A stretch of DNA of 51,348 bases, taken from positions 1-51,348 of IMG/VR virus record IMGVR_UViG_3300037247_001029. One strand, 5' to 3'. A program made the position numbers and the translations under genes. Under the pieces are notes generated by a model. The model was not told the origin of the DNA, did no database searches, and was given only the letters and a program-made list of their open reading frames with translations. This DNA is from a virus. This document shows, piece after piece, positions 1 through 51,348 of this stretch (position 1 is its first letter; each line of letters starts with the position of its first letter).

Positions 1-127
1 TGCCGGGGCGGGTAAGCTATGGTGGCGGCTCAAAAAGGGCGCAGACACCTACGTGTTCAGCGGCAACGCCGCCCTGCGCCACCGCCGGTTCTACGAGGCC
101 TACGGCAACTACAAAGTCGGTCTCCGA
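1..127. repeat. Terminal direct repeat, left copy
   Basis: These 127 bases are identical to the last 127 of the window. The protein frame running into the right end continues without a break from this copy. An exact end overlap of this size is what an assembler leaves when it opens a circular or circularly permuted molecule at an arbitrary point, so it is probably not a biological terminal repeat. Confidence 0.95.
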
Positions 128-340
128 CCGGGCCAGACCGAGTTATGGTATTGTGGCCGGTTCAACGCCAAAGAGGGACCGGACATCCTGTGGCCAGCGT
201 GGCTGACGTACGATCAGACCTTCCAGCACATCGGCGATCACCAGTCGTATAAGTGGTGGCTGGAGAATACCAACATGACCGGGGCAGAGGTTGCGGACAA
301 GTTCGCGGCAGATCAGGCGGCAGCGCTGGGGGGTACGTGA
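1..340 (+). CDS. GT2 glycosyltransferase, C-terminal part (gene crosses the contig join)
   Basis: This is the 3' part of the gene that begins near position 50815 and runs off the right end. The frame enters at base 2 and stops with TGA at 338-340. Joined through the 127-bp overlap it encodes about 248 residues. This part holds the acceptor-side end of the catalytic domain (LWWRLKKGADTYVFSGNAAL) and an aromatic-rich tail. The stop overlaps the ATG of the next gene (TGATG), so the two are translationally coupled. See the 50815 entry for the catalytic half. Confidence 0.8.
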   Translation, partial: AGAGKLWWRLKKGADTYVFSGNAALRHRRFYEAYGNYKVGLRPGQTELWYCGRFNAKEGPDILWPAWLTYDQTFQHIGDHQSYKWWLENTNMTGAEVADKFAADQAAALGGT

Positions 341-963
341 TGAAGCATCGGATGACGATCGTAATGGCGATAGTGGTGGTCCTGGCGGTCTCGCTAGGCG
401 GGACTGCGCAGGCGGTGACGGTCCAATCTGTAAACGCCGTCGCCGTGGCCACCACGACGCCTCCCACGCTGATCTCGATCGCAGGCGGCAGGGTTGCCCA
501 TAGCGGCACCTTCCAGGCCGATATCATCGCCGACAGCTTCCCCAACGGTCTGGCGGGCTTCCAGGTCACTGTGTCGACAGTTGACCCACAGATCGCCGTG
601 GCCTTCCAATTCCTGGTGCCTGATTACGGCTTGACCGCCGCGACCTCAACTGCCACATCCGTCACAATGGCCGTGGTCGATCTCAAGGACTTGGTCCAGC
701 CGGGTGCTGAGAACGTCGTGATCGGGACGATCACCTTCCTGGGGCGGAATGAGGGAATCACCCCGATTGACATCACCGTGTTGCGGATGGACGACCAGGA
801 CGGCAGTCCGATATTGACATCAACGGCGGTGGGGTTGCTGACGGTCTCCAACTCACGGGACCTCGATGGCGATGGCATCACCGAGGACATCAACGGCAAC
901 GGATTCTTCGACTTCGCGGATGTACTGGAGTTGTTCAGGATGCTGCTGGCGCTCCCGCCATAG
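340..963 (+). CDS. Secreted cohesin-like / dockerin-like protein
   Basis: The protein has 207 residues. ATG 340 is chosen because it overlaps the preceding stop and is followed at once by a signal peptide: KHR, a hydrophobic stretch, then cleavage near AQA at about residue 25. Residues about 40-165 form a beta-rich domain resembling a cohesin (GLAGFQVTVS, then GTITFLG). The C-terminus has a calcium-binding dockerin-like duplex, DLDGDG followed by DINGNGFFDFADV. The family pattern is common in cell-surface proteins of archaea and some Chloroflexota. A phage copy inside a glycan island suggests a surface-displayed adhesin or host-surface modifier; that role is inferred. Confidence 0.65.
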   Translation: MKHRMTIVMAIVVVLAVSLGGTAQAVTVQSVNAVAVATTTPPTLISIAGGRVAHSGTFQADIIADSFPNGLAGFQVTVSTVDPQIAVAFQFLVPDYGLTAATSTATSVTMAVVDLKDLVQPGAENVVIGTITFLGRNEGITPIDITVLRMDDQDGSPILTSTAVGLLTVSNSRDLDGDGITEDINGNGFFDFADVLELFRMLLALPP

Positions 964-971
964 GTGGGCCT

Positions 972-1304
972 GTGCCTAAATACACGCGGGGCTACAGAGC
1001 CCAGTTCCTGCCGACGATGCGGGAGTTGGAGATGCTATCGTGGGCGGCCCGCGGTCTCGGGAACAAGGAGATCGCGTTGAAGCTAGGCGTCGCGGTGTCG
1101 ACCGTCGCGGGCCACATGGAGTCGGTCAACAGGAAGCTGGACGCCAACGGCCGCGCACACGCCGTGTTCAAGGCACTGCGGATGGGCTGGCTCGATAGGG
1201 ATACCGCAGTGCCGATGCCCAGGGTGTTGGTACTCGTGCCGAAGGGCGCGCCGCCGGTGGAGGTGGTCTACTTGGAGGACGATGATGACGACAACAGGAT
1301 ATGA
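972..1304 (+). CDS. LuxR/GerE-type helix-turn-helix regulator
   Basis: The protein has 110 residues and starts at GTG 972 behind GGTGGG. Residues about 13-75 match a GerE helix-turn-helix: LPTMRELEMLSWAARGLGNK, then EIALKLGVAVSTVAGHMESV. No receiver or ligand domain is present. The tail is short and very acidic (EDDDDDN). Stand-alone GerE domains usually bind DNA. Its position among surface-glycan genes suggests it controls that cluster or a host cell-surface operon, which is inference. The 3' end overlaps the next gene by about 20 nt. Confidence 0.75.
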   Translation: MPKYTRGYRAQFLPTMRELEMLSWAARGLGNKEIALKLGVAVSTVAGHMESVNRKLDANGRAHAVFKALRMGWLDRDTAVPMPRVLVLVPKGAPPVEVVYLEDDDDDNRI

Positions 1305-1905
1305 CCCGACGGTCTATCAGAACCAGGCGTGGTTTGACTCGCTCAGCAACACCGACGACCACAACCGCCGCGCCCTGTTCGCCGTACTGGCCCTCCTGGG
1401 CAAACCCAAAACCTTCATGGACATCGGCTGTGGCACTGGTGCCCTGGTCAAGTTGATGATCAGGCTGGAGGACTCTTGGGACCCCGAGCAGTTTTCAATC
1501 GGGCTTGAACTATGGCTGCCCGAGTACTCGACCTTGGATCGTCGCCTATTCGCGGTGGACCTGCGGGACCACTACGACCACGGACGCCAGTTTGAGCTGG
1601 TGACGTGTTGGGAGGTCGGCGAACACCTGCCCGAGGAGTCCGCGGACACCCTATGCGACAACATCGCCCGGCACGTGCGCCCTGGTGGCTACCTGGTCTT
1701 CACCGCGGCCCGCCCACGCCAGGGTGGCGACTATCATGTCAACGAGCAGCCGCAGTCCTATTGGCGCGAGAAGCTGACAGCACGTGGTCTCCAGTACGAC
1801 CAGGACCTGACAAGTCGTATGTCAGTGGCCTGGAAGTGGGCGACCGGCCCCTGCAAATGGCTGCCAAAGAACGTCATGGTGTTCAGCAAGGGGGATGACG
1901 GATGA
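1285..1905 (+). CDS. Class I SAM-dependent methyltransferase
   Basis: The protein has about 206 residues. ATG 1285 is preferred over ATG 1282 because GGAGG at 1274-1278 then has a 6-nt spacer. Motif I is FMDIGCGTGALVK near residue 45, followed by an acidic strand end (FSIGLEL), a VTCWEVGEHL segment and a post-motif RPGGYLVFTA, the layout of a Rossmann-fold methyltransferase of the Methyltransf_11/23 type. The neighbours are sugar-transferring enzymes, so a sugar or surface lipid is a likely substrate. The substrate cannot be read from the sequence. Confidence 0.8.
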   Translation: MTTTGYDPTVYQNQAWFDSLSNTDDHNRRALFAVLALLGKPKTFMDIGCGTGALVKLMIRLEDSWDPEQFSIGLELWLPEYSTLDRRLFAVDLRDHYDHGRQFELVTCWEVGEHLPEESADTLCDNIARHVRPGGYLVFTAARPRQGGDYHVNEQPQSYWREKLTARGLQYDQDLTSRMSVAWKWATGPCKWLPKNVMVFSKGDDG

Positions 1906-1919
1906 TCACAGGCAGCGAA

Positions 1920-2375
1920 TTAGGCGATGTCCCGTGTGAGCGCATGAATGTAGAGATCAATGTGATGCACCACTACGGTGTCGCCGTTCCCGTCGGCGGT
2001 GAAGCGGAGGTCGACCGTGTCCGTCGCTACAAGCCGCACCAGGCCGCTGATGCCGACGAAGCCCTGGTCCATGCCGCCCCCGATCTGGCGGTTAAACTCC
2101 AGCTTCTGATCGCGGACCCCGTTGATGAACACGGACCCCTGTTTGAGGCTGTTGGCGCTGCCCGACACGGACATCCCGGCATGGACCTCGTAGAGGCCGC
2201 CGCCAGCCGCACCGATGACGAGTTGATCGTTGGCCGCGTCGACCTCGACGATGTCGGAGGGGCCGCCCAGTCCGGCGACCGATGTGGTCCACTTGACGAA
2301 GTTGCCCGCGACGGGGATGTTGATGGTCGTGCCGGCCTCGTTGATCTCGAACAGTTCCCCATAGGCGTCCGACAT
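1920..2375 (-). CDS. C1q/TNF-like jelly-roll protein on the opposite strand
   Basis: The protein has 151 residues. ATG (complement 2373-2375) is preceded by GGAGGTG at a good distance. The sequence alternates beta strands: INIPVAGNFVKWT, LYEVHAGMSVSGS, VFINGVRDQKLEF, GISGLVRLVATDTVDLRF, and a final VVVHHIDLYIHAL. This matches the trimeric C1q-like domains found in phage tail or capsid fibres. It is the only leftward gene between about 0 and 17 kb and lies between a methyltransferase and a giant glycosyltransferase, so it looks like an independently expressed add-on (moron). Confidence 0.7.
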   Translation of the reverse strand: MSDAYGELFEINEAGTTINIPVAGNFVKWTTSVAGLGGPSDIVEVDAANDQLVIGAAGGGLYEVHAGMSVSGSANSLKQGSVFINGVRDQKLEFNRQIGGGMDQGFVGISGLVRLVATDTVDLRFTADGNGDTVVVHHIDLYIHALTRDIA

Positions 2376-2420
2376 GGCGCACCTCCGCGGGGAGTGTAGC
2401 ATGCGAGAAAGGACGAGGGA

Positions 2421-5400
2421 TTGAAGGTCTACATCGAGCCCCGCTTCGAGGGTCAGGACCAGGGTGAGGGCGGCATCCGGCGTGTCGTCGAGGCACAACG
2501 CGCCTGGTTGCCCAAGATGGGCATCGAGGTTGTCGACAACCTGGGCGCCGCCGACCTGGTAGCCACCCATGCCGCGGTCGCCACGACCACTGTCCCGGTC
2601 GACATCCCGTGGGTCGTCCACACCCACGGCCTGTACTGGTCGGAGTATGCCTGGACAAGCTGGCCACACAAACTCAACGGGAGGGTCATCAGCGCCATAC
2701 GCCAGGCCGATCACGTGACGGCGCCCAGTGAATGGGTCGCCCAGGCCTTGCGACGCGGGATGTGGCTCCAGCCTACGGTCCTGCATCACGGGATCGACGA
2801 GGCGGACTGGCTGCCGGGGACCAATGGCGGCTACGTCCTGTGGAACAAGACTCGCGTCGACCCCATCTGTGACCCCAGCCCGATTATCACCCTGGCCAAG
2901 ATGAACCCCGCCGTCCACTTCATCTCGACCTATGGCGCCGAAGGGCTGGCCAACCTGGAACTGACCGGCGTGCTGCCATATCAGCAGGCCAGGGAATGGG
3001 TCCGTGACGCAGGCGTCTACCTGTGTACGACGCGCGAGACCTTTGGCATCGGCACGATCGAGGCGATGGCCGCAGGCGTCCCCGTCGTGGGTTGGGACTG
3101 GGGCGGGCAGCGCGAGATCATCGATCATCGGGTCAACGGCTGGCTGGCGCCTGTGGGCGACTATGCCGGATTGACCGAGGGCATCCAGTGGGCGCTGGAA
3201 AACCGCGAGGCCGTGGGGGCCGAGGCACGGCGCAAGGTCCTGGCGATGTTCACCTGGGAACGGGCGATGTCCCGGTACGTGTCCCTGTACGAAGGGGTCT
3301 GTGGGGCCGTCGCCGAGCGATCTTCGGCGCCCCGTGTCTCGATCATCGTCCCATGTTACAACCTGGCAAAGTATCTGCCCGACACTATCAAGAGCTTACA
3401 GGCCCAGTCCATGTCGGACTGGGAGGCCATCATCGTCAACGATGCCAGCACGGACGATACCGAACGGGTCGCCAACGCCCTGGCTGCGGAGGATCGTCGT
3501 GTCAGGGCCGTCCACCTGGCCGAGAATCAGTATCTGGCAGGCGCGCTCAATGAGGGCGTGAGGGAGAGCCAAGGCCGCTACATCTTGCCGCTGGATGCCG
3601 ACAACATGGTGGACGCCAATACACTGGCACGGCTGTCGTCTGCGTTGGATTCCGACAGGATGATCGACATCGCGTACGGCGGCGCCCGCTTTGTGCTGGA
3701 GGATGGGACCACCCCTGACACCAGCGTGGGCGCCGGCGGCGTATCCGGCTGGCCTACGGCCTTCTCCTTCATGGGGCAGATACAGGGGCGCAACCAGATA
3801 CCGTCCACTGCCATGTACCGCCGTCGTGTGTGGGACCGGAGCGGGGGATACCGACGCCGCTGGCGGACCAGCGAGGATGCGGACTTCTGGACCCGCGCCG
3901 TATCCCTGGGCTTTCAGGCGACCAAGGTGTCCCCACGCCCGACGTTGGTGTACCGTCAGCGCGAGGAGTCGATGAGCCGGGTCAATCCGCGGCCCGACTA
4001 TCCCGCCTGGTATCCCTGGAGCCGCCGGAAGGTACTGACACCGTTTGGTGTCGCGGACAAGCCACCGGCCAGCATCAACGAGGGTTTGAGTTGGGTTGTG
4101 CCATCGGCGGAGCCCGCCAAGGTGGGCGTGATCATCCCGGTCGGGCCCGGCCACCAAGAACTGGTGATCGATGCGTTGGATTCGGTCGAGGCGCAGACCT
4201 ACCGGTCCTGGCAGGTCATAGTGGTCAACGACACGGGCGAACGGCTTGAGATCCCCCACACGTGGGCCAATGTCCTCCACGCCGACGGCCTGCCGGACAG
4301 ATTGGGACCCGGTGCGGCACGCAACAGCGCGATCGCCATGCTGGACAAGACGGTCAAGTGGTTCGTGCCACTGGACGCCGACGACTACCTCCAGGCCGAC
4401 GCGATCGACGTTATGGTCAGGGCCTGGGAAGACGGCGGCGGCGTCATCTACAGCCAGTGGTACGATGACTTCGGCGATGAGGTCAAGGTCTACGACCCGC
4501 CCGACTACGACGCCCGGCTGCTGCTCCGCAAAGGCATGATACACGCGGTCACGGCCCTGTACCCGGTCGATGCCTGGCGCGAGGTCGGCGGCTTTGACAC
4601 GACCCTGACCCACTGGGAGGATTGGGACTTCCATCTGCGCCTGGCCAACGCGGGCATCTGCGGGACGCGGATACCGGTGCCCCTGTGGACCTACCGGAAG
4701 ACCAAGGGGAAGCGCCGCGAGCAGAACAGGGCGACCTTCGACGAGGGCAAAAACGCTATACTTGACCGGTGGCGCCCCTATTGGGAAGGAGGGAAGACTC
4801 TCATGGCTTGTCAAGGATGCCCCGGTGGGGGCGGTAATCGGTACGCGAAGCCGCCCTCAGTGGGCGGTGGCGGCAGCGCCCCGGCCAGGGCGCCTGAGGG
4901 CTACAAGTCGGTGGACTTCCACGGCCAGTCGACCGGCACACGCGAGTACAAGGGCGCGGAGACCGGCACCAGGTACCGCTTTGGCAACAACGCGGGCCAT
5001 CGCCGGAAGTTCGTCTACGAGAAGGATGTCCCTGGGCTGCTGGCCTTCATGGACGGTGGGGTAGCCCTGTTCTCGGTGGTGGCCGAAGACATCGGACCGC
5101 TCCAGACCGCACCACCGCTGGAGGCAGTGGGGCCGCCTGAGACGCCCCCGGTGGTCCACGACGCGCCGATGGCACAGGTCGAGGGGCCAGACCTGGAGAC
5201 CGACGCTGCGAAGCCGGCTGCCACGGCGGTAGCCGAACCGCAGGCGGCCCAGGGGGGCGACCCGGCAGCTACCCGTAATCCGACTGTCAAGGAGTTGCGG
5301 GACATGATCAAGGCAGGGCTGCCGTCAGAGGAACTGACCATGATGCTGATGAAAGAGAAGATGGGCGAGAAGCGCAGCACGGCATTGACGCTCCTGGAGG

Positions 5401-5429
5401 CCGCCCTGCGTGAGGCCCAGGGTCTGTGA
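2421..5429 (+). CDS. Giant GT4-GT2-GT2 glycosyltransferase with a C-terminal capsid-like tail
   Basis: The protein has 1002 residues and starts at TTG 2421 behind AAAGGA. Residues 1-295 are a GT-B fold GT4 enzyme with the EX7E pattern (RETFGIGTIEAMAAG). Residues about 303-550 are a GT2 domain with VSIIVPCYN, NDASTDDTE, LPLDADN and RTSEDADFW. Residues about 567-790 are a second GT2 domain with VGVIIPVGPG, VPLDADDY and HWEDWDF. Three transferase domains suggest stepwise building of an oligosaccharide. Residues 795-1002 differ completely: MACQGCPGGGGNRY, an alanine/proline-rich linker and a charged helical end. An AAGGAGG at 4786-4792 precedes the in-frame ATG at 4803, so this tail may also be made alone. 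Confidence 0.85.
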   Translation: MKVYIEPRFEGQDQGEGGIRRVVEAQRAWLPKMGIEVVDNLGAADLVATHAAVATTTVPVDIPWVVHTHGLYWSEYAWTSWPHKLNGRVISAIRQADHVTAPSEWVAQALRRGMWLQPTVLHHGIDEADWLPGTNGGYVLWNKTRVDPICDPSPIITLAKMNPAVHFISTYGAEGLANLELTGVLPYQQAREWVRDAGVYLCTTRETFGIGTIEAMAAGVPVVGWDWGGQREIIDHRVNGWLAPVGDYAGLTEGIQWALENREAVGAEARRKVLAMFTWERAMSRYVSLYEGVCGAVAERSSAPRVSIIVPCYNLAKYLPDTIKSLQAQSMSDWEAIIVNDASTDDTERVANALAAEDRRVRAVHLAENQYLAGALNEGVRESQGRYILPLDADNMVDANTLARLSSALDSDRMIDIAYGGARFVLEDGTTPDTSVGAGGVSGWPTAFSFMGQIQGRNQIPSTAMYRRRVWDRSGGYRRRWRTSEDADFWTRAVSLGFQATKVSPRPTLVYRQREESMSRVNPRPDYPAWYPWSRRKVLTPFGVADKPPASINEGLSWVVPSAEPAKVGVIIPVGPGHQELVIDALDSVEAQTYRSWQVIVVNDTGERLEIPHTWANVLHADGLPDRLGPGAARNSAIAMLDKTVKWFVPLDADDYLQADAIDVMVRAWEDGGGVIYSQWYDDFGDEVKVYDPPDYDARLLLRKGMIHAVTALYPVDAWREVGGFDTTLTHWEDWDFHLRLANAGICGTRIPVPLWTYRKTKGKRREQNRATFDEGKNAILDRWRPYWEGGKTLMACQGCPGGGGNRYAKPPSVGGGGSAPARAPEGYKSVDFHGQSTGTREYKGAETGTRYRFGNNAGHRRKFVYEKDVPGLLAFMDGGVALFSVVAEDIGPLQTAPPLEAVGPPETPPVVHDAPMAQVEGPDLETDAAKPAATAVAEPQAAQGGDPAATRNPTVKELRDMIKAGLPSEELTMMLMKEKMGEKRSTALTLLEAALREAQGL

Positions 5430-5635
5430 CGACACGTCAGGATGCGCTGGACGACCTTATCGAACGCCGCGCAGCACAGTGGGAACTCAGGGGCTGCAAG
5501 GCCATCGGCTCCTTCGATGAATCTGGAATCTTGAAAGGCGATGGCTCCGGTGACTGGGTGCAAGAATCAACCCCTCGGCAGGACTGGTGGCCGCTTATCC
5601 TCTTGGCGCGTCGGTATGTGGAGCTTTCCGCATGA
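5426..5635 (+). CDS. Hypothetical protein, 69 aa
   Basis: GTG 5426 overlaps the preceding TGA. The sequence is acidic at the N-terminus with a tryptophan-rich second half (GDWVQESTPRQDWWPLILLA). No family is recognised. It is kept because it fills the interval exactly between two genes coupled by stop/start overlaps at both ends. Confidence 0.55.
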   Translation: MTTRQDALDDLIERRAAQWELRGCKAIGSFDESGILKGDGSGDWVQESTPRQDWWPLILLARRYVELSA

Positions 5636-5961
5636 CCGCGCCGGACAATCTGTTGGAGTTCGTGGCGGCGGCCTTGGCCGCCTGGCGCCTGGCGGCCTTC
5701 CTGGTACTCGAGCGCGGGCCGTGGGAGATGGCCACCCGACTGCGGTCCCTCGTGGGCGTCGAGCATGATGAGGATGGGGACCCGACCAACTGGCCAACGC
5801 GGATGCCCGGTGCGCTGTTCGGCTGCGTCTGGTGCATGACGGCATGGACAGCCGGGGCGATGTATGGCATCCTGCTGGTCAGGCCCGAGATCGTGATAGG
5901 CCTGGGGATATGGGGCCTGGCGACGGCCATCGACGGGGCCGTGCGGGGAGGTCGTGCGTGA
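5632..5961 (+). CDS. DUF1360-type small membrane protein
   Basis: The protein has 109 residues; ATG 5632 overlaps the upstream TGA (ATGA). The N-terminus is a hydrophobic helix (FVAAALAAWRLAAFLV). A second membrane segment carries the GALFGCVWCMTAWTAGAMY motif, and a third hydrophobic helix follows near residues 85-103. The WxxCxWCxxxW-type core is the hallmark of DUF1360, found in phages and in sporulation-associated proteins. Function is unknown. It lies just ahead of the head-tail connector genes. Confidence 0.7.
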   Translation: MTAPDNLLEFVAAALAAWRLAAFLVLERGPWEMATRLRSLVGVEHDEDGDPTNWPTRMPGALFGCVWCMTAWTAGAMYGILLVRPEIVIGLGIWGLATAIDGAVRGGRA

Positions 5962-6131
5962 AGGATCTGATGATCTGTCTCCTGGCGACCATGTGGGCCT
6001 TCGGGGTCATAATCTATATGCATAGGTCCACACCGCGTTGGATTCTCCAGACAGTCGGCGACGGCGACAATTGCCTCAACGAGTACACCTTTGACCCGAT
6101 AGTGACAGAGACCTTTAGCAACGGGAGATAG
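5958..6131 (+). CDS. Small single-pass membrane protein, 57 aa
   Basis: GTG 5958 sits behind GGGGAGG and overlaps the previous stop. One N-terminal transmembrane helix (LMICLLATMWAFGVIIYMH) is followed by a short polar exterior domain with a single cysteine. The size fits a holin-like or accessory membrane peptide, but no lysis signature is present. Confidence 0.55.
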   Translation: MKDLMICLLATMWAFGVIIYMHRSTPRWILQTVGDGDNCLNEYTFDPIVTETFSNGR

Positions 6132-6134
6132 CCG

Positions 6135-7409
6135 ATGGCGCGCGCTAGGACCAAGACCCTGCTCCCCCTGGATACCTGGGCCGAGATCGTCGGCCTGGAT
6201 CCGCGCCACTTCAACCAAGTCACGACCGCAGCCCTGCCCAACACGTCCTGTAGCGCGGTGGTGAAGCAGTACGCCTGGCAGGAATCGGGTCAGGTGGCAC
6301 GGGAGGACATCGCTCAGGCGATCGCCCACGCGGAGCGCCAGGTGACGCGCGAGCTTGGCTATACACCCGTGCCGGATTGGATCGTCGACGAGCGCGTACG
6401 GACAGTCCAGCCGGGCATACCGGACGTGATCAACAAGGGTCAGGCCGATGCCCGCGGCTTCGCCATGCCCGCGTTCCTGGCAAAGAAGCACTTCATCACC
6501 GGCGGCATCGAGGCCAAGACGTTGATCGAGGCAGGGGCCGACATGGCCTACACGGACGAAGACGGGGACGGCTACTTAGAAACGGCCACCGTAATCGTCG
6601 CGACCACCGTGACCGACCCCGCGGAGATCGCGGTCTACTACCCCGGTGAGAATGGCCGTGACGAATGGGAGATACGGCCCCTCAACGACCCGCTCACTCG
6701 GCGTCGGTCCGTCACAATCGCGGGCGGTAATGCCACGATCGTCATGGCATCCGAGCAACTGGTCGACGCCAACCTGCTGGCCGCCCTAAATCCGGCAGCC
6801 GTCGACGGGGATGTGGCCAGCAACTTCAACGCGACCGTCGATGTCTTCCGCCACTTCAACGACCCGCAGACCCAAGTCACGCTGATGTGGCTGCCCACGG
6901 CCCAGTTCTGCGACTGTGGAACCACCGGCTGCGTGACCTGTGCCCACACGGTCCAGACCGGCTGCTTCGTGTCGCGGGACCTGCGGAACAGCATCATCAA
7001 CTTCTCGGCGGCCACGTGGAACGCCACGACCGAGGCCTTCGACACGGCCGTCCCGACGGTGTCCCGCATCCCCGAGAACCTGCGGGCCTTCTACTACGCG
7101 GGATTCCAGGACCTGGACCATGCCGATGCGCCGAGGCTTGAGATGGACCCCGACCTGGCGCGGCACATCGCCTACCTATCCCTGCTCCACCTCCCGCGAC
7201 CGGTCTGTAGCTGCGACGCCGTCAAGACCTTGTTTGCGGACAAGCGCACCGACCTGGCGTTACGGGTTAGCACGCAGGCAGCGAGCCAGTCGTACCAACT
7301 AAGTCCGCGGCACCTCAACAACCCGTGGGGGACCCAACGGGCGGCGATCGAGGCCTGGTCCTTCTTGCACCAGGGTGACGTAGTGGTCGGCCAGGCGGTG
7401 TCGTTGTGA
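6135..7409 (+). CDS. Probable head-tail connector/neck protein
   Basis: The protein has 424 residues; ATG 6135 follows GGGAG. The first 90 residues (EDIAQAIAHAERQVTRELGY) resemble the helical fold of head-tail adaptors. A beta-rich middle section and a cysteine cluster near residues 255-275 (CDCGTTGCVTCAH) follow, with another CSCD near residue 355. It lies upstream of a tail-tube-like gene, the usual place of connector proteins. The cysteine cluster may bind a metal. The connector role is inferred from position and length. Confidence 0.5.
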   Translation: MARARTKTLLPLDTWAEIVGLDPRHFNQVTTAALPNTSCSAVVKQYAWQESGQVAREDIAQAIAHAERQVTRELGYTPVPDWIVDERVRTVQPGIPDVINKGQADARGFAMPAFLAKKHFITGGIEAKTLIEAGADMAYTDEDGDGYLETATVIVATTVTDPAEIAVYYPGENGRDEWEIRPLNDPLTRRRSVTIAGGNATIVMASEQLVDANLLAALNPAAVDGDVASNFNATVDVFRHFNDPQTQVTLMWLPTAQFCDCGTTGCVTCAHTVQTGCFVSRDLRNSIINFSAATWNATTEAFDTAVPTVSRIPENLRAFYYAGFQDLDHADAPRLEMDPDLARHIAYLSLLHLPRPVCSCDAVKTLFADKRTDLALRVSTQAASQSYQLSPRHLNNPWGTQRAAIEAWSFLHQGDVVVGQAVSL

Positions 7410-7519
7410 TTCAAGAAGCTATGGAGTGGTGGGAATACCATCACTACCGGGCCAAACACACTAAGATCGGACGAAAGGGCTGTCCGTTTTGCCATCCCGA
7501 ACTGCTGGATGAGGCCTAA
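7406..7519 (+). CDS. Mini zinc-knuckle protein, 37 aa
   Basis: GTG 7406 overlaps the preceding stop and TAA 7517-7519 overlaps the next ATG (TAATG), so the gene fits its interval exactly. It encodes a basic/aromatic N-terminus and GCPFCHPELL at the end, a CxxCH metal-binding type motif. Such short CxxC proteins recur throughout this phage. Confidence 0.6.
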   Translation: MIQEAMEWWEYHHYRAKHTKIGRKGCPFCHPELLDEA

Positions 7520-7809
7520 TGACGCAACCCCGACTGATTGACCGCGACTACGAGGACGCCGATGGGTACTGGTGGCGCGTGCGCGTCCCCGAGGACTGTG
7601 ACGACCCATCGGTGGGTATCCCGATCGGGCCGCCTGACCTGACGGCGCTTGGTTTACCGCCTGACCTACAGCGGACACTCCACAACCAGCTATGGTCCAG
7701 GCGCCTATTCACGCGCCGCGACCTGCGGGGCCGGATGCGCGAGGTACAGGCGGCCCTCCAGGCCACCTATAGGGTCGACGCCCAGGTAGTGACGGCCCTC
7801 TACGTTTGA
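7519..7809 (+). CDS. Hypothetical structural-region protein, 96 aa
   Basis: The acidic N-terminal half is followed by a basic, helical C-terminal half (FTRRDLRGRMREVQAALQAT). No family is recognised. Its position between the connector and the tail tube is where tail-completion or head-closure proteins are usually found; this is position-based inference only. Confidence 0.55.
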   Translation: MTQPRLIDRDYEDADGYWWRVRVPEDCDDPSVGIPIGPPDLTALGLPPDLQRTLHNQLWSRRLFTRRDLRGRMREVQAALQATYRVDAQVVTALYV

Positions 7810-7849
7810 GGTATGATGTCGGCGTTCACAACCCCGAGGAGGGCACGCG

Positions 7850-9370
7850 ATGGTTGCAGCCGACCTACAGCAGAGTTCGTTCAGCCGGGTCTGGATGCAG
7901 GTCTTCGGACCGGGTCCAGAAAATCCCTACACGTACGAAGGCCTTGCCAGGGCGATGGCCGTCACCTGGTCGCTTGGCGACATCACCCCAATCCACATCC
8001 CTGACCCACAACGCTACGGCACCTTCCAGGTCGTAGGCCAGGTCCGGGGTGACGAGGGCTTGCCAGGGACCAGCTTCCAATTCCGCTACCCTCAGGACGC
8101 CCAGTCCATCCTGGAGAAGATCGTACGGCTGCGGTGTGCCACGGACTTCCAGGTCCACATGGGCGAGTGCCAGGACCCGCAGGATTTCGTGAATGGCTGG
8201 CGACGCATCCTGGCCTTTCACAGCGCCGATATCAGCCAGTACTCCACCGACGAGCTTGGGGCACTGTCGCCGGACCAGACCGCCCTAGTCAACGAACAGA
8301 TCGATGTATCGGCCCAACTGATGTTCAGCATCTACCGGATGCAATACGAGGAGCAGGCCCAGTCCGAGGTAGTCAACGAGATCGTCGACGCCATCATCTG
8401 TGACATCGCAGCCTGCGGCGAATGTGGCATTACCAGCCGTGGCTGCGACGTGGCGTTGTTCCTGTCCCTGACAATCGGCGGCTCCCCCGGCCTACCCGCA
8501 GAGTTGATCTTCACGCAGGACGCCGGAGTGACGTATGGCGAGACCACCATTGCGACCCTGGCGGCTGACGAGGACCCCGATGAGCTTGCGTGCGTGGGCG
8601 CCAACGTCATAGTGATCTCCGAGGATAGCGAAAGCATCCACTTCGCACCGCTGGCCGATGTGCTGGCCGGCACCGAAGCGTGGACCGAGATGCCGACCGG
8701 CTTCGTCGCAGGCAACGGCCCTCTGGCCATCTGGAGTGGCGGACCCCGCCACACGTGGATAGTGGGCGCGAACGGCTTCATCTACTTTGCTACGGACCCG
8801 ACAGCCGCTGTGGTCGTCCAAGACGCGGGCATCGTGACGGCGCAGGACCTGGTTGACGTGCATGCCTTTGACATCAACCACGTCGTGGCCGTGGGCGCCC
8901 TGAACGCCGTGGTAAGCACGGACAACGGGGGCGATACCTGGAATCTGATCACCGGCCCGAACGTTGGGGTCGCCCTCAACACCGTGTGGATGAAGACCGA
9001 GGACGAATGGTGGGTCGGCGACGCGGGCGGCCAGCTATGGTACACCCTGGACGGTGGGGCAACCTGGTTTGAGAAAACCTTCCCTGGCAGCGGTACCGGT
9101 GTGGTCCGGGACATCAAGTTCGCCAACGATGTGGTCGGCTACATGTCGCACGACACCACGGCCCCACTGGGCCGTATCCTACGGACCATCGACGGCGGCC
9201 AGGAATGGTACACCGCCCCTGAGGACAATACGGCCCTGCCGCTGGCAGACCACTGGAATGCCGTGGCCCCGTGCAGCGAGGGACCGGACAGCCCCAACGT
9301 GGTCTATGCGGGCGGTCTGGCGGACGACGGGCTCGACGGCATCATCACCAAAGGCGCAGGGCCTAGCTAG
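7850..9370 (+). CDS. Tail tube-like protein with a C-terminal BNR beta-propeller
   Basis: The protein has 506 residues; ATG 7850 follows GAGGAGGG. Residues 1-185 look like a structural beta-sandwich domain with an assembly arm. A cysteine patch (CDIAACGECGITSRGC) follows. Residues about 200-500 are a propeller with repeated Asp-boxes: STDNGGDTW, TLDGGATW and TIDGGQEW, the SxDxGxxW pattern of sialidase-like and YCF48-like repeats. The next gene is a tail assembly chaperone, so the N-terminal part is probably the major tail protein with the propeller displayed on the outside. Enzyme activity is not evident. Confidence 0.65.
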   Translation: MVAADLQQSSFSRVWMQVFGPGPENPYTYEGLARAMAVTWSLGDITPIHIPDPQRYGTFQVVGQVRGDEGLPGTSFQFRYPQDAQSILEKIVRLRCATDFQVHMGECQDPQDFVNGWRRILAFHSADISQYSTDELGALSPDQTALVNEQIDVSAQLMFSIYRMQYEEQAQSEVVNEIVDAIICDIAACGECGITSRGCDVALFLSLTIGGSPGLPAELIFTQDAGVTYGETTIATLAADEDPDELACVGANVIVISEDSESIHFAPLADVLAGTEAWTEMPTGFVAGNGPLAIWSGGPRHTWIVGANGFIYFATDPTAAVVVQDAGIVTAQDLVDVHAFDINHVVAVGALNAVVSTDNGGDTWNLITGPNVGVALNTVWMKTEDEWWVGDAGGQLWYTLDGGATWFEKTFPGSGTGVVRDIKFANDVVGYMSHDTTAPLGRILRTIDGGQEWYTAPEDNTALPLADHWNAVAPCSEGPDSPNVVYAGGLADDGLDGIITKGAGPS

Positions 9371-9382
9371 GAGGTTGGGCCG

Positions 9383-9982
9383 ATGGACCCGGATGTATTC
9401 ACTCTGACCAACGGCATCAAGTTGAGTCTCAAGGATGCCTCGCCGATGCACCTCGTCATGCTGCGTGACCAGAGCGAGGCCGACGAACCCAAACCGCCCA
9501 TGATCACGCGGGCAGATCGCGGCGATCGGCAGGAACCCAATGAGGATGACCCTGCTTACAAAGCGGCCAAGGCCAAGTGGGCGATGCAAATGGGGACCCG
9601 CACCGTCAGCATCCTGGCGGCGGAATGCATCACAGTCGATGAGGTCCCCGATGGCATTCCAAAGTACGACAGCGAGGAATGGGCCACCCACGTCACCGTC
9701 GTCCTACAGTTCGATCTGCCGGACAATCCCACGCTACGCCTGGTCCAGTGGCTGTTGCTCAAGACGACCGCCGATGATCTGGAAGACCTCGCCCGGCGGT
9801 TGCTGGCGCACGCTGGCGCACCGGAGGTGGATGTCGAGGCGGCCCTCGACACCTTTCAGGGTTACCGTCAACGGCCAGCCGATACAGAAGGTGCAGCCAA
9901 CGGACGCCGTGCAGACGGGGATACAGTACAGGTCCCTGCTCCCAGGAATCGTGCCGAGCGCCGAAGAGCGGCAAGCCGCTAG
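9383..9982 (+). CDS. Tail assembly chaperone, short (G-like) product
   Basis: The protein has 199 residues, with ATG 9383 behind AGGAGG. The N-terminus resembles phage tail chaperones. It ends in the basic tail NRAERRRAASR. It lies directly between the tail tube gene and the tape measure gene, the invariant position of the G/GT pair in siphophages. The downstream frame is open and coding, so a longer frameshift product is expected. Confidence 0.7.
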   Translation: MDPDVFTLTNGIKLSLKDASPMHLVMLRDQSEADEPKPPMITRADRGDRQEPNEDDPAYKAAKAKWAMQMGTRTVSILAAECITVDEVPDGIPKYDSEEWATHVTVVLQFDLPDNPTLRLVQWLLLKTTADDLEDLARRLLAHAGAPEVDVEAALDTFQGYRQRPADTEGAANGRRADGDTVQVPAPRNRAERRRAASR

Positions 9983-10175
9983 ATTCGGCCTCTACACCTG
10001 GACCGCCTGGGTGGCGCTCCCAATGGAGGAGCGCGTGATGGGCATCGCCTTCTACCGGCTGCATCGACTCATCGAACTCCATCAGGGCGACGCTATGTCG
10101 CGTGAAGTGACTAAGCGCCAGCGGCCAGCGAGCCGCAATGGGACCGGACGACGCATGGGGGCACGGCGAAGATGA
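9858..10175 (+). CDS. Tail assembly chaperone, frameshift extension (T-like)
   Basis: This frame is +1 relative to the 9383 gene and encodes about 105 residues. The typical chaperone second domain includes ERQAARFGLYTWTAWVALPM and RVMGIAFYRLHRLIELHQGD. No start codon with a ribosome site opens it. It ends by ATGA overlap with the tape measure gene. Candidate slip points are TTT_C at 9854-9857 and CCC_A at 9941-9944, the latter followed by an AGG codon. A +1 (or -2) programmed shift would give about 263 residues. The exact site is not determined. Confidence 0.65.
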   Translation, partial: RVTVNGQPIQKVQPTDAVQTGIQYRSLLPGIVPSAEERQAARFGLYTWTAWVALPMEERVMGIAFYRLHRLIELHQGDAMSREVTKRQRPASRNGTGRRMGARRR

Positions 10176-11917
10176 CACTCGAGCGCATTGGCGTTCAGGC
10201 AGTTGTCGAAGGCATCGGGCGCTTTGTCAGCGACATGGGCCGGTTCAACCGGTCGATCCAGCAGGCCAACAAGAGCACCCAGGCGCTAGCGCAGGGCGCC
10301 GGTCAGGCGGGCCGGGCCTTGACTGCCATATCGGCCCCCCTCATAGGTCTTGGCTTCCTGTCCCTCCGGTCGGCCATCCAGTTCGAGACCGCCTTCATCG
10401 GCGTGCAGAAGACCGTCGACGCCACGGAGGAACAGTTTGCCCAGTTGGAAAAAGCCATCCGTGACATGGCCCAGGAGATACCGATTACTGCGGTCGAGCT
10501 TTCAGGACTGGGCGAGGCGGCGGGCCAGCTAGGCATCCAAGTCGAGGCCATCGAGGAGTTCACCCGCGTCATGGCCGGACTTGGCGTGACCACCAACCTG
10601 GCGTCCAGGGAGGCTGCGACGGCCTTGGCCCGTCTGGTCAACATCACGCAGAGTGGCCAGGATACGTTCGACCGGCTGGGGTCGACCATCGTCGACCTTG
10701 GCAACAAGCTGGCCACCACCGAGTCGGAGATCTTGACGTTTGCCCTGCGGATAGCCTCTGCGGGTGCCCTGGTGGGACTTACCGATGCCCAAATCCTTGG
10801 CATCGGGGGCGCTCTGTCGGAACTCGGCATACGGGCCGAGGCCGGTGGTACGGCAGTCCAGCGGGTCCTGCTGGCGATGAACGAAGCCGTGGCACTTACC
10901 AGCGCCGAACTCCAGGTCTTCGCCGACGCCGCCGGTATATCCGCCCAGGAGTTTGCAGACCTGTTTGAACGGGACGCCGGGGAAGCCTTCAACCGGTTCG
11001 TCGAGGGCCTTGGGGAGGCTGGCGACAACGCCATTCTCATCCTGCGGGCACTTGGACTGGAGGACCAGCGGCTGGTGCGATCCTTCCTGGCCCTAAGCGG
11101 TGCCGGGACCAAATTGCGCGACGACCTGGTCATCGCCAGCGAGGCCTTCAAGGAAAACACCGCCCTGGTTATTGAACAGGAGAGGCGCTTTGCCAGCGCG
11201 GCGAGCCAGATAGGCGTCGCCCGCAACAACATCAATGAGCTTTTCATCACGATCGGGGCGTCCCTGGTGCCCGCGCTCTTGAGCCTGGTGCGCGTGCTGG
11301 AGCCGGTCATCAACTTCCTGACTGCTATGGCAGAGCGGTTCCCCACCCTGACCCTGCTGGTCTTCGGCTTGGCGTTGGTTGTCGGCGGCCTGGGCGTGGC
11401 GCTGATAGGATTGAGCATCGTCCTGCCTGGCCTGGCGGTGGTCTTCTTCCTCTTTGCCGGGGGCGTCACAGCGGCGGCGGTTGCGGGCTTCCTGCTCAGT
11501 GTGGCGTTCTCGCCGATCACCCTGACAATCCTGGGCATCACCGCGGCCCTGATCGCCGGGGCCATCATTTGGGACAGATACGAGGCAGGCGTCAGGCGCG
11601 TGGTCAACATCATCCGGCTCGTCCTACAGCTAATGAACCCCCTGACCGCGGCCCTGACGGTACTGGAGACCTTCACCGGCATCGACGTGCCCGGCATCCG
11701 CGGCTTTGCCGAGGGCGGCGTGCAACGGACGCCTGGGATGGCCGTCGTGGGCGAGCGCGGGCCGGAACTGGTCAACCTGCCCGCCCAGGCCCAGGTCGTA
11801 CCGATGGGCATGTCCCGGTCCAACACCTTCAACGTGACGGCCAATTACACACGACAGCAGGACCCCGCCTCCATCCGGCTGGACCTGGAGGCCATTATGA
11901 TGCGGTTGGCGACCTAG
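10172..11917 (+). CDS. Tape measure protein
   Basis: The protein has 581 residues, starting at ATG 10172 with an ATGA overlap. The TP901-type tape measure domain is seen in residues about 60-320 (FETAFIGVQKTVDATEEQFA, then ELSGLGEAAGQLGI). Hydrophobic segments at about 395-480 may insert in membrane. The C-terminal GFAEGGVQRTPGMAVVGERG, then PELVNLPAQAQVVP is a very common tape measure ending. Tape measures set tail length at about 0.15 nm per residue, so a short tail of roughly 85-90 nm would be expected. Confidence 0.9.
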   Translation: MTLERIGVQAVVEGIGRFVSDMGRFNRSIQQANKSTQALAQGAGQAGRALTAISAPLIGLGFLSLRSAIQFETAFIGVQKTVDATEEQFAQLEKAIRDMAQEIPITAVELSGLGEAAGQLGIQVEAIEEFTRVMAGLGVTTNLASREAATALARLVNITQSGQDTFDRLGSTIVDLGNKLATTESEILTFALRIASAGALVGLTDAQILGIGGALSELGIRAEAGGTAVQRVLLAMNEAVALTSAELQVFADAAGISAQEFADLFERDAGEAFNRFVEGLGEAGDNAILILRALGLEDQRLVRSFLALSGAGTKLRDDLVIASEAFKENTALVIEQERRFASAASQIGVARNNINELFITIGASLVPALLSLVRVLEPVINFLTAMAERFPTLTLLVFGLALVVGGLGVALIGLSIVLPGLAVVFFLFAGGVTAAAVAGFLLSVAFSPITLTILGITAALIAGAIIWDRYEAGVRRVVNIIRLVLQLMNPLTAALTVLETFTGIDVPGIRGFAEGGVQRTPGMAVVGERGPELVNLPAQAQVVPMGMSRSNTFNVTANYTRQQDPASIRLDLEAIMMRLAT

Positions 11918-11918
11918 C

Positions 11919-14153
11919 ATGGTCGATGTAATCATCGATGCCCAGACCAGCGGGGCTGCCGCCAATACCACGGCATTCAAGAACACCGTCTGGATCACGC
12001 CCCTGGTGGGCTATCACTTCTACAAAGAGGACAGCCTCTTCTACGTCTACGCCAAAACGCCAGATGGGGGGGCGACCTGGAGCGCGCCAGTGGTTTTCAG
12101 CGCCACCACGGCGGCAAATGCGGTAACGAAGCTGGCCGTCTGGTATGACCGCCAGACAGACGGTGACTTTGGCACGATCATCCATATCGCCTACTTCAGC
12201 GGCGAGGTCCCCGCCAACGTCATCGTCCGCTATCGCCAACTGGACACCGCAGATGATTCCCTCGGCGCGGAGCGACAGGTCCACATAGGTGGCACCGCCT
12301 CCTCATTCGGCCAGAGTTGGGGGAACGGTGCCGGGACTGGTGCCAGCTTTGTCGATATCGTCAAGGCCCGCGGTGGGAATCTCTGCATATGGTTTTGGAC
12401 GCACAATAGCGGCGGCGCGGCCCGCGGCTTTCGTGTATCCACCGATGGGGGCGTTACCTTTGGGGCATCGGCTGATCCTGCCGATGGCGACCTGGTGGAC
12501 CGCGGGTTTATGGTGCCGGGCAACGAGACGGACGATAACGACGTTTGGGCGTTCTACCAGGACGTTTCGGCCAAAGAGGTTACTCTCAAAGTCTACGACC
12601 GGAGCGGAAATAGCTGGTCGGAATCGGCCGTGATCGCCGCCGTCGAGGAGCGGTTCACCACCACATGGAGCATCGGGGCGTGTCCGCGCCACTCGGACGG
12701 GCATACGATGCTTTTCCTCATCACCGACATGGGGCTCTTTAACGCCGATGGCCTGATCTTCGACTGCGAGGACTCCACCACGTTCACGGCGAAGACCAAC
12801 ATCTTCACCGCCGAGCAGAAGCACAAGTTCACCGCCCTGGCCATCGACCAACAGACCGACGACCTCTACGCGGTGTGGGTAGGAATACCGGCTGATACGT
12901 GGCAGGGGGACCTTGGCGTCTACTCACGCCTATCCGGCGATGGTGGTACCACGTGGGGGGCCGTTTCGGCGCGCTACAACGATGCGGCATACGACCAGCT
13001 ACGGGCCGTTTGGCAGGATATCAGCATCGGCATCGGGGGCGGTCGGATAGAGCCCGTGTGGAACCGGACCAGTGGGGGCAACGTAACCCGCCGCCGGCTG
13101 ACCAACTTCACCAACTCGATAGAGATTGCCGGGGCGCCCCCCCCACCCCCGGTCCCACCACCGCCGATCGTGCCCCCTGGCGGGACCTACGGCGCCGCGC
13201 CTGGCGCACCGCCCGGCACCATCCTGTATATCACCCCGGATGGCATCGAGTACCCGCTTGTCACACCCCATGTAACGGGCCGCTTCGTGATGTCGATGAG
13301 TGGTTTCGGCACCGCGCCCATCCAGTACATCAGCCAGCGTGGCCCCAACCAGGACGGGGAGACGGTGCGGGACTTCAACCTGACACCGCGGGTCATCCAA
13401 CTCCGCGAGCGCCAGCAATTCAAAAGCCGCGCCACGTGGTGGGACGGACGGGCCGACATTCTCAACGACCTGCGCCCCAACCGGCAGGCCACGGCCACCG
13501 CGGTCGTTACAGGCACATTCCGCATTGTGACCGCCAACGGGGACGTCAGGGACCTCAACGTGTTCATCCAGGATGGACCGCGGTTTGAGGCGCGCAACGT
13601 CGACGAGTGGGACGAGTGGGCCTTTGACGAGGTCCTGCGGTTCATCGCCCATGACCCATTGTGGTTCGACCCGACGCGGGTCGACCTCGTACTGGCCTTC
13701 ACGCTGGACGCGGAGCTGGTGTTCCCCATCACGTTCCCCATCGAGTTCGGTGGGGGCCTGATCGATGTGTCGACCAACCTGGACTACACAGGCACGTGGG
13801 CCAGCCTGCCCACCATCGTGATCGTGGGACCCGTCGACAACCCCATCATCGACAACGTCACGACGGGGGAGAAGATCGAGTTGTCGAGTGTCATCGGGCC
13901 GGGCCGCACTGTTACAATCGACCTGGCGTTTGGACAGAAGACCATCACGGACGACCTGGGCAACAACCTACTGGGGTCGCTGACGACCGACTCGGACCTG
14001 GGGACGTTCCACATCGCGCCCACCCCGGAGGCGCCCCAGGTGGTGGGGCAGCCAAGGCCGACGGCGCGCAACGTCATCAGGCTGCGCGGGTCCAATCCGA
14101 CGGGCTCCACGTCGGTTGAGGTCCGATACTTCACACGCTACTTCGGCATCTAG
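11919..14153 (+). CDS. Distal tail protein fused to an N-terminal beta-propeller
   Basis: The protein has 744 residues. Residues 1-405 form a sialidase-like propeller with Asp-box-like repeats (TPDGGATWSAP, STDGGVTFG, SGDGGTTWG). A proline linker (APPPPPVPPPPIVPPGG) covers about 406-425. Residues about 430-744 resemble siphovirus distal tail (Dit) proteins: VTGRFVMSMSGFG, RERQQFKSRATWWDG, FDEVLRFIAHDPLWF. The gene follows the tape measure, the standard Dit position. A propeller joined to Dit could bind surface glycans at the tail tip. Catalytic sialidase residues are not evident. Confidence 0.75.
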   Translation: MVDVIIDAQTSGAAANTTAFKNTVWITPLVGYHFYKEDSLFYVYAKTPDGGATWSAPVVFSATTAANAVTKLAVWYDRQTDGDFGTIIHIAYFSGEVPANVIVRYRQLDTADDSLGAERQVHIGGTASSFGQSWGNGAGTGASFVDIVKARGGNLCIWFWTHNSGGAARGFRVSTDGGVTFGASADPADGDLVDRGFMVPGNETDDNDVWAFYQDVSAKEVTLKVYDRSGNSWSESAVIAAVEERFTTTWSIGACPRHSDGHTMLFLITDMGLFNADGLIFDCEDSTTFTAKTNIFTAEQKHKFTALAIDQQTDDLYAVWVGIPADTWQGDLGVYSRLSGDGGTTWGAVSARYNDAAYDQLRAVWQDISIGIGGGRIEPVWNRTSGGNVTRRRLTNFTNSIEIAGAPPPPPVPPPPIVPPGGTYGAAPGAPPGTILYITPDGIEYPLVTPHVTGRFVMSMSGFGTAPIQYISQRGPNQDGETVRDFNLTPRVIQLRERQQFKSRATWWDGRADILNDLRPNRQATATAVVTGTFRIVTANGDVRDLNVFIQDGPRFEARNVDEWDEWAFDEVLRFIAHDPLWFDPTRVDLVLAFTLDAELVFPITFPIEFGGGLIDVSTNLDYTGTWASLPTIVIVGPVDNPIIDNVTTGEKIELSSVIGPGRTVTIDLAFGQKTITDDLGNNLLGSLTTDSDLGTFHIAPTPEAPQVVGQPRPTARNVIRLRGSNPTGSTSVEVRYFTRYFGI

Positions 14154-14162
14154 GAGGCCAAC

Positions 14163-15278
14163 ATGGTAGAACGCAGCCGGCCCTGGTCGGGCACCGTCCT
14201 GGGTGATTCGGGCCCCTATACGGATGACCAATGGACCGACGTGTGGAAGACACGGGCCCCCGTCATCGCTACGCAGGGCGTCTTCCTGAACCAACTGAAC
14301 GAACTCGATCTGAGCGGGCTGCCCGTCACGCCGGTCGACATTGCGAGCGGGCGCGCGCTGGTCAACGGCATCTGGTACGAATCCGATGCCACCATTGCGC
14401 TCGCCATCCCGACCCCGGCCGCGAACCCACGGGTGGACCGCATTGTCCTACGCACCGACTGGGCGCTCCAGACGGTCCGCCTGACGCGCATCGCGGGGGC
14501 CGAGGCAGCCGCGCCGGTACCGCCCGCGCTCGTACAGAACGACGGGGTCACGTGGGATCTCCCCCTCTGGCAGGTCCACGACACGGTCGGCGGCGTCATC
14601 ACGTTCTACCGCGATGAGCGCACGTTCATCGGCCAGTACGAGCCGTCGGAGCCCACCGATGAACTCGTCTACGTCGAGGACGAACTGTTCTGGCCCGAGC
14701 TTTCCACCACGGCCAGTGCGCTCCACTACCCGTGGCGGGTCACCATTGCGGGTAACTACAACCTTATCCCGATGCCCGCGTTCGGCCGCGGGGCCGTTGA
14801 GATTGGCGTCACTGGGGCCGCAGCCGGGGATGGGTCACTGAACCAGCCGGGGCACCGCCCTGACCTGATCGATGGGCATCTGATCATCCGCGCCAAGTCG
14901 CCCAACGTGGCCGTCACGCTTGACCGCGAGATCGGTTGGGTGGCCACGACGGGCGGCCCCACTCCCGCCAACGGGGTGTGGTTCCGCGCCGACGGGACTG
15001 CAGCGGCCAACTGGTTTGCGGTATGCCGCGCCGCTGGCGTCGAGACGGCGGTTGATACGGGCCAGGCGCCCGACAACACGTGGCGCAAGTTCGAGATACG
15101 GCAGGTGGGTACCGATGTCGTGACGTTCCTGATCGATAACGTTGTGGTCGCGACCATCCAGACCAACATCCCAGCAGCGGACCTCATCCTCGTAATGGGC
15201 ATCTACGACGACGGGGCCGCGCCGGCCATCGCAAGGTACCAGCAGTTTGATCGCGTTAAGCTCACGGGCCCCCGCTAG
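14163..15278 (+). CDS. Minor tail / baseplate protein
   Basis: The protein has 371 residues with ATG 14163 after AGGAGG. Residues about 15-175 match a widespread tail-tip module: PVDIASGRALVNGIWYES, then IALAIPTPAANPRVDRIVLR and VTWDLPLWQV. Residues about 185-371 form a lectin-like beta-sandwich (WRKFEIRQVGTDVVTFLID). The order Dit, this gene and the gp37-like gene is typical of siphovirus tail tips. It is a candidate receptor-binding protein. Confidence 0.7.
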   Translation: MVERSRPWSGTVLGDSGPYTDDQWTDVWKTRAPVIATQGVFLNQLNELDLSGLPVTPVDIASGRALVNGIWYESDATIALAIPTPAANPRVDRIVLRTDWALQTVRLTRIAGAEAAAPVPPALVQNDGVTWDLPLWQVHDTVGGVITFYRDERTFIGQYEPSEPTDELVYVEDELFWPELSTTASALHYPWRVTIAGNYNLIPMPAFGRGAVEIGVTGAAAGDGSLNQPGHRPDLIDGHLIIRAKSPNVAVTLDREIGWVATTGGPTPANGVWFRADGTAAANWFAVCRAAGVETAVDTGQAPDNTWRKFEIRQVGTDVVTFLIDNVVVATIQTNIPAADLILVMGIYDDGAAPAIARYQQFDRVKLTGPR

Positions 15279-16417
15279 TGGCGGCCCGCTATCAGGTCCA
15301 CCTGCGCAACCAGACCGGGGTCCTGGTGGGCGACATCACCGACTGGGTCGGACTGCGCTACACGTCCCGCATCAACGCCGTGGGCGACTTCGAGTTAAAC
15401 CTGGACCAGTCAAACCCCAACATCAATGCCTTCGTCCTGGACGCCCAGGTCGAGGTCCGTCGCCAGGACCTGGCCGCCAGTCCAGTCATCCAGCAGTACA
15501 CGGACTTCGGCGGCTTCCACCGTACGACTGCATTTGAAACCAGCGACGCGGACGATGACACCTTTCGGTCGATCGGCGTCGCCTATGAAGACTTGCTGGC
15601 GCGTCGTGTGATAGCGTACCCGACAGATTCGGCGGGGGCATCGAAGACAGGGGTCGGCGAGACCGTCATGAAGGTCTATGTCGACGAGAATGGTGGGATC
15701 CTGTCGACCGTGGCCAATGGTCGGATAAGGGCGGGCATCTTTCCGGGCTTCTCGGTACCGGCCAGCGTAGGCGGTGGCGGGTCGTGGACCGGCGACCGGG
15801 CGGGACGCCGTCTGATCGATGTCCTACGGGAGATCAGCGACGCGACGGACGTTGACTTCCAGGTTGTCAACACCGGTCTGGCAACGTGGGAGTTCAGGGC
15901 ACAGGCGGCGCCGATCGGGGTCGACCGGAGCGTCACGGGTCTGGATCCGATAACGGGCCTGAATGCCGCAGGGAATACGCCAGTCATCTTCTCGCTTGGT
16001 GCTGCCAACATGGGCGCCCCGTCCTTCGTCACCAACAGGGTTAACGAGAAGACGGTGGCCATCGTGCTTGGACAGGGGAGCCAGTCGAACCGCGCGACTG
16101 AAGTCGTCACCGGCGCGGGGGCAACGGATTCTCCCTGGAATGCCATCGAGGCGATGTTCAAGGCGGACGAGGAATCGGCGGTGGCGGGCTTGGCAGCGTT
16201 GGGTGCTGCCAAGCTGGAGGAGCTACAGGGCCGCGAGTCCTTCGCCTTCGACATCCTCCAGCAGCCAGGGACGCTGTACGGTCGCGAATACTTCCTGGGC
16301 GACCTGGTGACGGCCCGATACCTGACGTTCGAGCGCAACGTCAAGATCATCGCCATCACGGTCGAGGTTGTCGGGGGCATCGAGCAGATCACCGCGGAGC
16401 TTTCCAATGTTACCTAG
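15278..16417 (+). CDS. Siphovirus ReqiPepy6 Gp37-like tail protein
   Basis: The protein has 379 residues. GTG 15278 shares its first base with the upstream TAG. The N-terminal YQVHLRNQTGVLVGDITDWV and central TGDRAGRRLIDVLREISDAT fit the ReqiPepy6 gp37-like family, which corresponds functionally to tail-associated hub proteins. The C-terminus (YFLGDLVTARYLTFERNVKI) is the usual closing beta-domain. No lysozyme or peptidase motif was seen. Confidence 0.8.
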   Translation: MAARYQVHLRNQTGVLVGDITDWVGLRYTSRINAVGDFELNLDQSNPNINAFVLDAQVEVRRQDLAASPVIQQYTDFGGFHRTTAFETSDADDDTFRSIGVAYEDLLARRVIAYPTDSAGASKTGVGETVMKVYVDENGGILSTVANGRIRAGIFPGFSVPASVGGGGSWTGDRAGRRLIDVLREISDATDVDFQVVNTGLATWEFRAQAAPIGVDRSVTGLDPITGLNAAGNTPVIFSLGAANMGAPSFVTNRVNEKTVAIVLGQGSQSNRATEVVTGAGATDSPWNAIEAMFKADEESAVAGLAALGAAKLEELQGRESFAFDILQQPGTLYGREYFLGDLVTARYLTFERNVKIIAITVEVVGGIEQITAELSNVT

Positions 16418-16673
16418 GGACTTGGAGCGCCTGACGGCACCCCTGGTGTCCCGCGTCCGGGCGCTCGAGGTGGGCGAGCGGTCGGAGATCACTGGCAGCG
16501 TGGAGGCGCAGACAGTCACAAATCTACCGGCAGCAGGACAGGCCGGGCGGGTCCGGTTTGCCACCGATGGACGCAAGATCGGGGAGGGTGCGGGCGCTGG
16601 CACGGGGGTGATAGTGTACGACGACGGCACGGCCTGGAGGCGCACGGCCGATGACACAACGGTGGTGGCCTAG
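16407..16673 (+). CDS. Small tail-region protein, 88 aa
   Basis: ATG 16407 has GGAG at 16395-16398 and overlaps the previous gene by 11 nt. A short helical N-terminus (LERLTAPLVSRVRALEVGER) is followed by a beta-rich end (GVIVYDDGTAWRRTADD), a pattern common in small fibre or tail-knob proteins that follow gp37-like genes. No specific family is assigned. Confidence 0.65.
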   Translation: MLPRDLERLTAPLVSRVRALEVGERSEITGSVEAQTVTNLPAAGQAGRVRFATDGRKIGEGAGAGTGVIVYDDGTAWRRTADDTTVVA

Positions 16674-17024
16674 ATGGTAGCGACGGGGAACGGGCAGAAG
16701 GCTATCCTGTTAGCCATGCTCGTCGCGTTGGCGACCGCGATGGGGACCGTCGCGGTCTTCTTCTTTGCCATTGCGGGGAGTAGGGTTGATCGCGCAGAGG
16801 TACTTGAGTTAATCCAGACTACCGCGCCATACGTGATCGACCGCGGCGTGCTGCTGTCCGGCGTCCAGAACAACACGAGGGCAATCAAAGACCTGACTGC
16901 GCAGGTTGACGCGATGGGGAAGGAGCAGGCAAGGACGGGGACGAAGTTGGATATCCTGCTCGACCGCATTTACGGCGTGGATGCCGGAACCCTCAGTCCC
17001 CGTCAGGCGGCCCCGTCGCAGTAG
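16674..17024 (+). CDS. Membrane-anchored coiled-coil protein, possible lysis accessory
   Basis: The protein has 116 residues; ATG 16674 directly abuts the preceding TAG. One N-terminal transmembrane helix (ILLAMLVALATAMGTVAVFFF) is followed by a helical domain (QNNTRAIKDLTAQVDAMGK). The layout fits a holin-associated or spanin-like protein, and it is the last gene of the rightward tail operon, where lysis genes often lie. No endolysin was recognised nearby, so the lysis role is only a suggestion. Confidence 0.5.
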   Translation: MVATGNGQKAILLAMLVALATAMGTVAVFFFAIAGSRVDRAEVLELIQTTAPYVIDRGVLLSGVQNNTRAIKDLTAQVDAMGKEQARTGTKLDILLDRIYGVDAGTLSPRQAAPSQ

Positions 17025-17095
17025 CCTGCTGCCAGCCCTGTAGGCGCCAGCACCCTCTGTAGTGGCGATATAGCGCAAACGCCCCGCAGGCCGTC

Positions 17096-17338
17096 TCAGG
17101 GGCACCTAGGGCGTAGTGGCGTCCAGCCAAATAGGTCCCGTAAAAACTGTGAGTCGCCGCCTAGTTGTTGGTCGAAGCATTTTGGACAGCGACGGTAGTA
17201 GTCAGACCTCTTAACAGGGCGAATGTGCTTCAGTAGCTTGCCGCATACTGCCTTCTCCGGGTCGTTTGATTGGCGATGCTGCGAAGCCTGCCCAAACTTC
17301 ATGGTGATACCACGCCGGATTCCAACATTGATTGGCAT
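17096..17338 (-). CDS. Small basic zinc-finger-like protein, 80 aa
   Basis: ATG (complement 17336-17338) follows GGGAGGG. The protein is rich in lysine, arginine and histidine, with one CPKC and an isolated upstream cysteine (EKAVCGKLL), together a likely CxnCxxC metal site. It ends the leftward operon, converging on the tail operon with about 70 bases between them. I see no clear terminator in that gap. Confidence 0.55.
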   Translation of the reverse strand: MPINVGIRRGITMKFGQASQHRQSNDPEKAVCGKLLKHIRPVKRSDYYRRCPKCFDQQLGGDSQFLRDLFGWTPLRPRCP

Positions 17339-17339
17339 C

Positions 17340-17594
17340 TCAGCCCTCCCTCGGGTACTGCGCGTCCTCACGGGCCTCGGTAGATGAGGCGTACTTAGAG
17401 AAGGCAATGCCTTCAGGGCAATTGATGCGGTGGCCTACTTCGCCGTGGCAGATGGCACAGGCCCCATCGGCCTGCGTCCACGTGTCGGGCTCGAACGTGG
17501 CCCCCTCCTTGCATTGCGAGCACCGGCCGGCACCGTCCGAGATCTCATCGACGGGCGGGGCCTCACAGCAAACGGATACTAATCGTACGCTAAT
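17340..17594 (-). CDS. CxxC zinc-ribbon protein with a probable ATT start
   Basis: The protein has about 84 residues. Cysteine pairs appear as VCCEAP, CSQC, CAIC and a lone later Cys, the layout of small phage zinc ribbons. No ATG, GTG or suitable TTG is available at the N-terminus. An AAGGAG lies 7-8 nt before ATT (complement 17592-17594), so initiation at ATT is proposed, as known for infC. The start lies inside the end of the upstream gene, consistent with translational coupling. Confidence 0.55.
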   Translation of the reverse strand: MSVRLVSVCCEAPPVDEISDGAGRCSQCKEGATFEPDTWTQADGACAICHGEVGHRINCPEGIAFSKYASSTEAREDAQYPREG

Positions 17595-17761
17595 GGGCTC
17601 ACTCCTTCCGGCGGTGCCACCATCTCGATGCGCACCGTCTCGAATGTCGTCACGCGCTGCTCCAAGTCGCGGATGCGGCAACCCTGTAGTATGGTCGCGG
17701 AACCTATACTTCCTATTGCCAAGGCCAGGACTATGAGGGTGATGGCGATAAGCTTGGTCAT
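17579..17761 (-). CDS. Small membrane protein, possible lipoprotein
   Basis: The protein has 60 residues. The N-terminus is MTK followed by a hydrophobic helix (LIAITLIVLALAIGSIGS) ending in ATILQGC, which loosely resembles a lipobox. A short coiled helix (IRDLEQRVTTFE) follows. Its start overlaps the previous stop as ATGA. A small outer-membrane or cell-surface lipoprotein such as an o-spanin is one possibility, but it is unproven. Confidence 0.5.
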   Translation of the reverse strand: MTKLIAITLIVLALAIGSIGSATILQGCRIRDLEQRVTTFETVRIEMVAPPEGVSPLAYD

Positions 17762-18444
17762 GGCGCGCTATCCTTGGCCGGGCACCACTCCGTGACTGCA
17801 ATCGACCCTGGCTGGCCGACCGGTCGTGCCGTGATCTCCGACACATGGACCGGCTGGCCGTAGAGTCGATCGTACAGCTTGTACAATCCAGGCTCCGGGA
17901 AGACCACAGCCGCACGCACCGTGGCGCCGCGGGGCACCGCGACGGCCAGGATGACGCTACCGCCCGCATCCTCGATCTCAAACAGATGGGGCCCGGTATC
18001 GCCGTATAGGTGCATCTCGCCAGTGGCGGCTAGGCCCTCCTCGTCATAGATCCCCGCTACGAAGGTCAGGGCGAGTTCACCGCCAGCAAAGGTCCCGACG
18101 CGGTTGCTGGCGTAGAGGTACCGGCATGGGTTGTCGCCGCCCCGAACTTGGAATCGTATACCGCTGCCAATCAGAATTAGTCGTTTCGTATTGGCCGCCA
18201 GAATCCCCTCCACGTCGACGCCCCTGGCTGCTAGGATGGTCGGCGATGTCATGGTCCCAAAAAGGTCTTGGACGGAGATGCCATCCCCCGGCTCCGTCGT
18301 TGTCGCCACTGGCGTGGACGTGGCCACCGCAGGGGGGCCATTCGCCTCATCGGCCCGCAGGCCGTCATACCCATATGCGATGGCGGCGACCACGAGGACC
18401 ACCGCGACCGCGACCGCAATCTTGTACGCCCCCGTCCCGTTCAT
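17758..18444 (-). CDS. Membrane-anchored extracellular protein, 228 aa
   Basis: A signal-anchor helix (YKIAVAVAVVLVVAAIAYGY) leads to a threonine/proline-rich linker (VATSTPVATTTEP) and a beta-rich exterior domain of about 160 residues (FAGGELALTFVAGIYDEEG, then EMHLYGDTGPHLFEIEDAGG). No family is recognised. Membrane anchor plus linker plus beta-domain is typical of surface-exposed proteins, so superinfection exclusion or host-surface alteration is possible but speculative. Confidence 0.6.
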   Translation of the reverse strand: MNGTGAYKIAVAVAVVLVVAAIAYGYDGLRADEANGPPAVATSTPVATTTEPGDGISVQDLFGTMTSPTILAARGVDVEGILAANTKRLILIGSGIRFQVRGGDNPCRYLYASNRVGTFAGGELALTFVAGIYDEEGLAATGEMHLYGDTGPHLFEIEDAGGSVILAVAVPRGATVRAAVVFPEPGLYKLYDRLYGQPVHVSEITARPVGQPGSIAVTEWCPAKDSAP

Positions 18445-18872
18445 GGCTGCACCGCCTTCCGCTTGATGCTGAGCCGGGCGGGCTGCGGTACCTTGGCGCC
18501 GTCGATGATGTCGGCGATGGTGGTCCCGTATTTGCGCCAGCTATTCACCACCGTCATGTTCCACTTAGGGTTCGTCCAGACCTGCTCGGGTGGTGTGTAG
18601 CCCGCGGCGATAGTCGCGGGGTCCAACAATTCGGCCAGCGGTGTTAGGCGGTCCGGGTCGGTGTCGTACGGATGGGTCAACTTGATGTCGTGTCCCTTGG
18701 CGGGGATCGCATCGGCCCCACGCTCTTCCATGCGCCGCAGCAGCAGGTATTCGACATATTGGCGCCCCTTCTTGTTGAGGTCTTCGGCGTCCTTGAAGCT
18801 GTCCCAGGCCCCGATCAGGGCGCTGTCCTCCATGGCCGCCAGGCCTTCCTTTTCGCTATCGTTCAGGGTCAT
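18441..18872 (-). CDS. Hypothetical protein, 143 aa
   Basis: It overlaps its neighbours by 4 nt (ATGA) and 17 nt. The protein is mainly helical and charged, with a motif GRQYVEYLLLRRMEERGA and a basic end (ARLSIKRKAVQP). No family is recognised. Tight coupling to the TOPRIM gene upstream suggests co-expression. Confidence 0.6.
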   Translation of the reverse strand: MTLNDSEKEGLAAMEDSALIGAWDSFKDAEDLNKKGRQYVEYLLLRRMEERGADAIPAKGHDIKLTHPYDTDPDRLTPLAELLDPATIAAGYTPPEQVWTNPKWNMTVVNSWRKYGTTIADIIDGAKVPQPARLSIKRKAVQP

Positions 18873-19779
18873 TCTCGTCTCCCTCGTCGTCGATTGTGAA
18901 GTCCTCCATGTAGGTGCGAAACTGGGCCGTCACCGAATCCTCGCGGTGGCTGATCACATCGAACCGCTCGGTGTCGACCACCTCGTTGGCCAGCCCGATT
19001 AGCTCCTGAGCCGCATCGTCCGGGACGCCCTCCCACTGGTACGTGCCTGGGCGCTCCGGATTCTCCTGGATGCCGTACTGGTCGATTTGCTCGTCGTTGA
19101 GGCCGATGCGCTCGAAAGTGAAGTTGTCGAGCATTGCGGTCCATTCAACCTCGCGCTCGCCCGATGTCAGCAGGGATCCCCCCTGGAACAATGCGTCGAC
19201 CATCATTTGACGTACGTCCCGCTCGGCCGATTCGGGGATTTGCATACCCTTCGGGTCGAGGTCCCCGTAGTACATGACTTGGATGGGCGTCCGCATCTGT
19301 CGCCACCGTTCCACCAGGCGCAGGGCCGCGTCCCACTTGGCGGGAATGCTAATGTCCCCGTGGAACGCGAGCAGGCTAATGTTGGGGTCCGCGTAGTACT
19401 CGAATTGGGCGGTCATCGCCGCGGCCTCGAACCATATCTCCACGTACACGTCCTGCGAGGGCCACCGATCCAGGACGCACCGCGATTCCTCCGCGAGGAC
19501 CCGCGCCCACCGTTGGCCGTCCCGGTAGCCGCCCCCGTTGACCAGCGCGGCCCGGCTATCGTCGGTCAGTGTGTCGGGTCGCCACCCGCCATACCATTGC
19601 TTCCGGGCCTTCGACAGGTAGGACAGGAGGCGCTTGTAGTCGCCCTTCTTGTCCAGGATGCCAGCCTGTAGCAGGCGATAGAAGACCCACCTGGCTGTCA
19701 CGGCGTAGGGGACCGCGTTGACCTCCGCGAGGGCGCGGTCCAGGACGGCGGCCACGGCCCGCGTCGGGTTATAGGGCAT
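18856..19779 (-). CDS. TOPRIM-domain protein (topoisomerase VI A / Spo11-like)
   Basis: The protein has 307 residues. ATG (complement 19777-19779) follows GAGGAG, and the start overlaps the previous gene by 11 nt. The N-terminal RWVFYRLLQAGILDKKGDYK, then RLLSYLSKARKQW is the winged-helix lead seen in phage proteins of this family. The TOPRIM DxD site is IQVMYYGDLDPKGMQIP near residue 180. An earlier acidic strand (DVYVEIWFEA) could supply the conserved glutamate. Members are related to JetD and Spo11 TOPRIM nucleases. The role here is unknown. Confidence 0.7.
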   Translation of the reverse strand: MPYNPTRAVAAVLDRALAEVNAVPYAVTARWVFYRLLQAGILDKKGDYKRLLSYLSKARKQWYGGWRPDTLTDDSRAALVNGGGYRDGQRWARVLAEESRCVLDRWPSQDVYVEIWFEAAAMTAQFEYYADPNISLLAFHGDISIPAKWDAALRLVERWRQMRTPIQVMYYGDLDPKGMQIPESAERDVRQMMVDALFQGGSLLTSGEREVEWTAMLDNFTFERIGLNDEQIDQYGIQENPERPGTYQWEGVPDDAAQELIGLANEVVDTERFDVISHREDSVTAQFRTYMEDFTIDDEGDENDPER

Positions 19780-20203
19780 CGGGCGTCTCCTCGTCGGGGC
19801 CTGTGTGGGAGCGCGCCTTGGCCATAGCCCGGATATGGCTGGCCATAAAGGCGCCGCCGCGCTTCGATTCCTCCGCCGCATCGTCGCACCGCGGACACAT
19901 GTGACGCTGGCCGGGGTTGTCGCAGGTGCAGTCGAACTTGGCGGGGCAGTACGCGCAGCCCGCGCGATGTGTAGCTAGGCCGGTGGGCTCAAAGCCATGC
20001 CTCTTGTCGCCGTGTACCTTGGGCTCCGCGACTTCTACCATCTCCCAATTCCCTGCCAGGTGGGCTACCAGGCGATCGGTGTGTGCCGGTGTCCAGACGG
20101 CATGCCTGACGCCACGTGGCGTCGCATTCTGTGTCGCCGTCCCAAACTCGAAGTCCAGGAAGGCCTCGATCTGCCGATGCAGAAATGCTCGCAAGTCAGT
20201 CAT
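19769..20203 (-). CDS. Cysteine-rich protein resembling DUF6221
   Basis: The protein has 144 residues. The N-terminus (MTDLRAFLHRQIEAFLDFEF) resembles the actinobacterial/phage DUF6221 start. A central cysteine cluster, CAYCPAKFDCTC followed by CPRC, probably binds zinc. The C-terminus includes SHIRAMAKARS. The DUF6221 link is tentative. The start overlaps the XRE gene by ATGA. Confidence 0.6.
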   Translation of the reverse strand: MTDLRAFLHRQIEAFLDFEFGTATQNATPRGVRHAVWTPAHTDRLVAHLAGNWEMVEVAEPKVHGDKRHGFEPTGLATHRAGCAYCPAKFDCTCDNPGQRHMCPRCDDAAEESKRGGAFMASHIRAMAKARSHTGPDEETPDAL

Positions 20204-20424
20204 GTCACAACCTCCGCAAAATGTGTCAGCGGCACCCCGTAGATGCCCGCCAGCTGCACCACGGCTATGAAGGGTGCCCGTTGCAGGTCGCCAGTCTCCA
20301 GCTTCGATATGTAGGACTGGGGACGCCCCAGGTGGGCGGCAGCCTGCACTTGGGTCTTCTTGGCCGCAATCCTGGCCTCGACCAACCGCGACCGCAATGC
20401 CATTTCCGTCGTCTGTCCTGTCAT
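20200..20424 (-). CDS. XRE-family helix-turn-helix repressor (leftward operon)
   Basis: The protein has 74 residues; ATG follows GGGAGGAG with a 5-nt spacer. It consists of one Cro/CI-type HTH: RLVEARIAAKKTQVQAAAHL, then GRPQSYISKLETGD. No dimerisation or peptidase domain is present. A second XRE protein is encoded divergently at 21715, so the two could form an opposing regulatory pair acting at the 21.6-kb control region. Confidence 0.8.
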   Translation of the reverse strand: MTGQTTEMALRSRLVEARIAAKKTQVQAAAHLGRPQSYISKLETGDLQRAPFIAVVQLAGIYGVPLTHFAEVVT

Positions 20425-20494
20425 CGTCTCCTCCCTTGCTTGACCGCCTCGCCCATGGTGGTATAGTCTCCTCTTGTTCCTTATCTCGGCACGG

Positions 20495-20537
20495 ACGCCC
20501 GACGATCGGCTTTGATGTTGCAGCCTTCGCCGGGCGT
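20495..20537. repeat. Imperfect inverted repeat in the intergenic gap
   Basis: The outer arms ACGCCCG (20495-20501) and CGGGCGT (20531-20537) pair perfectly. The inner GGC/GCC and CGA/TCG pairs extend the stem across small bulges around a 12-base loop. It lies in the 120-base gap 20425-20544 between two leftward genes and could end the first leftward transcript or be an operator. No T-run follows on the leftward strand. Confidence 0.45.
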
Positions 20538-20544
20538 TTGTGTG

Positions 20545-20802
20545 TCAGGCGTCCAGGCGGTATGGCCTGACGGTGAGATGTGTCTGCCCAGCCAGCGCCT
20601 CTGCCTCACGCTCTGTCAGCCAGTCACCCACATGGACCGTGACGGTCTCGACCTGGACGACCGCAGAGGAATCCCCCCCGTCAGGCACGCCCGTGCTGCG
20701 CCGGTAGACAGCCACCGGCGAGTGCCCACGAATCTCGTCGACGTGGTAGAGGCCTTTTGACCTCGCGTACCCCAGTGTGACCCCGTCCTGCTGATCAGCC
20801 AC
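20545..20802 (-). CDS. Hypothetical protein, 85 aa
   Basis: GTG (complement 20800-20802) follows GGGAGAGAGG. The product has a beta-rich middle (VVQVETVTVHVGDWLTE) and ends VRPYRLDA. No family is recognised. The start was chosen for its ribosome site; the open frame continues upstream only as arginine-rich shadow sequence. Confidence 0.55.
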   Translation of the reverse strand: MADQQDGVTLGYARSKGLYHVDEIRGHSPVAVYRRSTGVPDGGDSSAVVQVETVTVHVGDWLTEREAEALAGQTHLTVRPYRLDA

Positions 20803-20818
20803 CGTGTGCCTCTCTCCC

Positions 20819-20989
20819 TCAGTCCCGCTTGATGTAGTAGCCCGTGATGTCGCCGTCGCTGTCGTACGCGGTCGAGACCGTGAAGCCGATACCGCGCACT
20901 GCGAACCACCTGATGGCCTCAATCAGATCCTGGTCGCTGAGATCCGCCGCCTGTCCCAGGTCTGTCAGCTTCCGTGCCAGTGGTGTCAT
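20819..20989 (-). CDS. Small conserved-looking protein, 56 aa
   Basis: ATG (complement 20987-20989) follows GGAAGAGGG. The protein begins MTPLARKLTDLGQAADLSDQ and ends ITGYYIKRD, a helix-then-beta-hairpin layout. It overlaps the 3' end of the upstream RHH gene by about 70 nt in another frame. No function is assigned. Confidence 0.6.
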   Translation of the reverse strand: MTPLARKLTDLGQAADLSDQDLIEAIRWFAVRGIGFTVSTAYDSDGDITGYYIKRD

Positions 20990-21236
20990 ATCCCTCTTCC
21001 CTTCTCCGCAACTGGGTGCCGCGCCTGCGTAGTGCCTGGGTGGCGATCAGGTGATTGATGAACTCGCTGACCGAAGCGTAGCCGCGCGGGCTGTTCTCGA
21101 TCAGGCTCCTAACCGCCCTGGCCTGTTCGTCCGGCATGCGGACTGCCACGACCGTCGTGGTGCGCCCATTGGCCACCGCCTCGTCACAGGCGGCCTCGTG
21201 GATGTGGCCCGCGCCCATCTTCATGCAGATCGCCAT
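20919..21236 (-). CDS. Ribbon-helix-helix DNA-binding protein
   Basis: The protein has 105 residues, with ATG after GGAGGG. The core TTTVVAVRMPDEQARAVRSL, then SVSEFINHLIATQALRRR matches a CopG/ParD-like ribbon-helix-helix. The N-terminal strand would insert into the major groove as a dimer. The last 20-odd residues overlap the next gene and are glycine/proline-rich. It is a likely operon regulator. Confidence 0.7.
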   Translation of the reverse strand: MAICMKMGAGHIHEAACDEAVANGRTTTVVAVRMPDEQARAVRSLIENSPRGYASVSEFINHLIATQALRRRGTQLRRREEGYDTTGTEADRPGTGGGSQRPGSD

Positions 21237-21275
21237 GTCGGCCCTCCGATAGTTAGCTCACCGTGATGGAGGGAT

Positions 21276-21539
21276 TTAGGCGTAAGAATCCCATTCAGAA
21301 CGGAAGCGCTCAGATTGACCCTGGAGGAATGCCGGGACATCAGCGCAGGCCTCAATGGTAGCTGCCAGGTCTTGCCCGCAGCCATCTTTGAAGATTAACC
21401 AGACTTGCCCCCCATGAACGCCAGCACGCTCAAGATCAAGCAACGCGTCATTCGCTCCTTGCTGCGCCATGTCCACTAAGACTCTCAACGCACCTGGGTT
21501 GCCCTGGGCGATATTAAGAATCCTGTCCTTGATGGCCAC
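21276..21539 (-). CDS. Hypothetical protein, first gene of the leftward operon
   Basis: The protein has 87 residues; GTG (complement 21537-21539) follows AGGAGG. It is helical (RILNIAQGNPGALRVLVDMA) with a short beta segment (GGQVWLIFKDGCG). It reads leftward from the divergent control region, so it should be among the first genes made from the leftward promoter. No family is recognised. Confidence 0.6.
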   Translation of the reverse strand: MAIKDRILNIAQGNPGALRVLVDMAQQGANDALLDLERAGVHGGQVWLIFKDGCGQDLAATIEACADVPAFLQGQSERFRSEWDSYA

Positions 21540-21581
21540 GGTGTACCTCCTGGGTGCTTGGGGTTTGGGCTACGCGCCCAC

Positions 21582-21611
21582 TTGACCATATACCTATCTT
21601 ATACCTATAAT
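21582..21611 (+). promoter_or_regulatory. Rightward sigma70-like promoter PR1
   Basis: -35 TTGACC (21582-21587), 18-base spacer, -10 TATAAT (21606-21611). It points toward the XRE gene at 21715. Two TATACCTAT repeats cover its spacer and -10. Confidence 0.7.
21589..21608. repeat. Tandem 9-bp operator-like repeats
   Basis: TATACCTAT occurs at 21589-21597 and again at 21600-21608, an 11-bp period, so both copies face the same side of the helix. They overlap the spacer/-10 of PR1 and the -10 of the leftward promoter, the ideal place for a repressor such as the XRE or RHH proteins encoded on either side. Confidence 0.6.
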
Positions 21612-21624
21612 GCAGGCATGGCAA
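21596..21624 (-). promoter_or_regulatory. Leftward sigma70-like promoter PL
   Basis: On the minus strand: -35 TTGCCA (complement 21619-21624), 17-base spacer, -10 TAAGAT (complement 21596-21601). It would drive the 21539-to-17096 operon. An isolated TATAAT also occurs on the minus strand at 21651-21656, without a good -35. Confidence 0.5.
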
Positions 21625-21662
21625 CCACCCAGGGGCCCGATCTGGTTAGGATTATAGTCCCG

Positions 21663-21691
21663 TTGACATAGGCCGTGGCCCATACTATCCT
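21663..21691 (+). promoter_or_regulatory. Rightward sigma70-like promoter PR2
   Basis: -35 TTGACA consensus (21663-21668), 17-base spacer, -10 TATCCT (21686-21691). It lies immediately upstream of the AGGAGG/GTG of the XRE gene, leaving a very short leader. Confidence 0.65.
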
Positions 21692-21714
21692 AAGTACCCA
21701 GGAGGTGCTAGCCC

Positions 21715-21927
21715 GTGAGCATACTAAAGGTCAAACGGTTGGAGGCCGCGCTGACACAGCGCGAGCTGGCCGACGCGGCGGGGGTCGACATCAACACGAT
21801 AGGCGATCTGGAAAAGGACCCGCCCGTCAAACGGCCACGGCCCACGACGGTGCGGAAATTGGCCGAGGCATTGGGCATCGCGCCCAAGGTCCTAGTGGAA
21901 CTGTTCACCCAGGAGGTGACGGCGTGA
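21715..21927 (+). CDS. XRE-family repressor, first rightward early gene
   Basis: The protein has 70 residues; GTG 21715 follows AGGAGG at 21700-21705. It is almost entirely one helix-turn-helix: VKRLEAALTQRELADAAGVD, then INTIGDLEKDPP, then a closing helix. It is encoded just after PR1 and PR2 and opposite the leftward operon. This position is like cro or an autoregulatory early repressor. Confidence 0.8.
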   Translation: MSILKVKRLEAALTQRELADAAGVDINTIGDLEKDPPVKRPRPTTVRKLAEALGIAPKVLVELFTQEVTA

Positions 21928-22277
21928 CATCTAGGAGCCGCGGCGGCGTACAGACTGATCAACAGATGGGGCTATCCGACGAGGCACAGTCAGCCGAGGT
22001 CGGGGCGCTGATGAAGGACTGGCACGACCTGGCCCTCAAGGGACCCGATGCCAGGGCGGTCATCAAACAGATCGAGGCGGCCAAGGACAGGGCGTTGGAT
22101 GTCCTCCCTGGCGACGACGGCGCCAAGCACCGATACACGTGGATAGACGAGGACGGCGACGAGCCGGTCCAGTACATTGTCCTGACGACCCCGCCGACCG
22201 ACCCCAAGGACATCAACTTCACCAGGGAACCCAAGCGACGGGCTGTAGTGGAAAAACAGGAAGCCCCCAGGGGATAG
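21924..22277 (+). CDS. Hypothetical early protein, 117 aa
   Basis: GTG 21924 follows AGGAGG and overlaps the previous TGA. The product is acidic and helical (LSDEAQSAEVGALMKDWHDL) with a charged beta-hairpin (HRYTWIDEDGDEPVQYIVLT). No family is recognised. Confidence 0.6.
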   Translation: MTSRSRGGVQTDQQMGLSDEAQSAEVGALMKDWHDLALKGPDARAVIKQIEAAKDRALDVLPGDDGAKHRYTWIDEDGDEPVQYIVLTTPPTDPKDINFTREPKRRAVVEKQEAPRG

Positions 22278-22283
22278 GAGGTC

Positions 22284-22739
22284 GTGACGCTGGAAATCAG
22301 AGGCCTTACACTCACCCAGCCGTGGGCGACCCTTGTGGACCTCGGGCAGAAACGCTACGAAACGCGTAGTTGGGACACGGGCTATCGGGGGTTGGTTGCC
22401 ATCCATGCGGCGAAGAAGTTCCCCCATAATGCGCAACGCCTTTCCCAGACTGAGCCCTTCTTGGCTGCGATGGGCCGCCCCCCCGAGGAGTTCCCCCTCG
22501 GCGTCATTCTCTGCATCGCCCGTATCGCGTGGACCAAGCCGACATCGTCACTTCATTTCGTGGCGCCGCCCGAACGGGACTTCGGCGACTTTGGGTCAGA
22601 TCGGTACGCATGGGCACTTGAGCATGTGGTGTCCCTCAGGCAGCCCATACCGTGCAGGGGCATGCTGGGCCTATGGGCACTCCCGCCCGAGGCGCTCGCG
22701 GCCTGCAAGGCGGCTGTGGGTGCAATCACCCGACGATAG
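22284..22739 (+). CDS. ASCH-domain protein
   Basis: The protein has 151 residues; GTG 22284 follows AGGAGG. The ASC-1 homology (PUA-like) fold is clear: LTLTQPWATLVDLGQKRYET, then RSWDTGYRGLVAIHAAKKF, with a later LGVILCIARI strand and RGMLGLWALP. ASCH proteins bind RNA or modified nucleosides, and some hydrolyse N4-acetylcytidine. Here it could act on nucleic-acid modification. A second ASCH-like protein lies at 27086. Confidence 0.8.
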   Translation: MTLEIRGLTLTQPWATLVDLGQKRYETRSWDTGYRGLVAIHAAKKFPHNAQRLSQTEPFLAAMGRPPEEFPLGVILCIARIAWTKPTSSLHFVAPPERDFGDFGSDRYAWALEHVVSLRQPIPCRGMLGLWALPPEALAACKAAVGAITRR

Positions 22740-22748
22740 GAGGGGACG

Positions 22749-22910
22749 ATGAAGATCACGACCATCACGTACAACCGCACGGTGAACTTGGGCAACTTCG
22801 AAAGCAAGCGCCAAGAAGCCACTGCTGAGATTGAGGACGGCGAAGACCCCACGAAAGCGGCCGAGGAATTGCGGAAGTGGGTCCACGCTGAATTGCTCAA
22901 GGACAAATAG
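22749..22910 (+). CDS. Small early protein, 53 aa
   Basis: ATG 22749 follows AGGGG. The sequence (ITTITYNRTVNLGNFESKRQ, then EATAEIEDGEDP) is a small beta-sheet plus helix, like the short proteins often found just upstream of phage annealing-protein genes. It fits its interval exactly and is followed by an AGGAGG for the next gene. Confidence 0.65.
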   Translation: MKITTITYNRTVNLGNFESKRQEATAEIEDGEDPTKAAEELRKWVHAELLKDK

Positions 22911-22919
22911 GAGGACACG

Positions 22920-23939
22920 ATGACTGATCAGGACCGGACGCTGGCAGTCCGCGAAGAGGTGGGGCAGCCAGCAGTCCTAGCCGAGCGTGAGCCAGAGGAC
23001 ATCATCGCCTGGGCCAGTCGCCGCGCCACCGAATTGAGCAAGGTCGTGGAATCGAAGGGCCTGTTCCAGATGTTCGGCATCAAGAAGCACCTTGTCGCCG
23101 AGGCATGGGAGACGGTGCTGGCCCTGCACGAGGTAGACCCGCTCATTGAGTGGACTAAGCCCATTGACATCAACGGCGAGCCCTTGACCAACGATGGGCG
23201 AAAGATAGCAGGCTACAAGGCGCGCGCCATCATCGTGCAGAATGGGCGAGAGATCGCCAGCGGCGAGATGACCTGCGGCATGGATGAGTATCCGACCCAG
23301 AGCAAGGAAGGCTTCGCCAAGCATCGCGCGGCCATGTCCGCCGCTGAGACCTGGGCAGTCGCCAAGGCAGCTCGCCACAAGTTCGCCTGGGTCGTCACCC
23401 TTGCGGGCTATGAGCCCACCCCCGCAGCAGAGATGGAGGGCGTGGTGGTCGCCCACGGCGACTACGGCACCTGTGAGAAGCACGGGGTCCCGTACTTCCA
23501 GTCCAAGAACATGCGCAGCCCCGCTCACAAGGCGGACGACGGAGGTTGGTGCAACAAGCCCGAAGAGGCTCCTGTGACCGGACCCGACAGGGCATACGAC
23601 CAGGACGGTCAGATCGAGACACGCTCACCCCAGCAGGCCGCCGCCGGTGTCAAGGATGTAAAGGGCATCAAGAATGGCGGCGACTTCATGGTCTACGTCA
23701 ACTCGCGATGGGCGGGCCACAACCAAACCGACATCCTTGGCTGCCTCAATGTGAAGAAGATCAGCGACATGACCTTCACGCCCAAGAACGTATCTGGCTA
23801 TGTCGCAACGCTCGTCGGCTTTTGGGGAGAGGGTGACGGTGCTGACGACGGGGTCATCCAGGAGCTCGAGACGGAACCAACTGAGGAGGAGACTACCGAT
23901 GTCAAGGGTGACGCCGATGAGGCGGCTGTGGTACAGTAG
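22920..23939 (+). CDS. Single-strand annealing / recombination protein
   Basis: The protein has 339 residues. The N-terminal region EDIIAWASRRATELSKVVES, GYKARAIIVQNGREIASGEM and SAAETWAVAKAARHKFAWVV, then LAGYEPTPAAEM match a phage recombinase family related to Erf/Rad52-like annealing proteins. The C-terminal half has a Cys/His patch (CEKHGVPYF, then GGWCNK) and a helical DNA-binding-like end (GGDFMVYVNSRW). It likely promotes annealing during replication, next to the initiator gene. Confidence 0.65.
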   Translation: MTDQDRTLAVREEVGQPAVLAEREPEDIIAWASRRATELSKVVESKGLFQMFGIKKHLVAEAWETVLALHEVDPLIEWTKPIDINGEPLTNDGRKIAGYKARAIIVQNGREIASGEMTCGMDEYPTQSKEGFAKHRAAMSAAETWAVAKAARHKFAWVVTLAGYEPTPAAEMEGVVVAHGDYGTCEKHGVPYFQSKNMRSPAHKADDGGWCNKPEEAPVTGPDRAYDQDGQIETRSPQQAAAGVKDVKGIKNGGDFMVYVNSRWAGHNQTDILGCLNVKKISDMTFTPKNVSGYVATLVGFWGEGDGADDGVIQELETEPTEEETTDVKGDADEAAVVQ

Positions 23940-23960
23940 CCCTGAGCGTTTTGCTCACAT

Positions 23961-24044
23961 GGCCGGTTGTCTTCCTCGGCTGGCCGTGGCTCATCGTAAC
24001 AGGTGCGCCAGGAAGACCGGTCAGCCGAGATTAGGCAACCGGCC
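23961..24044 (+). ncRNA. Structured leader / hairpin upstream of the initiator gene
   Basis: GGCCGGTTG (23961-23969) pairs with CAACCGGCC (24036-24044), and CTCGGCTGGCC (23975-23985) with GGTCAGCCGAG (24019-24029), with one G-U pair, giving a stem of about 20 pairs. A mutually exclusive 8-bp pairing joins GTCTTCCT (23969-23976) and AGGAAGAC (24010-24017). Alternate pairings suggest an attenuator or a terminator for the upstream gene. The following bases are only weakly T-rich. Confidence 0.55.
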
Positions 24045-24121
24045 CTTTGTTGTGCCGCGAGATGACCCCACCGACCGTGGTGGGCCTACAAACGCCGATG
24101 CGGTCCAGGAGGACCCTGCCG

Positions 24122-24901
24122 ATGTCAGTCCTACAGATGGCGGTGGTGTGGGGGCTACAACTGCCGTTCAATCAGGCATGGGTCCTGATGGCACTGGCTG
24201 ACTTTGCCCATGACGACGGCAGCCGATGCTTCCCTGGCGTTGATCGTCTAGCCCATAAAACGGGCTATGGCGAACGTCAGGTTAGACGGCTTTTACATGA
24301 TCTCCGGGAGATTGGTCTAATTGAGGCAGTGGCGTTCCTCGGCGGTGGTAGAGGCCGCGCGACCGAATATAGACTACGTCTCGAAAAGGGTGTCAAGAAG
24401 TCCCCCTTTATAAAGGAGGACATTTCAGAAACCCTGACACCACGGGACCTAAACCCTGACACCCACGGTCAAAAGGGGGACCTGCCGGGTCAAAAGGAGG
24501 ACTTAGCTGTGACCCCCCAACCATTAAGAACCATCACTCAAACATCAGAAGAACCATTAGTACATAGTGGCACGGATACCACATGGCTGCGGACTCTACG
24601 GTCCATTGATGGCTGGGCTGCCAAGGGGGAGCCCCACATCGACAGTCTGCTAGCGTGGGTCAACGAGAAGGGATGGACGCTCGACGAGCTAGAGGCGTCG
24701 GCCATCGGGCTGGCGGCAACTAGCGACAAGACACTGAAAGGCTACCGGACTATGGCGGGCGCCTTCCAGCGGAGGTTGAACCAGGGATATGACAAGCCGG
24801 GACGGGTTCCGGTCGATGGGCGAGACCCTACGGGCGATACGAGCCAAGTTACCAGCGGCGGCCGAGCCGAGGGATGGGACAATCGCTCAGACCGGGCCTG
24901 A
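24122..24901 (+). CDS. Winged-helix replication initiator
   Basis: The protein has 259 residues. ATG 24122 is chosen for AGGAGG at a 9-nt spacing; earlier in-frame ATGs lack one. Residues about 1-85 form a winged helix: LMALADFAHDDGSRCFPGVD, then RLAHKTGYGERQVRRLLHDL. A low-complexity linker (about residues 88-150) is encoded by repeat-rich DNA resembling an origin. The C-terminal helical domain (SLLAWVNEKGWTLDELEASA) resembles initiator/DnaD-like ends. The gene precedes the helicase loader, as in lambda O-P. Confidence 0.7.
   Translation: MSVLQMAVVWGLQLPFNQAWVLMALADFAHDDGSRCFPGVDRLAHKTGYGERQVRRLLHDLREIGLIEAVAFLGGGRGRATEYRLRLEKGVKKSPFIKEDISETLTPRDLNPDTHGQKGDLPGQKEDLAVTPQPLRTITQTSEEPLVHSGTDTTWLRTLRSIDGWAAKGEPHIDSLLAWVNEKGWTLDELEASAIGLAATSDKTLKGYRTMAGAFQRRLNQGYDKPGRVPVDGRDPTGDTSQVTSGGRAEGWDNRSDRA
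24389..24559. other. Candidate replication origin inside the initiator gene
   Basis: AAACCCTGACACC occurs at 24429-24441 and 24451-24463 (22-bp period), with the inverted core GGTGTCA at 24389-24395. GGTCAAAAGG occurs at 24467-24476 and 24488-24497 (21-bp period). An AT-rich stretch with three AACCATYA units (24519, 24529, 24552) follows. Iterons beside an AT-rich segment within the initiator gene match the arrangement of lambda ori in gene O. Confidence 0.55.
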
Positions 24902-25607
24902 CTGCGCGGACTGCGGTGACCACGGCTGGTACACGCTTGATGTCGAAGTCGCTGACCCGCGATTCGGTCAAGTGATCACCTGTGCGTGCCAACCGGCCAT
25001 CAGCGCCGAACGGCTGGCAGCTTTTACCGAGTTGACACCGGGCATGCGGGCGCTGACATTCGACGTCCTGGGACCATCCAGGGCAAAGAATGTCAGCCAG
25101 GAGGCCCAGTGGGATGGAGTGGTCCGCGCGGCCCAGGCCTACGCCGCAGGCGCCACCCTGCTGCCCTGGTTCGTCCTGGCGGGGTCCCTGGGTTGGGGGA
25201 AGACACACCTGGCGACTGCCATCCTGAACTGGCGCATTGACCACCCCGATGACGGGCCGCCGGGCAAGTACGTCAACTGCCCGGACTTCCTAGCAGCCTT
25301 GCGACAGGGCATCGATGAGGGTGGCTTTGAGACGACGCTGACGCTGTACCGTGAGGTCCCGCTGTTGCTGCTGGACGACCTGGGCGCCGAGTATCAGCGG
25401 CGCCGCGGCGCCGAGGTGTCGTGGGCCGACGAGCAGATATACAGGGTCCTGGACTACCGCTACCGGGAGAAGATGGGGACCATCATCACGACCAATATCG
25501 AACTGGCGCGGGTGGCGCCGCGGCTGCGGGACCGGCTCCAGGATCGGGCGCTGGTGGCGGCGTTTGGCCTCAACCTGCCAAGCTACCGGACAGGGGAGAT
25601 ATTGTGA
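24789..25607 (+). CDS. DnaC/IstB-like helicase loader ATPase
   Basis: The protein has about 272 residues. The start at ATG 24789 is uncertain; ATG 24816 is an alternative, and both overlap the initiator gene. A zinc-like N-terminal patch (CADCGDHGWY, then ITCACQP) precedes the AAA+ core: Walker A GSLGWGKTHLA, Walker B VPLLLLDDLGAE, sensor-1 GTIITTNIEL, and an arginine-rich RLRDRLQDRALV. DnaC-type proteins load the replicative helicase. No phage helicase is seen, so host DnaB is the likely partner. Confidence 0.85.
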   Translation: MTSRDGFRSMGETLRAIRAKLPAAAEPRDGTIAQTGPDCADCGDHGWYTLDVEVADPRFGQVITCACQPAISAERLAAFTELTPGMRALTFDVLGPSRAKNVSQEAQWDGVVRAAQAYAAGATLLPWFVLAGSLGWGKTHLATAILNWRIDHPDDGPPGKYVNCPDFLAALRQGIDEGGFETTLTLYREVPLLLLDDLGAEYQRRRGAEVSWADEQIYRVLDYRYREKMGTIITTNIELARVAPRLRDRLQDRALVAAFGLNLPSYRTGEIL

Positions 25608-25828
25608 TGGCGACTGAGAGTGAGCGGGTGCGGATTCTCAGGGAGAATGAGCTTTTGAAAGCCGAGAACGAACGGCTGAAGACGCTAGGCAAGGACACTA
25701 TCCGACACCTATACCGCAACGGGCCGATGGAAGGTAGTCGGGATAGCTTCATGATTCAGAACTGGGAGGCCGCCCTTGCCGACCCGCCCCGCACAGGGGA
25801 AGGAGACGCCGATGACAGCACTAAATGA
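25607..25828 (+). CDS. Small coiled-coil protein, 73 aa
   Basis: ATG 25607 overlaps the preceding TGA, with GGGGAG upstream. The first 30 residues are a coiled coil (RVRILRENELLKAENERLKT); the rest is acidic and disordered. No function is assigned. Confidence 0.6.
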   Translation: MATESERVRILRENELLKAENERLKTLGKDTIRHLYRNGPMEGSRDSFMIQNWEAALADPPRTGEGDADDSTK

Positions 25829-26201
25829 GAGACGCGCCGAGTTTGTTTACAACGGGGCAAGGATAGCGGCTATTGCGAGCCTAGCTCCAATTGTTCCCGT
25901 TCCCTGGACCGAGCGGGAGATACCTTTCCAACAACAGTTCTTGAACGTGATAGTCCGGCAATGTGGCCCACAAAGGTCTAGTTCGCCAGAAGAATTACAT
26001 GGCAGTTGGATGCAAGCGTACTACGCAATGGGTTGGGTGTACGGGGATAAATACGACCGAGAGAGTAAGACGCACCCAGACCTTGTGCCATATGTGGAGC
26101 TAGGGCAACTAGAACAGGACAAGGACGCTGTATTCGTTGCTCTATGTGAGATAGCCAGGCAGTGGATTTATGAGGGAGACGCTGATGCAGACTCAGGCTG
26201 A
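25812..26201 (+). CDS. RyR-domain protein
   Basis: The protein has 129 residues; ATG 25812 follows AAGGAG. The RyR (ryanodine-receptor repeat) motif is strong: ELHGSWMQAYYAMGWVYGDK, then THPDLVPYVELGQLEQDKDA and VFVALCEIA. RyR domains occur singly in many phages and bacterial proteins. In eukaryotic receptors they form regulatory contacts, and proposed prokaryotic roles include ligand sensing. The N-terminal 50 residues are helical and unique. Base use here is less GC-rich than in neighbouring genes, suggesting recent acquisition. Confidence 0.85.
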   Translation: MTALNERRAEFVYNGARIAAIASLAPIVPVPWTEREIPFQQQFLNVIVRQCGPQRSSSPEELHGSWMQAYYAMGWVYGDKYDRESKTHPDLVPYVELGQLEQDKDAVFVALCEIARQWIYEGDADADSG

Positions 26202-26268
26202 CCCCACAGCCCGCCTAGCCGCTCTCCGCGCGGTGGCGAAGCAGGCGGGGATGCCATGCGAATCCTAG
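26185..26268 (+). CDS. 27-aa peptide, remnant of a paralogous gene
   Basis: ATG 26185 follows GAGGGAG and the frame ends at TAG 26266-26268. The peptide MQTQADPTARLAALRAVAKQ joins a start like that of the 30949 gene (TDLTARLATLR) to an end nearly identical to the C-terminus of the 31752 gene (LAALRAVAKQAGM). The DNA at 26215-26253 closely matches that near 32139-32178. It looks like the deletion relic of a longer gene, although it may still be translated. Confidence 0.45.
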   Translation: MQTQADPTARLAALRAVAKQAGMPCES

Positions 26269-26747
26269 GCGTTGATCCCTCGACGGTCGCCACCGGTTGG
26301 GGCTTCTTCGACTTCAAGGACGGCCAATACATGGGACCGCAGTCCGGTGTGCTGCGTGGGTCCCACAACGACAACATCGATGATCGGCTGCTGACGATGT
26401 TCGAGGGCATGGAGGCCGTCATCAGCGCCATGCGCCCCGACATCGTCTGTGTCGAGTCCGCCTACGTGGGCCGCAACATGAAGACGGCCATCGCCCTGGC
26501 CAGGGTTTGGGGCGCGGTCACCATCGCCGCCAAACGGGCCAAGGTCGCTACGCAGTTCTACACACCATCGGAGATACGACAGGCCGTCACGTCCTACGGT
26601 AGCTCGTCCAAGGATCAGGTCGCCCGGAGCGTCGCGGCCATCATGGGGGATCCCAACCAGGTCATCCAGGGTGACCAGGCCGACGCGTTGGCGGTCGCGG
26701 TGTGCCACGCGCGGCGCATACATGCGGTGGCGTTAGGGGAGGGCTGA
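26256..26747 (+). CDS. ruvC: RuvC-like Holliday junction resolvase
   Basis: The protein has 163 residues. The catalytic tetrad is complete: D7 in ILGVDPSTVATGWG, E67 in DIVCVESAYVG, and D140/D143 in QGDQADALAVAVCHA. The length equals that of cellular RuvC. It resolves branched DNA formed during recombination-dependent replication or before packaging. It lies in the early operon with the annealing protein and helicase loader. Confidence 0.9.
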   Translation: MRILGVDPSTVATGWGFFDFKDGQYMGPQSGVLRGSHNDNIDDRLLTMFEGMEAVISAMRPDIVCVESAYVGRNMKTAIALARVWGAVTIAAKRAKVATQFYTPSEIRQAVTSYGSSSKDQVARSVAAIMGDPNQVIQGDQADALAVAVCHARRIHAVALGEG

Positions 26748-26748
26748 G

Positions 26749-27009
26749 ATGACCGACGAGCAGGATTGCACAGAGTGGCTAGAGGACAATGGCCAATGTG
26801 ACCTTGAGGCAGGCCATTTTCCCGAGATGCGCCACCTCCTGATCAACATCGACCACGGCATCTATTGGAAGGTGGTCTGGCCTATCGACGATTCCGATCC
26901 CGATGTAAAGCGTTACCTCGCGGTTGCCCAGGCTTATGAGGACGAGGACAACCGCCAGTTGGCCGAACAGGCCGCCGCCAGGGCTGGCAATGCCGACGGG
27001 GGGCAATGA
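26749..27009 (+). CDS. Hypothetical protein with a C/H motif, 86 aa
   Basis: ATG 26749 follows GGGAGGG. The N-terminus CTEWLEDNGQCDLEAGHFPE, then MRH resembles the small Cys/His knuckles often seen in actinophage and related phage proteins. The C-terminus is a charged helix (EDEDNRQLAEQAAARAG). No function is assigned. Confidence 0.6.
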   Translation: MTDEQDCTEWLEDNGQCDLEAGHFPEMRHLLINIDHGIYWKVVWPIDDSDPDVKRYLAVAQAYEDEDNRQLAEQAAARAGNADGGQ

Positions 27010-27089
27010 TAACGCCACCGATCAAGGCGCTGCTCGTCCTGGGCACGGTGCTCCTAATCATCGGCATCGTCCTGGTGTGGGGGACATGA
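27006..27089 (+). CDS. 27-aa single transmembrane peptide
   Basis: ATG 27006 overlaps the previous TGA, and its own TGA overlaps the next ATG. It is one hydrophobic helix (ALLVLGTVLLIIGIVLVWGT). Stop/start overlaps on both sides argue that it is a real gene despite its size. Confidence 0.6.
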   Translation: MITPPIKALLVLGTVLLIIGIVLVWGT

Positions 27090-27403
27090 AGGAACTCAGC
27101 ACCGACGTGCGGATACCGTTCCAGCCCTACTTCAAAGAGGCGATGCAGAGGGGGCAGAAGCGGGTGACATCCAGGTCTAAGCGCCTGGGCGAGGAAGGCC
27201 AGACCTTCGTGGCCTTCGACTGCCGCTTCGTCCTGGTCGGGGTCCACGAGCGACCGCTGTCCTGGGTCAGGGATTACCTGTGGTGGTACGAGGGCTGCGA
27301 GTCGCCCGATGCGTTCGTGCGGGTATGGCTGAATATCTACAAGCGGGCAGGCTGGAGGCCGGACCGACAGGTGTGGGTCCACGCCTTTGGGAGGATAGAG
27401 TGA
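27086..27403 (+). CDS. ASCH/PUA-like protein
   Basis: The protein has 105 residues; ATG 27086 overlaps the upstream stop. It carries the pattern of small phage ASCH proteins: VRIPFQPYFKEAMQRGQKRV, then TSRSKRLGEEGQTF, then WWYEGCESPDAFVRVWLNIY and a closing QVWVHAF. It probably binds or hydrolyses modified nucleosides or RNA. It differs from the 22284 ASCH protein in sequence, so the phage carries two subfamilies. Confidence 0.7.
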   Translation: MKELSTDVRIPFQPYFKEAMQRGQKRVTSRSKRLGEEGQTFVAFDCRFVLVGVHERPLSWVRDYLWWYEGCESPDAFVRVWLNIYKRAGWRPDRQVWVHAFGRIE

Positions 27404-27702
27404 CCGATGAGCGCCGCCGATGCCTGTGCGGGGCAGCGGTACGAGTGGCCGTGAATCTGACGGACTTCGTCCAGGTTTGCAGCACTGGCGAACACGTCAC
27501 ACTGGGCCAGACCGACCCAAGGGTCTACATCTACGTCGAGAACCCAGGTGACGTGATCGATACCAAGGGCCGTTGCTGGCTGTGCGGTGGCGTGGACCCC
27601 AACGAGACGGTCACGGTCGCTCGCGAGTACCCCGATGGTCCGCAGTGTCCGGCCTACAGGACGATGGTCCACACCGGTTGTTGGCAGGACATGGAGCCAT
27701 GA
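27400..27702 (+). CDS. Zinc-finger-like protein, 100 aa
   Basis: GTG 27400 follows GGGAGG and overlaps the previous stop. It carries Cys clusters CLCG, a lone Cys/His pair, and CWLCGG with later C/H residues (CPAYRTMVHTGC), enough for two zinc sites. Function is unknown. Confidence 0.6.
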   Translation: MTDERRRCLCGAAVRVAVNLTDFVQVCSTGEHVTLGQTDPRVYIYVENPGDVIDTKGRCWLCGGVDPNETVTVAREYPDGPQCPAYRTMVHTGCWQDMEP

Positions 27703-27947
27703 AGGTGTCGTTCTACAACGCCACCTCCCTTGCCGTCTCCCCTGCCGCATTCCGCGTGATCGAACCGCCGGACAGCAATTTACTAATACAAATCTCTCGT
27801 ATCGGGGCGTTGCCACGGGCGGATGAAACGGTCATTGTCGCCGGGGCCATATGGATAGTCATGGAGGTGGTCCACCTGGTCGGGCCGGGCGACGACTACG
27901 AGGCGCGGGTGTGGTTGAGGCCTGGCGAGTGGCGAGAAGCGCCATGA
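27699..27947 (+). CDS. Hypothetical protein, 82 aa
   Basis: ATG 27699 overlaps the preceding stop. The sequence is beta-rich (VIVAGAIWIVMEVVHLVGPG) and short, like small SH3-type folds. No family is recognised. Confidence 0.6.
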   Translation: MKVSFYNATSLAVSPAAFRVIEPPDSNLLIQISRIGALPRADETVIVAGAIWIVMEVVHLVGPGDDYEARVWLRPGEWREAP

Positions 27948-28798
27948 ATAAGACCACGATCTCCTGGACCGACTACACGTGGAACCCCGTAACGGGCTGC
28001 ACGAAGGTGAGCCCTGGCTGTGCCCACTGCTACGCCGAGGCCGTGACGCTCCGATTCAAGCGCGGGCCAGCGTTCCTGCCAGGAGTCTCTGAGGTCCAGT
28101 TACACATGAAACGCGTTTTCCAACCGTTGCGGTGGCGCAAACCAAGGATGATCTTCACCTGCTCCATGGGTGATTTATTCCATGAAGAGGTGCCCTTCGA
28201 CTTTATTGGGCGAATCTTTGTCACAATGGCTGTCGCAGAGCGGCACACCTTCCAAGTTTTGACCAAACGCCCTGACCGCATGAAGGAATGGTTCGATTGG
28301 GCGCAGCAGCACAAGGGCGACGACGGCGGTGCTTCCCCCGTGGTGCCACGGACGGCAATCAATAGCGGCCTGTGGCCACTTCCCAATGTCTGGCTCGGCG
28401 TCTCGGTCGAGAATCAGCATTGGGCGGACCGACGCATCCCGTTGCTCTTGGAGACCCCCGCGGCGGTCCGGTTCCTGAGCATCGAGCCTCTGCTGAAGCC
28501 GGTGGACTTGACGCCGTTCTTTGAACCGACCTATGCCTGCACGATGCCGACGCATGTTCTGAGCGGGAAGCACGGCCAACGGCTGGCACCGATCGACTGG
28601 ACGATAGTCGGCGGAGAAAGCGGCCCGAAGCACCGCCCGATGGACCCCGCCTGGGTCGAGGACATCCGCGACCAGTGCGTGGCCGCTGACGTGCCGCTGT
28701 TCGTGAAGCAAGACGCTGGGCCGACGCCAGGCCAGCAGGGGCGGCTGTCGGACGCGCTGTGGGCGCTGAAGGAGTTTCCGTCCGCCGCCCCAGGTTGA
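27944..28798 (+). CDS. DUF5131 (Gp37/Gp68-like) radical SAM-type protein
   Basis: The protein has 284 residues; ATG 27944 overlaps the upstream TGA. The N-terminus ISWTDYTWNPVTGCTKVSPG, then CAHCYAE is the family signature; C19, C26 and C29 (CX6CX2C) should hold an iron-sulfur cluster. Later motifs FTCSMGDLFHEEVP, FQVLTKRPDRM, VWLGVSVENQ and WTIVGGESGPKHRPM are also typical. The family is widespread in phages and related to spore photoproduct lyase-like radical SAM enzymes. The substrate is unknown, but it may act on DNA bases. Confidence 0.9.
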   Translation: MNKTTISWTDYTWNPVTGCTKVSPGCAHCYAEAVTLRFKRGPAFLPGVSEVQLHMKRVFQPLRWRKPRMIFTCSMGDLFHEEVPFDFIGRIFVTMAVAERHTFQVLTKRPDRMKEWFDWAQQHKGDDGGASPVVPRTAINSGLWPLPNVWLGVSVENQHWADRRIPLLLETPAAVRFLSIEPLLKPVDLTPFFEPTYACTMPTHVLSGKHGQRLAPIDWTIVGGESGPKHRPMDPAWVEDIRDQCVAADVPLFVKQDAGPTPGQQGRLSDALWALKEFPSAAPG

Positions 28799-28844
28799 CG
28801 GCGGCTACGGGCGACGCGGTTTACCGCGCCCCCAGGAGGGCATT

Positions 28845-29228
28845 ATGCAGGTTGACACATTAGCCAGGTACCAGCCGATGGTGGATTTCATCAGGCACTA
28901 CACCCAAGAACACGGATACCCGCCAACTGTCCGCGAAATGCAGCAGGCCCTCGGTCTCTCGTCCACTTCGGTTGTCAACTACTGGATGCACATATTGCAA
29001 CGTGCCGGCCGCATCACCTGGTCGGAAGGTCACAGTCGGACGGTCCAGATCGTCGGCGACGATGTTAACGATTTGGTCATCCACCTGACTGGCGACGAGG
29101 CCAGAATGGTGCGGGAGGCGATGGGCAACGACGAGCCCAAAACCATCCTGATGCAGGTAGTCCGGGACCGACTACCCGGTTTAGTACGAACGGACCACGC
29201 CGATAGGACTAAAGTGTCTGGCGGCTAG
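28845..29228 (+). CDS. LexA-type winged-helix DNA-binding protein
   Basis: The protein has 127 residues; ATG 28845 follows AGGAGGG. Residues about 8-70 match the LexA DNA-binding domain: MVDFIRHYTQEHGYPPTVRE, then MQQALGLSSTSVVNYWMHIL. The S24 protease half is missing, replaced by a short helical tail. It could compete with host LexA or regulate the early operon. Confidence 0.8.
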   Translation: MQVDTLARYQPMVDFIRHYTQEHGYPPTVREMQQALGLSSTSVVNYWMHILQRAGRITWSEGHSRTVQIVGDDVNDLVIHLTGDEARMVREAMGNDEPKTILMQVVRDRLPGLVRTDHADRTKVSGG

Positions 29229-29269
29229 TCTGACCGCGGGCGTAGAGTGGCTTGATGGAGGGGGAACGT

Positions 29270-29611
29270 ATGAGTCAGCGCGCCCAAATCAGGACGAGGC
29301 CGTGGACCGATGTGGAGCGCCGGGCCTTTAACTGGAATCAACGCTTTGGGCGCCCGATCAAATCGATGGCCTGTGCTAGGCGCGATCACGCGTCCTGCGG
29401 GGGCGTCACCGATGGTCCCTGTGCCTGCAACTGCCACTTTACGTGGGATGGCAAGGTCGACCTGGTCCGGTTGATCGATGGCCGTGTCGGACTATGTCTC
29501 GGGGTGCTAAAGGAACCGGAGTACAAGATGATGGTCCACCTGGGCTTCGACACCGAGATCGCAGTCGACATTGGTGAACCGGTCCTGCTGGACCAGGCGC
29601 CAGCACCATGA
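29270..29611 (+). CDS. Hypothetical cysteine-containing protein, 113 aa
   Basis: ATG 29270 has GGAGGGGGAA just upstream. A basic N-terminus is followed by CARRDHASCGG, then GPCACNCHF, a likely zinc site, and then a beta-rich C-terminal half. No family is recognised. Confidence 0.6.
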   Translation: MSQRAQIRTRPWTDVERRAFNWNQRFGRPIKSMACARRDHASCGGVTDGPCACNCHFTWDGKVDLVRLIDGRVGLCLGVLKEPEYKMMVHLGFDTEIAVDIGEPVLLDQAPAP

Positions 29612-29865
29612 CAGACAGGGCCGATCACGCCTGCGCCGTGGATGATTGCACCAAGCCGCTGCCGCACCACGTTCTGATGTGCCGCCCCCATTGGCGGATG
29701 GTGCCGAGACCTGTGCAGCGCGATGTGAACTCGACCTGGCGCCGGGCGTCGCGACTGCGCGACCAACCGTTACCCGACCCCGCACGCGTCCAGGCCGTCA
29801 AGGACTACCTGGCGGCCCGGCGCGCCGCAGTCGACATCGTCAATGGAAAGGAGTCCCGTGAATAA
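29608..29865 (+). CDS. Small CxnC-HxxHW phage protein, 85 aa
   Basis: ATG 29608 overlaps the previous TGA. The pattern CAVDDCTKPLPHHVLMCRPH, then WRMVPRPVQRDV resembles a small zinc-binding family frequent in phages of high-GC hosts. The C-terminus is helical (VQAVKDYLAARRAAVDIVNG). It is probably a nucleic-acid or protein adaptor. Confidence 0.7.
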   Translation: MTDRADHACAVDDCTKPLPHHVLMCRPHWRMVPRPVQRDVNSTWRRASRLRDQPLPDPARVQAVKDYLAARRAAVDIVNGKESRE

Positions 29866-30049
29866 GCGCAGTCTATGGCCCTGGCATCGACCTGAGCGAC
29901 AGCCCAGGCGCCTGATGCTGACTCCCGCGGACTTTAAGGTCCTGGTTGGTGGTGGTGTCGTCGAGCGCGACGGGGTCGCGGTGGCGTTGCATGACATCGG
30001 CTACGGCGTCATGGCCAGTATCGTCTACCAGGTCAGCAAGGGGGCCTGA
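29858..30049 (+). CDS. Hypothetical protein, 63 aa
   Basis: GTG 29858 follows AAAGGAG and overlaps the previous stop. A basic N-terminus (NKRSLWPWHRPERQPRR) is followed by a hydrophobic beta segment. Function is unknown. Its TGA overlaps the next ATG. Confidence 0.6.
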   Translation: MNKRSLWPWHRPERQPRRLMLTPADFKVLVGGGVVERDGVAVALHDIGYGVMASIVYQVSKGA

Positions 30050-30336
30050 TGACTGGCCACCTCGATGGCTTATTTGATCATGTGGACGGGTCTCAGGTGG
30101 GTATTGTCCTATTTACCGACGGATACCGCGATGACCCCAAGGCTCTAATAGAGTTAGCTGTGATCATCGTCCTGGACAAGCCGCTCTATTTGATCGTGCA
30201 ATATGGGTGCCTGTTGCCTGAAAAGCTACGTGCAATAGCGGATGGCGTGGTGTTCCATGATGGCACCAATGAAGGTTGGAGGCAGGCAAGCCATGAGGTC
30301 ATGGAAATGGCACGCAAACGGGGCCACCTTGTCTAA
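30049..30336 (+). CDS. Rossmann-like protein resembling nucleoside deoxyribosyltransferases
   Basis: The protein has 95 residues. SQVGIVLFTDGYRDDPKALI, then ELAVIIVLDKPLYLIVQYG and LPEKLRAIADGVV follow the strand-helix pattern of short deoxyribosyltransferase-like or TIR-like phage proteins. Catalytic residues of a known enzyme cannot be assigned. Base use is less GC-rich than in neighbours. Confidence 0.45.
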   Translation: MTGHLDGLFDHVDGSQVGIVLFTDGYRDDPKALIELAVIIVLDKPLYLIVQYGCLLPEKLRAIADGVVFHDGTNEGWRQASHEVMEMARKRGHLV

Positions 30337-30419
30337 GTCCATGTACCCGCACGACCCTAGGGACTCAGGACTGTGGCCAGACGACGGCGGAGCTCAGCAA
30401 CGGCAGCGACGAGGTCTTC

Positions 30420-30548
30420 GTGGCCCGGCTGCCATGCAAGGAGGGATGCCCAAAGGGCCAGGACGAAGCGATCAGCGCGGCAGGAGGGCGCGCCGACCGG
30501 GATGCCCTGGCGCACCTAGCGTCGATACGACAGGGAACAACCAGGTAA
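30420..30548 (+). CDS. Cysteine-containing small gene with unclear or broken 5' end
   Basis: The conservative start is GTG 30420 (GAGG 5 nt upstream), giving 42 residues: ARLPCKEGCPKGQDEAISAA and so on to TAA 30546-30548. Coding-like sequence continues upstream in the same frame (DCGQTTAELSNGSDEVFV, from about 30370) but has no start codon back to a stop near 30296. In the neighbouring frame ATG 30341 gives MYPHDPRDSGLWPDD; a +1 change near 30370 would join the two into a plausible 68-residue zinc protein. Confidence 0.45.
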   Translation: MARLPCKEGCPKGQDEAISAAGGRADRDALAHLASIRQGTTR

Positions 30549-30562
30549 GGGGGTCAACCAGG

Positions 30563-30700
30563 ATGACTAAACGCGTAGACAGGCTCGTGGAGATCGCAGT
30601 CGTGGGGTACATTGTGACCAGCATCACACAGGTGTTGATGGCGGGATCGTCAACGGCCCCTTGGTGGGTAGCCGGGTTCACACAGGCGATCGGCGGATGA
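30563..30700 (+). CDS. Small single-pass membrane protein, 45 aa
   Basis: ATG 30563 follows AAGGGGG. A basic start (MTKRVDRLVE) leads to one hydrophobic segment (IAVVGYIVTSITQVLMAG). No family is recognised. Confidence 0.5.
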   Translation: MTKRVDRLVEIAVVGYIVTSITQVLMAGSSTAPWWVAGFTQAIGG

Positions 30701-30751
30701 GGTGGCGCTCTACCCGCCGTCGACACGGACGTGACCGGGAAGGAGATACTG

Positions 30752-30952
30752 ATGCAGGCCATGAATGACATAGAGTGCAAGCACCCAGAAGATAACCGTG
30801 TTTGGTCATCAGAGTGCTGCGGTGCCGGTTACGTTGATGACCTGTCTGGTGGGAGTCCCGATGGGAGCCGCCTAGGCTTCTGCGCCAAGTGTCGTGACGG
30901 CGCGGTCTTTACACTGGTCTGTAGTGACTGTATGGGGGACGTGCAGCCATGA
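30752..30952 (+). CDS. Three-CxxC zinc protein, 66 aa
   Basis: ATG 30752 is preferred for GGAAGGAG with a 7-nt spacer. Cysteines occur as DIECKHPE, ECCGAG, CAKC and CSDC, likely two zinc sites. Its stop overlaps the next ATG. Confidence 0.6.
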   Translation: MQAMNDIECKHPEDNRVWSSECCGAGYVDDLSGGSPDGSRLGFCAKCRDGAVFTLVCSDCMGDVQP

Positions 30953-31233
30953 CCCAGACTGACCTCACAGCCCGCCTGGCCACCCTGCGCCCCGAAGTCA
31001 TCGGCTTTGCCGTGATGATGGAAACCGTCCTCGTCCAGAACGACTGGAAGGGTGGCTGGCAGGACATGGAGTACGACGAAATCCTTGAGCGCATCGACCA
31101 AGAATTAGCGGAGTTGAAGGAAGCCTTCACTCCTCTCAAAACACGGTTCTGGGCCACGTCAGAACAAGAAAACGCCAAGAAGGAAGCTATCGACGTGGCC
31201 AACTTCTGCATGATGCTGGTGGACTCACTATGA
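30949..31233 (+). CDS. MazG-like all-alpha protein
   Basis: The protein has 94 residues. LERIDQELAELKEAF and the C-terminal KKEAIDVANFCMMLVDSL resemble the EExxE and EAxDVANF helices of MazG/dUTPase-type all-alpha NTP pyrophosphohydrolases. This family often cleanses nucleotide pools or removes ppGpp. The N-terminus (TDLTARLATLR) recurs in two other genes of this region. Confidence 0.6.
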   Translation: MTQTDLTARLATLRPEVIGFAVMMETVLVQNDWKGGWQDMEYDEILERIDQELAELKEAFTPLKTRFWATSEQENAKKEAIDVANFCMMLVDSL

Positions 31234-31667
31234 CCATCGAAACAGACCTGAAACAGCGCCTAGCCACTCTGCAAGCCACGTTGGCCGAGGCGATGAAGGC
31301 GTGCCCGGAGTGCGAGGGCACCTGTATCAGCTTAGGGGCCGTCTGTGACCTGGGCTGCCAAGGCACCGGCGAAGTCGCCATGTTCCCCGAGTTCCGGCAG
31401 GTGTGTAAGTGCCGACATCTCATGCGTTCATGCCTTTGCCCCGATAAGCAAGGTTGGCAGGTCTGCGCCGGCGACTTGGCGGACGGGCTGGCGGGGCTGA
31501 CATATGGACAGGCGGATAGGGTTTTCAAGAATCTTCGGGCTTACTATTGGAACTGGGAACCAGCATTTGAGGGTAAGAAAGCCCCCATGCCCTCCGCCCT
31601 CGAAATCCGAGTCAAGGAGCTGGAGCTGATCTGCGACGTTGCGGGACTGGAGGTGACTGATGTCTAA
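31230..31667 (+). CDS. DnaJ-type zinc-finger protein, 145 aa
   Basis: ATG 31230 overlaps the previous stop. The N-terminus TDLKQRLATLQATLAEAMKA is followed by CPECEGTC, CDLGCQGTG, CKC and CLC, a CxxCxGxG-like array, then a helical C-terminus. It is a paralogue in architecture of the 31752 gene. Confidence 0.65.
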   Translation: MTIETDLKQRLATLQATLAEAMKACPECEGTCISLGAVCDLGCQGTGEVAMFPEFRQVCKCRHLMRSCLCPDKQGWQVCAGDLADGLAGLTYGQADRVFKNLRAYYWNWEPAFEGKKAPMPSALEIRVKELELICDVAGLEVTDV

Positions 31668-31755
31668 CCATACTCACTGTTGGCAAGGCAGGACTCCGTG
31701 GCATTGGTTCAGTTGTAAAAGGTGTTGCAAATGCAAACACGAGCGCCCGATATGA
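31660..31755 (+). CDS. 31-aa Cys/His micro-protein
   Basis: ATG 31660 follows GGAGGTG, and its TGA overlaps the next ATG. The product is very rich in Cys, His and Trp (THCWQGRTPWHWFSCKRCCK, then CKHERP). A compact zinc ribbon is likely. Confidence 0.55.
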   Translation: MSNHTHCWQGRTPWHWFSCKRCCKCKHERPI

Positions 31756-32195
31756 CCCCAATCATCGACTCCACCACCGTCGAGCAGATATGCACTTGGC
31801 TGGCAGAGCAGCCGTGCCCTGACCCTGGGTGCATCAAAGGGCTGGATAAAGGTTCCCCCTCAGTGTTTGGCTCATGTAGGTCTTGTGATGGCACCGGCCT
31901 CGCCTTCCCGTGGGCCAGCGAGGAGTGCCCACCTTGGTTCGGTGAACCTGGTAAGCCAGCATCCTGGCAGGAAGGCGGTAGCCACAAGGGGCATGACAAG
32001 TGCAACGGCTCTGGCTGCGTCCCGAAGGCGCTGGGGCTGGAGGCGCTGCTGGAGATGCAGTACATGGTTGTCATAGAGGCCTTGGCTGGAGAGTTCATTG
32101 CGTCTAGGCCACAAGATCGTCCGCCAGACTTCCTGCTGGCCGCTCTCCGTGCGGTGGCGAAGCAAGCGGGGATGCCTGATGAGCCCAACCACTGA
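31752..32195 (+). CDS. Zinc-finger protein, 147 aa
   Basis: ATG 31752 overlaps the previous TGA. Cys motifs CPDPGC, CRSCDGTG and CNGSGC form a DnaJ-like array (residues about 20-90). A helical end, LLAALRAVAKQAGMPDEP, follows, whose DNA recurs at 26215. Function is unknown. Confidence 0.65.
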   Translation: MTPIIDSTTVEQICTWLAEQPCPDPGCIKGLDKGSPSVFGSCRSCDGTGLAFPWASEECPPWFGEPGKPASWQEGGSHKGHDKCNGSGCVPKALGLEALLEMQYMVVIEALAGEFIASRPQDRPPDFLLAALRAVAKQAGMPDEPNH

Positions 32196-32219
32196 CGCAG
32201 CGGTCCTGGAGGTGATGAC

Positions 32220-32471
32220 ATGCCCAAGATAGACCGCCTGTGGGCGTACATCCAGGAGGACACCGGACCCGATGACGAGGGCGTGATCGGCGTGGTCCAC
32301 CCGATTGCGATGCCGCTCATCGGGGCCGACATGCAGCGCGTCGAGGCCCTGCGACCAGCAGCGCAGATGGTCGCAGACGCCACCGGCAAGCCCGTCAAGT
32401 TACTGGCCTTCAGCGTCCGCACCGAGGTCGCGGTACTGCGTCCACGCCACGGCGAAAGGAATGGACACTGA
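32220..32471 (+). CDS. Hypothetical protein, 83 aa
   Basis: ATG 32220 follows GGAGGTG. The protein has a hydrophobic middle (VIGVVHPIAMPLIGADMQRV) and a beta-rich end. Its stop overlaps the proposed CTG start of the ParB-methyltransferase gene. Confidence 0.55.
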   Translation: MPKIDRLWAYIQEDTGPDDEGVIGVVHPIAMPLIGADMQRVEALRPAAQMVADATGKPVKLLAFSVRTEVAVLRPRHGERNGH

Positions 32472-33664
32472 AGACCACATCACGCCGCAACCGCATCGTC
32501 GACCACCGCATCGTCAAGGGCCGTGATCTGCTGCCCAACCCGGCCAACTGGCGTACCCACCCACCCGACCAGCGGGCCGCCACGACCGCAGTCCTGGACC
32601 GTCTTGGCTATGTCGACGAGCTGAAGGTGGTCGAGACGCCCGATGGGCTCCTGCTGATGGATGGTCACTTACGGGCCGAGATCGGGGCTGACGACGACAT
32701 CCCGGTTGCGGTTGTAGACCTGACCGAGGAGGAACAACGGGTCTTCCTGGCCACCTACGACCCGCTGGCGGCGATGGCGATCACCGACCATCCTGCCTTC
32801 GAAGCCTTGGCCGACACTATCGTCTCGGAGGACGAGACCATCATGCGCCTTCTCGAAGGGGTACGCGATCACACACCACTCCTGTTGGGCGACCTTCTTG
32901 AAAAGGACGAGGAGGCCACAGCGCGCGGGATACAGAAGATCGCAGGCGAAGGCTATAAGGCGATCGCCCAAACAGGACAGACATGGCAATTAGGGCGCCA
33001 TCGCCTTTACTGTGGTGATGCCGCGGACGTCGGCGACCTCATCGGCGACACCGACATCGCCCTGACCCTGACGGACCCGCCGTACGGTATCGGTATCGTA
33101 AAGAATATTGGTCAGACGGGACTCGGTAGTCTGCGTGGCCCTGGCCCAGGACCGCAACCACGCGCATACTTGCCAGTTACGGGCGATGATAAACACTTCG
33201 ACCCGACCGCGCTCCTAACGCTAGGAAGGAACCAAGTGATCTTTGGCGGCGCATATTTCGCCCACCGCTTATTGGAGGGTACCGCGTGGCTGTGTTGGGA
33301 CAAGGCGATGGGCGCGCATACATTTTCGGACTTTGAGTTAGCCTGGACCTCCTTCCCAGGTCGTTACCGCCTCTATCGCCATATGTGGTCAGGCATGGTC
33401 AGGGCGGGCTCCCGCGATGTGGAACTCGCCGACCGTGTACACCCAACGCAGAAGCCTGTCGCGGTCTTGGAGGCCATCCTCCGAGACTTCAGCGCCGCTG
33501 GCGATGCCATCTGCGACCCCTACATCGGCTCTGGCTCGACCCTCATCGCCTGCGAACGTACGGACCGCACCTGCTATGCCGTCGAGATCGAGCCCCGGTA
33601 CTGCGATGTCATCATCCAACGGTGGGAGGCCTATACGGGCGGCAACGCCGAGTTGCTAGGGTAG
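32468..33664 (+). CDS. ParB-like nuclease domain fused to DNA methyltransferase (CTG start)
   Basis: The protein has about 398 residues. Coding sequence extends upstream to NRIVDHRIVKGRDLLPNPAN, yet no ATG, GTG or TTG lies in frame ahead of it. CTG 32468 has AAAGGA 7 nt upstream and overlaps the preceding TGA, so a CTG start is proposed. Residues about 6-110 are ParB-like (LLLMDGHLRAE). Methyltransferase motif IV is DPPYG (203-207) and motif I is DPYIGSGSTLIACE (350-363), the beta-class order for N4-cytosine or N6-adenine methylation. It likely protects phage DNA from restriction. Confidence 0.85.
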   Translation: MKTTSRRNRIVDHRIVKGRDLLPNPANWRTHPPDQRAATTAVLDRLGYVDELKVVETPDGLLLMDGHLRAEIGADDDIPVAVVDLTEEEQRVFLATYDPLAAMAITDHPAFEALADTIVSEDETIMRLLEGVRDHTPLLLGDLLEKDEEATARGIQKIAGEGYKAIAQTGQTWQLGRHRLYCGDAADVGDLIGDTDIALTLTDPPYGIGIVKNIGQTGLGSLRGPGPGPQPRAYLPVTGDDKHFDPTALLTLGRNQVIFGGAYFAHRLLEGTAWLCWDKAMGAHTFSDFELAWTSFPGRYRLYRHMWSGMVRAGSRDVELADRVHPTQKPVAVLEAILRDFSAAGDAICDPYIGSGSTLIACERTDRTCYAVEIEPRYCDVIIQRWEAYTGGNAELLG

Positions 33665-33682
33665 TGGCAAGTACGGTATGCT
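33653..33682 (+). promoter_or_regulatory. Possible promoter ahead of the terminase genes
   Basis: TTGCTA (33653-33658), 18-base spacer, TATGCT (33677-33682), each 4/6 to consensus. It ends just before the 78-base gap preceding the terminase small subunit gene. A small GGCGG/CCGCC hairpin follows. Confidence 0.4.
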
Positions 33683-33742
33683 CTGGCGGCTACCTCTCAC
33701 CGCCATGAGGCCGCCAGCCCAGAGGTGCCAGGAGCCCGAGAG

Positions 33743-34258
33743 TTGCCATCGACGGACACCACGATTGCCAAGCGCGTTTCACAGCAAGAACGGCGCCACC
33801 GCGTCCTCCGACTCAAGATGGCGGGCGGTACGGACCGCGACATCGCCGAGGTCCTAGCCCGTGACCCCACACGGCCCGTCGTGGTCAGCCACACCACGGT
33901 GAACACGGACTGGCACGAGGCCCTCGATGAGCTTGCCGGGGACCTGACGTGCCAGTCCGACCAGCAGCGCATGCTGGCCAACACGCGGCTCGAACGCCTC
34001 CTCGCCGCAATCTGGCCGAAGGCCACTCAGACCAACCCGAACATCGGAGCGGTCGCCGAGGCCCGCGCCATCATCAAGGACCAGCGCGCCCTGTTCGGAC
34101 TCGACCGCGAACTCGGCGACCCTGAGCGGCCCCTGACGATACAGGAGCGTGTTAGCGTTGACTACTCCAAACTCCCCATCGAAGACCTCCTCCACCTCAA
34201 GCGCATCGCCGAAGCCAACGGCAACATCATCGACGGGGTTGGTGGCGTCATCGGCTGA
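33743..34258 (+). CDS. Terminase small subunit (putative)
   Basis: The protein has about 171 residues; TTG 33743 is chosen for AGGAG at a good distance (GTG 33725 is an alternative). The N-terminal helix-turn-helix HRVLRLKMAGGTDRDIAEVL, then VVVSHTTVNTDWHEAL is the DNA-recognition domain expected of TerS; the rest is helical. It directly precedes and overlaps the large subunit gene. Confidence 0.7.
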   Translation: MPSTDTTIAKRVSQQERRHRVLRLKMAGGTDRDIAEVLARDPTRPVVVSHTTVNTDWHEALDELAGDLTCQSDQQRMLANTRLERLLAAIWPKATQTNPNIGAVAEARAIIKDQRALFGLDRELGDPERPLTIQERVSVDYSKLPIEDLLHLKRIAEANGNIIDGVGGVIG

Positions 34259-35786
34259 GATAGACCTGGGGGCGGTCGAGGCCGAACTTGGGCGCCGCGA
34301 CCCCGTCTACTGGGCACAGGGACAGGGCAACTTCCGCCTCGAGGACACCGGCGAGCCCATCCAGTTCGCCCCCCACCAGGCGGCGGTCCTGCGGTACTGT
34401 CTCGGGCGCCGTGAAAACGGGCGTCTGCCCTTCCGTCTGGTCCTGTGGAGTGAGCCCAAGAAGTCCGGGAAGACCACGGTGTCGGGCGTGGTCATCAAGT
34501 GGGCCGCCGAGACCTGGGGGCAGTACGGCGAGATACTGTGTGTGGGCAACGATGCCGACCAAGCCCAGGAGCGCGGCTTCCGCAAGATGACGATCGCGGT
34601 CGAGCAGACCCCTGGCTACTACAAGGACCGCCAGCGTCTGCCCGGCGTCTGGCAACTGCATGGGGTCAAGCGGGCCGAGTGCATCGCCACCGGCACGATC
34701 GTCAAGGCCGTGGCTAAGGACTACCGCGGCGAGGCCGGTGGCAATCCCATCCTGTCGGTCTGGACGGAGCTATGGGGCTTCATCCACAAGGACGACCTGC
34801 GCTTCTGGTCCGAGATGGCCCCGTCGCCCACCCGCCCTGACAGCATCCGCCTGGTCGAGACCTATGCTGGATGGGAGGGCGAGTCCGAGCTACTGTATGG
34901 GCTGTACGAGCAGACCGTGCTCCAGGGGCGCCAGCTAACTGCGGGCGAGCTTGGGGACCTGACGGCCTTTGCCGAGGCGCCCAACCCCGACAGTCTGGTG
35001 CCATGTTGGGTCAACGAGGCGGCCAGCATGTTCGCCTACTGGGACAGCGGTCCTGAGGCGCACCGGCAGCCGTGGCAGCAGGGACCGCACGGCAACGCCT
35101 ACTACGCCAACGAGGCCGCGTCACAGACCCCGTCCAACTACACCAGGCTGCACGACAACAAGTGGGCCAGCGCGGAGTCGTCGTTCATCGACATCACCTG
35201 GTGGGACGCCTGCAAGGGACCGCCGATACCGCTGGAGCTTGGCGACAACACGCCCCTGGTGATGGCCTTGGACGCGGGTGTCACCGGCGACTGCTTCGCC
35301 GTCGTGGTCGTCAGTCGGGACCCTGACCGGCCCGGTGGCTTCGAGGAGGAGGGCGGTGTGCTGCTGCGATCGGCCAACATGTGGCAGCCGTCCAAGGGCC
35401 AGCCGGTCAACTTCGGCGAGGTCGAGCGGATGATCAGGACCTTCTGCGCGGGCCATAACGTGGTCCAGATCGCCTACGACGACTACCAGCTACACGACAT
35501 GGCGACACGGCTTCAGCAGGACGAGGTCGCCTGGACCCGCAAGTTTGGGCAGCAGCAGGAACGGCTGGTGGCCGATGGGCAGCTATACCAGATGATCGTC
35601 CAGCGCCGCCTGCGGCATGACGGCGCGTGGCCTGAGGTGCGGGAGCATCTGGTCAACGCCAACAAGAAGGTTGCGGCGTCGGAGGACACCCGGCTGCGCA
35701 TCGTCAAGAAGTCCGAGACCCGTAAGATCGACCTGGCCGTGGCGCTGTCAATGGCCACCGCCGAGTGCCTGAGGCTGATACTGTGA
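34239..35786 (+). CDS. terL: Terminase large subunit
   Basis: The protein has about 515 residues. The start is TTG 34239 or GTG 34242; the preceding in-frame residues are TerS shadow. ATPase Walker A-like SEPKKSGKTT lies near residue 72 and the Walker B region LSVWTELWGF near residue 172, with E as the catalytic carboxylate. The nuclease domain carries MALDAGVTGD near 343, IAYDDYQL near 410 and RKIDLAVALSMA near 496. It packages DNA into the prohead through the portal. The packaging mode (cos or pac) cannot be told. Confidence 0.9.
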   Translation: MVASSAEIDLGAVEAELGRRDPVYWAQGQGNFRLEDTGEPIQFAPHQAAVLRYCLGRRENGRLPFRLVLWSEPKKSGKTTVSGVVIKWAAETWGQYGEILCVGNDADQAQERGFRKMTIAVEQTPGYYKDRQRLPGVWQLHGVKRAECIATGTIVKAVAKDYRGEAGGNPILSVWTELWGFIHKDDLRFWSEMAPSPTRPDSIRLVETYAGWEGESELLYGLYEQTVLQGRQLTAGELGDLTAFAEAPNPDSLVPCWVNEAASMFAYWDSGPEAHRQPWQQGPHGNAYYANEAASQTPSNYTRLHDNKWASAESSFIDITWWDACKGPPIPLELGDNTPLVMALDAGVTGDCFAVVVVSRDPDRPGGFEEEGGVLLRSANMWQPSKGQPVNFGEVERMIRTFCAGHNVVQIAYDDYQLHDMATRLQQDEVAWTRKFGQQQERLVADGQLYQMIVQRRLRHDGAWPEVREHLVNANKKVAASEDTRLRIVKKSETRKIDLAVALSMATAECLRLIL

Positions 35787-35798
35787 CGTGTAGCCACC

Positions 35799-35990
35799 AT
35801 GAGTAAATCCCATCGCGACAATCATGCTGCGCGAATAAAGCGTGGGCCTGCTGCCTTTGCCAAGAAGGCAAAGCGCCGAGCGCATCTACGTCTTCGCTGC
35901 AATCTGTGCGGCATAGCCTCTCGCCCACAGACGATGGAAGGTGGCCTTTGCGCCCGATGCTCTGTCACTTCACCAGCACTGTCACGATGA
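35799..35990 (+). CDS. Basic zinc-ribbon protein, 63 aa
   Basis: ATG 35799 starts a very basic N-terminus (RIKRGPAAFAKKAKRRAHLR) followed by CNLCG and CARC. Its TGA overlaps the next ATG. It resembles small DNA-binding zinc ribbons. An HNH nuclease is not supported, as no HNH residues are seen. Confidence 0.55.
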   Translation: MSKSHRDNHAARIKRGPAAFAKKAKRRAHLRLRCNLCGIASRPQTMEGGLCARCSVTSPALSR

Positions 35991-36241
35991 CCGGCTGCCC
36001 ACGGACCGACTCTGTAACCCATCCCGTTCAGGGCTGGTGTCCCGCCTGCCCGCGGGTCGTCATGTACCGGGAGATCACCGCGAGGGAAAAGCGCCGCGGC
36101 TACGTCTATCCGGGCGGTCATATTCAGTCGACCGCCTGCCGCATCTACCTGGGCGGCCTCGGCAACGTGTACGAATCGGACGGCGGGGCCGCGTTCATCA
36201 TCGATGGGTGCGCCCACGTGGCCTTTGTGGGTGCGGTGTGA
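35987..36241 (+). CDS. Hypothetical Cys-containing protein, 84 aa
   Basis: ATG 35987 overlaps the previous stop. Cysteines are GCPR, WCPAC, TACR and GCAH; a zinc site is likely. The C-terminal half is beta-rich with glycines (YLGGLGNVYESDGGAAFIID). Confidence 0.55.
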   Translation: MTGCPRTDSVTHPVQGWCPACPRVVMYREITAREKRRGYVYPGGHIQSTACRIYLGGLGNVYESDGGAAFIIDGCAHVAFVGAV

Positions 36242-36534
36242 CGCCGGGCTATATCGCGTGGAACGACGGCCTGCTGCGCCCGCTCTTGCACGGGCTGAGC
36301 GCCAACATCCCCCGATGGTCCTTCAGCAGACACCTGGTACATGGCCACCGTTGCACCGGCTGTCAGCACGGCGTAGCCTGCGTGTGCCGCGAGCGACCCC
36401 GCGAGCTGCTGCGGTGCGCCTGGTGTGTGCCGTGGCTGATGGAGTGGGCCCCGGTCGAGAAGAAGCGGGCGCGACGTAAAGCCGCTAGACGCAAACGGTC
36501 TCCGACTAGACGCCCCACGAGGGCCGTTCTATAA
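36238..36534 (+). CDS. Cys-rich basic protein, 98 aa
   Basis: GTG 36238 overlaps the upstream TGA. The cluster CTGCQHGVACVCRE, then CAWC precedes a strongly basic tail (KKRARRKAARRKRSPTRRPT), suggesting nucleic-acid binding. The -35 of the next promoter is inside its 3' end. Confidence 0.6.
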   Translation: MTPGYIAWNDGLLRPLLHGLSANIPRWSFSRHLVHGHRCTGCQHGVACVCRERPRELLRCAWCVPWLMEWAPVEKKRARRKAARRKRSPTRRPTRAVL

Positions 36535-36535
36535 T
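36485..36535 (+). promoter_or_regulatory. Promoter with flanking direct repeats ahead of the head genes
   Basis: -35 TAGACG (36507-36512), 17-base spacer, consensus -10 TATAAT (36530-36535). CTAGACGC occurs at 36485-36492 and 36506-36513, 21 bp apart (two helical turns), the second copy covering the -35. The repeats are a candidate operator or activator site. Confidence 0.65.
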
Positions 36536-36568
36536 GCCCCCTGACCGACAAGTCGACAGGAGGCCGCG

Positions 36569-36778
36569 ATGCCCTTCAAGGTCAGCCCCGCCACCGAACT
36601 CAAGAACAGCGCCGATCTCGTCCTGGGCATCTTGGCCAGCCCCCATCGCAGAGGCCAGGAGTGGACGGCCGCCACCCTGCGGGTCGAGTTGAAGCGCATC
36701 GGCCTGACGTTCACCAATGGCGAACTGAACGCGATCGCCACCGAGTTGATCAGCCGCGGCGACTTGGTCACCGTGTAG
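36569..36778 (+). CDS. Small winged-helix-like protein, 69 aa
   Basis: ATG 36569 follows AGGAGG. The layout (LVLGILASPHRRGQEWTAAT, then LRVELKRIGLTFTNGELNAI) suggests a small winged helix. It is the first gene behind the TATAAT promoter, so it may regulate or assist head genes. Confidence 0.55.
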   Translation: MPFKVSPATELKNSADLVLGILASPHRRGQEWTAATLRVELKRIGLTFTNGELNAIATELISRGDLVTV

Positions 36779-36790
36779 GAGGTAGCCGCT

Positions 36791-37339
36791 ATGGGAGTCG
36801 AGGGACGCACCAAGGGCGCGACCTTACGTGTCAAGGACACCTCCGTGCTCATATGGGGGCAGCGTGAGGACGCAGACGGGAACCCGACCGAGGAATACCT
36901 GATAGTCCGGGTTGACGAGCATGGCCGGGTGATGACCTACGATCACCCCGACCCGGCCAACGTCCAGCTTTTCACCGCCCAGGTCCTGAATGCGGACCCC
37001 ACCGAGGTCAACAGCCAGGACGACGGCGACGTGGCCGAAGCCATCGACTGCTCTACCTACCGGAACTTCTCGGTCGAGCTTACGATCCTGTCCGCCAACG
37101 CGCCGACCGACATCGAATTCTTCGCCGAGTTCAGCAACAACGGCGGCATCGACTGGGCCCACCACGCCCAGGGCCTGTTCGCCTCCCTGGTCTACAGCGA
37201 CTTATCGGTCGCCACGGTGGTGCGTGAGACCTTCACTGGCCTCGTGGTGGGCGACATGTTCCGGCTGCGGGTCGTCGCGACCGGCACGGACGGCACCGAC
37301 ATATTCACCTTCAGTGCCCTAGTCCGCTTCTGGAGATAG
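36791..37339 (+). CDS. Beta-rich structural protein, 182 aa
   Basis: ATG 36791 follows AGGAGG. Residues about 60-182 form a beta-sandwich-like domain (YRNFSVELTILSANAPTDIE, then FFAEFSNNGGIDW). It resembles small decoration or fibre proteins encoded just before portal genes in some phages. The role is inferred. Confidence 0.5.
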   Translation: MGVEGRTKGATLRVKDTSVLIWGQREDADGNPTEEYLIVRVDEHGRVMTYDHPDPANVQLFTAQVLNADPTEVNSQDDGDVAEAIDCSTYRNFSVELTILSANAPTDIEFFAEFSNNGGIDWAHHAQGLFASLVYSDLSVATVVRETFTGLVVGDMFRLRVVATGTDGTDIFTFSALVRFWR

Positions 37340-37342
37340 GGC

Positions 37343-40300
37343 GTGACCCTAGAGCAGCAAGACCAGGCCGTAGTCCAGTCGGTCCGCTATCAGCCCGAAC
37401 CCAACGAGGGCGACTACGGTGTCCAGCTTGACGCCCTGGTCCTGGGCCTGGCCACCGCCGCCGATGAGTTCGAGCCCTGGGGCAGGGACCCGGTCAAGCG
37501 TGACAGGCAACTGCGGAACTTCTGGCCCACCGAGCCCATCCTGGCATCCGCCGTCTACTCGCTGGCCATCCGCAACGCCGCCTTCTCATGGACCCTGGAC
37601 GGACCTGAGCGCACCGTCGAGGCCATCCAGGACATGCTGGCGATGGCCGACCTGGGCGCCGGCTGGCAGTCGTTCTCGTCCAAGCTGTCCGTCGACGTGA
37701 TGACCCAGGACAACGGCGGCTTCATCGAGGTCATCCGTGAGCGGGACGAGGTAGACGCGCCGGTCATCGGTATCGCTCACCTCGACGCGGGCCGCTGCGT
37801 CCGCACAGGCAACGCCGAGACCCCGGTCATCTATCAGGACGTGCTGGGTCGCTTCCATCGGCTGAAGCGCCACCAGGTGGTAGCCGTGGCCGAGCTGCCG
37901 TCGCCGGTCGAGACGATGCGCGGGATGCAGTTATGCGCGGTGTCACGGGTCCTGCGGGCCGCGCAGTACCTGCGGGACATCGGGGTGTACCAGCGGGAGA
38001 AGGTCAGCGGCAACAACCCCAATCAAATCCACATCGTGTCGGGCGTCGGGTCGAAGCAGATCAGCGACGCCATGCAGACACACAAGGACACCCAGGCCGC
38101 CAAGGGCATGATGCGCTTCATCATCCCCCTGATCATTGGGTCCATCGACCCGTCGGCCACCGTGTCCAAGGAGACCATCGACCTCAAGTCGCTGCCCGAT
38201 TCGTTCAACCTGGACGACTCCATGCGGTGGTACATCAACCAACTCGCCCTGGGATTTGGCGTGGACTACCAGGAATTCGCGCCGCTGCCTGGCCGGGGCA
38301 TCGGGTCGTCAACCGAGGCGTTGGTCCTGCACTTGAAGTCGCGGGGCAAAGGACCGGGCTTCTGGATGAAGCTGCTGGAGTACACCTTCAACTTCCACGG
38401 CCTCATTCCCCAAAACGTCACGTTCAGCTACGACGAGCAGGACGTTGAGGCGGACCTGGAGGAGGCCGAGCTTGGGAAGATCGTCGCCGACACGTTGGAG
38501 GCGCTGATACGGTCCGCCACGTTGGACCCACAGGCTGGCCGCCAGATACTGCTGGACGACGGCTACATCGACGAGGAGACGTTCGACCGCCTGTCCGAGA
38601 CCGGCGATCTCACGTCGAACGTGACCGCCCAGGATGTCGAGCCGGTCGAAAACAAGGCCGTCAGTCCCGTGGCGCTGGTCAAGGCCTCACACCTGATGCG
38701 ACGCAGGCGCAGGCGCAAGAAGCCCAACGGCAAGAAGGCGCCCCGTGTACGATACGCTCAGGTCGCTGACTTTGCCGAGGCCGAGCGGGTCGCCCTCGAG
38801 GAGGAGATCGCAGCAGCGATGGATGACGTACTGGCCCGCGCCATGCGCCGTGCCCGTACGATCATGGGCCTGGAGGGCGTCGAGGCGGCGAAGCGGGGGC
38901 GGTTTACCGCGTTGCGCCTGGGCCATAAACAGACCCCTGACGACATCATCGGGGACGAGGTGTTCTGGCGGGACTTCCGCGAGGACGCAATCGTCACCAT
39001 GACGCCCTTCGCCCGCCGCGGTGCCCTGGAGGCCATCGACGCCAACATCGCCGTCGGTGTTGGGGTCGACCTTGAACTGGTCAACCAGCAGGTCCTGACC
39101 TTCACCGGCACCTACACCAACGAGTGGTGGGCCGCCCTGGAGGGCACGAGCCGGGCACAGCTACGGGATGCGGTCGCTAGCTGGCAGCAGGGCGGCCTTG
39201 GCAGCCGGGGCTTCCCCGACCTGGTCAAGGCGATCGAGCCGACTTTCGGACGGGTCAGAGCACGCCGCATAGCGATAACGGAGGCGACCAAGATCTTCGA
39301 TGGTGGGAACCTGATGGCCCACGAGGCAGGGGGGATCAACGAGGAGGAGTGGCAGACCGCGCGGGACGCCCGCGTCGACGACATCTGCCGCCCCCTGGAT
39401 GGTCAGCGGTTCCCGATCAACGCCGGGCCACGGCCCGTGACGGGAACTCATATCGGCTGTGTGCTGCCCGGAACGCGGGTTTGCGCAACGGGCGTGGAAC
39501 GGGCCTACCGGGCGTGGTACGAAGGTTCGGTGCTAGAACTGGCGCTCCATGGAGGCCAGCGGCTTACCGTTACCCCGAATCACCCGATACTGACCCCTGA
39601 CGGATGGGTCGCGGCTGAGTTCTTGCGCCCAGGCAGCGATGTAATCAGCGGCTCCTTCGGTGAGGGGGAAGTCGCGCTTGGAGGCAAAGACGTAGCAGAT
39701 CGCCCACCCCTGATCGAAGAGATATTCGCTTCGCTCTCGGTGGTTAGACGGGTAGGCGTTACGACTACGGAGTTCCACGGCGATGGACGGGGCATGCACG
39801 GCGACATCGACGTTGTAGGCTCCGACGGCGAGTTGCGCTGTGCATGTGGCGCCTCTAGCCTCCAACCACTCCATGAGGGCCATCTCATCGGGCGTGCTGT
39901 ACCCCAGGCTGTCCTGGTAGGTGGCCGCGTGCTGGGTCTGTTCGCCCGGCGTGGCTTTGCGGCCCCGCATCGCGTTATTAGCCGATGCGGTGAGGTCCTT
40001 ACGGCCCTGTGGGGTCAACTGGCCCATACGTTGCAGGTTGGCCTCAGACCGACCGCGTGGGACAACGCCAGCCTCGCTCAGGCGCTTGCGCACCAGGGTG
40101 CGAGACACATCGAAGGCAAGACCCAGCGCGAGTTCGGACTCACCGGCCCGGTACCGGGACACGAGCGCGGCAGCGTCCACCTCCTTGCGGGAGCCGCGCA
40201 CAACGACGTGGGCCTCCCGGAGGATGCGGTAGAACTGGGTTTGGGAGATGGGGAATCGCTGGCGCAGGTCCTGGATCGTTGCGCCTTCCCGGTAGGCCTG

Positions 40301-40456
40301 AGTCAGATAATCGCGGTCACACGGCGTGAGTATGCGGGTCATGTCTACGACCTCCAGACGAACACGTCATTGTACCAGGCTGCCGGTGTCATTGTACATA
40401 ACTGCCGGTGCGCGCGGTTGCCAGTAGGGCCTGGGGGCGAGACCCTTGGCCGCTAA
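37343..40456 (+). CDS. Portal-MuF fusion protein interrupted by an intein
   Basis: The precursor has 1037 residues. Residues 1 to about 430 form the portal domain (LALGFGVDYQEFAPLPGRGI near 305-325). A basic stretch (RRRRRRKKPNGKK, about 453-466) links to a MuF-type head morphogenesis domain (RARRIAITEATKIFDGGNLM, then EEEWQTARDARVDDICRPLD). The conserved MuF ending HIGCRCARLPV is split by residues 706-1020, an intein. Removal would leave 722 residues. The portal forms the dodecameric DNA gate, and MuF domains are packaged or aid head assembly. Confidence 0.85.
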   Translation: MTLEQQDQAVVQSVRYQPEPNEGDYGVQLDALVLGLATAADEFEPWGRDPVKRDRQLRNFWPTEPILASAVYSLAIRNAAFSWTLDGPERTVEAIQDMLAMADLGAGWQSFSSKLSVDVMTQDNGGFIEVIRERDEVDAPVIGIAHLDAGRCVRTGNAETPVIYQDVLGRFHRLKRHQVVAVAELPSPVETMRGMQLCAVSRVLRAAQYLRDIGVYQREKVSGNNPNQIHIVSGVGSKQISDAMQTHKDTQAAKGMMRFIIPLIIGSIDPSATVSKETIDLKSLPDSFNLDDSMRWYINQLALGFGVDYQEFAPLPGRGIGSSTEALVLHLKSRGKGPGFWMKLLEYTFNFHGLIPQNVTFSYDEQDVEADLEEAELGKIVADTLEALIRSATLDPQAGRQILLDDGYIDEETFDRLSETGDLTSNVTAQDVEPVENKAVSPVALVKASHLMRRRRRRKKPNGKKAPRVRYAQVADFAEAERVALEEEIAAAMDDVLARAMRRARTIMGLEGVEAAKRGRFTALRLGHKQTPDDIIGDEVFWRDFREDAIVTMTPFARRGALEAIDANIAVGVGVDLELVNQQVLTFTGTYTNEWWAALEGTSRAQLRDAVASWQQGGLGSRGFPDLVKAIEPTFGRVRARRIAITEATKIFDGGNLMAHEAGGINEEEWQTARDARVDDICRPLDGQRFPINAGPRPVTGTHIGCVLPGTRVCATGVERAYRAWYEGSVLELALHGGQRLTVTPNHPILTPDGWVAAEFLRPGSDVISGSFGEGEVALGGKDVADRPPLIEEIFASLSVVRRVGVTTTEFHGDGRGMHGDIDVVGSDGELRCACGASSLQPLHEGHLIGRAVPQAVLVGGRVLGLFARRGFAAPHRVISRCGEVLTALWGQLAHTLQVGLRPTAWDNASLAQALAHQGARHIEGKTQREFGLTGPVPGHERGSVHLLAGAAHNDVGLPEDAVELGLGDGESLAQVLDRCAFPVGLSQIIAVTRREYAGHVYDLQTNTSLYQAAGVIVHNCRCARLPVGPGGETLGR
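39533..40342 (-). CDS. Antisense homing endonuclease nested in the intein (Vsr/EDxHD-like)
   Basis: The protein has 269 residues. ATG (complement 40340-40342) has GGAGGT 8 nt upstream. Two helix-turn-helix units occur at about 9-53 and 56-102 (LVSRYRAGESELALGLAFDV, then SRTLVRKRLSEAGVVPRGR). A basic linker leads to a nuclease domain at about 146-269: DEMALMEWLEARGA, then YNVDVAVHAPSIAVELRSR, then NHRERSEYLFDQGWAICYVF and QYRVIRGNGK. Candidate catalytic residues are E158, D179, E190 and H201, like Vsr/EDxHD homing nucleases such as I-Bth0305I. Its codons are in exact register with the intein codons on the other strand. High-GC antisense frames can stay open by chance, but the family match and ribosome site argue for a real gene. 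Confidence 0.75.
   Translation of the reverse strand: MTRILTPCDRDYLTQAYREGATIQDLRQRFPISQTQFYRILREAHVVVRGSRKEVDAAALVSRYRAGESELALGLAFDVSRTLVRKRLSEAGVVPRGRSEANLQRMGQLTPQGRKDLTASANNAMRGRKATPGEQTQHAATYQDSLGYSTPDEMALMEWLEARGATCTAQLAVGAYNVDVAVHAPSIAVELRSRNAYPSNHRERSEYLFDQGWAICYVFASKRDFPLTEGAADYIAAWAQELSRDPSVRGQYRVIRGNGKPLASMERQF
40369..40377 (-). promoter_or_regulatory. Possible extended -10 promoter for the antisense endonuclease
   Basis: On the minus strand TGGTACAAT forms an extended -10 (TGnTACAAT), about 27 bases before the ATG and just ahead of the GGAGGT. No good -35 is seen. Another TACAAT lies further upstream near 40391-40396. The site lies in the DNA coding for intein block G, so it would travel with the element. 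Confidence 0.35.
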
Positions 40457-40469
40457 CGAGGTATAGGCG

Positions 40470-41090
40470 ATGGCACTTGGGGATATACTTCGGTCGTTCG
40501 CTGCGCCTGCGGCCACGCCGACGGGGTTGACGTTTGACGGCCAAGCCATATGGGTGGCCTCGAACGCAACGGCGCAGATTTATCAGATCAACCCACGGAA
40601 CGGGACAATATTACGCTCCTTCCCAGCGCCAGCAGCGCAGCCGCGCGATCTCGCATGGGATGGACGTAGCCTGTGGCATATATCTATAGACACGGCTACT
40701 GTCTATCAACTTGATCCCAGGAACGGCGCCGTCATGCGCTCATGGGGCAGCCCGGCGGCGTTTCCTAATGGACTGGAGTTCGATGGCCGGAGTATATGGG
40801 TGTCGGAAGGTGGGACGCTCACGATAAGCGAATGCGATCCACGCGATGGGACCATCTTACGGACTATCCCCACGCCAGTCACACCAACCGGCCTAGCATG
40901 GGATGGGCGTGTTCTATTTAATGTCGTGCTAGGCCCTGCACGTGCCCAAGTACTCGCCCCTCGGACCGGGCTTTTATTGCGTCAGTTCGGCATGGCACTC
41001 GGCGCCACGCGTGGGGGAGCGATTGATGGACGTTCGCTCTGGGTCGTTGATAGCACGAGCAACCTCGTTAGCCAGATAGCCCTACAATAG
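40470..41090 (+). CDS. Beta-propeller repeat protein, 206 aa
   Basis: ATG 40470 follows GAGG. About five repeats of 42 residues appear, each containing a variant of WDGRSLWHIS, DPRNGAVMRSW or FDGRSIWVSE. The pattern resembles YncE/NHL-type propeller blades; five repeats would be a partial or small propeller, or would need to oligomerise. Codon use is visibly less GC-biased than in flanking head genes (ATA, TTA, CTA), so it looks like a recent insert between portal and gp10-like genes. Confidence 0.65.
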   Translation: MALGDILRSFAAPAATPTGLTFDGQAIWVASNATAQIYQINPRNGTILRSFPAPAAQPRDLAWDGRSLWHISIDTATVYQLDPRNGAVMRSWGSPAAFPNGLEFDGRSIWVSEGGTLTISECDPRDGTILRTIPTPVTPTGLAWDGRVLFNVVLGPARAQVLAPRTGLLLRQFGMALGATRGGAIDGRSLWVVDSTSNLVSQIALQ

Positions 41091-41095
41091 CCCTC

Positions 41096-41494
41096 ATGGC
41101 CAGGATACGCATCCGCGTCATCCGCCCACGGCGGGCCATCAGGGACACCACGGTCCTCATCAGCGACTTGACCAACGACGTGCGCACGGTGGTCGCCAAT
41201 GGCCAGCGATGGATTGCGGTGTATCCGCCGCAGTCGCTGAACAAGACCGGGTACGTCCGCACCGGCACGTTGAAGCGGTCCTGGTCCCACAGCGTCACCC
41301 GGCGCCCCGGCGCGATCGTCGGTATCATCGGGTCGAACGCCAACATCGCGCCGTATAACCGCTTCGTCCAGGGCAGCCCCCAGGTCAAGGCTTTCCAGAC
41401 CGCGGGCTGGCGTGGGGTTGACGACCTCGAACAACGAGTGCAAAATGACCTGGACCGGCGAGTGCGGGCTTCGGTCCGGAAGTTTGCGCGGTAG
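41096..41494 (+). CDS. HK97 gp10-like head-tail / minor tail protein
   Basis: The protein has 132 residues. LNKTGYVRTGTLKRSWSHSV, then IVGIIGSNANIAPYNRFVQG and AFQTAGWRGVDDL match the gp10-like family of tail-completion proteins, which join the tail terminator to the neck. It lies upstream of the capsid protease, unlike the usual post-capsid position. Confidence 0.75.
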   Translation: MARIRIRVIRPRRAIRDTTVLISDLTNDVRTVVANGQRWIAVYPPQSLNKTGYVRTGTLKRSWSHSVTRRPGAIVGIIGSNANIAPYNRFVQGSPQVKAFQTAGWRGVDDLEQRVQNDLDRRVRASVRKFAR

Positions 41495-41597
41495 CGTATT
41501 CCATAGGGACTGTTCACAACTGAATAGCGCGAAGTACACCCTGGAGGGCTAGGCACTCGGTCAACACGCAGACTGCTGGCACACTCGCCGGTAACGA

Positions 41598-41671
41598 CGC
41601 GGGGCATGCCGTGGGGCGAGGGGGTCTCATACGCCCTCTGTGGTCAGGTTCGACTCCTACCCCCGCTACCA
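41598..41671 (+). tRNA. tRNA-Met(CAT)-like element with reduced D-arm
   Basis: The acceptor CGCGGGG (41598-41604) pairs 6/7 with CCCCGCT (41661-41667), followed by A and encoded CCA. The position 1-72 pair is mismatched, as in initiator tRNA. The anticodon arm is GGGGT-CTCATAC-GCCCT with anticodon CAT. The T-loop TTCGACT is canonical, but its stem has one bulged C. The D-arm would be a 4-bp stem with only a 4-base loop. It may be a divergent phage tRNA, a degenerate copy or an integration-site relic. Confidence 0.5.
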
Positions 41672-41716
41672 ATTGGGCGTAAGCTGGTCTAGCTGTAGGC
41701 AACAGGGGTCATGTTC

Positions 41717-41761
41717 GGAGGGTTGCGCCGGGCTGGAATGCCCGGCGCGGGGAATCCCTCC
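41717..41761 (+). repeat. Strong composite hairpin upstream of the protease gene
   Basis: GCGCCGGGC (41725-41733) and GCCCGGCGC (41740-41748) form a perfect 9-bp stem with a 6-base loop, enclosed by GGAGGG (41717-41722) and CCCTCC (41756-41761). No T-run follows. The non-coding stretch 41495-41827 (333 bases) contains only this hairpin and the tRNA-like element. Confidence 0.75.
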
Positions 41762-41827
41762 TGTAGCGGTTTGGGTGGCCCGTGCCCCTTGCCCCTCCCC
41801 GGCTAGACCGGCCCGTCAGGAGATGAT

Positions 41828-43747
41828 ATGCCATTCACCGGTGCGTCAGACCCAGACCTACCCAGTAACGTCGAGGGCCTGAGCCTCGAGAAGCGCCAGC
41901 AGTGGGTCGGCGCTTGGAACGCGCGCTTTCAGGACTGCCGGTCGGACGGTGGCGAGATCGCCGCGTGTGAGTCCAGCGCCTTCGCCGTCGCCAATGCCGC
42001 CATCAAGGCAGTGATGATCGGGGAGGCCAAGGCCACCGGCGAGAAGATCATGGACGCTTTGCAGCCCGAATACTGGGACTTCCTGACCCGTCAGATCGAC
42101 CAGCGGACCGCCGAGTACGACCCTGTGGGCGGCGACGCCAGCAAGGCCTGCTCGAACTGCCAGTGGTTCATCGCGCCCGCCGCATGTGCGGTGGTCGAAA
42201 GCTACCCGGATCCCATCGTCCCCAACGGGGTGTCGAACCTGTGGCGCGAACGGGTTGATCGCTTCGCCAATGCCGACCCGCTTGAGGTCATCATCGTGGG
42301 CGAGCGTGAGGCCGCCGTCGAGTCCAAACAGGAGACCAAGACGGAGAGCGGCGTCGAATACCCCGCGTCGGACTTCGCCGTCGTCCCAGATGCGGACAAG
42401 CCCTCGACGTGGCAGCTACGCCTGGCCGAGGGGGGCGCGGGCAAGATCACCGTCGCACAGGTGGCCAGGGCCATCACGGCGATGCAGCCCGGCGGCTCCC
42501 GCGGCAATCGCGTCAGCCTGTCGTCCGACCAGAAGTCACAGGCTGTCAGCCGGATAGGTCGCGCGATCGGGCGCACCGGCGGCACGGACGACCAGAAGGA
42601 CAATCTGCGGGAGCGCCTCGATGGCGTCAAGGCCACCGCCGGCTGGTTTGAGATCCTGGTCACCGGACCCAAGGCGCTCAAGGATGCCATCACCACGGTC
42701 CTGCTCAAGATGCAATCGAAGGAGTCCACTCAGACAGTCGATGATGCGCTGACATACGACAGCGGCTTGACGCTGTACAAGGATGTGGACGACAGCCTGC
42801 GCTTCGTGGCCCTGATGTCGAACCGGTACCGCGACCGTGACAGGGAGATCATCCCCGAGGCGGCCCACCGTGAGTTCGTGGCGGCCCTGGACGGTGCGGA
42901 CTACAAAAACGCAGACGGCGGTCCCGCGATGGAGGCCTGGCTATGGCATCAGCCAGGCACCAAGTGGGGCGTGGTGGACTGGGCCGAATACGTCAACGGC
43001 TTCATGGTCGTGAGCGGTACCGTGGACAAGGGATACGAGGATGTGGCCGACCGCCTGGCCGCGGACCCCGACCTGGGCGTATCCCACGGGTTCAAGTATT
43101 TGACGGATGAGGGCGATCGAAGTATCATCAGCCACTATAGGTCGTTCGAGTTCTCGGCGCTGCCCTTGAAGGTGGCATCCAACCCCTATACGGCCCTGGC
43201 CGTCATCCAGGAGGAGGCAAAGGCGATGGCAGAGACCAACGGCATCCCCGAGAGCAAGCGGCCATTCATCGCCGGCAAGCTAGGCGAGGAGCGGGCTGCC
43301 GAGCTGGAGGCCGACACCGCCAAGCGTGACGCGGCGCTCCAGGTCGCCGGGGTCGAATCCAAGTCAGCCGCAGACCCCAAGGCGGACGACAACAAGACGG
43401 GCGATCCCAAGCCCATTGAGGGCGTGGATGCCTTGGCCGCTGCCGCGGTCAAGGCGATCACCGAGTCGAAGGCCATGACGGACATGGCTGCGGCGATCAC
43501 AGTCGTCGCCGATAACCAGACGGCCTTGGACGCACGGCTCAAGGCCCTGGAGAAGTCGGACGACGACAAGATTTCCGACCAGTTCGCGTCCCGCGTGGGC
43601 AGCATCGCGGCCAAGCGCCCTAGCCAAGACGCGGACAACGTCGTCGAAAAGGGCGACGCGGAGAAGGACGGCATGCCCAAGTTCGACATCTTCTCCGCGG
43701 TGGCCGATGAAGTGGCCGAGAGGGCAGGTATTCCCACCGGCTCATAG
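41828..43747 (+). CDS. Capsid maturation protease / scaffold protein
   Basis: The protein has 639 residues. An N-terminal helical region (SLEKRQQWVGAWNARFQDCR) is followed by CSNC and the protease-like central domain at about 310-450: RFVALMSNRYRDRDREIIPE, AWLWHQPGTKWGVVDWAEYV and LGVSHGFKYLTDEGDRSIIS, then HYRSFEFSALPL. The serine/histidine region SHG fits HK97-type prohead proteases. Residues about 460-639 are helical and charged (scaffold-like), ending in a possible cleavage target. It directly precedes the major capsid gene. Confidence 0.75.
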   Translation: MPFTGASDPDLPSNVEGLSLEKRQQWVGAWNARFQDCRSDGGEIAACESSAFAVANAAIKAVMIGEAKATGEKIMDALQPEYWDFLTRQIDQRTAEYDPVGGDASKACSNCQWFIAPAACAVVESYPDPIVPNGVSNLWRERVDRFANADPLEVIIVGEREAAVESKQETKTESGVEYPASDFAVVPDADKPSTWQLRLAEGGAGKITVAQVARAITAMQPGGSRGNRVSLSSDQKSQAVSRIGRAIGRTGGTDDQKDNLRERLDGVKATAGWFEILVTGPKALKDAITTVLLKMQSKESTQTVDDALTYDSGLTLYKDVDDSLRFVALMSNRYRDRDREIIPEAAHREFVAALDGADYKNADGGPAMEAWLWHQPGTKWGVVDWAEYVNGFMVVSGTVDKGYEDVADRLAADPDLGVSHGFKYLTDEGDRSIISHYRSFEFSALPLKVASNPYTALAVIQEEAKAMAETNGIPESKRPFIAGKLGEERAAELEADTAKRDAALQVAGVESKSAADPKADDNKTGDPKPIEGVDALAAAAVKAITESKAMTDMAAAITVVADNQTALDARLKALEKSDDDKISDQFASRVGSIAAKRPSQDADNVVEKGDAEKDGMPKFDIFSAVADEVAERAGIPTGS

Positions 43748-43759
43748 GGCTGGTATAAT
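43731..43759 (+). promoter_or_regulatory. Extended -10 promoter for the major capsid gene
   Basis: TTCCCA (43731-43736), 17-base spacer, then TGGTATAAT, an extended -10 with consensus TATAAT at 43754-43759. It lies at the end of the protease gene, about 40 bases before the capsid ATG, and would give high-level capsid expression apart from the protease. Confidence 0.7.
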
Positions 43760-43800
43760 CCCGCCGACACCGCAAACACACAGGACGGAGGTCCGACGCG

Positions 43801-45315
43801 ATGCCCCCCACACTCACTGAACAGTCGATTGCCGACAAGGTCGCCAGCCAGCTAGCCGATATCCTGGCCAAGGCTGGTGGGCAGAGCCGCTGGAAGGCTG
43901 CCGAGGACCTGTACCAGCTTGGCTGGAAGCACACCACGCCCACCGGCACGCCCACCACCAACTACACGTCCGGCCCCGGCGGTATCTTCGGGGTGTCGGG
44001 CCTTGAGCGCGACGTAATCTCGACCCGCGTCCAGCCACGTGGCCTGATCGGCATGCTGCCGGCACGCGGCAGCATGCGCACGGACCCACTGTTCGCCTAC
44101 CTGACGGGCTTCCTGGGCGAGACCGGGACTGTCGCCGACGGCGTCTGCGACGACCCCGAGACCGCAGGCCTGGCCAAGTCGTGTCTCCAGACCGCCGCCT
44201 TCGGGCGCTACTCGTTCCTGACCAAGGAGCTGGAGATCGACCGCATCGGCCAGCAGACCGACCGCGGCGAACTCCTGGACCTGCGCATGATCAACGAGCC
44301 GTTGCTATCCCAGGAGGGCGGCGTTCTCCAGCAGAATCTGCCTGGCAATTTCAGCCTCCAGCGCGAGGTCCAAAACGCCATGCAGTCCGTGGGCATCAGC
44401 TTCCAGAACCAGCTTATCCGCCAGTTGTACCGGGGCAACCCGGCCAACAACAGCGCGGGCGGCGGCTTCAAGGAGTTTCCGGGATTGGACATCCTGATCG
44501 GGACCAACAAGGTCGACGCGATCACCAACATCGCGTGCCCGTCGTTGGACTCGGACATCAAGGACTTCAACTACGGCCTGGTCGACGACCTGTCGGCGGG
44601 CGCCGACATCGTCGAGACCGTCACGTACCTGTACCGGTTCCTCCGGCACAACGCGGACCGGATGAACCTCAACCCCGCGACGTGGGTCATCACGATGCGC
44701 CAGGAGCTTTTCTACGAGTTGACCGCCATCTGGCCTTGCGCCTACTTCACTTGGCGGTGCGGCTTCCGCCCCGACGACACTCAGGCCCGCGCCAACGTCG
44801 ACGCCACTGAGATGATCAAGCTGCGGGACCAGATGCGCAGTGGCATGTTCCTGCTGATCGACGGCAACCAGGTCCCGGTGGTCACCGACGACGGCATCAC
44901 GGAGGAATCGGACGCGGACAACGCCAACATCGAGGCAGGCCAGTTCGCGTCGGACATATACTTCATCCCGTTGACGGTGGCCGGTGGCTACGCGTCGACC
45001 TACATGGAGTACCTGGACTACACCCAGGGGGCCATCCAGGCGGTCCAAGACGGACGCCTCGGCGCCTGGTTCTGGACCGATGGCGGCCGGTACCTGTGGC
45101 ACAGCAAGCCGCCGCTCAACTGGTGCGTCCAGTGGATTTCCAAGATCGAGCCGCGGGTCATCCTCCGCACGCCGCAACTGGCCGGACGTATCACCAATGT
45201 CCGCTACGCCCCGTTGCAGCACACCCGCGACCCGTTCCCGGACGACAACTACTTCGTCGATGGCGGCGAGACTTCCAGGGCCGGACCCTCGCACTTCAGC
45301 GACTGGCAGACCTAA
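43801..45315 (+). CDS. Major capsid protein
   Basis: The protein has 504 residues; ATG 43801 follows GGAGG. Its position after the protease/scaffold, its strong dedicated promoter and the downstream hairpins all fit the major capsid. Sequence features include a helical N-terminal arm (QSIADKVASQLADILAKAGG), a conserved capsid region YSFLTKELEIDRIGQQTDRG, and NPATWVITMRQELFYELTAI. An HK97-like fold is expected. Exact crosslink residues are not identifiable. Confidence 0.8.
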   Translation: MPPTLTEQSIADKVASQLADILAKAGGQSRWKAAEDLYQLGWKHTTPTGTPTTNYTSGPGGIFGVSGLERDVISTRVQPRGLIGMLPARGSMRTDPLFAYLTGFLGETGTVADGVCDDPETAGLAKSCLQTAAFGRYSFLTKELEIDRIGQQTDRGELLDLRMINEPLLSQEGGVLQQNLPGNFSLQREVQNAMQSVGISFQNQLIRQLYRGNPANNSAGGGFKEFPGLDILIGTNKVDAITNIACPSLDSDIKDFNYGLVDDLSAGADIVETVTYLYRFLRHNADRMNLNPATWVITMRQELFYELTAIWPCAYFTWRCGFRPDDTQARANVDATEMIKLRDQMRSGMFLLIDGNQVPVVTDDGITEESDADNANIEAGQFASDIYFIPLTVAGGYASTYMEYLDYTQGAIQAVQDGRLGAWFWTDGGRYLWHSKPPLNWCVQWISKIEPRVILRTPQLAGRITNVRYAPLQHTRDPFPDDNYFVDGGETSRAGPSHFSDWQT

Positions 45316-45328
45316 CCGGAACCACATT

Positions 45329-45420
45329 GGCGCTGGCCGTTGGGCATGTCGGCCAGCGCCGGGGGCAGGGTAAGGGCTTCATGGGCCCGAGGGCGTCGCC
45401 TGGGCGTTCGCACCCTGCCC
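45329..45420 (+). terminator. Two tandem hairpins after the major capsid gene
   Basis: GGCGCTGGCC (45329-45338) pairs perfectly with GGCCAGCGCC (45351-45360). GGGCAGGGT (45363-45371) pairs perfectly with ACCCTGCCC (45412-45420), enclosing two smaller stems (GGGC/GCCC and GGCG/CGCC-type). This probably ends or stabilises the capsid transcript. No clear U-run follows, so factor-dependent termination or RNA protection is possible. Confidence 0.6.
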
Positions 45421-45465
45421 TTCTGAACCATCACCGGGCGCGGCTACGGCCAGGAGGTAGTCGGC

Positions 45466-46416
45466 ATGGCCAACATCTTCGTCACAGGCGGTGCGGGCTT
45501 CCTCGGCAGGGCCATTCTCCGTGATGCCCGTACCCGCCACCCCGATTGGCGTTTCACCATCTACTCGCGCGACGAGGGCAAACAGGCCCCGGTCCGTGCC
45601 GAGTTCCCCGAGCACAACTTCATCCTGGGCGACGTGCGTGATCTGGACCACCTGACCACCGCCATCATGGGCCACGACATGGTCATCCACGCCGCCGCCT
45701 TCAAGTACGTCCCCCAGGCCGAGACCCAGGTCGGCCAGGCCGTCCTGGTCAACGTCACTGGCAGCCAGAACGTCGCCACAGCGGCCATGCGGGCCCGTGT
45801 TGAGCGCGTGGTGGGCATATCGACCGACAAGGCGTGCCGTGCCATCAACGTCTACGGCCTGACCAAGCGGGTGATGGAGCGGCTGTTCCAGGAGGCCGAC
45901 GGCATCACCGACACCAGGTTCACGTCCGTCCGCTACGGCAACGTCATCGGCTCGACCGGGTCGGTCATACCCTTCTTCCTCCGGCAGGCCAAGGAGGGGC
46001 GCATCACGTTGACAAACCCCGACATGACGCGCTTCTGGCTATCGGTCGAGGAGGCGGTCGATCTTGTGTTCAGGGCACTCGACCAGACCCACGGCGGGAC
46101 CATTCTGGTGCCGCGCATCGCGGCCACGGACATGGAGACAGTCGCCAAGGCGTGCGCGAGGGTGGCAGGTAACCCCAAAGTCAAGTACGACACCATCGGG
46201 CACCGGCACGGCGAGAAGGTCCATGAGGATTTACTGGCCCCTGAGGAAGTCCCCTACACCGTGGCTGGGCGGTCACGCGTCATGTTCCTGCACGCGCCGA
46301 CGACGGCGGATGCAATCATGGATCCACCCGAGGGCCTTTACACGTCGGGGGCGCCAGACCACTGGCTAGATGTCGCTCGGATGGCAGAGTTGATCAGGGA
46401 GAGCATGGAGACATGA
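45466..46416 (+). CDS. NAD-dependent nucleotide-sugar dehydratase/epimerase (CapD/PseB-like SDR)
   Basis: The protein has 316 residues; ATG 45466 follows AGGAGG. Rossmann motif TGGAGFLG is at 7-14, HAAAFKYVP at 75-83, and the catalytic T/D/K-YxxxK layout is in GISTDKACRAINVYGLTK (Y130, K134). FLHAPTTADAIMDPP is near the C-terminus. The family converts UDP-GlcNAc or similar sugars by 4,6-dehydration or epimerisation. It is the first gene of the glycan island. Confidence 0.85.
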   Translation: MANIFVTGGAGFLGRAILRDARTRHPDWRFTIYSRDEGKQAPVRAEFPEHNFILGDVRDLDHLTTAIMGHDMVIHAAAFKYVPQAETQVGQAVLVNVTGSQNVATAAMRARVERVVGISTDKACRAINVYGLTKRVMERLFQEADGITDTRFTSVRYGNVIGSTGSVIPFFLRQAKEGRITLTNPDMTRFWLSVEEAVDLVFRALDQTHGGTILVPRIAATDMETVAKACARVAGNPKVKYDTIGHRHGEKVHEDLLAPEEVPYTVAGRSRVMFLHAPTTADAIMDPPEGLYTSGAPDHWLDVARMAELIRESMET

Positions 46417-47417
46417 GCGGCACGCTGACCTTCTATAACAACAAGGCACTTCGTCACCCCGAACGGCTTCGCGCCTATGCACAGGGGGAGCCGATCATGC
46501 CCCTCACGCTGGATATCGATTTGACGGATGCGTGTAACAACTTGTGCCCCGGATGCGCTGGTGGTAGGGGAGAGGCGAACGCCATGCTGGAGACAGACAT
46601 GGTCAGGAAGCTCCTCGAGGAGGCTGCCGGTCTAGGGGTGCGGTCAGTCGTCTTCACGGGCGGGGGTGAGCCAACCCTGCATCCCGACTTGGCCGATCTG
46701 ATCTGCGCCGCATCGGCCCATGGCCTTGCGACGGGACTGGTTACCAACGCCATGATGTTCGGTAACCGTCCGGCGTTGGTCGAGGCGGTCATGGAGCATT
46801 GCACATGGGTGCGCTGTTCGCTTGACGCCAGTGACGCCGCAATGTATGAGCTGACCCATGGCATGGATGGATTTCAGCGCGCAGTTGATGGGATACGGGC
46901 CCTCGTCGAAAGGCGCAGGAGCCGGGGCGCGCAGAGCCCCACCCTGGGAGTAGCCTACCTGACGGGCCCCGTCACTATTGAAGGGCTCGCAGATGCGTGC
47001 CGGACTGTCCGAGACTTTGGGGTGGACTATCTGTATTTCCGGCCCTTCCTTGGTGACCGAACGCCGGTCGACATAGACGCACTGCGACGGGTCTTCAACA
47101 CGGAGACGTTCGAGGTCATGGGGGCCCTGGCCTATAGTCGCTTCCATGAGCGTGAGCGGCCATACACGACGTGTGGGTTCGGGTGGTGGGTCAGTGTGAT
47201 CAAGGCTAACGGGCAGGTCACTTGGTGCTGCCATACTCGTCAGCAGCCGGAGGCCCACCTCGGTGATCTGCATTCGGACTCGCTGGCAACAATCCTGGCG
47301 CGGCGCGCAGACAACGTGGTCAACTGGGCCCGGTGCCCGATGTTCTGCCGTGGAGATCATCTCAACCGCTTCCTGGAGGACATGCAAAAGCCCCTTATGC
47401 ACGAGGACTTCCTATGA
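46413..47417 (+). CDS. Radical SAM enzyme with SPASM-like C-terminus
   Basis: The protein has 334 residues; ATG 46413 overlaps the upstream TGA. DIDLTDACNNLCPGC carries C41, C45 and C48 (CX3CX2C) for the 4Fe-4S cluster; VVFTGGGEPTLHPD is the SAM-binding GGE motif. C-terminal cysteines (TTCGFGWW, then TWCCHTRQ and CPMFC) may hold a second cluster. It probably modifies a sugar or peptide in the adjacent pathway. Confidence 0.85.
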   Translation: MSGTLTFYNNKALRHPERLRAYAQGEPIMPLTLDIDLTDACNNLCPGCAGGRGEANAMLETDMVRKLLEEAAGLGVRSVVFTGGGEPTLHPDLADLICAASAHGLATGLVTNAMMFGNRPALVEAVMEHCTWVRCSLDASDAAMYELTHGMDGFQRAVDGIRALVERRRSRGAQSPTLGVAYLTGPVTIEGLADACRTVRDFGVDYLYFRPFLGDRTPVDIDALRRVFNTETFEVMGALAYSRFHERERPYTTCGFGWWVSVIKANGQVTWCCHTRQQPEAHLGDLHSDSLATILARRADNVVNWARCPMFCRGDHLNRFLEDMQKPLMHEDFL

Positions 47418-48169
47418 TCACCGTCGTCATCCCGGTCGGCCCCGACCCCATCTACCGCAAGTACCTCAATGAGGCCATCCTCAGCGTGCGGGCCCAGACC
47501 CACATGCCGGATGAAATCTTGCTTATCGACGACCAAGCCGGGCTTGATTACAAAACGCTGCCGGAGATATTCGCTCCGTGGGACATTGGCAGAGACCATC
47601 CTGAGCCGCCTAGCATGGAATGCTATACCTTAGATTCTCCGGGGCGCCAGCTGGCCCTTCGGGTCTGGCAGACGCCATGGCTTTCGGGCGTTGCCCACAG
47701 CTTCAACTTTGGAGTCGCGCTGGCCGCCAACGATCTCGTCTTTATGATGGGCTCAGACGACCGCCTCGAGCCCCACTGCCTAGAGGATTGCGTGGCCGCC
47801 TATGAGGCCAGCGGAAAGCGGCCCGGCTACTACTGGGTGGACGTACAGTACAGCGACGGCCCGCAGCAGGCGCTAGCATGCAACGCCGCCATGGTTCACA
47901 AGGCGATGTGGCGCTCGTCGGGCGGGTTCCCGGTCGAATCCGCGGTGGGGCCCTGCGACACCATGCTGCTGTCCATCCTGTTGGCTCATCCCGAGGCGGG
48001 GACTTTGATTCATGTAAAGTCAGCCACGCCACCCTACTGGTACCGGCGGCATGACCAGACGTACTCACGGATCCGCGGGTCCAAGTTCGGGGGCGTGCAT
48101 GGACCAATCAGGAGCAAGGTGACGGAGCTATGGCAGAAGCCGACGTGGACCGAGAGCCCGACCGGGTGA
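47414..48169 (+). CDS. GT2-family glycosyltransferase
   Basis: The protein has 251 residues; ATG 47414 overlaps the previous stop. MITVVIPVGPDPIYRKYLNE, the acidic LIDDQAG, the DXD-like MMGSDDRLE and the late RRHDQTYS match a GT-A inverting transferase. It closely resembles the middle and last GT2 domains of the giant enzyme in style, so the three may share an origin. Confidence 0.85.
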   Translation: MITVVIPVGPDPIYRKYLNEAILSVRAQTHMPDEILLIDDQAGLDYKTLPEIFAPWDIGRDHPEPPSMECYTLDSPGRQLALRVWQTPWLSGVAHSFNFGVALAANDLVFMMGSDDRLEPHCLEDCVAAYEASGKRPGYYWVDVQYSDGPQQALACNAAMVHKAMWRSSGGFPVESAVGPCDTMLLSILLAHPEAGTLIHVKSATPPYWYRRHDQTYSRIRGSKFGGVHGPIRSKVTELWQKPTWTESPTG

Positions 48170-48447
48170 CAATGCTGCCGGTGCCGGATTGGCCCGATGA
48201 CTACATGGACCTATTCGGCCCCGACGATGCCAGCCTTCGGACTGAACATCTACCCGAGGAGGTCGTGCGGACACCGTTCGTCTTAGCCATCTGGTCCGAA
48301 ACGAGTGAAGACGATCCACGCCGGGGCGGTTGCCAGGCGCAACTGAGTTTCGGTGATAGGCGGAACCCGACGGACCTGACTGTCGATGAGATCGAATACA
48401 TCGAGGCAGTCTTGAGGATGTTCGTACGGAAGGTGAGACGGACATGA
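48130..48447 (+). CDS. Hypothetical acidic protein, 105 aa
   Basis: ATG 48130 follows GGTGACGGAG and overlaps the previous gene by 40 nt. No motif is clear; a helical end (LTVDEIEYIEAVLRMFVRKV) is seen. It may be an adaptor in the glycan cluster. Confidence 0.5.
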   Translation: MAEADVDREPDRVTMLPVPDWPDDYMDLFGPDDASLRTEHLPEEVVRTPFVLAIWSETSEDDPRRGGCQAQLSFGDRRNPTDLTVDEIEYIEAVLRMFVRKVRRT

Positions 48448-48463
48448 CCGAACAGGGGGCGTG

Positions 48464-48691
48464 ATGAGTGACGACCGCGCGGTGGGCGACGAATTCTTGG
48501 AGGAACTGCGCGCGGCTATTCCAAATCCCTTCGACGGGTTCGCGTGCGGGCGGTGTGACCACCTATCACAACGGCATGCGGGCCACACTGGCCCATGTGC
48601 CGATTGTTGGGTGGCTCTGGCTGACTATATATGCCCCCACTTCATCATGCGCGAAGACGATAGGGCAACCGTTGAGGCGATTCAGATATGA
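48464..48691 (+). CDS. Cys/His-rich small protein, 75 aa
   Basis: ATG 48464 (or GTG 48461) follows GGGGG. ACGRCDHLSQRHAGHTGPCA, then DC and CPHF form a likely zinc knuckle. Its stop overlaps the next gene. Confidence 0.6.
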   Translation: MSDDRAVGDEFLEELRAAIPNPFDGFACGRCDHLSQRHAGHTGPCADCWVALADYICPHFIMREDDRATVEAIQI

Positions 48692-49812
48692 CCACCGACA
48701 TGGACAACAGGCCCATCGGTATGGATGACCGGCCCCTGGGGCTGATCGGCGGCCACCAGGGCATGGCGGTCGAACGGTATCTCGATAACGGACACTACAC
48801 CATCAAGAAGAGGGCCCTGCATGAGCGCGACACCCAACACGCGGACATGCAGGGCGTGGACCTCTACGGCCTCAATCTCACCGCCATTCACAACGAGGCC
48901 GCCATGCTGGACGCCATGACGGACAGCGGGTACACGCCGGACCTGTTGGATATCGACGAGGACGTGATGTGGCAGTCCGACGTGGGCGTCCACGAGCCTC
49001 CCCAGGACATGGAGGCCTGGCGGCGGAACTGCGTCCGCATGCTGGCGACCATCCGCGCCCACGGCCTCCGGCACGGCGACCTACGGGGGACCAACGTGAT
49101 CACCCGCGCCGATCGGCCCTGGGTGATCGACTGGCAGGACTCCCACTTCATCGGCGACGTGGCCCCGCAGAAGTCGCCATATTCGGACTCGAATCTGTTG
49201 ATGCAGCACATCGAGGGCACGGTGGGACCCAACGGCCAGTTCGACACCCCACGGGTCGCCCGGCGGTGGCGTTGTGTGCTGGACAGCCTGGGCGCGACGA
49301 CCAACCTCACGCTGCCGCTGTCGGGCAAAACGTTCGTGGACCTTGGCTGCTTTCAGGGCGACTTTTGCGCGCTAGCTGCCTCGGAAGACATGGCTGTTCT
49401 TGGCGTTGACCGTGGGGGATTTAGAACCGGGGAGGATAGTGTCGACATTGCCCGTCGTCTGTGGGAGGGGTTCCCACTTGGGGGCGTCCGTTTCATCAAG
49501 AGCGACATTCTCGACGTGCATCGTCTATACAGCCGAGACGTGGTCATCATGTTCTCGACGTGGTCCTATATCGTCAAGGACTACGGCTACCACAAGGCGG
49601 TTAATCTACTTACCGAAATCATTGGCCAGGCGGGTGTCTTCTTCTTCGAAAATCAACTGTCAGGTGATGGCCCTGGTCCCGAGTTCCTCAGGACAGACCA
49701 GGACATCGAGGGTATGCTCTTAGGCGCTGGCGCGAAGCAGGTCAAGCCCATTGCCACCTTCCCCGTGACGGGGCGCCCCGCCAGCCGGACTGTGTGGAGG
49801 GTGGAGGGATGA
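48688..49812 (+). CDS. Kinase-like domain fused to SAM methyltransferase
   Basis: The protein has 374 residues. Residues about 30-185 resemble a small APH/Kdo-kinase-like fold: MLATIRAHGLRHGDLRGTNV and WVIDWQDSHF are the catalytic HxDxxxxN and metal DxD-like motifs. Residues about 200-374 are a class I methyltransferase (TFVDLGCFQGDFCALAASED, MFSTWSYIVKDYG). Coupling a sugar kinase to a methyltransferase recalls enzymes that cap O-antigen chains by phosphorylation and methylation. It probably acts in glycan termination. Confidence 0.75.
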   Translation: MTTDMDNRPIGMDDRPLGLIGGHQGMAVERYLDNGHYTIKKRALHERDTQHADMQGVDLYGLNLTAIHNEAAMLDAMTDSGYTPDLLDIDEDVMWQSDVGVHEPPQDMEAWRRNCVRMLATIRAHGLRHGDLRGTNVITRADRPWVIDWQDSHFIGDVAPQKSPYSDSNLLMQHIEGTVGPNGQFDTPRVARRWRCVLDSLGATTNLTLPLSGKTFVDLGCFQGDFCALAASEDMAVLGVDRGGFRTGEDSVDIARRLWEGFPLGGVRFIKSDILDVHRLYSRDVVIMFSTWSYIVKDYGYHKAVNLLTEIIGQAGVFFFENQLSGDGPGPEFLRTDQDIEGMLLGAGAKQVKPIATFPVTGRPASRTVWRVEG

Positions 49813-50381
49813 ACGAGTACCTCAAGGCGGCGTACGGGTTGGCCTCGTCCAGGCAGATGTGCTGCCGCGCCGACCTGGACCTGCTCACTGAGGCCATCGG
49901 CACACTCCCACCGAACCCCGTCGTGGTCCAACTCGGCGCCGGCTCCGGCACGATGGGCTTGGCCGTCATGGCCGCCCGCGACCACATCACGCTGTGGTCG
50001 TACGACATCGACCCCCAGGCGTTGGCGTGGGAGTGGGAGGTGTTCAAGAACGCCAAGATCGACTTCGACCATGGGCGCAGGTATCGGTCCCGTCTTACGG
50101 ATTCGACGCTCGGCGGTAAGGGCTGGCTATGGGGCGCCGTAGACCTGGTGATCGTGGACGCCGACCACAGCTTCGACAGCGTAATCGCGGACGTGTACGC
50201 TTGGCGCGACCATTGCGGCCTCATGTTCGTCCATGACTACGACGGCAGGACGGCGCCGCAGCATTACCCCGGAGTGCGTCAGGCGTGCGACGCGATGTGG
50301 GGCGAGACGCCGCCGCTCTACAAGGCGGGCTGGTCGGCGGTCTTCAAGGGCCACGCCGACGAGAGGAAGGAGACTGAATGA
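49809..50381 (+). CDS. Class I SAM methyltransferase
   Basis: The protein has 190 residues; ATG 49809 overlaps the previous TGA. VVVQLGAGSGTMGLAVMAAR is motif I, LWSYDID motif II, and DLVIVDADHSFDSVIADVYA, then WRDHCGLMFVHDY matches the Methyltransf_24 type that acts on sugars or small molecules. It is the third methyltransferase domain of the island. Confidence 0.8.
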   Translation: MNEYLKAAYGLASSRQMCCRADLDLLTEAIGTLPPNPVVVQLGAGSGTMGLAVMAARDHITLWSYDIDPQALAWEWEVFKNAKIDFDHGRRYRSRLTDSTLGGKGWLWGAVDLVIVDADHSFDSVIADVYAWRDHCGLMFVHDYDGRTAPQHYPGVRQACDAMWGETPPLYKAGWSAVFKGHADERKETE

Positions 50382-50566
50382 CAACCAAAGATGTTTGTCA
50401 GAAGTGTGAGGGATGCGGACAGGTGGCTAACACCGAAGAACAGGAACCCTGGACGGCATGGCTGGCAATGCCTCTTGGGAGCAGCATGGCCGTAGTGATG
50501 GGGATGGTGCGGCCTATCCCGTGTCCGGAGTGCAAAGGAACACCGACGGAGAGCCTGAATGGATGA
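50378..50566 (+). CDS. Zinc-ribbon micro-protein, 62 aa
   Basis: ATG 50378 overlaps the previous stop. CQKCEGCGQV and CPECKGTP give a DnaJ-like CxxC pair, separated by a short hydrophobic segment (WLAMPLGSSMAVVMGMV). The stop overlaps the next ATG. Confidence 0.6.
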   Translation: MTTKDVCQKCEGCGQVANTEEQEPWTAWLAMPLGSSMAVVMGMVRPIPCPECKGTPTESLNG

Positions 50567-50822
50567 ATGGCCCCCGATGACTCTAGTCGACAGTGTGCTA
50601 GGAGCGATCCGCACCGAGATGGAACTGTTGACAGATTGGCACCGGCGCTCATGCGTTTCGGTGCCGTGGTGCCGGTGGCTCCGAGACCAACGCCGCATGA
50701 AGATCATGACAGCGATCGTCAAGGGGATGCCACCGTGTGATGACACCGGCTGGTGGTGCGTGGTGGTCCGCGACTGGAGCAGGGCGCGGCGACTTCTTCG
50801 GTCGGATCATCGCCGTGGATGA
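50559..50822 (+). CDS. Hypothetical protein, 87 aa
   Basis: ATG 50559 (or ATG 50577) follows GGAGAG. The protein is rich in Trp, Cys and Arg (CVSVPWCRWLRDQRRMKIMT). Its end overlaps the proposed GTG of the glycosyltransferase by 8 nt. It is supported by context only. Confidence 0.45.
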   Translation: MDEWPPMTLVDSVLGAIRTEMELLTDWHRRSCVSVPWCRWLRDQRRMKIMTAIVKGMPPCDDTGWWCVVVRDWSRARRLLRSDHRRG

Positions 50823-51348
50823 CTGGCCGCCCGTCATCGCCACGATCTTCACCTACCGGCGCCTTGAACTGGCGTTGGAGACGATCAAGTCGGTCCGTGA
50901 ACGGGTCGACTACCCCAACATCGGCTTCCACATCGCCGACGATGGCAGTGGTCCCGACTACGTCAGGCGGCTGTTGGACGAGATCGGCCCAAGCTACTCG
51001 GTCGAACACACCGATGCCAACCAGGAAGGTGTGGGGCGATCGATGAACCTAGGGATGAGAGGGGCCTTGGCCCGCGCCGACTACTGGCTCCATCTCGAGG
51101 ACGACTGGGTCCTGCCGGGCACCCTGGACCTGCGGCCCTGCGTCCAGGTGATGGCCGAGGACGAGACGGTCGGGATGGTCCGCCTGGGGCGTCTGTCGGC
51201 GGGGCTGGAGGCCGTATCGTGTGCCGGGGCGGGTAAGCTATGGTGGCGGCTCAAAAAGGGCGCAGACACCTACGTGTTCAGCGGCAACGCCGCCCTGCGC
51301 CACCGCCGGTTCTACGAGGCCTACGGCAACTACAAAGTCGGTCTCCGA
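50815..51348 (+). CDS. GT2 glycosyltransferase, N-terminal part (gene crosses the contig join)
   Basis: GTG 50815 is preferred because it overlaps the upstream stop and begins DDWPPVIATIFTYRRLELAL, a usual GT2 first strand; ATG 50740 would add 25 unusual residues. The GT-A core shows IADDGSGPDYVRRLL, NLGMRGALARADYWLHLEDD (DXD-like) and VGMVRLGRL. It continues at position 1 and ends at 340, giving about 248 residues. It is probably the last step before the cohesin-like protein gene. Confidence 0.8.
   Translation, partial: MDDWPPVIATIFTYRRLELALETIKSVRERVDYPNIGFHIADDGSGPDYVRRLLDEIGPSYSVEHTDANQEGVGRSMNLGMRGALARADYWLHLEDDWVLPGTLDLRPCVQVMAEDETVGMVRLGRLSAGLEAVSCAGAGKLWWRLKKGADTYVFSGNAALRHRRFYEAYGNYKVGLR
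51222..51348. repeat. Terminal direct repeat, right copy
   Basis: Identical to bases 1-127. The reading frame of the glycosyltransferase gene passes through it into the left copy without interruption, supporting circular closure of the 51,221-bp unique sequence. Confidence 0.95.

Follow-up and report, generated by a model that had tools for sequence, protein, structure and literature searches.

The window analysed here, a viral contig of 51,348 nucleotides (IMG/VR virus record IMGVR_UViG_3300037247_001029), carries on its plus strand a gene for a portal-MuF fusion protein that is interrupted by an intein and, on the minus strand within the DNA of that intein, a second gene whose predicted product resembles a homing endonuclease. 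The features of the region, with the evidence for each, are the following.

37343..40456, plus strand: host gene, a portal-MuF fusion ORF of 1037 aa with the intein and 722 aa after predicted splicing (PHROG portal and head-morphogenesis matches; Pfam Phage_Mu_F, 1.7e-6).
39458..40402, plus strand: intein of 315 aa, Cys1 to Asn315 (Cys706 of the ORF, 39458-39460, to Asn1020, 40400-40402), with Cys+1 at 40403 (Pfam Intein_splicing; Hint model).
39458..39481, plus strand: block A, CVLPGTRV (sequence).
39551..39607, plus strand: block B, GGQRLTVTPNHPILTPDGW, including TPNHPILT with T39 and H42 (His in 77/77 of the alignment; antisense codons under strong synonymous constraint).
39773..39784, plus strand: 12 nt encoding sense FHGD (residues 106-109) opposite antisense IAVE (residues 187-190, with the putative catalytic Glu190; codon choice constrained from both strands).
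40337..40360, plus strand: block F, GHVYDLQT, the complement of which holds the GGAGGT and ATG of the nuclease gene (Leu codon bias; antisense ATG or GTG opposite His).
40379..40402, plus strand: block G, AAGVIVHN, with the core GVIVHN (sequence).
39533..40342, minus strand: antisense homing-endonuclease-like gene, 269 aa, ATG start (AlphaFold2 model, PDB profile and fold matches, homologues).
Residues 7-43 of the antisense protein, minus strand: first helix-turn-helix (HTH) unit (Pfam, PDB profile search, fold).
Residues 57-90 of the antisense protein, minus strand: second HTH unit (Pfam, PDB profile search, fold).
Residues about 146-256 of the antisense protein, minus strand: Vsr/DUF559-type nuclease domain with E153, D179, E190 and R204 (Pfam, PDB profile search, fold).
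40350..40355, minus strand: Shine-Dalgarno sequence GGAGGT of the antisense gene (sequence; GA kept at -12/-11 in most loci).
40369..40398, minus strand: promoter-like site, TGTACA-18-TACAAT with a TG extension, opposite block G (motif search; enriched in relatives).

The antisense ORF is codon-aligned exactly with the sense frame and occupies 810 of the 945 nucleotides of intein DNA, which on recomputation returns the 86% given by an earlier, sequence-only reading of the window. That reading had also placed the two ends of the ORF opposite blocks B and F. The start does lie opposite block F, where the CAT codon of His295 is the antisense ATG, but the other end passes block B and lies opposite intein residues 26-28, so that the C-terminus of the nuclease (YRVIRGNG) and all of block B are encoded in the same DNA. 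The proposed composition of the 269-residue product, two HTH units and a nuclease domain, is borne out by Pfam, PDB profiles and predicted fold. AlphaFold2 modeling with 77 relatives yielded a mean pLDDT of 93.3 and a pTM of 0.72, with an alpha/beta nuclease domain, and VIA-align matched the model to 3hrl (Z 10.3), Vsr (1cw0; Z 10.0) and I-Bth0305I (Z 9.1). A PDB profile search by sequence also recovered 3hrl (1e-6), as well as the HTH protein 2lvs, but did not match I-Bth0305I at E<=1. Pfam family MTES_1575 is matched by 39 of the 77 relatives at E<=0.01 (best 1.5e-10), while the window nuclease itself scores 21.7 bits, below the gathering cut-off of 38.2. Among the relatives D179 and E190 are invariant and E153 and R204 nearly so; this conserved set includes the acidic positions that align to 3hrl.

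Whether the antisense protein has homologues was a question raised with its first description, and tblastn matched 127 phage records. Of the first twelve regions inspected, 11 had the match on the strand opposite a gene that was annotated as MuF or head-morphogenesis or was unnamed, and each of the 24 loci compared was in codon register and free of sense stops. To avoid bias toward particular host genes, viral and genome contigs were scanned with degenerate motifs of the nuclease only, and intein modules were scored separately with profile HMMs of the N and C parts. All 225 loci so obtained fit the nuclease profile, and an intein N or C splicing module lies opposite the nuclease in 225/225. 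The reciprocal scan, with the sense motif only, added 96 new loci, and in every one (96/96) the nuclease lies opposite intein blocks. The two-strand arrangement, first taken for a single case, is thus a widespread class. The sense ORF is unbroken in the window and in 223/225 of the nuclease-motif loci. Nine loci had initially been scored as closed in the sense frame; those inspected end 5' of the nuclease start, save for two (L110, with a nonsense change, and L209, with a frameshift) in which the sense frame is broken inside the overlap and the nuclease ORF is open. The host genes belong to six families (MuF, minor capsid 2, terminase, uracil glycosylase, SNF2 helicase and dCMP deaminase), and the insertions fall at conserved positions, among them the CxC of MuF and the zinc site of dCMP deaminase.

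Alleles that lack the intein were also found. For the gene of the window, five loci (L252-L255 and L257) are uninterrupted at the exact junction, THIG|CRC. Among Gordonia phages, at least 80% of the joined, empty MuF site is present in 99 records and the nuclease in 15; among Guernseyvirinae and relatives, the joined MuF site is present in 398 records. The inteins of Escherichia phage Snoke and Salmonella phage vB_StyS-sam are 96% identical and their exteins only 70-78%, and in Gordonia phages Fosterous and Kewpiedoll the exteins are 96% identical and the inteins different. As far as sequence comparison can tell, these pairs show that the element has spread horizontally between phages.

Patchy distribution and phage-to-phage transfer are what homing predicts, and they bear on a first alternative, that the antisense protein is real but is not a homing endonuclease: it might be a DNA-binding regulator, or a mismatch-repair-like or anti-rival nuclease whose place in inteins is incidental. 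Resolvases, transposases and the repeat-binding protein Cbp1 do have similar HTH units, and DUF559/Vsr folds serve other roles. Such a function nevertheless appears unlikely, given the invariance of the acidic nuclease residues, the association of the nuclease with inteins in several unrelated host genes and the fold match to I-Bth0305I.

On the sense strand, the intein proposed earlier (Cys706 to Asn1020, with blocks A, B, F and G) holds up both in sequence and by Pfam Intein_splicing, which gives E-values of 4e-8 for the full ORF and 3.5e-9 for the intein by itself; the same model matches 74 of 76 intein sequences. The window intein has the splicing residues Cys1, the block B TxxH, the C-terminal His-Asn and Cys+1, and in an alignment of the 76 intein sequences C1, T39, H42 and N315 are invariant. 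Its structure model contains a confident Hint domain that superimposes on the Mtu RecA intein (Z 14.1, rmsd 1.4 over 106 residues). The FHGD segment is modeled with intermediate confidence and residues 126-270 are mostly disordered, which leaves the sense product without a detectable nuclease of its own. From these features we infer that the window intein is splicing-competent.

A second alternative holds that the sense intein no longer splices, and that a nuclease gene inserted in reverse is carried within a tolerated read-through polypeptide. There is a precedent of sorts in the out-of-frame HNH insert of the ShiLan domain, which has been proposed to be tolerated without splicing (PMC11855218). 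This explanation is very improbable for the present inteins: it sits poorly with the invariance of C1, the block B Thr and His and the terminal Asn, with insertion at conserved sites such as those of MuF and dCMP deaminase, with a Hint model so close to the Mtu RecA intein, and with the strict avoidance of sense stops described below.

Substitution patterns indicate that both strands of the overlap are under selection. For pairs of relatives, changes at sense positions 1/2/3 inside the overlap number 51/8/29 and 81/19/39, and in the extein 4/4/25 and 41/31/92; the fastest position in the extein is sense position 3, whereas in the overlap it is sense position 1, the antisense wobble position. 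Between the window and its closest relative (L013), changes at antisense codon positions are 20/6/40, and the antisense proteins are 79% identical compared to 66% for the sense proteins. Antisense identity exceeds sense identity in every pair compared, so the possibility considered earlier, that only the sense frame is constrained, does not hold; the antisense frame is the more conserved of the two. Conversely, the only antisense codons that give a sense stop in this register are TTA, CTA and TCA; each has synonyms, and an open sense frame therefore costs the nuclease nothing. Local codon usage predicts 378 stop-making antisense codons across 31 AT-rich loci, which contain none; these loci were picked for a full intein, with internal interruption found in only 2/225 of the motif loci. 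The two-strand arrangement holds at 35-50% GC as well. The only free-standing relative of the nuclease that was found (L009, from Acinetobacter phage IME285) adjoins an intein-free MuF gene, has 12 stop-making codons and no open opposite frame. A caution voiced at the outset, that antisense frames in register often stay open in high-GC DNA, is thereby answered: in-register frames of this kind do occur (one of 1196 codons surrounds the L007 match), but the explanation that only the sense strand is coding deserves next to no credence and is rejected by the AT-rich loci and the position of the fast wobble changes, as also by the higher antisense identity in every pair, the confident nuclease fold with its Pfam and PDB relatives, the free-standing homologue, and the intact antisense ORF that runs over a sense stop in L110.

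Constraint from both strands can be followed to single codons of the FHGD motif. Of 158 clusters, 155 encode the Val of the antisense [VI]AVE motif by GTG, 153 its Ala by GCC and 156 its Val/Ile residue by a codon ending in C, choices that keep the sense [FL]HGD; the bias is present in AT-rich loci also, and the neighbouring Gly codon is free. In the sense-motif set, Phe is TTC in 96/96 and Gly is GGC in 96/96 (68% and 44%, respectively, elsewhere), choices that keep the antisense Glu and Ala. With codon bias in both directions, both proteins constrain the same 12 nucleotides. A DNA-level element as the sole cause of FHGD conservation is disfavoured, because changes track codon synonymy on either strand and the free-standing relative lacks the motif.

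A similar sharing of codons is apparent where the nuclease gene begins. Its ATG, the GGAGGT (40355-40350) and an extended -10-like site, all part of the original description, were each located in the sequence. Read antisense, the block F His codon is ATG in 93/141 loci and GTG in 17/141, and the block F Leu codon is CTC in 97/119 against 31% elsewhere, an approximate contrast since this background partly overlaps the nuclease C-terminus. The antisense consensus opposite block F is GGAGGTYRTARACATG, and Shine-Dalgarno counts were taken with a pattern that did not demand the antisense Glu codon. The extended -10 of the window (TGGTACAAT) lies at 40377-40369 on the antisense strand, and one promoter-like site was found where 0.2 were expected. 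Opposite block G, an extended -10 with at least 6 of 8 matches occurs in 52/141 loci versus 4.2% of control windows, the controls being unmatched for encoded residues. It is plausible, on these signals, that the nuclease is expressed independently, from its own start and ribosome site opposite block F and the promoter-like site opposite block G.

Two other arrangements were considered for the locus and set aside. A group I intron found no Rfam match at E<=1 in 39000-40900, and a fractured-gene split intein does not accord with the unbroken sense ORF of the window and of nearly all of the motif loci.

The interpretation favoured here, which we consider very probable, is that the element is a mobile intein that carries its splicing function on one strand of a stretch of DNA and its homing function on the complementary strand. 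The suggestion that a splicing intein and a homing-type nuclease occupy opposite strands has gained strong support from the recurrence of the arrangement, the changes at antisense wobble positions, the double constraint, the intein-free alleles and the predicted fold. In such an element, the sense strand would give rise to a Hint intein inside portal-MuF that is read from the host transcript, with the gap between blocks B and F filled by a long, poorly ordered stretch. The antisense strand would encode the separate HTH-HTH-Vsr/DUF559-type endonuclease, translated from its own ATG and ribosome site and probably transcribed from the promoter opposite block G. Host-gene alleles without the intein would then be cut by the nuclease, and the element would be inserted when the break is repaired from an intein-bearing copy.

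It further seems likely, though with less assurance, that these loci represent a broad and so far undescribed class of phage two-strand mobile inteins, in which codon-aligned splicing and nuclease genes overlap antisense under simultaneous purifying selection, and in which the nuclease has codons in common with the intein at its C-terminus (block B), its start site (block F) and its catalytic glutamate (FHGD, a new intein motif). With codons shared in this way, neither part could be freely lost or changed without affecting the other. The literature searched contained no account of an antisense intein nuclease; a preprint of 2025 on inteins of actinophages (10.1101/2025.01.02.630785) may overlap with the present findings.

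Placing the nuclease on the opposite strand would separate its expression from that of a late host gene, and the tying together of the two frames could slow nuclease decay. As a natural example of long genes that overlap in antisense the class is also unusually clean, with selection visible on the two strands and a free-standing relative to serve as control. Many nucleases that have escaped annotation beneath MuF-like genes of well-studied Salmonella, Escherichia, Pseudomonas and Gordonia phages would be accounted for, and the presence of cultured phages among the carriers makes the model directly testable.

An intein and its nuclease commonly form a single fused polypeptide, in which the nuclease is prone to decay after fixation of the allele. 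Canonical inteins with LAGLIDADG or HNH nucleases (e.g., PI-SceI) have in common with the present ones a Hint module, conserved insertion sites, a nuclease between blocks B and F, and intein-free alleles; their nuclease, however, is fused in frame, whereas here it is predicted to be a separate protein from the opposite strand. The split inteins of Dassa (2009, NAR 37:2560) are reported to have a free-standing nuclease between the intein halves. They are similar in that the nuclease gene is separate from the intein polypeptide and the genes are phage-like, but the intein described here is unbroken and overlaps the nuclease gene antisense.

I-Bth0305I, of the EDxHD/Vsr-like type, is among the group I intron homing endonucleases, and in its family the nuclease is joined to a separate DNA-binding region (PMC3943268), the same plan as is predicted here. 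The nuclease-domain fold and the phage setting are also shared, while by sequence profile the window nuclease is closer to DUF559 (3hrl) and MTES_1575. The ShiLan domain is an HNH endonuclease concealed out of frame within a phage methylase (PMC11855218). Like the present element, it is an insert through which the host frame stays open and in which a homing nuclease is encoded in a different frame; it differs in using a third frame relative to the host gene, in its HNH type, and in that no splicing module was found there. Finally, some group I introns carry antisense homing endonuclease genes, e.g., L2066 of Didymium squamulosum (PMC9548176), in which the nuclease gene is likewise antisense to both the splicing element and the host gene. 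There, however, the splicing element is an RNA intron with the nuclease in a peripheral loop, so that double protein coding does not arise.

Two of the loci gathered in the scan for antisense motifs have lost an intact sense intein frame, through a nonsense codon at L110 and a frameshift at L209, and in both the nuclease frame is still open. The position of insertion also differs between close relatives: the intein of Escherichia phage fEg-Eco06 (L016, 1856-3793) lies at MuF Cys222, whereas that of Snoke lies at Cys244, such that each phage lacks the intein of the other.

The host gene need not be MuF. In Virus Rctr197k (L006, 616-1968) an intein of the antisense-nuclease class interrupts the zinc site of a dCMP deaminase that is annotated as a head morphogenesis protein, a label that was probably carried over through similarity of the intein.

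Downstream of portal-MuF, the window encodes:

40470-41090 (+), a 206-aa protein with repeated propeller-like motifs
41599-41667 (+), a tRNA-Met (cat) gene within the structural gene region

The first of these genes has a higher AT content than its neighbors, has no PHROG match for its product and no alignment in the relatives with an intein-free portal-MuF allele (L252-L255); it is probably an extra gene of recent acquisition.

Idiomarinaceae phage 1N2-2 (L005) carries, besides its antisense intein nuclease, an annotated HNH endonuclease gene (389-907, +), which is close to the gene for the major capsid protein and runs opposite to the structural genes. In Acinetobacter phage IME285 (L009, 455-1348) the antisense nuclease has a free-standing relative, encoded directly downstream of an intein-free MuF gene and convergent with it, which could represent an ancestral state or a form with intronless homing.
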